Source of the DNA: a virus
Direction: 5' to 3' (one strand)
IMG/VR virus record: IMGVR_UViG_3300037261_000139
Span: 1-29,149 of that record
DNA length: 29,149 nucleotides
Positions 1 through 29,149 of this stretch are shown one piece after another; the stretch's first letter is position 1; every line of letters begins with the position of its first letter. The notes beneath the pieces are model-generated. The model worked only from the letters and a program-made list of their open reading frames with translations. It did no database searches and was not told where the DNA came from. The position numbers and the translations under genes were made by a program.

Positions 1-1
1 G

Positions 2-328
2 ATGTTTGTCATGGAAGGCCTAGAGAGTAAACTTTACATTATCAATCCGGTCATTCTTCAAAGTTCTATGGTTACAGCACTCTTCCAAGAAGGCTGTTTA
101 AGCGCACCAGGAGAGGTCGTAGTCACCGGGAGCCGCCGGGAATGGGTCGAAGTCCAGTACAACGATGAAAAGGGCGAGACCTTTCGTTCAGTGTTTTCTG
201 GCATCCATTCCGTGTGCGTGCAGCATGAAATTGAACATCTCGAAGGAAAATCCTTCATGGAGTCAAAAACCATCCCAAAAGCTATTCGGAAACAACTTGC
301 TAAAAAATGGGGATTCACGTTAGAATAG
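2..328 (+). CDS. def: Peptide deformylase, C-terminal part (cut by window edge)
   Basis: Peptide deformylase removes the N-formyl group from new proteins; it is a cytoplasmic metalloenzyme, and phage-encoded forms are well known. Two of the three family motifs are visible: EGCLS (residues 30-34 of the visible part; its Cys binds the metal) and HEIEH (75-79; two His ligands and the catalytic Glu), followed by LEGKSF. The usual HEIDH is HEIEH here, a conservative change. The first motif (GxGxAAxQ) should lie upstream of base 1, and the visible ATG falls inside the conserved core, so the true start is outside the window. The protein ends shortly after the metal-binding helix with a basic tail, as short phage deformylases do. 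Confidence 0.9.
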   Translation: MFVMEGLESKLYIINPVILQSSMVTALFQEGCLSAPGEVVVTGSRREWVEVQYNDEKGETFRSVFSGIHSVCVQHEIEHLEGKSFMESKTIPKAIRKQLAKKWGFTLE

Positions 329-331
329 AAC

Positions 332-487
332 ATGAGCTTTATTCGGGGAACCATCGCAATTTTTAAATCAGTGCCAAAACCAGTCTGGATCGCCGTCGTT
401 GTTCCTGGCGGATTCCTCTACCTCGGGGCCTTGGCCGCCAGGGAAATTTACAGAAAAATCAATAAATCTAATAAGATAGACCCTTAA
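332..487 (+). CDS. Small single-pass membrane protein (51 aa)
   Basis: An ATG four bases after the deformylase stop opens a 51-residue frame. It has a basic amphipathic start (MSFIRGTIAIFKSVPK), one hydrophobic segment at about residues 18-37 (VWIAVVVPGGFLYLGALAA), and a Lys/Arg/Asn-rich tail. This looks like a one-span inner-membrane peptide. The tight spacing suggests co-transcription with the deformylase. No Shine-Dalgarno is obvious, so it may be translationally coupled. The function is unknown; small phage membrane peptides can be holin- or spanin-like, but nothing here proves that. Confidence 0.5.
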   Translation: MSFIRGTIAIFKSVPKPVWIAVVVPGGFLYLGALAAREIYRKINKSNKIDP

Positions 488-512
488 AGGCAATCTTATT
501 GTCTAGGAGACC

Positions 513-767
513 ATGTACATAGATCTTGACGCCTATTCTGCTAGTAAGAAGGCCATCGTAAGTTGGCTCTCCAGTCGCGCCCGGAAAGATCTAACAGATA
601 ACATGACCATGATCTCCGCCGTCACTTTCTGCCCCTGCATCGTCGTAGGATTCTATGCCGGCGAAGCATTTGGATGGGATGAAGACATTATTAAGTACAT
701 TCGGAGACTCATAGATTTTTACGGCTATGACTCGATTCTCAATAAACCCGAAGGATGCCCGATATGA
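513..767 (+). CDS. Hypothetical protein (84 aa)
   Basis: An 84-residue protein preceded by AGGAGA six bases upstream of the ATG. The middle is moderately hydrophobic and has two close cysteines (TFCPCIVVGFYAG, about residues 38-50); the C-terminal half is acidic and aromatic (WDEDIIKYIRRLIDFYGYD). I do not recognise the family. Its TGA stop overlaps the next start as ATGA, so it is coupled to the HAD gene. An AATCTTATT leader motif lies at 492-500, matching motifs before other unit-leading genes. Confidence 0.6.
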   Translation: MYIDLDAYSASKKAIVSWLSSRARKDLTDNMTMISAVTFCPCIVVGFYAGEAFGWDEDIIKYIRRLIDFYGYDSILNKPEGCPI

Positions 768-1177
768 AAGTAATATTCTTAGATTTTGATGGTGTTTTGG
801 CTCCCTACAGCAGCAGATATGAAGCTGGCAAGTTTTCTTTTGGGCCGGTCGAGAACCTCAATAAAATTTTAAAAGCCGTGACAGAAGCCAAAATTGTGGT
901 CTCAAGTTCATGGCGCAGACACGGTTTAGAATATGTCAAGGACATGCTGGAGAAAAATGGCGTGTCTTCCGGAAGAGTGACGGGTATTACTCCGGAAACT
1001 GAAAATGGTCGTGAACATCACATCAAGGCTTATTTAGATGAGCACAAAGATATCACAAATTATGTCATTCTCGACGATGAGCGCCTAGATATGCCGGATC
1101 AGCATTTCGTAAAAGTAAATCAGCATGTAGGCCTTACCGAGACTGAAGCCAAGAGAGCAATTGAGATTTTAAAATGA
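764..1177 (+). CDS. HAD-superfamily phosphatase-like protein
   Basis: A HAD-type hydrolase of about 137 aa, resembling the stand-alone phage HAD domains related to those of RNA-repair proteins. The nucleophile motif is FLDFDGVL (D7 and D9), the second motif is VVSSSWR (about 45-51), a basic residue lies in the REHHIKAYL helix, and the acidic metal-binding motif is VILDDERLD (D104, D105). It is short and has no large cap domain. The start at 764 is preferred over the in-frame ATG at 755, because AAGGA at 751-755 is then a well-spaced ribosome site and the start forms an ATGA overlap with the previous stop. The substrate is unknown; end-healing of nucleic acid is possible. Confidence 0.75.
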   Translation: MKVIFLDFDGVLAPYSSRYEAGKFSFGPVENLNKILKAVTEAKIVVSSSWRRHGLEYVKDMLEKNGVSSGRVTGITPETENGREHHIKAYLDEHKDITNYVILDDERLDMPDQHFVKVNQHVGLTETEAKRAIEILK

Positions 1178-1389
1178 ACGATTCTAGATTTGGCTATATG
1201 TGCGCCGTAGATTTCGCCTGGGAACTCGGAGAAGTTCGGGACCACACGAAAGTCTATGCCTCCGTCGAGGATCTCAAGCGGCAAAGGACTTGTTGGAAAC
1301 ATTGCGGGATCATAAAAGTTGAATTCAAGCGAGTTGAATGGGTAGAGCCGGAGGATTTCAGTGGCGCATCACAAAAGAAAGAAGAGTAA
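1174..1389 (+). CDS. Hypothetical phage protein (71 aa)
   Basis: A 71-residue protein whose ATG overlaps the HAD stop as ATGA, so it is translationally coupled. The sequence GYMCAVDFAWELGE and the later SVEDLKRQRTCWKHCGIIKVEF recall a small conserved protein found in many tailed phages, with Cys residues at about positions 9, 40 and 44. No function is known to me. Its last 29 bases overlap, in another frame, the following GTG-start gene. Confidence 0.6.
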   Translation: MNDSRFGYMCAVDFAWELGEVRDHTKVYASVEDLKRQRTCWKHCGIIKVEFKRVEWVEPEDFSGASQKKEE

Positions 1390-1513
1390 GAGATCTGTCA
1401 AATGTACGATGTGTACGAAGGTTCGCTGGATGGGTAACGGGAAAGAACGCCTAAAAGCCAAAGAAAGAAATCTCAAAAAAATTCAGAAAAAAGAAATTCA
1501 AAAATACGACTAA
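1361..1513 (+). CDS. Small basic Cys-containing protein (50 aa, GTG start)
   Basis: The GTG at 1361 has an excellent ribosome site (GGAGGA at 1350-1355, five bases away) and opens a 50-residue frame that ends against the convergent minus gene. The product starts MAHHKRKKSKRSVKCTMC, contains a CxxC pair followed by KVRWMGN, and continues as a Lys/Glu-rich helix. Small phage proteins of the type MAHHKR..K...CxxC are common, so this is very likely real despite its length and non-ATG start. A nucleic-acid or ribosome interaction is plausible from the charge, but this is inference. Confidence 0.6.
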   Translation: MAHHKRKKSKRSVKCTMCTKVRWMGNGKERLKAKERNLKKIQKKEIQKYD

Positions 1514-1767
1514 AACTTAAAATCTTTAGCTTTCTTCTTGTATTGGCCGTCGCCATGATGGACCTTCAGATGAGACTTTGAGGGGAGCTTACAGTCGGCG
1601 CAGTAGTATTTGGACTTGCCGGCATTGTGAAATCCAGTCTTGCACCGGATGTGTTTTCGGCAGGCAACGTAAAAGGCGGCCATTTCCTTGTGAAACTCTA
1701 TAAAGGACCATGTGCCCACAATTAGGAGAATAAGGACCACAAACTGGTCAATAGGATTGGATGTCAT
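1510..1767 (-). CDS. Small membrane protein with cysteine pairs (85 aa)
   Basis: A predicted membrane helix lies at about residues 8-28 (QFVVLILLIVGTWSFIEF). After it comes a cytoplasmic-type region with four cysteines, ACRKHIRCK and YYCADCK, spaced like a small zinc ribbon, then a His/Lys-rich tail. Its stop overlaps the end of the plus-strand small gene at 1510-1513. It lies 17 bases downstream of the minus-strand gene ending at 1785, so the two probably form one unit. CAATCTTTAA occurs just before its ATG on the minus strand. The function is unknown. Confidence 0.55.
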   Translation of the reverse strand: MTSNPIDQFVVLILLIVGTWSFIEFHKEMAAFYVACRKHIRCKTGFHNAGKSKYYCADCKLPSKSHLKVHHGDGQYKKKAKDFKF

Positions 1768-1784
1768 TAGTTAAAGATTGTGGC

Positions 1785-1961
1785 TTAAAGCTCCTCGATT
1801 CGCAGCCTTAGCTTATAAACTTGCTCTCGAAGAATGGTGTCGATTTCGCTATCTGCATCTGAGATTGCGTTTTCATTGAGTTTTATAATGAATTCGAGTC
1901 GCTCTTTCTCTGTGATTATTGGATTTTCGACTAACGGCTGACTTTTGTTCTTTTTGGCCAT
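1785..1961 (-). CDS. Small acidic helical protein (58 aa)
   Basis: A 58-residue frame read on the minus strand from an ATG at 1961 to a TAA at 1785. The sequence begins MAKKNKSQPLVENPIITEKE, followed by a charged helix ending DTILREQVYKLRLRIEEL. It has a continuous heptad-like pattern, suggesting a small coiled-coil protein. It is the first gene of the two-gene minus unit and faces the 11-bp repeat array upstream. No family recognised. Supporting points are the sensible protein composition and the neat fit between the flanking features. Confidence 0.5.
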   Translation of the reverse strand: MAKKNKSQPLVENPIITEKERLEFIIKLNENAISDADSEIDTILREQVYKLRLRIEEL

Positions 1962-2021
1962 TCAGTTTCCCGCCTTTCGTTAACCATACCTCTTTTGGTC
2001 CCGGCGGTCAATACGTTTCTT

Positions 2022-2119
2022 TCTATTCATTATCTATTCATTATCTATTCACGTTTTTTAATTTATCGTCTATTATCAAGTACTTAGTGAAAAATTATCT
2101 ATTCATTTCCTATTCATGA
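2022..2119. repeat. 11-bp direct-repeat (iteron-like) array in divergent intergenic region
   Basis: Units of TCTATTCATTA recur with an exact 11-base period at 2022, 2033 and 2044. A second cluster has TCTATTCATTT at 2098 and CCTATTCATGA at 2109. A degenerate unit, TCTATTATCAA, sits at 2069. The array is very AT-rich and lies between divergent genes (minus start 1961, plus start 2224). A period close to one helical turn would place every unit on the same DNA face, as in repressor, activator or replication-initiator sites. Which of these it is cannot be told from sequence. Confidence 0.65.
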
Positions 2120-2195
2120 TAGTTTAAGTGCAAAAAATACCGCCCCGCAGCATATGGTGCATCTAGGATATAACTAGGGGTATCTCCATAATTGG

Positions 2196-2206
2196 AATCT
2201 TAAAGG
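2196..2206 (+). promoter_or_regulatory. Leader motif AATCTTAAAGG before the tape-measure gene
   Basis: One member of a recurring leader motif (AATCTTWWA, then usually GG). Other plus-strand copies lie at 492-500, 10817-10829, 13468-13480 and 24861-24873. Each precedes the first gene of a plus-strand unit by roughly 12-30 bases. It could be part of a phage promoter or a transcript-start element. This is inferred only from recurrence and position. Confidence 0.35.
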
Positions 2207-2223
2207 TCACAGAGGAAGCGATA

Positions 2224-4659
2224 ATGGCCAAAAAAGAGTTTGAAATTAAGGGAAAATTCGATACCAGTGAGTTCGATAGGTCTATTGAGCAAATGCAGAG
2301 AAAGCTTAAGGATCTTTATCAAGCCCCTGATCTAATTCGATCCCAAAATGCGAATAGCGCACGGATGAACCAAGCTGGCATGGGCAACTTTAACCCTATG
2401 AACCCTGGAAACAGTGTACAGCAGCGCCGGGAAGCTGATCAGCAAGCTATTAGAAACAACCAGACGGCAGAGGCCCTGATTCGTACCGCTACGCAAAGAG
2501 AAAGAATAGAAAACAAAATATCCCAAAACCTTAAAGAAAACGTCAGTTTAAGTAAAGAACAATACGAATTAGAAGTTAAGAAACGTGAAAACAGTCAAGC
2601 GCAATCAGAAGAATATCGAAGGCAGGCAGGAGAACTTCAAAAGTTAGTTGGCGTGAGATTGAACCAAAGGGACCAAGAAGAAAGAAATCTCATAAATACC
2701 GCCATGGGAGAAAGAAACTATATCCAGGCCAACAAGGCTGCCCATGGATTGGATTTCGACGAATCCAGCGGTGGCGGAGGCCCCAGACCTCCAGGAAGCA
2801 AGTTTAATACTTGGGCCAAAGGAAGCGGAGCAGAGATGGGCAGCAATATGGCCGGACTGGCAAAATCAGTCGGCATCGCCCTTGCTGTGGCCACTACTGC
2901 CAATATGCTATTGAGCCATTATGCCAGTATGCCCATTCAAACCGAAGCATCGATGGGTAGTGCCGTCCAGAATACGAGCGGCAAGCAGTTAGAATCTCTT
3001 TCTCAGGGAGATGCGATAGGTACTACGGCCTACGACCAAAAAAGACAAGAAGCCATGAAAATGGCCAAAGACAAATTCTACGCCAACTATCGTCGCCCGA
3101 CAAATCTTTCTCAATACATCAGTGCTGCCGGCATGGGATTGACTGAAAATAAACTTGGTCTATTTCAAGGTGCGCATCAGAAATTTTCAGATTCTTATGA
3201 CTCTTCAAAACAGGCAGAATATGGCGAAGATTACCAAAAGGTTCTCGAAGCTAAAAAAGCACAAGATCCATTGTTGAATGCTGCCACAAGTCGATTTCAA
3301 GGCAACAATCAAAGAGACCTGGGCATGCAACGTCAGTTGGGCCTGGACTATAACACTTATCATGGTGCCGGCGGCTATTTAGAACGTGCCAATACAAGCG
3401 GATTTAATGAACGCCAAGGTATCCAGATGTCTCAGGACATTATGGGCGCTGGCGGTTCTACTAGAATGGGACGAGACACAACTGGCGGATTACAACTTCA
3501 AGGTGGAATGAATCTGACCAACATTGGTTCTATTCTTGGTAAAATCAGCGGTCAAACCGGCAATTCCGGTATGGCTCAGCAATTGACAGAGAGAATGCTC
3601 GAAGAGGCCGTCGCCCGAGGTTTTAGTAAATCAGAGTTTACTGACGAATTTAGAAAATTTGCCGAGATGGCCAGCACTATTATTGCGAATAGCGGAACAA
3701 AAAGTTTAACCGATACTGACAGTTTGACCCAAGGGCTTGGACGTTTTGTCGGCGACAATATTACTCCCGGAGGATTGCAGGGCGCACAAACGGCTTATGA
3801 TGCATATCAAGGTCGATCTTCTCAAACTAGTGGAAGAGGTGGAGCAATCAACTACGCTGAACTTGCAAGCAATAAGATGTTAGGCAAATTGGACCCAACT
3901 GGCATGGGCGGCATAATGGAAATGCCAGAAGATCAAGTCAGCGAAAATAGCGTTTTTCTTCAAGAGCAAGCTGCCGAATTACGAAGAAAAGGCGATAAGA
4001 ATGCTACTACAAAAAATGTGGTTTCAGAAATAAAAGGCGCTAAAAGAAAAGCCGATATGGCCGTAGGTACAGTGACCCAAAGTGACATAGACGCTGCCAA
4101 TAATTGGCTTACTAAGAATGGAAAAGATCAAGATAGTTTGTCCGATGATGATTGGGATTCAATGCCAGCAGGTGTTCTTAAAGGAATGGGCGCCGTAGTA
4201 AGAAAAGATCCGAAAACTGCTGCGTTTGCCGGAAATCAGGCGGCCAGTGCGTCTATTAGAGGAACCCTAAAGGGATTTGCTAAAGTTACGCCACGGTCAG
4301 GAGGAGAACCTTCTAATTCAATAGCCGACTCAAAACGCGATCTAACTCCAGCTGAACAAATAGCGGTAGATAAAGCAAAAGCTGCTGCCGGCGCAACTGG
4401 TAGACCAGAAGATGCAAATGAAAGAGCCCTTGGAGCCCTTAATCAAAAGTTTCTTCAAAATTTTAGAGATTATGTGACGGTTATTACTCCAGCTGCCGAA
4501 GCTTTGGCTATTTTCACCGCGAACATGGTGGACTTCCTTAAGAAGAGTGGCGCTCCTGCTCCTCAAACTGGCGCTAAAGCTAAACCCGATATCCAATCTC
4601 AAGCGAGTAAACCCGGCATAATGAAACAGATACTTAAAGCCGGATGGGATAATCAGTAA
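2224..4659 (+). CDS. Probable tail tape-measure protein
   Basis: An 811-aa protein at the head of the tail cluster, just before hub and spike genes, which is the usual place for a tape measure (the rod that sets tail length and is ejected with the DNA). Residues 1-160 are charged and helical with coiled-coil character (for example EFDRSIEQMQRKLKDLY). A Gly/Pro linker follows (SGGGGPRPPGSK, about 180-191), then a hydrophobic stretch at about 205-235 (MAGLAKSVGIALAVATTANM), typical of a membrane-crossing segment. The rest is Gln/Ala/Gly-rich and helical. GAGG lies eight bases before the ATG. The last base of its stop is the A of the next ATG (TAATG). The assignment rests on position and composition, not a diagnostic motif; an internal or hub-associated tail protein is the alternative. 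Confidence 0.6.
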   Translation: MAKKEFEIKGKFDTSEFDRSIEQMQRKLKDLYQAPDLIRSQNANSARMNQAGMGNFNPMNPGNSVQQRREADQQAIRNNQTAEALIRTATQRERIENKISQNLKENVSLSKEQYELEVKKRENSQAQSEEYRRQAGELQKLVGVRLNQRDQEERNLINTAMGERNYIQANKAAHGLDFDESSGGGGPRPPGSKFNTWAKGSGAEMGSNMAGLAKSVGIALAVATTANMLLSHYASMPIQTEASMGSAVQNTSGKQLESLSQGDAIGTTAYDQKRQEAMKMAKDKFYANYRRPTNLSQYISAAGMGLTENKLGLFQGAHQKFSDSYDSSKQAEYGEDYQKVLEAKKAQDPLLNAATSRFQGNNQRDLGMQRQLGLDYNTYHGAGGYLERANTSGFNERQGIQMSQDIMGAGGSTRMGRDTTGGLQLQGGMNLTNIGSILGKISGQTGNSGMAQQLTERMLEEAVARGFSKSEFTDEFRKFAEMASTIIANSGTKSLTDTDSLTQGLGRFVGDNITPGGLQGAQTAYDAYQGRSSQTSGRGGAINYAELASNKMLGKLDPTGMGGIMEMPEDQVSENSVFLQEQAAELRRKGDKNATTKNVVSEIKGAKRKADMAVGTVTQSDIDAANNWLTKNGKDQDSLSDDDWDSMPAGVLKGMGAVVRKDPKTAAFAGNQAASASIRGTLKGFAKVTPRSGGEPSNSIADSKRDLTPAEQIAVDKAKAAAGATGRPEDANERALGALNQKFLQNFRDYVTVITPAAEALAIFTANMVDFLKKSGAPAPQTGAKAKPDIQSQASKPGIMKQILKAGWDNQ

Positions 4660-6599
4660 TGTCTAACAATATAAAAGCTTTCACAAAAGTTATTGCTGCT
4701 AGAGGATCTGGTCAAGGTGAAAATCACCATGTCAATCAGTCTAGCCCAACATGGGTTCTTACTTTTGTAAGATGGCAATATCGAGATACTTTAAGAACCC
4801 CGACCGATAATCCAGATCAGGTTAGGCCTCCAATGGTCATTGAGAATGACTGTGTTAGTGTCTCTACAAACATGAATAAAGGCACGCTAACGCCTTCCAT
4901 GAATGCAACTCTGAAACTGACAGATGTCAACTATGAAACCGAAATTGCTCCCGGCGATTTCGTATTTGTGAACATGCTTAATTGGCAGCGTGACTCCAGA
5001 AGAGTAGCCGATCAAGCTCGGGCCAATAAACCTATCAATGGCGTCAATGATGGTTTTAAGGGTTTCTATAAAGTTCAAAGTGTTCGCCGGTCCCTATCTA
5101 CTGACGCAAAAAGTGGTGAAAAGACAGTCACATTCAATATTACAGGATTCGCTTTTACTGAATTCAATAACACGGTTTACTTTAATCCGAATTTGGTAAA
5201 CCAAAAGGATCTAGAGAATCAGGCCTTGTTTATTGCCGACGTAGGAGTTTTTTGGAGAGCTAGAGTCACTGCGGCTGGCAAACCTCCTATTCAAGATACA
5301 ATCGCATATCTCATTCAAGCTTTCATTGGTTCAGGAGTAAGCACTAAGGCCGCTAAGGTCTCCGGTATGACAGTTACTCCAAATGCACATTTTCTAGTTC
5401 CGACATTGGTAGGAAGACTTCTCGGGGTCGTAGATGGAAATCCGGGTAATCAAAATGACAATCAGCACAAATACAAAACTACCCAAGCTGCAAAAGATAT
5501 TTATCTCTACTTGTTTGGAATTCAGCACTATGCCTCCGGATCGGCGACAACTAATTTGAGCACAGGAATGAATCCTTCTAATTTAAAACCTCAAATGGAA
5601 TTTCCAGGATTTTATTACACGGCCCAGTTATGTGGCGGCATTTCTCTCTTGAAACCTGAATTTTGGAATCAAGTTAAGTTGTGGTCTATTTTGAATCAAT
5701 ACACAAATACTCCATTGAATGAACTATATACCTGTTTCAGAGTAGCTCCTCATGTTAATCGCATAATGCCAACGGTTGTCTTTAGACAAATTCCTTTCAC
5801 TAATTCAGATTTTATGACTCAACCTTTGTCGCCCGGTGCGGCTATTAATGCCCAGGCGAAAGCCAATAATATTTTCGTTACAACATTTCTGACACTTCCT
5901 CGCTGGAAGGTAACAGCTGATGTAATTTTAGATTTAGACATAGGGCGAGAAGAAGCGGCACGAATTAATTTCGTTCAGTATTATTCTAAATCGAATTTTA
6001 ATGACAAAGGTGTTGAAATTTCTGGCGAAACAGCAGCTAAGAATTATATGTTTGATGCCTCTGATATCGAGAGAAATGGTTTAAGGCCATACATAGCACA
6101 AGTTCAATTTGATGATGACATCAATATCTCAGTTCAAAATGGGCCTATCTGGGCAAGAATTGTTGGAGATGCTTTAACTGGCGGCCAATTAAAAATGAAC
6201 GGAACTATGGTTTGTAAGGGAATTACGGAGCCCATCACGGTTGGAGACAATCTGGAATTCGATGGAACGGTTTACCATATAGAGCAAGTATCCCATACAA
6301 GCGCAATCAATCCTGGAGATGGTGTTAAACAATTTAGAACGACTATCAGTTTAAGTTCTGGCATCAATATCCAAGGTAGCACTAAGGGTATGACCTATTC
6401 CGAAATGACCTATTCTGATGCTTATAAGTTAAGACAGCAGGATTGGAAATACAATCAGGTGTTACCAGGAGTTTCCGAAAGTCAAGACATCAAGGGCCGT
6501 CCAAAGAATTTAGACCTGCCACATTCTGGTGGAGCTAAATTCCCTCAACCTTTTACTCAGGCACAAAATAAGAATAAAAAGAATGAGGATAATGACTAA
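4659..6599 (+). CDS. Baseplate hub protein (gp27/gpD-like)
   Basis: A 646-aa virion protein between the tape measure and the spike, which is the standard place of the baseplate hub that holds the spike and starts the tail tube. The N-terminal third is beta-rich, including NKGTLTPSMNATLKLTDV and APGDFVFVNML, a hub-barrel pattern. The C-terminal end has a short beta domain, ITEPITVGDNLEF then YHIEQVSHTS, of the kind seen at the end of hub proteins of other contractile phages. The middle (about 220-420) is less typical. It is coupled to both neighbours by TAATG overlaps. Confidence 0.6.
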   Translation: MSNNIKAFTKVIAARGSGQGENHHVNQSSPTWVLTFVRWQYRDTLRTPTDNPDQVRPPMVIENDCVSVSTNMNKGTLTPSMNATLKLTDVNYETEIAPGDFVFVNMLNWQRDSRRVADQARANKPINGVNDGFKGFYKVQSVRRSLSTDAKSGEKTVTFNITGFAFTEFNNTVYFNPNLVNQKDLENQALFIADVGVFWRARVTAAGKPPIQDTIAYLIQAFIGSGVSTKAAKVSGMTVTPNAHFLVPTLVGRLLGVVDGNPGNQNDNQHKYKTTQAAKDIYLYLFGIQHYASGSATTNLSTGMNPSNLKPQMEFPGFYYTAQLCGGISLLKPEFWNQVKLWSILNQYTNTPLNELYTCFRVAPHVNRIMPTVVFRQIPFTNSDFMTQPLSPGAAINAQAKANNIFVTTFLTLPRWKVTADVILDLDIGREEAARINFVQYYSKSNFNDKGVEISGETAAKNYMFDASDIERNGLRPYIAQVQFDDDINISVQNGPIWARIVGDALTGGQLKMNGTMVCKGITEPITVGDNLEFDGTVYHIEQVSHTSAINPGDGVKQFRTTISLSSGINIQGSTKGMTYSEMTYSDAYKLRQQDWKYNQVLPGVSESQDIKGRPKNLDLPHSGGAKFPQPFTQAQNKNKKNEDND

Positions 6600-7657
6600 T
6601 GGAAAATTATCTTGATAACGGAGCCGTTCTTCCATTTGGTCTTCTTGGCGACAATCAAAGAGCGGCAGTTGCCGGCTTCAATAAAAGTTATAAAAACGTA
6701 TCCCTTAGATTGGGCATCGTCCTCAATACCTATGGCGTAGGCGACGATAACAACTTTTCAAAACTTTCCAATGAGTACGACGTTTTGGTTTTTGAACAGC
6801 AAGAAGATGTTGGTTCTACCCCAATAGTTTATAGGAACTGCCTTTCTTCTGAAAGCTTTGGTTCCATCGCAGACTATTTTGAAAGAACTTTAAGAAGGCA
6901 AGAAACGAAGCCGGCTGGAAATTCCAATACGAGTGGACAAAATGGTGCGGTCGTCCTGATTCTTTGTTTGGATGGCATGTCTGACAAGGGCATTATCATT
7001 GGTCAGGTTACTCATCCAGATCGAAAAACAACTTTAACAGGCAATGATCCACATTTAGAAGGCGAATTTAACGGATGCCATATTGTCGTTAATACCGACG
7101 GAAGTGCCATGTTTACGTTCAAAGGTGCCACAGACAACGATGGAAAGATAATTGACGCAAGTCAGGGTCCTACATCAGTCTCCGTAGAAAAAGATGGTTC
7201 GTATCAGGTTATGCACAAGACCATTACCCAGAGATTCGATAAATCTGGCGATGTAACTTTGACGGCAGATGGCAATATTTCTGAAACTACCAAGAAGGAT
7301 TTTTCTGTCACTGCGACTGGCGGGATAAACCTTACTGCGACGAAAGATTTGACCACGACAAGCAATAATTTAACAATGACCGCTCAGGGAAGTGCTACAC
7401 TGAACATCTCCAGCAGCCTTACGATCATGGCCTCTTCTCAAATGATGGTTCAAGCTCAGCAAGTTCAAGTACAGGCACAAGCCATGGCAATGATTAAGGC
7501 GCCAATGATTACTTTGGATGGCCTGACATTCTTGGGCGGAGCCGGCGGACAACCGCTATTGACCTTGACGGCGCAGATGTTTGGCATTGGAAATTTAGGT
7601 CTCCCAGTTTTAAGTACCGCGATATCAGGGTTTACTTTGAAGACCTTCGCGAATTAA
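6599..7657 (+). CDS. Baseplate spike protein (gpV/gp5-like)
   Basis: A 352-aa spike protein of the tail tip. Residues about 75-145 form an OB-fold-like domain, with NGAVVLILCLDGMSDKGII then GQVTHPD, the gpV pattern in which a channelled beta barrel sits on the hub. From about residue 155 comes a repetitive beta-helix: GDVTLTADGNISETT, then GGINLTATKDLTTTSNNLTM and QGSATLNISSSLTIMASS. A Gln/Val/Ala-rich stretch with IKAPMITLDG follows, typical of the trimeric membrane-piercing needle. No lysozyme domain is present, unlike T4 gp5. Its ATG overlaps the hub stop. A hydrophobic, Gly-rich tip ends the protein. Confidence 0.75.
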   Translation: MENYLDNGAVLPFGLLGDNQRAAVAGFNKSYKNVSLRLGIVLNTYGVGDDNNFSKLSNEYDVLVFEQQEDVGSTPIVYRNCLSSESFGSIADYFERTLRRQETKPAGNSNTSGQNGAVVLILCLDGMSDKGIIIGQVTHPDRKTTLTGNDPHLEGEFNGCHIVVNTDGSAMFTFKGATDNDGKIIDASQGPTSVSVEKDGSYQVMHKTITQRFDKSGDVTLTADGNISETTKKDFSVTATGGINLTATKDLTTTSNNLTMTAQGSATLNISSSLTIMASSQMMVQAQQVQVQAQAMAMIKAPMITLDGLTFLGGAGGQPLLTLTAQMFGIGNLGLPVLSTAISGFTLKTFAN

Positions 7658-7663
7658 TATTTC

Positions 7664-7688
7664 AAATTGCAATTTGCAATATTGCAAT
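7664..7688 (+). promoter_or_regulatory. Triple TTGCAAT repeat with nested palindromes
   Basis: The 45-base gap between the spike and the membrane-protein gene holds three TTGCAAT copies at 7667, 7674 and 7682. Copies two and three form the perfect palindrome TTGCAATATTGCAA (7674-7687), and AAATTGCAATTT (7664-7675) is another. This could be a protein-binding site or an RNA structure ahead of a gene otherwise embedded in the tail operon. No T-run follows, so a terminator is unlikely. Confidence 0.4.
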
Positions 7689-7702
7689 AGATTGAAGGAT
7701 TT

Positions 7703-8245
7703 ATGAGTTTTAAACAGATAGCGATGAGCATGTGGCCAGCATGGGCGATAGGCCTTACAATCCTTCTTGTCACGTTTAATACGCGATTCAGACCCCTTCT
7801 TCAAGTCCAGGCTAGGGCGATAAAAGTGTTCTGCGGATTTGTCCTGGGCGCCGTCATTTTACGACTGATTTCCTATAAGTTATTTCATCGAATGACCATA
7901 ATTCCTATTGATATCAATGCGGTTAGGGCGATTCCATGGCAAGCCGGCCTATTTGTTTACTGGGAAGACGCTACATTCATTCTTCCTTTGATGATCTTTA
8001 GAAGGCTTATCGCGGGTAAAAAGCACATGAAGCTGATTTACTTCGCCATGATGTTTTTGATGTGCTTAGATTTTGGCGCCGGCCACTTGTATCAAGCTCC
8101 GTGGGCTGCGCTTTTGATGGCGTTCTACATTCCTACCGTAATGTCTTTATGTGAGCAGTACGGTGTTGGAACGATCATGATTTGCCATACGATTTTTGAT
8201 TTGTCTATGATGGGAGCTTTACTGCTGGCCACTAGAGGAACCTAA
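7703..8245 (+). CDS. Membrane protein with CPBP-type intramembrane protease motifs
   Basis: A 180-aa protein with about five predicted membrane helices. Three motifs match the CPBP (Rce1/ABI) intramembrane protease family in the right order: an acidic pair in a membrane segment, YWEDATFILPLMIFRR (E88, D89; the family's EExxxR becomes ED with Arg further on); FGAGH (F124 to H128, the FxxxH motif); and CHTIFDL (H162 to D166, the HxxxN/D motif). It is shorter than most family members. It sits in the middle of baseplate genes and is coupled to the next gene by a TAATG overlap. GAAGGA precedes the start. Possible roles include cleaving a host membrane protein, superinfection exclusion, or processing a phage protein. 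It might also be a non-catalytic relative, because motif 1 is imperfect. Confidence 0.5.
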   Translation: MSFKQIAMSMWPAWAIGLTILLVTFNTRFRPLLQVQARAIKVFCGFVLGAVILRLISYKLFHRMTIIPIDINAVRAIPWQAGLFVYWEDATFILPLMIFRRLIAGKKHMKLIYFAMMFLMCLDFGAGHLYQAPWAALLMAFYIPTVMSLCEQYGVGTIMICHTIFDLSMMGALLLATRGT

Positions 8246-8499
8246 TGCCGGATGAGAAGGTTAAGTATACATTTGAACACCTAGTCGCTATGGAGAAAGA
8301 AGCGTTCTTCATACAGGTGGATAATACCGTCTTCACATTGCAAGGCGAATACTTTTTTGATCAGCGATCAGCAAAAGACTTAAGTGATGGACTTATGAAG
8401 GGTTTTAGAGATATAATCAAAAAAGGCAACAAAAAACAGAGAAAGCAGGCTTATGATACCCTGCTTAGATTTAACATTTTTCCGTTGAGATTTCATTAA
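8245..8499 (+). CDS. Hypothetical protein (84 aa)
   Basis: An 84-residue protein starting on the last base of the previous stop codon (TAATG), with its own stop directly abutting the next ATG. The N-terminal half is a short beta/alpha region (KYTFEHLVAMEKEAFFIQVD); the C-terminal half is basic and helical (GFRDIIKKGNKKQRKQAYDT). No family recognised. The tight coupling on both sides argues that it is a real gene, perhaps working with the membrane protein before it or as a small baseplate or assembly factor. Confidence 0.55.
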   Translation: MPDEKVKYTFEHLVAMEKEAFFIQVDNTVFTLQGEYFFDQRSAKDLSDGLMKGFRDIIKKGNKKQRKQAYDTLLRFNIFPLRFH

Positions 8500-9807
8500 A
8501 TGGCACTAACACAGGCAGACCGTATAGCATTTTCTTTGGCGATTGTTCAGGCGTTGGCCACAATCCTGGGGATTCAGAATGCCCAAAATTCGATCAATGC
8601 AAAGATCGTAGGTCTTCAAAGTCTTGACCAGGCCAATAAGAATTTATTTGATCCGGTTAACTTACTCATCAATGGATATCAAGCAGAACTTCAAGATCTA
8701 GATGGTAACGGACGCACTCAGATCCTTGAGTCAGATATCGTCAATGCTGCTAGTCACACACTCGGAAATATCTTTTTTCCAAATCAACAAACTACGGTAA
8801 TTCCAGATCTAGTTCCATTCGGCAATGTGTGGGCTCAGTTGAACCCGTTCGCTCTTGGTTATGGAATTGGTAAGACCGCAGTTGAAACATACACTACTGT
8901 TCCTAAAGAGGGAGATTTTATAACTGCTGTCAATGCCGCCATTGCTGTGGCGACATCTTCTCCATATACAGATACGGATTTGACCCAAGGTACTATGACT
9001 GGTGTTTGTAGCCTTCCTCTTTACACAGATCAGCCTACTTGCGAATTGAACTCTGGCGTTTGGACTCCGGCAGTGTCGGTGTTGAAAACCAATATTGTCA
9101 ATGCCGTGAATGCTTTGAAAACATTTCTTATGAGTGAAGTTTCAGTTATCGTGACAACAGATCTTACGGCGCCAAATCAAGCGAATAATGCTGCCGCAGT
9201 GTACAATATAAACTCAGTAATAATCCCGGCCATTAATACTTGGCTTGCCTTACCAGACTTTGAAGCGACCGGAGTTGGACCATCCAAGCTTCATTCCACT
9301 CAATTGGCCACTCTTCAAGCAGCTTTTACTGCAAGACTGTCTTTTATAACGACTAGAATTTCACAATTGAATGCAATTTTAGGAACTATCTCACAGAACT
9401 TGACGACTGGTGCGGTCACCGGAAGTGGATTATATCTGAAGAGATATAATCTGTTAACACTCAGATTGAATGCTTTGAACGGAACTTTGACACAGATTCA
9501 GAGTTTACAAGGTGGATCGAGTGCTCAGACACAAATTATCGCAAATATAAATTCCACGACCAACACTTATGAGACCTTAATTGACACAAGTCTTTTCAGC
9601 GCATCCGGTAACAATACGCCCATCATTCATTTGGTCGATGCAAGTTTTCTTACTCCAAAGGAATTTGTCTACATTTACGCCGAAGGGCAGCCAGAACTTA
9701 CCAGGGCGGTAAAATCCATAAATGGAAACGCGGTGACCCTCAATGATGTGGTTCCGGCGAAATACTCCACTTCCAATAATGCGAGATTGTACGTCGATTT
9801 AACTTAA
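8500..9807 (+). CDS. Tail/baseplate structural protein (435 aa)
   Basis: A 435-aa predicted virion protein. It begins with a helical Ala/Gln-rich region and has a calcium-loop-like DLDGNGRTQILESD at about residues 67-80, resembling an EF-hand/dockerin loop. A Cys-containing stretch, CSLPLYTDQPTCELNSGVWT, lies at about 170-189. Two long helical regions follow, then a C-terminal beta module with IIHLVDASFLTPKEFVYIY, resembling the module at about residue 125 of the baseplate-J protein in the same cluster (NVSDASLFTPTGSVYLG). This shared module and its location make a baseplate or tail role likely. The exact part is unknown. Its stop overlaps the end of the convergent minus gene by four bases. 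Confidence 0.55.
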   Translation: MALTQADRIAFSLAIVQALATILGIQNAQNSINAKIVGLQSLDQANKNLFDPVNLLINGYQAELQDLDGNGRTQILESDIVNAASHTLGNIFFPNQQTTVIPDLVPFGNVWAQLNPFALGYGIGKTAVETYTTVPKEGDFITAVNAAIAVATSSPYTDTDLTQGTMTGVCSLPLYTDQPTCELNSGVWTPAVSVLKTNIVNAVNALKTFLMSEVSVIVTTDLTAPNQANNAAAVYNINSVIIPAINTWLALPDFEATGVGPSKLHSTQLATLQAAFTARLSFITTRISQLNAILGTISQNLTTGAVTGSGLYLKRYNLLTLRLNALNGTLTQIQSLQGGSSAQTQIIANINSTTNTYETLIDTSLFSASGNNTPIIHLVDASFLTPKEFVYIYAEGQPELTRAVKSINGNAVTLNDVVPAKYSTSNNARLYVDLT

Positions 9808-10184
9808 GTGTTTTGGCGTCGTTCCGCTTCTGAAAAAAGCACCTTGACATGTTTAAGAGCTAGATAGTATTGAAGTATGTACGAATGGCTGTTCGGTATC
9901 AACCCATTTTGGTCACAAAGGGTCAGTATAACTCTGACAGCTTCCATGATCCTGGGTGCGAAGCAAACAGAATTTTTGTGTCCAGACAGACATAGATTGC
10001 ATTTAACTTTTCCCTGTCTTAATTCTTCAGAGGCTATTTTTGATTCTCTAACCAATTGATCGGCGTCGATCCATTGGAGTTTTTCCATGGCCTCGTCGAT
10101 TGGATTCCACAAGGGTCTTTCATTCTCGCTGTCTATAAATCTACGGTAAACGATGTCGATGGCTTGAGTTTGTTCAGATGTCAT
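9804..10184 (-). CDS. Hypothetical protein (126 aa)
   Basis: A minus-strand gene downstream of the lipoprotein gene. The start at 10184 is chosen because AGGAGA lies six bases upstream; a longer frame reaches 10232 but has no ribosome site and would overlap the upstream gene. The protein is helical and begins MTSEQTQAIDIVYRRFIDSE. It contains CNLCLSGHKNSVCF (about 78-91), a CxxC-plus-Cys cluster that may bind metal. I do not recognise the family. Both it and the lipoprotein gene oppose the tail genes, forming a small inserted unit. Confidence 0.5.
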   Translation of the reverse strand: MTSEQTQAIDIVYRRFIDSENERPLWNPIDEAMEKLQWIDADQLVRESKIASEELRQGKVKCNLCLSGHKNSVCFAPRIMEAVRVILTLCDQNGLIPNSHSYILQYYLALKHVKVLFSEAERRQNT

Positions 10185-10209
10185 TACATTCTCCTGTAAC
10201 ATTGTTATA

Positions 10210-10767
10210 TCACCATGGCAGGCATCGATCAAACATTTCTTTTATATATTCCGGGTAGTGGAGAGACATACAAGTGCTATCTAGTACGGTAGGGTGCATC
10301 AAACTTAAAGGACACCCATCGTCATAATATCCTTTTTGTGATCCGGGCTCCACACACATTTTTGTCGCATAAACGAGAAATTTATTTAGGTCAGCTTCCG
10401 GGTAAATTTTACCATCCGCGTAATCGTGTTCATGCCGGCTACAAATGCAGTGAGTCAATTCATGAAACACCAAGGCTTCTCTTTGGAGTTCGCCGGCCCG
10501 TTCCCAGAATTTTCGGTCAATGTCGATTTCTCTGAAGCCCAAGCCATAGTGGCAGACCCCGATTATTTTGTCCGATTTGATGTCTTTTACGCCGATTGTG
10601 ACGTTCATGAGGAATACGATATTTTGAATTTTGGCCAATTGAACGTATTCGTCGTAGTACGATTTGATTTTAGGATCTATCCCCTTGAATTCAGGGGTTA
10701 ATTTTGGTTTTATCTCCATATTGGCGCAGGCGGCCAACATAATAGCTAATAAAATGATTATCTTCAT
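10210..10767 (-). CDS. Lipoprotein with metzincin-like zinc metallopeptidase motifs
   Basis: Starts MKIIILLAIMLAACAN: a short signal peptide ending in a good lipobox (LAAC), so the mature protein should be lipid-anchored outside the inner membrane. The zinc motif HELTHCICSRH fits HExxHxxxxxH with the third His at the metzincin spacing (Gly of the usual HExxHxxGxxH is Cys here). Further on, CPLSLMHPT resembles a Met-turn. About seven other cysteines suggest disulfides. Length is 185 aa from 10767, or 188 aa from an ATG at 10776. The GGAGG ends ten bases before the downstream ATG but only one base before the upstream one, so 10767 is preferred. It may be a cell-envelope protease or host-envelope modifier; no function is proven. 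Confidence 0.65.
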   Translation of the reverse strand: MKIIILLAIMLAACANMEIKPKLTPEFKGIDPKIKSYYDEYVQLAKIQNIVFLMNVTIGVKDIKSDKIIGVCHYGLGFREIDIDRKFWERAGELQREALVFHELTHCICSRHEHDYADGKIYPEADLNKFLVYATKMCVEPGSQKGYYDDGCPLSLMHPTVLDSTCMSLHYPEYIKEMFDRCLPW

Positions 10768-10804
10768 CAATCTCATACCTCCGATATATCAGTAACGGGG
10801 CCAG

Positions 10805-10818
10805 TTGTCACCCGACAA
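10805..10818 (+). other. Small hairpin in the wedge-gene leader
   Basis: TTGTC-ACCC-GACAA forms a five-base-pair stem with a four-base loop in the 64-base gap between the divergent lipoprotein and baseplate-wedge genes. It is directly followed by the leader motif AATCTTTAACGGG. TAACGGG also occurs 30 bases earlier, at 10793. It may be part of a binding site or a leader RNA structure; it is too short to be sure. Confidence 0.3.
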
Positions 10819-10840
10819 TCTTTAACGGGTAGGAGAATAC

Positions 10841-13441
10841 ATGGCAGATATCCCGTCTTCAAATCTTGGCGATCAACTCAATGCTACCGTAGATGGCCTG
10901 AAAAGCGATCTTTTAGGTCAGCTTAACTCCAAGGTTAATTCTAAAGTCTCCGGGTTCGCGAGCCCTCTTCCTTGGCAGAGCCACAAAGACAGATGGTTCA
11001 ATTCTATCGCTATTTTGACCGATAGATGGGATCAGCTTTTTCCATATAGATTAATAGTTATCGATAGTTATCACGGAAATAGACCCGTCAACGGTACAGC
11101 ACAAGTCAAGACGACCATCACTGAAGGCGATGCGAGCATCAAGTTCACTCCTCTCGGCCATCAATGGATTTTTACCCTACCGATAACTCCACAACAACTG
11201 AGCATCACTGACCAATATGCGATTGCGACAACCGCTACCCTTAGAGGTGTTTTAGAGGAGCATAACGGCGTAAAATTTAAAATGATCAATGTATCCGGTA
11301 CGATGGGCGTATGGCCCTATAGAACGGATGTTACGAAGCCTCCATCTAGCCCTTCGCTTATCCAATCAGTCTTTGGCGGCACCATTGAGGCTGCCGGAAG
11401 CGCCCTTACGCAGGTCGCCCATGTCATTAACATTGCTACCTCGAATCATCCTGCGTCAAAACCAGTCACCAAAAGGCCAGAAGTGTCTGACGCCGGAGTG
11501 ACGAGCACGGGTTATTATCAGGCTCTCGCGCTGCAACAATTTTTGGAACAATACGCCCAAGCTAAGAAAAATCCAGCGAATGCAGGATGGAGATTAGTTT
11601 TTGATATTCCTAAACAAAATCAATCTCTTATCGTCACTCCCATGTCCTACACTTGGTCCCAATCGGCAGCTAAACCATTGGAATTCATGTTTAATTTGCA
11701 ATTTAAAGCATGGAGACGAATCGATTTAAAAGAAATCATCAGTCCGATTCAGCCCAGTATTCAGACGATCAGTCCCGGAATTCTTCAAAGAATTCTCGGA
11801 GTCATCAGTGCTGCCCGAAGTACTGCGAGCGCATCTTTGACTTTGATCTCTTCTGTGAGAAGTGATATCGAGGCTCCTCTTAATGCCCTGAGACAAACAG
11901 CTTTGTTCGTTAAAGATCTGGCTGGTGTGGCTACAAGTGTCGCCGACCTTCCTTCTCAAATCATTAACGACTATGCAAGTTCTATCAATGCTTCGATGAA
12001 TGTTTTGTCAAATTCCATTTCTAATGCATCCAGCGATCCCAATATCAGAACTGCGTTGGCCGCAGTGGTCGCCAGTACGGCGGCGGTCGAAGGTTTAAGT
12101 CTTGATGCTGTTCGCGGTGGACAAATTGGAATGAGTGCAGCGGCAGCTTCGACAATTAACCCGGCAAACAACATCTATTCAAATTCAAATGCAAACTTTG
12201 ATTTATTGGACAGCGTTCCTGTCAACAGTTTAACTCTTTCTGCTGCTCAACAAAATGCGGTCGCCCTAGTTATCGAGGAAGCGCAACAAACTACGGTTAG
12301 TCAACTGAGACAGTATCGCCAAACGATTTTAGGATTGGCTCTTCAACTTTCCAACAGTTTCGGCGCTGGAGATGCATACTATAATAAAGTGTATGGACTT
12401 CCACCTCCAACTCCAAGAATTCAACCGATGACCTTGGACGAGTATGATATTTTGGCTGCAATGTACGAGGCTATTCAGGCATACGATCTTTTGACAGCTA
12501 CCACGGAGATTGATGACAATAGGATTCAATCAAACATGGATTACGTTGCCGGACTCGCAGATTTGTCAGGTATGACATTTAATGACGACACTGCAAAAAT
12601 ATTAGTCCCCGTTCCTTTTGGATTGAGCGTGGAGCAGATTTCTGCCAGATACTTACAAGATCCACAGAGATGGCTTGAGATTGTCACATTGAATAATTTG
12701 AGAGAACCCTACATTGATGAAAATGGATTTCAAGTTCCCTTGCTTTCAAATGCAAGCGGACGAGAGATCGCTATTGGATCAATTCAGGATCTCTATGTGG
12801 GCCAAAGAGTCATCGTTCAAAGTGCTACACAGCAGCCTTCTCCTAGAGTAATTCTTGGGATCGATACTTTATCGAGCACAAGTTTTCTGATTACATTGGA
12901 TGGCATAGCAAATTTAGATAATTTTGTAATTGCCGATCAAGCATATCTGCAAGCTTATTTGCCCGGAACAGTAAATAGTCAGCAAAAGATTTTTGTTCCA
13001 AGTACTTTGCCAGTTCCAAACGATCCGAATATCGTCGTCCCTCAAGCAACTCTGTCTGATCCTCTGACCGGGCTCAGTAAGGTTGATTTACTTTTGACTG
13101 ATTCTGGAGATCTTGCCGTAAATAACTTTGGCGATTTCCGATTTGCTTATGGAATGACAAATATCATTCAGGCGCTAAAGATCAAAATCGGCACCCAAGC
13201 CGGCAAGATTCTATTGCACCCTGAATTTGGTTTAGGTATTAAGGCCGGGGTCATGACCTCTGATTTTGACCCGAAAGACACTTTTGAGTCGATGAACAAG
13301 TTGATCCAGCAAGATCCCCGGTTCGCGGGAATCAATACGTTGGAGATAAACCTCCGTGGCCCCGAACTGTCTTTAAACATGGCCGTCGCTTTATCGGGTA
13401 TCCAGGGCGTTTTTCCGATCAATTTTGTGGTCCCTGTCTGA
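10841..13441 (+). CDS. Baseplate wedge protein with LysM-like and gp25-like domains
   Basis: An 866-aa three-part baseplate protein. Residues about 45-160 form a beta-rich N-terminal domain (DRWDQLFPYRLIVID, then FTLPITPQQLSI). A long helical region spans about 300-520. A LysM-like segment at about 585-630 includes PFGLSVEQISARYLQDPQRW and LNNLREPYID, typical of phage baseplate proteins that bridge tube and wedge. The C-terminal domain, from about residue 752, is gp25-like: GDFRFAYGMTNIIQALKIKI, then HPEFGLG, the sheath-initiator fold. In most phages LysM and gp25 are separate proteins, so the fusion is notable. AGGAG lies six bases before the ATG. The next gene encodes baseplate J, as expected for wedge assembly. 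Confidence 0.75.
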   Translation: MADIPSSNLGDQLNATVDGLKSDLLGQLNSKVNSKVSGFASPLPWQSHKDRWFNSIAILTDRWDQLFPYRLIVIDSYHGNRPVNGTAQVKTTITEGDASIKFTPLGHQWIFTLPITPQQLSITDQYAIATTATLRGVLEEHNGVKFKMINVSGTMGVWPYRTDVTKPPSSPSLIQSVFGGTIEAAGSALTQVAHVINIATSNHPASKPVTKRPEVSDAGVTSTGYYQALALQQFLEQYAQAKKNPANAGWRLVFDIPKQNQSLIVTPMSYTWSQSAAKPLEFMFNLQFKAWRRIDLKEIISPIQPSIQTISPGILQRILGVISAARSTASASLTLISSVRSDIEAPLNALRQTALFVKDLAGVATSVADLPSQIINDYASSINASMNVLSNSISNASSDPNIRTALAAVVASTAAVEGLSLDAVRGGQIGMSAAAASTINPANNIYSNSNANFDLLDSVPVNSLTLSAAQQNAVALVIEEAQQTTVSQLRQYRQTILGLALQLSNSFGAGDAYYNKVYGLPPPTPRIQPMTLDEYDILAAMYEAIQAYDLLTATTEIDDNRIQSNMDYVAGLADLSGMTFNDDTAKILVPVPFGLSVEQISARYLQDPQRWLEIVTLNNLREPYIDENGFQVPLLSNASGREIAIGSIQDLYVGQRVIVQSATQQPSPRVILGIDTLSSTSFLITLDGIANLDNFVIADQAYLQAYLPGTVNSQQKIFVPSTLPVPNDPNIVVPQATLSDPLTGLSKVDLLLTDSGDLAVNNFGDFRFAYGMTNIIQALKIKIGTQAGKILLHPEFGLGIKAGVMTSDFDPKDTFESMNKLIQQDPRFAGINTLEINLRGPELSLNMAVALSGIQGVFPINFVVPV

Positions 13442-13467
13442 TATAAGCTAAGTAAGACTTAACCCTG

Positions 13468-13480
13468 AATCTTAAACAGG
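13468..13480 (+). promoter_or_regulatory. Leader motif AATCTTAAACAGG before baseplate-J gene
   Basis: Lies in the 58-base gap ahead of the 2417-aa gene and matches the other leader motifs. A small inverted repeat, TAAGT-AAG-ACTTA, lies at 13449-13461 just upstream. Together they suggest that the baseplate-J gene may have its own promoter or transcript start. The evidence is recurrence only. Confidence 0.3.
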
Positions 13481-13499
13481 ATAATGGAGTTTAAAAACA

Positions 13500-16400
13500 A
13501 TGCCTAATGGACCAGCCCCAATCGCAGGAATACCAAATCCCCAGAGTTATGACCAACTTAACTCTGATATGCTTTCTACCTATGCTGCGAAGGTCGGTAT
13601 CACCGACTTTAACGTGGGTTCTGCCGTCACTGGTTTCTTTGAAACCGTAGCCCTCACCACGGCTCGCGCTTCTGGTGATATTTTCCAAATTCTCCGGGAC
13701 TTCTCGATAGATAGAGCCACGGGCGATGCCTTAAAAAATCTTGCACTTGAGAACAATGTTACCCCAATAGTTTCGGCGCCGGCCAGCGGCCCCGTAAACG
13801 TAGTCGATACCAGTTTCAATAAAATAGCCACGAAGATCTATGCCGGTGCTAATCCCCCTAATGTTGGCTCTGTCACGATTAACGTCAGTGATGCTTCCTT
13901 ATTTACGCCAACAGGTTCAGTCTATCTTGGCCGGGGAACTCCAAACGTCGAGGGTCCTCTTCCTTACACATTAATCGTTCCCGTTGGCGGATATTTCGCC
14001 ATTACCCTGTCTTCGCCTACTACGAAGTTTCATAACACGGGCGAATCCGTTATTTTGGCCCAAGGCGGCAATAGGGCTATCCCAGTCAATTCAATCGTCG
14101 TAGCGCCGGCCCTCGGCTCTAATGCGGCCATTCAGTACAGCGTTATCGCACCAGCTGTCATTTTGGACGGTGAAACTACGGTTACGGGTGTTCAAGTCAC
14201 TGCCCTTACTCCGGGATCTGCCGGCAATGTTCCTGCTGGAGCCATTCAAAGTTTCGCAAGCCCTCCGTTCACCGGAGCTACCGTTGCCAATGCTCTTCCC
14301 TTCGTAACTGGAAAAGATAGCGAAACTGATGACGCATTGCGTATCAGAATCAAAAATGCACTCGCTTCCACCGGCCTGGGAACGGCGACCGCTGTTGAAT
14401 CAGCCGTAATTGGAGCAAGTCCTTCTGATGAACAGGCAACTGTCGTCAGCGATAATTTGATTCTTAATGCCAGCGGAGCTATTTTATATATCGATAGCGG
14501 AACCGGCTATGAAGCAAAATCTACAGGTGTTGGTTTAGAATCCATCGTAGATAGCGCACTCGGCGGAGAACAATTCTTTCAATTGGCGACAGGCGGACGA
14601 CAAGCTCCAGTAGCTAAAGCGTTCTTACAATCTACACTTTCTGCTCCATTTGATTTGATCGGCGGAGACACTTTAGCTGTCACTGTCGGTGAAGTTACAT
14701 ACCAGCATATTTTTGCAAATTCAGATTTCATCAGTCCCGGAGGAGCAACTGCCTTTGAAGTAACGGCCAGTATCAATGCCGACACACTTCTTGGATTTGA
14801 AGCCACTACAGCTGGAAATGGCGAGTTTGTCGTAATTCGCGCCAACTATGAAGGTAATGACTCCATTCAAGTGGTGAAACCCACTACGTCTGGACGAGAT
14901 GCTGCTATTCAAATTGGATTTTCTTCAAACAAAGTTCAAACTCTTCGATTATATAAAAATCAAATTCCTCTCAGTAAAGATGGCGCCGAGGCTACTGTTT
15001 TCACACAGTCACAGGCTTTATGGTCTCCTGCAATCGCAAACGGCGACACTTTAATTTTAGCTGTTGACGGAACTGCCCCTATCACCTACACAGTAAACGA
15101 TGCCGACTTTGTTGCGACTGGACTTTACAGCACAGTCAATGCGACGAACTCACTTGCTTCTTGGGTACAAGTATTTTTAAAGAAATTGACTGGCGTAACT
15201 ACGGCTATCATTGGTCAGCAATTAACGATCACCAGTAACTTAGGTGCAAATAATAGAGCATCTATCGTCATCGATCCGACTTCTACTTTGGTCACCAAGG
15301 GAATGTTCAGTACGATCATTGGACTTACATCTCAGGGAGCCGCTTCTGACTTTATTCTTTCTAGAAATACAGCACAATTTGAACTTATAGTTCCATTAGT
15401 TGCCGGAGATAAACTCAGTGCCGGTAGTAACCAAACAGAAGCTAGAATTCAAAGTGCGTCTATTTCTGGCAGTTCCATCCTGTTTACAACCGATGCACAT
15501 GTTTGGTTGTTAATCGACAACCCTGGAACAATTATTCCAAATGGAGTTGCCGGCAATACAGTTCTCGTGGTTTCTACGCCGGCCACTAATACAATTCGCT
15601 ATACGTCTTCTAACGCAAATGCCTTCGTGAATGTTCTTCCCGGAGATTACGTTGTTATATGGTCCAATGAATTAAATGTGGCCAATAGAACTGAAGCCCG
15701 TGTTCATGCCAATACTGCAAACAGTTTAGATATAGTGGTAACGGCAGCAGAATATGCAGCAGCAGTTCCTCAAAGTGTTGTATTTGTGGATGGATTTGTA
15801 ACTCTCAGAAGTACTTTGGCTCCTCAAAGATTCAGAGTTTCAGCTGGAACTCTTTCTTTAGATCAGATTGTTCTGGAATTACAATCTCAGACAAATGAAG
15901 TTACATTCAGCGTCCAACAAGAAGAATTTATCGTCGTTAGAACCAATACAAAAGATACTAACGGTTCTCTTTTAGTTGTTACGGCAGATACTCAAGGAAA
16001 ACTGCTGTTACTTCCTTTGTATAAATTCAGCACAAGTCAAGAATCTTTAATCGCCTATTTAGACAGTCAAACTAAGGATGCCCAACTTCCTTTGTTTATT
16101 CACAGCACTTTTGCTGCCGGCTCATTCGCAAATCCTCCTGACACATTTATAAATTCTGTCACGACAACTATTTCATTTGCAGGAAGAGATCCCAATGAAC
16201 TTCTCTCCATGCTGCATCCTTATGGCGCCATAAAAGATGAGCAGCCATATGGAGAGTATGATCAGGTTACATCTATTGCCGGATCAGTAGTTGGTCTCCA
16301 AAGCGAATATTTAATGCATCGAGTAAGAATAGCTGACCGATTTTATATCGCCAATCCCTTAGATTTTGGTAGTGCCGATACGATAGTTGTCATTTTGGAC

Positions 16401-19400
16401 AATAATCCTGAGACTGAAAGTTTCACAATTCCGATCTATCGAAGGGCAATTGCCAATAACACGCAAGCAAATAATCCTTCTAATTTCAATGCATATGATG
16501 TCGATTCTGGCGCAACTGCACTGTTTGATGTTGCATTTTTGGATTTTGATTTCTCAAATTTCAAAGTTTTAATGCAGGCCAAAAAGGTATTAAAACAAAC
16601 TGCTGCCCAGACTGGTATTTTATACCGAGCCACTCGTTGGGGCCGCAGTGGAGAAAAAATCCAAATACGATATTCCTATCCCTCTGCTCCTAATTCTGCA
16701 ATCGGAAGTAATATTACCGTAGGACGATTTGTCGATATTAATTTAAACCTGCAAAGCGGTGCAGTGGCTCCTACTTCTATTGATCCCACTACAGAGTGGA
16801 ATGTTACTATCACTCCCAATACTCCCGTTGCCGGCGTAGATCAAGTAACTTACACCTGGAGCGGTGTTGGAACGGCACCCGCATTGACATTGCTCGGCGG
16901 CGAATATGTCAACATCACAAATCAAACGGAATTCGTTACGGCCAATACTGGTATTTATAGGGTATCTACCCAAGCCGGTTTTACTCCTACTGCGACTAGT
17001 TTTTCTATTCAACAACTTACTGGAACAGCTGTTGTTCAGAGTAATGTGGCTACCAATGTCATCGGCGCAATTACCTTTTACCAAGCTTCTCCGACAACGG
17101 CTGCTCAGATGGTCGCCTATGTCAATGCGAATCTCTTGGATATCACGGCTACTTTAGTAAATGATGGCGGAGTAACTGGCGCCGGAGTACTGACATTTAG
17201 CACCTATGAAGATAGCAATTTTACTGCTCCATATATTCAACTGGCTGACGGTATCAATTGGATTCAATCAAGTGATCTTATCGGAAGCCCAGAATTTACA
17301 TTCAAGGTTCCGTTAGCCTATTCTTTTGATGGCCCATCGAGTGCTTGGTATACATTTAATGCAATGGCCTATGGCCCCTCAAGTACTGGCGAAGAATTAA
17401 GAATTATTCCCACTACCCAAGATCAAGTGAGACGACTCATCTCTGTTTTGGCCGTTACTGGTTTTACAACTGAAGGAGATGTTTTAGTTGTTGAAAGAGG
17501 ATCTCGCTTAGAACTTACAACCATGGTTTTAGGAAGTCTCGGAGCTATTCAAATCATCGGCGGATACGGAAACGGATATCAAGTTCCAGTTTTAGATTCT
17601 GCTATTAGACTTGATAATACCTACATGATCGTTTCGGCCAATAGGATCGCTTCTGCCGGGATGCACAGTGATCAGTGGTTTAGACTCCAGGCCTCAATCG
17701 CTCAAGCAAAAGATGACGGATTTTCTTCCAATACTGGAGTTACAATTCAAAGTAACAATCCTGTAACGGGTAGAAGCCTTATCACATTATCTGGAAGAAC
17801 CCTGACCCAGAGATATTTTGGCAAACCCAGAAATTTCATCCGAACAGTCGGCGATACATTTAGGATTGAAAAACAAGGAGCCTTAGTCTGCCTTAGTTGG
17901 ACAGGTGTAGGTCCTAATCCACTATTTTCTACTTCTTTAAATTTCAATGATGCCGGCGGCGGAAACATCAACGTATATGCTTTGCCAAATTCAAATGATT
18001 CTCAATACATTATAGAGGGTGGAAGTGCCAATTTTACTGCACTTTCTATTGGAGATCTCTTCACGGTCTCGGGACTTCCTCAAGCAGGTAACAATGGAAC
18101 TTTCTTAGTCACCGGAGTTTCTGCTGATGGAACAGTAGTCGAAGTACTCAATCCTTTGGCTGAGAACGAATTTTCTAATGGTACGTTTACTTTCACTGGA
18201 AACTCTACCGCAGGAGATGCTTTCACTGTTGGCGCCACAATTCTAGTAGCCGGTACAGATTTCCCTATTGGCGGCACACAACAAATTACGGCAGCAAATT
18301 TAGCTACCGTTATCGGCGCTCTTGCCGGAGTGACAGCAACAGCCGTTGGAAGTGTCGTAACAGTAACGGCAACAACCGTTTCTGCTGACATTGCATTATC
18401 CTATACTGGTTCTCCCGTAGTTACAGTTAGTGGAGGAACTCCTGTTCCGGGCGTCGGCGCTGTTACGGCTCAAGCTGATGCACTGTCGGCCTACACCTCT
18501 TTGGCCGCTCTCACTTACACACCAATCGCATCTGACCTTGATGGACAAGTCCTGACAGCGGGTAACTATTCAGAATCTTCTGGAACCTTTAATTTGGCTA
18601 CTTCTGGACCCGCAACTCTTACTTTGAGCGGTTCAGCGACAGATGTATTCGTTTTCAAAGCTGCTTCTACCTTAGTGACTGGCGCTGGTGGAATTCCCAC
18701 TATCACCTTAACTGGCGGAGCACTCGCGAAGAATGTTTACTGGATCGTTGGCAGTTCTGCTACCCTCAATTCTGGCAATGCTGGAACTTTCCAAGGTAAT
18801 GTTATCGCACAGGCCTCTATCACAGATAGCCTTGGTGGAACAGTTAATGGTAGTTTAATCGCTCTTGTCGGCGCCGTAACATTGAGTGCCGCTACAAACG
18901 TAATTGCTCAGAATTCACCTTTACTGCTTTCTGCCGGATCATTCGCCATATTGGGTGCATCGGCGGTGACCAGTACTGGGTTTACAGTTCTTACTGGAAA
19001 TTTAGGTATCAGTCCCGGAACATCTATCACTGGATTTCCTCCCGGAACATTCTCTGGATCAGAACATATAAATGACACCAATACCGTTATCACCAGTGCC
19101 CTAGCCGGAGACGCATTCGTAGCTGGTGACTTCACCTCTTTAGTTGGAGTTCAAGAAGGTGATACGATGATCGTTGGAGCCCCATTCAATATTCTGAATC
19201 AGGGCAGTTATCGAGTCATCAGAGAATACAATAACAGTGTATGGTTTGAGAATCCTGATGTCATTGAAGAAGAAGTAAGTTTATCTGCCGTTCCCATTAG
19301 TATCACGTTCGACAATACGACTTCATTCAGCGTCACTTCCGTAAATGGAATTGAGCATTTAAGTTGGAATGGAATAGGTACAGAACCCTCATTCACAAAT

Positions 19401-20753
19401 GTTCAAGTTGGAGATCTTCTTAATTTTGGTCTAGACTTTGCCGTAGCAAACCAAGGAACTTTTGCAATCAGTAGTTTTGGCGGAAAACTTCCAGAGTTGA
19501 CTCAAATTCTAGTTCCTCCGGGTTCAGCATTTTCTTTGGTCGGCGCTGGCACATATTTTAATTTATATAGTGCCGGAAGTGTCCACAAAGACTATGTTTG
19601 GTTTAATACTGGCGCCAACACAGATCCCGCTCCTGTCGGATACACATCTGGAATAATGGTTCCCATTGTTATCGGAAATAACTCGACTCAAGTAGCCATG
19701 GCATTAGCGGCGGCAGTAAATGGTTTTGCCGGAGATTTCACGGCCACATCTACTGGAAACTTAGTAAATATTTCTACTACGGATTCTATCGAAACAACGC
19801 ACGCAACTAATTTCAACGTGCCCTCTCCTTTCGCAATTGTCATAACGCAAGCAGGAAGAAGAGCTTTCATAGAAGTAATTAATCCATCGATGGTTGTTCA
19901 ATCAGCGGTATTGGTGACAACTAGCTTTTTGACTGTCAACAGACCCCAATTACAGTTCTTTGAATATGAAGCAACTGTTCCAAATGATCTTTTCACCATT
20001 ACGTCTGGTGTTTTGGGCGCGACGAATCAGGGCAGCTGGCCTATTGATCAAGTCATCGACCAAAATACTATTATCGTGAATGCTATTCTGGCCCCAGCCA
20101 CTAATGTCAGCTTGAATGGCAATGAGAGCGCAGTTTTTGTAACTGAAGGTGTTCCTTACACAGGTTATAAACATGTGTTTTTAGTCGCTTCTCAACCTGG
20201 AGCCCCAACGAGAAATGATATCGTATTCGATACCAATGCTCAATACGAGAAAATAGACGAAGCTGCCGGTGTTCAGATGGTTTCTTTAGGTAAAGAAGAA
20301 TTCAGCACCAGTATCAGATTGGGATTAGACAGTTACAGATACAACACTGGTTTGATCGCAGAAGCCAATAGAATTATCTATGGAGATCCGAGAGATCCTA
20401 TCACATATCCTGGAGTCGGTGCTGCCGGCGCTGAGATTTTCGTTCAAGAGTCTTTGACCTTAAGAGTTCAGATCTCTCTTGTTGTTCGTCTCAATACTGG
20501 AGTGGCATTCTCTCAAATTATTACTCAGGTTAGAAGTAGCGTAAGTTCTTTGATCAACTCCAATCCTGTTGGCCAACCTATCGCGATTAGTTCTATCATC
20601 TCAGCTGTTAATGCAATTCCCGGTGTTCGCGCTATGGCAATCAGTAGTCCTCAATATGATTCTACTCACGACTTGATCTTTGTGGCTCCGAGTGAGAAAG
20701 CCAGAATTTTAGATCCTACTACAGACATCTCTGTATCGCAGATCGGGTCATAA
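13500..20753 (+). CDS. Giant baseplate J-like protein with inserted beta domains
   Basis: A 2417-aa protein; ordinary baseplate-J proteins are about 300-500 aa. The family core is split. The N-terminal part is at about 1-120 and 275-320, with DSETDDALRIRIKNALAS followed by TGLGTATAVESAVIGASP. The C-terminal part is at about 2224-2417, with GAEIFVQESLTLRVQISL and later SSIISAVNAIPGVRA. Between them lie about 1,900 residues of Thr/Ser/Ala/Gly-rich beta modules. These include repeats of a small module with N-x-G-x-Y/F, and a DUF3494 domain whose halves are in reversed order (about 1657-1872). The core forms the ring linking wedges around the hub; the insertions probably project outward and could bind cell surfaces. 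GGAG lies ten bases before the ATG, and two bases separate its stop from the next gene. Confidence 0.75.
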   Translation: MPNGPAPIAGIPNPQSYDQLNSDMLSTYAAKVGITDFNVGSAVTGFFETVALTTARASGDIFQILRDFSIDRATGDALKNLALENNVTPIVSAPASGPVNVVDTSFNKIATKIYAGANPPNVGSVTINVSDASLFTPTGSVYLGRGTPNVEGPLPYTLIVPVGGYFAITLSSPTTKFHNTGESVILAQGGNRAIPVNSIVVAPALGSNAAIQYSVIAPAVILDGETTVTGVQVTALTPGSAGNVPAGAIQSFASPPFTGATVANALPFVTGKDSETDDALRIRIKNALASTGLGTATAVESAVIGASPSDEQATVVSDNLILNASGAILYIDSGTGYEAKSTGVGLESIVDSALGGEQFFQLATGGRQAPVAKAFLQSTLSAPFDLIGGDTLAVTVGEVTYQHIFANSDFISPGGATAFEVTASINADTLLGFEATTAGNGEFVVIRANYEGNDSIQVVKPTTSGRDAAIQIGFSSNKVQTLRLYKNQIPLSKDGAEATVFTQSQALWSPAIANGDTLILAVDGTAPITYTVNDADFVATGLYSTVNATNSLASWVQVFLKKLTGVTTAIIGQQLTITSNLGANNRASIVIDPTSTLVTKGMFSTIIGLTSQGAASDFILSRNTAQFELIVPLVAGDKLSAGSNQTEARIQSASISGSSILFTTDAHVWLLIDNPGTIIPNGVAGNTVLVVSTPATNTIRYTSSNANAFVNVLPGDYVVIWSNELNVANRTEARVHANTANSLDIVVTAAEYAAAVPQSVVFVDGFVTLRSTLAPQRFRVSAGTLSLDQIVLELQSQTNEVTFSVQQEEFIVVRTNTKDTNGSLLVVTADTQGKLLLLPLYKFSTSQESLIAYLDSQTKDAQLPLFIHSTFAAGSFANPPDTFINSVTTTISFAGRDPNELLSMLHPYGAIKDEQPYGEYDQVTSIAGSVVGLQSEYLMHRVRIADRFYIANPLDFGSADTIVVILDNNPETESFTIPIYRRAIANNTQANNPSNFNAYDVDSGATALFDVAFLDFDFSNFKVLMQAKKVLKQTAAQTGILYRATRWGRSGEKIQIRYSYPSAPNSAIGSNITVGRFVDINLNLQSGAVAPTSIDPTTEWNVTITPNTPVAGVDQVTYTWSGVGTAPALTLLGGEYVNITNQTEFVTANTGIYRVSTQAGFTPTATSFSIQQLTGTAVVQSNVATNVIGAITFYQASPTTAAQMVAYVNANLLDITATLVNDGGVTGAGVLTFSTYEDSNFTAPYIQLADGINWIQSSDLIGSPEFTFKVPLAYSFDGPSSAWYTFNAMAYGPSSTGEELRIIPTTQDQVRRLISVLAVTGFTTEGDVLVVERGSRLELTTMVLGSLGAIQIIGGYGNGYQVPVLDSAIRLDNTYMIVSANRIASAGMHSDQWFRLQASIAQAKDDGFSSNTGVTIQSNNPVTGRSLITLSGRTLTQRYFGKPRNFIRTVGDTFRIEKQGALVCLSWTGVGPNPLFSTSLNFNDAGGGNINVYALPNSNDSQYIIEGGSANFTALSIGDLFTVSGLPQAGNNGTFLVTGVSADGTVVEVLNPLAENEFSNGTFTFTGNSTAGDAFTVGATILVAGTDFPIGGTQQITAANLATVIGALAGVTATAVGSVVTVTATTVSADIALSYTGSPVVTVSGGTPVPGVGAVTAQADALSAYTSLAALTYTPIASDLDGQVLTAGNYSESSGTFNLATSGPATLTLSGSATDVFVFKAASTLVTGAGGIPTITLTGGALAKNVYWIVGSSATLNSGNAGTFQGNVIAQASITDSLGGTVNGSLIALVGAVTLSAATNVIAQNSPLLLSAGSFAILGASAVTSTGFTVLTGNLGISPGTSITGFPPGTFSGSEHINDTNTVITSALAGDAFVAGDFTSLVGVQEGDTMIVGAPFNILNQGSYRVIREYNNSVWFENPDVIEEEVSLSAVPISITFDNTTSFSVTSVNGIEHLSWNGIGTEPSFTNVQVGDLLNFGLDFAVANQGTFAISSFGGKLPELTQILVPPGSAFSLVGAGTYFNLYSAGSVHKDYVWFNTGANTDPAPVGYTSGIMVPIVIGNNSTQVAMALAAAVNGFAGDFTATSTGNLVNISTTDSIETTHATNFNVPSPFAIVITQAGRRAFIEVINPSMVVQSAVLVTTSFLTVNRPQLQFFEYEATVPNDLFTITSGVLGATNQGSWPIDQVIDQNTIIVNAILAPATNVSLNGNESAVFVTEGVPYTGYKHVFLVASQPGAPTRNDIVFDTNAQYEKIDEAAGVQMVSLGKEEFSTSIRLGLDSYRYNTGLIAEANRIIYGDPRDPITYPGVGAAGAEIFVQESLTLRVQISLVVRLNTGVAFSQIITQVRSSVSSLINSNPVGQPIAISSIISAVNAIPGVRAMAISSPQYDSTHDLIFVAPSEKARILDPTTDISVSQIGS
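18468..19110 (+). other. Circularly permuted DUF3494-like domain (within baseplate-J protein)
   Basis: The C-terminal half of the DUF3494 fold comes first: AQADALSAYTSLAAL, then SGTFNLATSGPATLTL, GTFQGNVIAQASI and GSLIALVGAVTLSAATNV. The N-terminal half follows after only a few residues: SAGSFAILGASAVTSTG, then GNLGISPGTSITGFPPGTF and EHINDTN. The copy in the tail fibre (26158-26775) has the same halves in the usual order. The breakpoint falls around the helix that links the halves in normal members. Confidence 0.65.
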
Positions 20754-20755
20754 CA

Positions 20756-22678
20756 ATGCCAGTAACTACAGTAGCCCAACAATACGCACGGCTTAGGGCA
20801 TACCTAAATCCTTTCATTAAGGGACCAAAGGTCGATGCTGTGCTCACTGCGCTTGCCTCTGGCAATGCGGCCTATCTTGTCAATAATATTAGGGCCGTGA
20901 ATGATCAACTTTATATAGCTACGGCCTCTGCTCAATACTTGGATGCAAGACTCGCTCAATATGGCATTGTCAGACCCTCTAATGTTGGTTTGTCTGATGA
21001 CGTTTTTAGACAAATTGGTATTCAAGTAAAAAACAGAAAACAAGTCAGAGATCTCATGAATAATCTCCTGGATGCAATTTTTGGAGATGAATTCGTTCGC
21101 GCCAGTAGTTCTTCCAGTATGATCCAACCCTATAATTTGCAAGATGGGGATACCCTGACCATCAATTTCGATGGTACTGCACCAGTCACGGTCACATTTC
21201 ATACCGCACAATTCCAAAGTATTGCGGCGGCCACTGCTCAAGAAGTAGCGGATGCCATCGTAACAGATCTCAAGAATCTTGGATTTAATGGTACGGCCAT
21301 CGCGAAAGATGATGGAAATGGACCTTATGTTGAAATTATCAGTAACACTATTGGGCCTGCCTCTTCAGTAACAATTGAAGGCGGTAGCGCACAAAATGTT
21401 CTCGTATTCCCCTCGGTTGTTCCAGCTGGCGGTAACGGATCTACTCAGTGGACTCTATCATTACAACCCGGCGGCATTGTACGCTTCACTTGGACTGGAG
21501 GCGCGAGTCCTAATTTAGGACAAGTCCAAACTGGAAACTATGTCAATATTTACGGAGGTGGATTTACCGGATCTCCAAATGAAGGTAGTTATCCCATAAC
21601 CAATTCTATCGGTGGATCTGCCGGATCTTCTTATTTCGAGGTCCTCAATCCTTTGGGTCTTTCTGGAGTAGTTACGCAGGGATCTACGAATGCAATTTTA
21701 TTTTATAATCCTACAAAAGAGACTTTGAATAATAGAAATTCTTATGCTGCCATATATCAGGTTCAATCTCGTCTGCTCCAGATCTTTTTACCAGCTTCTA
21801 CTAAAGTCGTAAGACGAAGTAGGATTGGTTCGGCCCACATACATTTCCCTCCTCAAGGCACGTTCAAATTACTTCAACAACCCTTGACTGGAGAAGTATT
21901 TGAAATCACGACCACGGCCAGCGTAAAAGCCGGATCTGATTTTCAGATTGGGATCGATATTCCAACTACCGTATCCAATATGGTAGCTGCGATAAATCTC
22001 ATTCCTGGCATTTTGGCTATCGTGAATGATGGATCTAACTCCGATAATAATGATGAGAACATTGACACCGTATTGATTTTGAATCAGTCTTTGGCCAATA
22101 CTTTGGTTATTTTCTATTCAGGAATCAGAAATATTATCGCCAGCGGCCCAATAGGAGATAACACTTCTCTTGAACCTAATCAGCCGGGACCCTACACATA
22201 TGATTTGACTCAGCCATTTGTAATTAGCGCCATAGGGACAACTCTTAATCAAGAATTAGATGGGACAGATCCTAGAATCATACAGGTAAAAGACTCTTCT
22301 CAGTTCCCAGATGGCATCGGCTACATTATTTTGGGATATGGAACTAGTCATCAAGAAGGTCCGATTCCCTATATCGCAAGGCCCTCTAATACGACTCTTT
22401 TAATCAGTCCGGCCTATACAATTCAAAATGTCCATCCTCCGGGAACGGACGTTGCATATGTTGCCTCGAAGGCTCCGGTTGTTATCTCTCAGGATGGTTT
22501 AAGTTATCCTTTTTATCTTACTGACGTTGTTAGCGGCAGACTCTATGCGCAGAATTTAATTCAAAGTGTGGCAGCAACAGGCATCAATATCGTGTTCACT
22601 ATTCTTTACCCATCAGATATTGGTTTGGGTAAATGGGGTACTCCTGATTCGGAGAACCCTGTGATTTGGGGCGAATAA
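20756..22678 (+). CDS. Second baseplate/tail structural protein with J-like start
   Basis: A 640-aa protein starting three bases after the baseplate-J stop. The helical N-terminal region (about 1-115) contains LVNNIRAVNDQLYIATASAQ, then LDARLAQYGIVRPSNVGLSD, a pattern resembling the N-terminus of baseplate-J or gp6-type proteins. It then has modules also found in the preceding gene: DGDTLTINFDGTAPVTVTF (about 128-146), and a TWTGGASPNLGQVQTGNY module ending NEGSYPI and EVLNPLG (about 239-305). A further beta region with SSQFPDGIGYIILGYGTSHQ, again like a baseplate-J module, precedes the C-terminus. It probably pairs with the J protein in the baseplate periphery or serves as a fibre-attachment protein. 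Confidence 0.55.
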   Translation: MPVTTVAQQYARLRAYLNPFIKGPKVDAVLTALASGNAAYLVNNIRAVNDQLYIATASAQYLDARLAQYGIVRPSNVGLSDDVFRQIGIQVKNRKQVRDLMNNLLDAIFGDEFVRASSSSSMIQPYNLQDGDTLTINFDGTAPVTVTFHTAQFQSIAAATAQEVADAIVTDLKNLGFNGTAIAKDDGNGPYVEIISNTIGPASSVTIEGGSAQNVLVFPSVVPAGGNGSTQWTLSLQPGGIVRFTWTGGASPNLGQVQTGNYVNIYGGGFTGSPNEGSYPITNSIGGSAGSSYFEVLNPLGLSGVVTQGSTNAILFYNPTKETLNNRNSYAAIYQVQSRLLQIFLPASTKVVRRSRIGSAHIHFPPQGTFKLLQQPLTGEVFEITTTASVKAGSDFQIGIDIPTTVSNMVAAINLIPGILAIVNDGSNSDNNDENIDTVLILNQSLANTLVIFYSGIRNIIASGPIGDNTSLEPNQPGPYTYDLTQPFVISAIGTTLNQELDGTDPRIIQVKDSSQFPDGIGYIILGYGTSHQEGPIPYIARPSNTTLLISPAYTIQNVHPPGTDVAYVASKAPVVISQDGLSYPFYLTDVVSGRLYAQNLIQSVAATGINIVFTILYPSDIGLGKWGTPDSENPVIWGE

Positions 22679-23103
22679 TGGCACAGTCAATTATCCTTAC
22701 GGGTGCTTTGATAAAAATTTATTTGAACAATAAGCCCTACAACGTCATCAGAAATTTCTCTATGAGCGTAGATTACGGCGAGAGTGAAATTTACGGGATT
22801 GATTCATCCTATGCGCAAGAAATTGCGCCAGGCCATATTAGCGTCAGGGGATCTATCGGCGGGATTAGAGTAAAATATTCCGGAGGACTTCAGGCAGCCA
22901 ATTTAAGGCCTCTTTGGATCGATTTCGCGGCATCGCCCTACATTTCGATTCGAGTGACTGACAGATCAACCGGGGAAGATATCGTGTTCATACCCAGAGC
23001 CAAGGTCTTGAGAGAAAGTCATAACGCGCCTTCAAAGGGTGTTTATACCTTAAACTTTGACTTTGCTGGGATCGTTCCACTGTTCGCCCTCGACAGGTCT
23101 TGA
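22678..23103 (+). CDS. Tail-tube-like virion protein (141 aa)
   Basis: Start at 22678 forms TAATG with the previous stop; an upstream in-frame ATG at 22666 would overlap it by 13 bases. The beta-rich 141-aa protein includes VIRNFSMSVDYGESEIYGID, then IAPGHISVRGSIGGIRV, and SIRVTDRSTGEDIVF. This resembles the tail-tube/initiator barrel, including the DYG.SEIYGID loop and the conserved APG.xSVxGS strand. It may be a tube-like baseplate component rather than the main tube, because main tube genes usually lie upstream of the tape measure. Its last 54 bases overlap the end of the minus-strand exonuclease gene. Confidence 0.5.
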   Translation: MAQSIILTGALIKIYLNNKPYNVIRNFSMSVDYGESEIYGIDSSYAQEIAPGHISVRGSIGGIRVKYSGGLQAANLRPLWIDFAASPYISIRVTDRSTGEDIVFIPRAKVLRESHNAPSKGVYTLNFDFAGIVPLFALDRS

Positions 23104-23706
23104 AATCTTATATTCTAGCGGCCCTTTAGGCATTTCGATTTGAATCACCACGGGTGGATTCAAAGCTCCCCTGAGCATATGTGCCATTTTGATGAACGCA
23201 TAGAAAGTATTCACCGAGTCATCTTTTCCATCGTGGGGATTTCCAATAAATACCATACCGAGTGTCTCAAGACATTTGGCTAATCCAGCCTTAAGACTCT
23301 TGTCATTGGCAAGCATCAGAGTTTGAAAAATTGTTTTTGCGTCAAAGAAACGAATCCCAAAATCCCACCAAGTATCTGGTCCAGGCGGCAACATGGCCTT
23401 AACCTGTTCTTTTAAGACCCTCATATCACCTTGACCCCAAGCAATAGTCTGTTTGTGGCACTTGTGGTGACGACGAAATTTCCTTAGATCTTCGTAGGCT
23501 TCGACCAAGGAAACACCAGCATCGTTCATTTCCTGAGTGATCCCGGTCAGCTGAGTGATGAATTCTGTAATAGGCTCATCGATTTTTACCATCCGAGAAA
23601 AAGTCTCAATGACTTCCCCAGTACGGATCTTGCCGGCGCAGGCGCCAATTTGGATAATTTTGCCCGACGGCTGGTTCATCTCAAGGTCTACTGAAAGTAC
23701 GTTCAT
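23050..23706 (-). CDS. DEDDh 3'-5' exonuclease (DnaQ/RNase T-like)
   Basis: A 218-aa exonuclease that degrades DNA or RNA from the 3' end using two metal ions. The three family motifs are visible: ExoI SVDLEMNQP (D7, E9), ExoII AWGQGDMRVL (D94), and ExoIII PHDGKDDSVNTF (H158 and D163, with the His of the DEDDh subgroup). LTGITQEM between motifs I and II is also typical. The C-terminal 50 residues are an extra tail, encoded partly in the antisense overlap with the tube-like gene. It is the last gene of the minus-strand cassette; its ATG overlaps the stop of the small gene before it. Possible roles are end trimming, RNA turnover or degradation of host nucleic acid. Confidence 0.85.
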   Translation of the reverse strand: MNVLSVDLEMNQPSGKIIQIGACAGKIRTGEVIETFSRMVKIDEPITEFITQLTGITQEMNDAGVSLVEAYEDLRKFRRHHKCHKQTIAWGQGDMRVLKEQVKAMLPPGPDTWWDFGIRFFDAKTIFQTLMLANDKSLKAGLAKCLETLGMVFIGNPHDGKDDSVNTFYAFIKMAHMLRGALNPPVVIQIEMPKGPLEYKISRPVEGEQWNDPSKVKV

Positions 23707-23879
23707 TTTCTATGATCCTTTTTCTTGGGTTTCTTTACCCCATGTTTTTTGTAGCATTTTCGATTCTCCCCTTTATTGGGAGGGCAAAGGGAACAGCGCA
23801 ACTGCCCACGTTCCAACCTGTTTATTACAGTTGGATTGGTTTCATGTTTCAGTTGTTCTTTGGCCCTTTTCAAACTCAT
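23703..23879 (-). CDS. Small basic Cys-containing protein (58 aa)
   Basis: Reads MSLKRAKEQLKHETNPTVIN, then a CSLCPPNKGENRKC cluster, then KKHGVKKPKKKDHRK. Both ends overlap neighbouring genes as ATGA: its start with the lysin stop and its stop with the exonuclease start. These paired overlaps strongly support a real gene. The CxxC...C cluster with a Lys-rich tail resembles the other small phage protein at 1361-1513 and suggests nucleic-acid binding, which is inference. Confidence 0.65.
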   Translation of the reverse strand: MSLKRAKEQLKHETNPTVINRLERGQLRCSLCPPNKGENRKCYKKHGVKKPKKKDHRK

Positions 23880-24316
23880 TTTTTTCTCGCATACTTCGTT
23901 TCAAAACAGTTTAGGTTATCTCCAATGCTTTTGGGAAGCTTTTTCATCACGCATCGGATATATTTTATATTCTTGGGCATCCCCGGATGATACTCACTCT
24001 CCATGAAGGAGCCGGCATTATAGGCGGCAATTGCTTTGCAAGAGTCACCCAGGTATCGTTTATACTGATACTTTAAATATGTGGCCGCCCACTTTGCGTT
24101 CTCTTTTGGCTCCATAAGGTCTGCCGACGTACCATCAAAGCCAAGTTGTTGGGCTGTTCCCAATTTTACCATACAAATCCCATAACTGGGGGTTCCACCG
24201 TCATTTTCCCAGATCGTATTTTGAAGCCCGGTCTCGTGAGTACAGATAGCCAAAAGAATGGCGCCGGAAACTCCAACTTTTTTCGCAGCCAATAAAATAA
24301 TTGCAGAATAGTTCAT
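23876..24316 (-). CDS. Lytic transglycosylase (SLT/GH23) lysin
   Basis: A 146-aa peptidoglycan-cleaving enzyme of the soluble lytic transglycosylase fold. Catalytic Glu28 lies in ICTHETGLQN; SYGICMVKLGTAQQLGF (44-60) is the family's SYGLMQ-type motif with IC in place of LM; and AAYNAGS (97-103) is the conserved end motif. No signal peptide is present. The start at 24316 is chosen because GGAGG lies four bases upstream and the frame begins directly with the first SLT helix; a longer frame to 24367 has no such site and would run through the promoter. It may act as endolysin or tail-associated muralytic enzyme. A strong promoter and two operators lie just upstream. Confidence 0.8.
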   Translation of the reverse strand: MNYSAIILLAAKKVGVSGAILLAICTHETGLQNTIWENDGGTPSYGICMVKLGTAQQLGFDGTSADLMEPKENAKWAATYLKYQYKRYLGDSCKAIAAYNAGSFMESEYHPGMPKNIKYIRCVMKKLPKSIGDNLNCFETKYARKK

Positions 24317-24332
24317 AAAACCTCCATTCTTC

Positions 24333-24361
24333 ATTATACTGTGATTACGGTAGGAAGTCAA
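24333..24361 (-). promoter_or_regulatory. Consensus sigma70 promoter for the lysin-exonuclease cassette
   Basis: On the minus strand TTGACT (24361-24356) is followed after exactly 17 bases by TATAAT (24338-24333). One mismatch from the full consensus with ideal spacing makes this the strongest promoter seen in the window. It would start transcription about 10 bases before the ribosome site of the lytic transglycosylase gene. Two palindromes overlap or flank it. Confidence 0.8.
24337..24352. promoter_or_regulatory. Operator copy 1, overlapping the -10 region
   Basis: TACTGTGATTACGGTA, an imperfect dyad matching the perfect palindrome at 24367-24382 at all but two positions. It covers the start of the -10 box and most of the spacer, so a bound protein would block RNA polymerase. 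Confidence 0.7.
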
Positions 24362-24366
24362 AATCA

Positions 24367-24382
24367 TACTGTAATTACAGTA
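24367..24382. promoter_or_regulatory. Operator copy 2, perfect 16-bp palindrome
   Basis: TACTGTAATTACAGTA is a perfect palindrome whose centre is exactly 30 bases (about three helical turns) from that of copy 1. It lies just upstream of the -35 box and immediately after the stop of the zinc-ribbon gene. The arrangement suggests cooperative binding by a dimeric repressor such as a Cro/CI- or LexA-type protein. The regulator is not in the window. Confidence 0.75.
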
Positions 24383-24387
24383 TTGAC

Positions 24388-24774
24388 CTAACCTATTGTT
24401 TTCTTTACTATTCCCGTGACTTCCGGGGTGTAAAGCTGTGTTTTGGTCCTATTTTGACACTCAGAGTTAGAACATTTTCTGAAATAATACGTCACGTCGA
24501 TTTTATTGAAGGTGAAAATTTCGAGGTATCCGTCGCACCCAGGTTCTTTACAGGCCCACTCTTTTTTGAGCTTTTCGACGATGCGAATGCCTTCTGGAGC
24601 GTCAACCCCTTGATAATTCTGTTCAATTAGGTCTGCGGCGCTAGAAAACTTGTCTAGGTTGGCTCTAGCGTTCATCTTTCGCAGTTTCGCATTCTCCCTC
24701 TGTAACTGCTTGTTTTTATATAGTAATTCTTGTTCTCTAGAGTATTCCCGGTCGCCACGTTTGGTCTTTCCCAC
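24388..24774 (-). CDS. Zinc-ribbon protein (128 aa, GTG start)
   Basis: The GTG at 24774 has AAGGAG six bases upstream. Residues 1-55 are charged and helical (YSREQELLYKNKQLQRENAK) with coiled-coil character. The C-terminal half holds a probable zinc ribbon, CKEPGC and CSNSEC about 22 residues apart, with YYFRKC between, as in small phage zinc-finger proteins. It probably binds nucleic acid or a polymerase and might regulate transcription, but no specific family is recognised. It is the first minus-strand gene of the cassette and is separated from the lysin by its own promoter/operator region. Confidence 0.6.
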   Translation of the reverse strand: MGKTKRGDREYSREQELLYKNKQLQRENAKLRKMNARANLDKFSSAADLIEQNYQGVDAPEGIRIVEKLKKEWACKEPGCDGYLEIFTFNKIDVTYYFRKCSNSECQNRTKTQLYTPEVTGIVKKTIG

Positions 24775-24860
24775 TCAGGTCTCCTTAAAAGTATCTCTTT
24801 GAAGATTCATCTGCTTCCCAATTGCAGTTTATCTGATATTAGAGAGGAAAGCAACACGCC

Positions 24861-24873
24861 AATCTTATAGGGG
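24861..24873 (+). promoter_or_regulatory. Leader motif AATCTTATAGGGG before the tail-fibre gene
   Basis: Lies in the 126-base divergent region between the zinc-ribbon and fibre genes and matches the leader motif at 2196, 10817, 13468 and 492. AAGGG ahead of the ATG at 24901 is the likely ribosome site. I see nothing else definite in 24775-24900. Confidence 0.35.
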
Positions 24874-24900
24874 TAACTGTCTAATGCTAAGGGTAAATAA

Positions 24901-27900
24901 ATGGCTGTAAAACGAAGAGTTAATTGGGTCTCACAACAGCGCGTCGATGTGCCTGACCTGAGATCTATTGAGTCTGCTGCTTCTAATGACTTTGACGAAT
25001 TATTACAGACACTCTATCTAGGTGCCGGCGACGGCTATATCTACAGGGGTTTTGATATCGTAATGTCAGGCCTCATCGGCGGAGCCGCGAGCGGCGCCCA
25101 GATGAACGTGGATCAAGCTGCCATTCTTCACCCCAAGTCAAAACAGTCCGGAACCTTCTTAGTCGTTCCGCCCGGAACTCCGCCCCAAGTCCTAAATTCC
25201 GCTACCAATTCGATTGTACAGGGCGCATTCTCTCCAAGCTCACTCAATTACGTTGGGATCGAATACATTCGATTTATTGACGATAGTACCGCATCTCAGG
25301 TTTACATCTGGGACCCGACCATTAATGACGAAACCACAAAAGTCATTCCCCGCGCCAATATTCTGATTTACAACATCTTTATCAGCACGGGCACTTGGGC
25401 TCCTAACGTCCTTCCAGTCTGCATCATAACGACCGATGCCGGCAATAACGTCATCGATATCGAAGATCAACGCCCATTAATGAATCGTCTGGGAACCGCC
25501 GGGAGAACAACCCCGAATCCCTTCTATTCTTACCCCTGGACCGCCCAATCTGAAGGACGAACTGAAAGTCCATTCATTTCGTCCAGTAATGCGATAAATC
25601 CATTCCACGGCGGCGACAAGATGCTCGGCACCGAAAAGGACTGGAAAGACGCCATCATGTCCGTTATCAAGGAGATGAAGGGTTCAGCTTTTTGGTACAC
25701 GAACGGGTCTTCTTCTGTAGCAAGTTTAAATTTAACCGATTTGTTCTTCGACTCTTCGTCCGGCAGTTTATTGACAATGCGCGGCAAATTTATCCACAGC
25801 GCGGTCACACCCGGAATGTTGACTTGGACTGGCCAACTCAATCTCGACTCTATCATCGGAAATCTCCGTTATGTTGTTCCGCCCGGTTCAGTTACTTTGG
25901 CCGACAAACAAGTTGCATATATCGTTTTAGGCCGAGACAATAATTTTCAACCTACTAACACATTTACCTTTACGACTGGCTCGACAACGGTTACGGCCAC
26001 TTCTCTCATTGCTGGGATTTTTCCTGGCGACTACATCGTTTTCTTTTCTGATAGTATCGCGGATTACGCCGAAGTTTCAAGTGTTTCTGGAAATACAATC
26101 ATTCTTACAACTCCATACGGAACAGCCGGCGCAAGTCCTCCTCCCGGAAGTCCAAATCTTGGAACAGCCTCAAACTACGGTATTTTGGCCGCATCTGCGA
26201 TCACCAATAGCGTTGGAACAAGTACTGTCAATGGTAGCTTAGGAGAATATCCTAACGGTGCCGTTACAGGCGCTTTCACGATCACGGGATCAACAGACCT
26301 GGCAAATGCCGCAGCACATACTGCTCAAAACGGCGCTCTTGTCGCCTACACAGATTTATCGACCAGAACTTCGACAGCCATTTCTCCTGTTCTTGATGGT
26401 CAAACATTAACTGCCGGCGTTTATAGAGAATCATCTGGCACTTTCAATTTAGCTACTTCTGGACCTGCTACACTTACATTAAATGGTTCCGCTACTGACA
26501 TTTTCGTATTTATTTGTTCTTCTACCTTAACGACTGGTGCCGGCGGCATTCCTACGATCAATCTCACGGGCGGAGCATTAGCTTCAAACGTCTATTGGGC
26601 AGTAGGAAGTTCTGCAACAATTAACTCAGGTTTTGCCGGAACATTCCAAGGTACGATCATTGCTCAAGCGAGTATCACAAATACTTTGGGTGGAATCGTC
26701 AATGGCAGACTTATCGCTCTTACCGCAGCAGTTACTTTAAGTCAAATTACAACTATCAATGTTCCAAATCTTGTTCCAATTGGTGGAAGCGAAACAGGTA
26801 TTGCCTTAAGTGCAACTGGTGCTTATACCATACAAGTTGCTGATCCCGCCAATGTTCCTACGAATGGAAATGTTTATTGGATCGCGAAACGAGACGATAA
26901 TGGATCTATCACTGCATCTATTGCTTCTGCACCTACCGGCGCCGTTAGAGTTTCTGGAGTAACCACATTTCTTACGACTCTTCCTCATGGAATTAATGCC
27001 GGCCAAGGTGTGCAGGTAGCCGGAGTTACCGACACTACATTCAATGGTTTCTATGAAGTTTTAAGTACTCCTACAGCTTCTAGTTTTACAGTTGAAGATC
27101 CTGGGAATGATGCAACTTCTGGCGGCGGCACAGTAAATGGAACTGCGACAATTTATCTTCGTGGTATTGGCGAAATTTCCCAAGGGGAAGTTATCTCTGA
27201 TGACAGCAGCCAAATGGAAGCTGTTCTTCAATACATCGGCGCCACATATGCCGGTGACACTCAGCCACAATATCGCTCCACAAATTATGTCACTCAAGGT
27301 ATCGATCTCACAGATGCTATTGGTCAACTGGATGCTTTTGCCGGATCTGCCAACAACATCTCAAATCAAGACAGAAGCTTAAAATTTGTTTTAGGTAATC
27401 CGATTAGTTGGAATGACCCGAACCTTGTTTTGGCTGCGAACGCATACATTCAAGTTCCCGGACTCGCCGATGCAAGAAATACAATTCTTGCGCAGACCAT
27501 TAATTTGGCTGCCAATGATGACGTTGCTTGGGTAGAAATCAACAGAACTGCTGGCGCACCTGCCAACTTGACTGTTCAAACAGGTCTCATAAGTTCTTTA
27601 GTTGCCGATAATAATACTGTCATTATCGCAAGAAAATTCGGTTCAGCTGGAAGTCCTGGCGGATCAATCCTTGGAGATTTAGTTGTTACTGGTTCTTCAA
27701 GAGAATTTTTAGTTGGCACTACTCTTTATGTATCCAACGGATCTGACGATACTTTTAAAATTTACGATGTGTCAACATACACTCCAACCCTACTTTCAAG
27801 CACTTCATTTGCTGTTGAAGGACCTCTTTTAGTATCTGGAAGTACCGCATTTGTTGCAGTTAGCGGATCATACATTGAAGCTATCGACATATCTGTTCCT

Positions 27901-29149
27901 ACCGTACCTGTAATATTAGGAAACATAAATTTAGGATTCGGAAACAACCCAGCAAACATGTGGTTGGTTGGAACTAGATTGTTCATCTTCGCAACAAGCG
28001 GAGAAATGTTCATTGTTAATGTCGCCACTCCTTCTTCTATGACACTTGCCGGAGCCAACGGATTGTTTGGCAGTAGTTTCTCGGGACAAATTGTTGTTGT
28101 TGCAAATACGGCATATTTGGCGAGTGGTACAAACGGCATAAATATTTTGGATGTAACTACCAATATTCCAGTCAATCATACGGCATACACGACTGGCTTA
28201 ACTGCACCACAAGGTTTAAGTACTGACGGAACATATCTCTATGTTTTGGATGGCAGTAATTTAGTTGTCTTGAATATTTCAAGTCCATATTTACCAGTTC
28301 AAATTGGGACTCTTGCTTTAGGATTTTCTGCAACTAGAATTTCCATCACTGGAACCGTAGCCTACATCGCAAATTTCTCTGGCAATACAGCTGCCGCAGT
28401 TGATATTTCAACTCCTTCTGCGCCTGTTCTATTATGGAACACGGTTTTAGGTTCTACGGTAGATGAAGTAGTAGGAAATGGAACAGTTGCATATGCGATA
28501 GCAAACACAGAAATTTACACTTTACAAGTACCGACTGTTGCCGGCGCAAGTGAAGTAATCGTTGGTTCTCACTCTTTCAGATTAGTAGACGGAGAGTCAA
28601 AAGAAAATGATGCCGGGATGTCCATCCAAAATAGGACACTCTTAGGTATTGCGAGTGAAGCTCAATCAGATCCAGGATGGAATAGCATCTTAGGCGCTCC
28701 TCTTAGAACAATTCCTTTAGATAATACTCCTGTTCTTTCTGCAATTGCTTCTATGGACAAAGAAATAGATAAATTCTTTGGCCAAATGGAATTGGAACCC
28801 GCCAATCCTATTTCTACTCGAATTATTGTAACTGGGTCCGCCGTTACGATGTTGAATGGTTCTACTAGAACCCAAAAAATCTCAAGTCTTTTACTGTCAT
28901 TTGCCGGCGCACAAATTGATTTTGCAACTGGTAATATCTATGCTTCTGATGGAATTACGCCCCTTGGTGTAAATTTCACTCCCGTAGTAATTGCAGCAAA
29001 CCAATATCAATGGTACTCAGTAAGCATTATTCCGAATGCTTCCACTTCTGATGGACAATTGTCTGGTCAGCTTTTAGTTCTGCCTGGTAATGGCACTGGC
29101 ACAAGTCCAGCCCTTGCAAATAAAGCTCCGTTCCCTTCAAATGGAATTC
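24901..29149 (+). CDS. Giant tail fibre/adhesin, open at the window end (at least 1416 aa)
   Basis: I followed the frame line by line from the ATG at 24901 and found no stop before the window end. The N-terminal 200 residues (MAVKRRVNWVSQQRVDVPDL, then GYIYRGFDI and PPGTPPQVLNSATNS) resemble a virion-attachment domain of large phage tail proteins. A beta region follows at about 260-410. Residues about 420-625 are a complete, normally ordered DUF3494 domain. A short module with FNGFYEV follows (about 683-735), then at about 920-1210 LVIVD-type propeller repeats (VGTTLYVSNGSDDTF, TAYLASGTNGINILDVTT, YLYVLDGSNLVVLNISSP). The last part (from about 1225) contains VGSHSFRLVDGES and further beta structure. 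The fibre probably recognises the host surface. It starts the fibre unit right after the divergent cassette. Confidence 0.75.
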   Translation, partial: MAVKRRVNWVSQQRVDVPDLRSIESAASNDFDELLQTLYLGAGDGYIYRGFDIVMSGLIGGAASGAQMNVDQAAILHPKSKQSGTFLVVPPGTPPQVLNSATNSIVQGAFSPSSLNYVGIEYIRFIDDSTASQVYIWDPTINDETTKVIPRANILIYNIFISTGTWAPNVLPVCIITTDAGNNVIDIEDQRPLMNRLGTAGRTTPNPFYSYPWTAQSEGRTESPFISSSNAINPFHGGDKMLGTEKDWKDAIMSVIKEMKGSAFWYTNGSSSVASLNLTDLFFDSSSGSLLTMRGKFIHSAVTPGMLTWTGQLNLDSIIGNLRYVVPPGSVTLADKQVAYIVLGRDNNFQPTNTFTFTTGSTTVTATSLIAGIFPGDYIVFFSDSIADYAEVSSVSGNTIILTTPYGTAGASPPPGSPNLGTASNYGILAASAITNSVGTSTVNGSLGEYPNGAVTGAFTITGSTDLANAAAHTAQNGALVAYTDLSTRTSTAISPVLDGQTLTAGVYRESSGTFNLATSGPATLTLNGSATDIFVFICSSTLTTGAGGIPTINLTGGALASNVYWAVGSSATINSGFAGTFQGTIIAQASITNTLGGIVNGRLIALTAAVTLSQITTINVPNLVPIGGSETGIALSATGAYTIQVADPANVPTNGNVYWIAKRDDNGSITASIASAPTGAVRVSGVTTFLTTLPHGINAGQGVQVAGVTDTTFNGFYEVLSTPTASSFTVEDPGNDATSGGGTVNGTATIYLRGIGEISQGEVISDDSSQMEAVLQYIGATYAGDTQPQYRSTNYVTQGIDLTDAIGQLDAFAGSANNISNQDRSLKFVLGNPISWNDPNLVLAANAYIQVPGLADARNTILAQTINLAANDDVAWVEINRTAGAPANLTVQTGLISSLVADNNTVIIARKFGSAGSPGGSILGDLVVTGSSREFLVGTTLYVSNGSDDTFKIYDVSTYTPTLLSSTSFAVEGPLLVSGSTAFVAVSGSYIEAIDISVPTVPVILGNINLGFGNNPANMWLVGTRLFIFATSGEMFIVNVATPSSMTLAGANGLFGSSFSGQIVVVANTAYLASGTNGINILDVTTNIPVNHTAYTTGLTAPQGLSTDGTYLYVLDGSNLVVLNISSPYLPVQIGTLALGFSATRISITGTVAYIANFSGNTAAAVDISTPSAPVLLWNTVLGSTVDEVVGNGTVAYAIANTEIYTLQVPTVAGASEVIVGSHSFRLVDGESKENDAGMSIQNRTLLGIASEAQSDPGWNSILGAPLRTIPLDNTPVLSAIASMDKEIDKFFGQMELEPANPISTRIIVTGSAVTMLNGSTRTQKISSLLLSFAGAQIDFATGNIYASDGITPLGVNFTPVVIAANQYQWYSVSIIPNASTSDGQLSGQLLVLPGNGTGTSPALANKAPFPSNGI
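26158..26775 (+). other. DUF3494 (ice-binding-like adhesin) domain in normal order
   Basis: The N-terminal half reads SNYGILAASAITNS, then GSLGEYPNGAV. The linking helix region is AAAHTAQNGALVAYTDL. The C-terminal half reads SGTFNLATSGPATLTLNGSA, then GTFQGTIIAQASI and GRLIALTAAVTL. The C-terminal half is very similar to the permuted copy at 18468-18920, so the two share a recent origin. DUF3494 occurs in ice-binding proteins and in bacterial adhesins; ice binding itself is not implied here. Confidence 0.75.
27661..28530 (+). other. LVIVD-type beta-propeller repeats in the tail fibre
   Basis: At least five repeats of the pattern 'hydrophobic strand, TLYV/AYLA, short loop, I-x-DV, S-x-P, PV-x-L-G'. 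Examples are TLYVSNGSDDTFKIYDVST, EAIDISVPTVPVILGNI, NILDVTTNIPVNH, LVVLNISSPYLPVQIGTLAL and AVDISTPSAPVLLWNTV. This pattern is characteristic of LVIVD repeats, which form a bacterial cell-surface beta-propeller. Confidence 0.65.

Follow-up and report, generated by a model that had tools for sequence, protein, structure and literature searches.

A host-type lysin promoter with paired operator-like palindromes in a probably virulent large phage

Ahead of the lysin gene in a 29,149-nucleotide stretch of phage DNA (the window), a promoter-like sequence, which recurs before the lysins of related phages within a shared gene order, is accompanied by two palindromic dyads, O1 and O2, paired beyond what chance would give. 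Our preferred reading, with a probability of about 0.6, is that this is the sigma70 promoter of the lysin operon furnished with two operators, which a dimeric protein would bind cooperatively, putatively repressing the operon; we infer the protein binding, the repression and the timing.

Results

A dedicated promoter for the lysin operon

With its hexamers 17 bp apart, within the 16-18 bp spacing of a sigma70 promoter, TTGACT-17-TATAAT agrees with the sigma70 consensus at 11 of 12 positions, the top score among the 19 sites (16.9 expected) that passed a threshold of 9/12 in a scan of positions 20000-29149 (Table 1). The first-pass annotation had described a near-perfect host-type promoter here, and its sequence, strand and coordinates were correct. 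The minus strand reads ATACTGTAATTACAGTAT-GATT-TTGACT-TCCTACCGTAATCACAG-TATAAT-GAAGAATGGAGGTTTT-ATG, with 16 nt from the end of the -10 hexamer to the lysin ATG and a GGAGG Shine-Dalgarno sequence present. We placed the lysin start at the ATG at 24316-24314, rather than at the mechanical start of the open reading frame at 24367, because of this Shine-Dalgarno sequence and the N-termini of relatives.

Table 1. Features in and around the lysin promoter region
Feature	Position	Strand	Remarks
-35 hexamer	24361-24356	-	TTGACT; 17-bp spacer to -10
-10 hexamer	24338-24333	-	TATAAT; position and sequence class kept in relatives
O1, operator-like dyad	24337-24352	-	TACTGTGATTACGGTA (TACCGTAATCACAGTA on the minus strand); overlaps spacer and -10
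O2, operator-like dyad	24367-24382		perfect palindrome TACTGTAATTACAGTA; upstream of -35; no strand
SLT-type lytic transglycosylase (lysin), 146 aa	23876..24316	-	Pfam SLT, 1e-13; 11 homologues aligned; GGAGG Shine-Dalgarno just upstream
Basic peptide with three Cys, 58 aa	23703..23879	-	overlaps both neighbours; homologue in G002 79% identical
RNase_T/DnaQ-type exonuclease, 218 aa	23050..23706	-	Pfam 2.1e-13; PHROG 192
Coiled-coil plus zinc-ribbon protein, 128 aa	24388..24774	-	next to the promoter, on its upstream side; a conserved island gene
AATCTTA, candidate phage-type (late) promoter element	24861..24867	+	ahead of the fibre gene (24901)

The region upstream of the lysin start holds promoter matches of at least 9/12 in 12 of 16 relatives, and the best match has a 17-bp spacer in 15 of them. 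Six (L009, L011, L017, L024, L027 and L029) carry the exact -35 hexamer TTGACT before the lysin, and the -10 of the relatives mostly ends 17-22 nt ahead of the lysin start. When the promoters of the window and of contig L003 are aligned, the -35, -10 and Shine-Dalgarno blocks are retained while the remainder has drifted. This recurrence is better evidence than agreement with the consensus by itself that the lysin has a real promoter of its own, and the sequences support its assignment as the host-type (sigma70) promoter of an operon for the lysin, the small peptide and the exonuclease.

The lysin heads this operon, in which the three genes overlap; no T-tailed terminator was found after it. 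The neighbours on the plus strand are tail genes, encoding a 640-aa protein, a 140-aa tube-like protein and a long fibre, and in Myxococcus phage Mx1 the homologue of the 640-aa protein adjoins a baseplate J gene. The promoter-operator structure and the gene arrangement support the earlier proposal that the promoter drives the lysin, the small Cys peptide and the exonuclease opposite the tail genes, as predicted from sequence. The left end of the stretch encodes a peptide deformylase (2-328) and an HAD_SAK_2 protein (755-1177), whose HAD domain is of a kind known from RNA repair proteins.

The coiled-coil plus zinc-ribbon protein gave no usable Pfam, PHROG or PDB match and no significant hit in a fold search (pTM of the model, 0.42). 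It was rejected as a known regulator for want of a usable family or fold match; as an Ogr/Delta-like zinc finger it shows just a resemblance in Cys spacing. This family (alignment A5) adjoins the lysin across these phages, and no known relative of it was found.

Two paired dyads at the promoter

O1 covers the first TA of the -10 hexamer and 14 bp of the spacer, and O2 begins 5 bp upstream of the -35 hexamer. The palindrome of O2 is perfect over 18 bp when one flanking pair is included (24366-24383); O1 has two mismatches from the perfect form and repeats 14 of the 16 bases of O2. A gap of 14 bp puts their centres 30 bp apart, or 2.86 turns at 10.5 bp per turn, so that of the earlier claim of two phased operators with centres exactly 30 bp apart, the dyads and the distance stand, and the helical face is roughly, not exactly, the same.

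O1 and O2 are the only sites with at most 3 mismatches in the 29-kb window, where 0.10 are expected, and none of 100 shuffled sequences contained two such sites. They also form the sole pair in the window of the structure defined by two 16-mers, each with six or more of its 8 symmetric pairs, that are alike at 13 or more of 16 bases and start 16-60 bp apart; any such pair arose in 3 of 300 shuffles and an equally good one in none. With 0.10 sites expected and two found 30 bp apart, together with the absence of an equal in 300 shuffles, the pair is thus not a product of chance. A literature search for CTGTAATTACAG found nothing.

O2 starts 6 nt past the stop codon of the zinc-ribbon gene, its RNA folds at -10.8 kcal/mol (z -2.6), and in L019 and L025/L003 its position is taken by another hairpin, GGCTTTTT..AAAAGCC. 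These observations are compatible with O2 being a 3'-end hairpin for processing or weak termination of the zinc-ribbon mRNA, its likeness to O1 having come about by chance or by a short duplication. We consider this unlikely, as no U-run follows the stem, a hairpin would have no need of the second copy in O1, and the shuffles exclude chance as the source of the likeness.

The spacing of the pair recalls NrdR boxes, which are paired 16-bp palindromes with a 14-17 bp spacer and the core C.[AT].A[AT].[AT].G (PMC12051234). O1 and O2 share with them the two 16-bp palindromes, the 14-bp spacer and about three helical turns between centres, but the core is not matched (from C to G, both dyads span 12 rather than 10) and they stand at a lysin operon instead of ribonucleotide reductase. 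NrdR was therefore rejected.

The dyads are specific to one lineage

The dyads of the window are absent at the lysin promoters of all relatives, including the closest one, G002, and over 32 related records sites with at most 3 mismatches are no commoner than in a reversed control, so that a family-wide motif was rejected. Since the promoter recurs before the lysins of relatives and the dyads do not, O1 and O2 are best regarded as a lineage-specific overlay, and the promoter evidently works without them elsewhere. G002 has an imperfect dyad, TACCTTAATTGGGGTA, at the O1 position. L022 has two dyads sharing CTACC/GGTA ends near the O2 and O1 positions, not significant in a shuffle test, and some relatives have other inverted repeats where O2 stands. 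With O1 and O2 missing from relatives, and other dyads or repeats present in some, the regulatory overlay appears to change faster than the promoter.

Isolated copies occur inside genes. G002 has one perfect TACTGTAATTACAGTA (L041 10690-10705) within its baseplate spike gene, where it encodes TVITV; this copy, unlikely by chance, has no promoter context and is not in the homologue in the window. L003 carries TACTGTCATTACGGTA at 1946-1961, one base from O1 and a 2-mismatch copy, inside the exonuclease gene and with no promoter.

Other dyad pairs were noted in these genomes. Just upstream of a 69-aa gene at 24926, G002 has two identical perfect palindromes, TATGTTTATAAACATA, 33 bp apart (24941/24974; 24941-24989, or L043 4941-4989), which from their sequence are a further candidate operator pair. 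Intergenic pairs of similar dyads stand in G002 also at 32498/32539 and 91738/91761, and G005 also has pairs; simulated sequence has almost none. We rejected as operators a pair in G022 (21031/21072), which is part of longer direct repeats, and one in G005 (158926/158967), which probably is. The genome of G022 (L074-L081) also has heptamers from a CCTGTCTGGGGC/GCAAACCTG-like repeat, each present more than 100 times.

The same geometry at a cellular regulator gene

The pair pattern had no match in IMG/VR. In about 257 Gb of bacterial genomes the dyad pair with an identical 14-bp gap occurred once, at 4613-4658 of L050, from one of 299 Lachnospiraceae genomes. It lies immediately before the gene of a YtrA-type GntR repressor, after which comes an ABC transporter. 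The O1/O2 geometry therefore sits at a regulator's promoter elsewhere. Each dyad there is the same to one base, with the same gap, the same 30 bp between centres and a place in the promoter region; unlike in the phage, the operon is that of a cellular repressor and ABC transporter, and the whole 46 bp form one long palindrome.

The dyads might be targets of an activator, or of a host regulator such as one of the GntR/YtrA or XRE type, through which lysin expression would follow the state of the host rather than a phage repressor. A centre near -48.5 for O2 would suit activation, the sole match to the pair in a cellular genome lies at a GntR operon, and no GntR protein scored over the cut-off in 15 phage records; a GntR binder would then probably have to be cellular, and a GntR regulator encoded by those 15 records was set aside. 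We regard this reading as possible but unlikely. A promoter matching 11/12 should already need no activator, and O1 would block the polymerase; the Lachnospiraceae pair was found in a single one of the 299 genomes and is distant from any likely host; and sites of the YtrA subfamily are usually single and longer (PMC4494728). The one small HTH_3 protein carried by G002 was likewise rejected as the regulator, since no O1/O2-like dyad lies upstream of its gene.

The lysin island is a standing part of a probably virulent family

The 640-aa protein and a 646-aa protein match a single phage record, Myxococcus phage Mx1 (169.6 kb). Relatives of the window phage in IMG/VR are 155-176 kb long, and Mx1, though distant kin, is the nearest cultured relative. 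Mx1-like phages are described as wholly virulent and T-even-like, forming clear plaques (PMC6070905).

The lysin island on the reverse strand keeps its place between the tube-like and fibre genes in 16 distinct related contigs: the lysin lies opposite the tube-like gene, together with the zinc-ribbon gene, usually the fibre gene and mostly the exonuclease. The gap between the zinc-ribbon and lysin genes ranges from less than 100 bp to about 2 kb (L012, L018, L021, L024, L027 and L029), in L012 contains another gene on the opposite strand, and may be a place where genes are readily gained.

No tyrosine integrase was found in G002, G006, G011, G022 or Mx1, and G005 has one recombinase-like gene; an S24 (LexA/CI) protein was found neither in these six records nor in the 29-kb window, which is an incomplete genome. 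None of the records examined thus combines the S24 repressor and integrase of a LexA/CI-controlled prophage. A prophage moron would be a unit absent from close relatives with a promoter and terminator of its own; of these marks the island has the promoter. Synteny, an integrase-like gene in G005 only and the lack of S24 proteins together indicate that the island is a standing part of the family, not a cargo unit, and the window phage is probably a large virulent phage. The first-pass annotation had seen what looked like an independently regulated cargo ('moron') unit, whose separate acquisition the synteny in 16 contigs does not support, and had suggested expression from a repressed prophage, against which speak the virulent relatives, the closest relative without an integrase and the absence of S24 proteins.

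The 7-bp arms TACTGTA/TACAGTA match those of the E. coli LexA box, which would suit LexA/SOS or CI-type control, with a moron switched on in a repressed prophage or in response to DNA damage. Such control is hardly credible. The dyad reads CTGT-N4-ACAG, 4 bp short of the CTGT-N8-ACAG of LexA, as the earlier view that this is not a known LexA box had it, and this wrong spacing and the missing S24 protein led us to reject LexA; the virulent relatives, the five records without an integrase and the syntenic island also weigh against a prophage.

Structural genes carry a different element

The heptamer AATCTTA occurs on the plus strand also at 492-498, 2196-2202 and 13468-13474, and in the window stands 14-34 nt ahead of the structural genes at 513, 2224, 13500 and 24901. 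It is enriched in the intergenic DNA of G002, and near gene starts it outnumbers its reversal by 11 to 4 in G002, 9 to 0 in G006 and 15 to 5 in G022, with 5 of each in G005. AATCTTA or AATCTTT precedes the fibre gene in most relatives. From sequence, it is a candidate for a late promoter element of phage type. AATCTTA is lacking at the lysin operon, which carries the host-type promoter instead. Since the structural genes carry AATCTTA, control of the operon appears to be separate from that of the late genes; this difference supports the part of the initial description that proposed independent regulation, while the times of expression are inferred. In G005, TTGACTT promoters stand before many genes.

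The division resembles that in T4-like phages, with host-type promoters on one gene set and a different short element before structural genes, although AATCTTA differs from the T4 late element, TATAAATA. No late sigma factor was confirmed, and weak Sigma70_r2 matches occurred just in Mx1 and G011.

Discussion

In the mechanism that we favour, a dimeric DNA-binding protein would bind O1 and O2 cooperatively. Bound at O1, it would cover the spacer together with the first bases of the -10 hexamer and exclude RNA polymerase, and binding at O2 would strengthen it. The spacer and -10 are the classical place for steric repression by bacterial repressors. The lysin operon would thereby be held off or capped, under control separate from the phage-type promoters that serve the structural genes, for as long as the regulator is not lost, displaced or outcompeted.

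Phage promoters of the lambda, 434 and P22 type have tandem dyads over a sigma70 promoter and are operator-controlled. The region described here is like them in its near-identical dyads over and upstream of a strong host-type promoter and in their cooperative spacing. It differs in that it serves a lysin operon and not an immunity region, with no adjacent CI or Cro gene, that its dyad sequence is not conserved among relatives, and that the family looks virulent. A broader version, in which each lineage overlays the conserved lysin promoter, and others, with its own palindromic operator pair, so that operator specificity is exchanged at a promoter that stays fixed, appears to us quite unlikely; if true, it would resemble what immunity systems do, applied to when virulent phages lyse the cell.

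The regulatory element is of an ordinary kind, and its place, before a lysin operon in a probably virulent phage, is mildly surprising; this assessment is well supported, and the binding is predicted. Away from the T4 model, little is known of how large virulent phages time lysis, and the region 24333-24382 offers a short DNA fragment for finding the regulator. Should the phage itself encode that regulator, a lysis gene would be under a repressor in a phage that has no lysogenic cycle.
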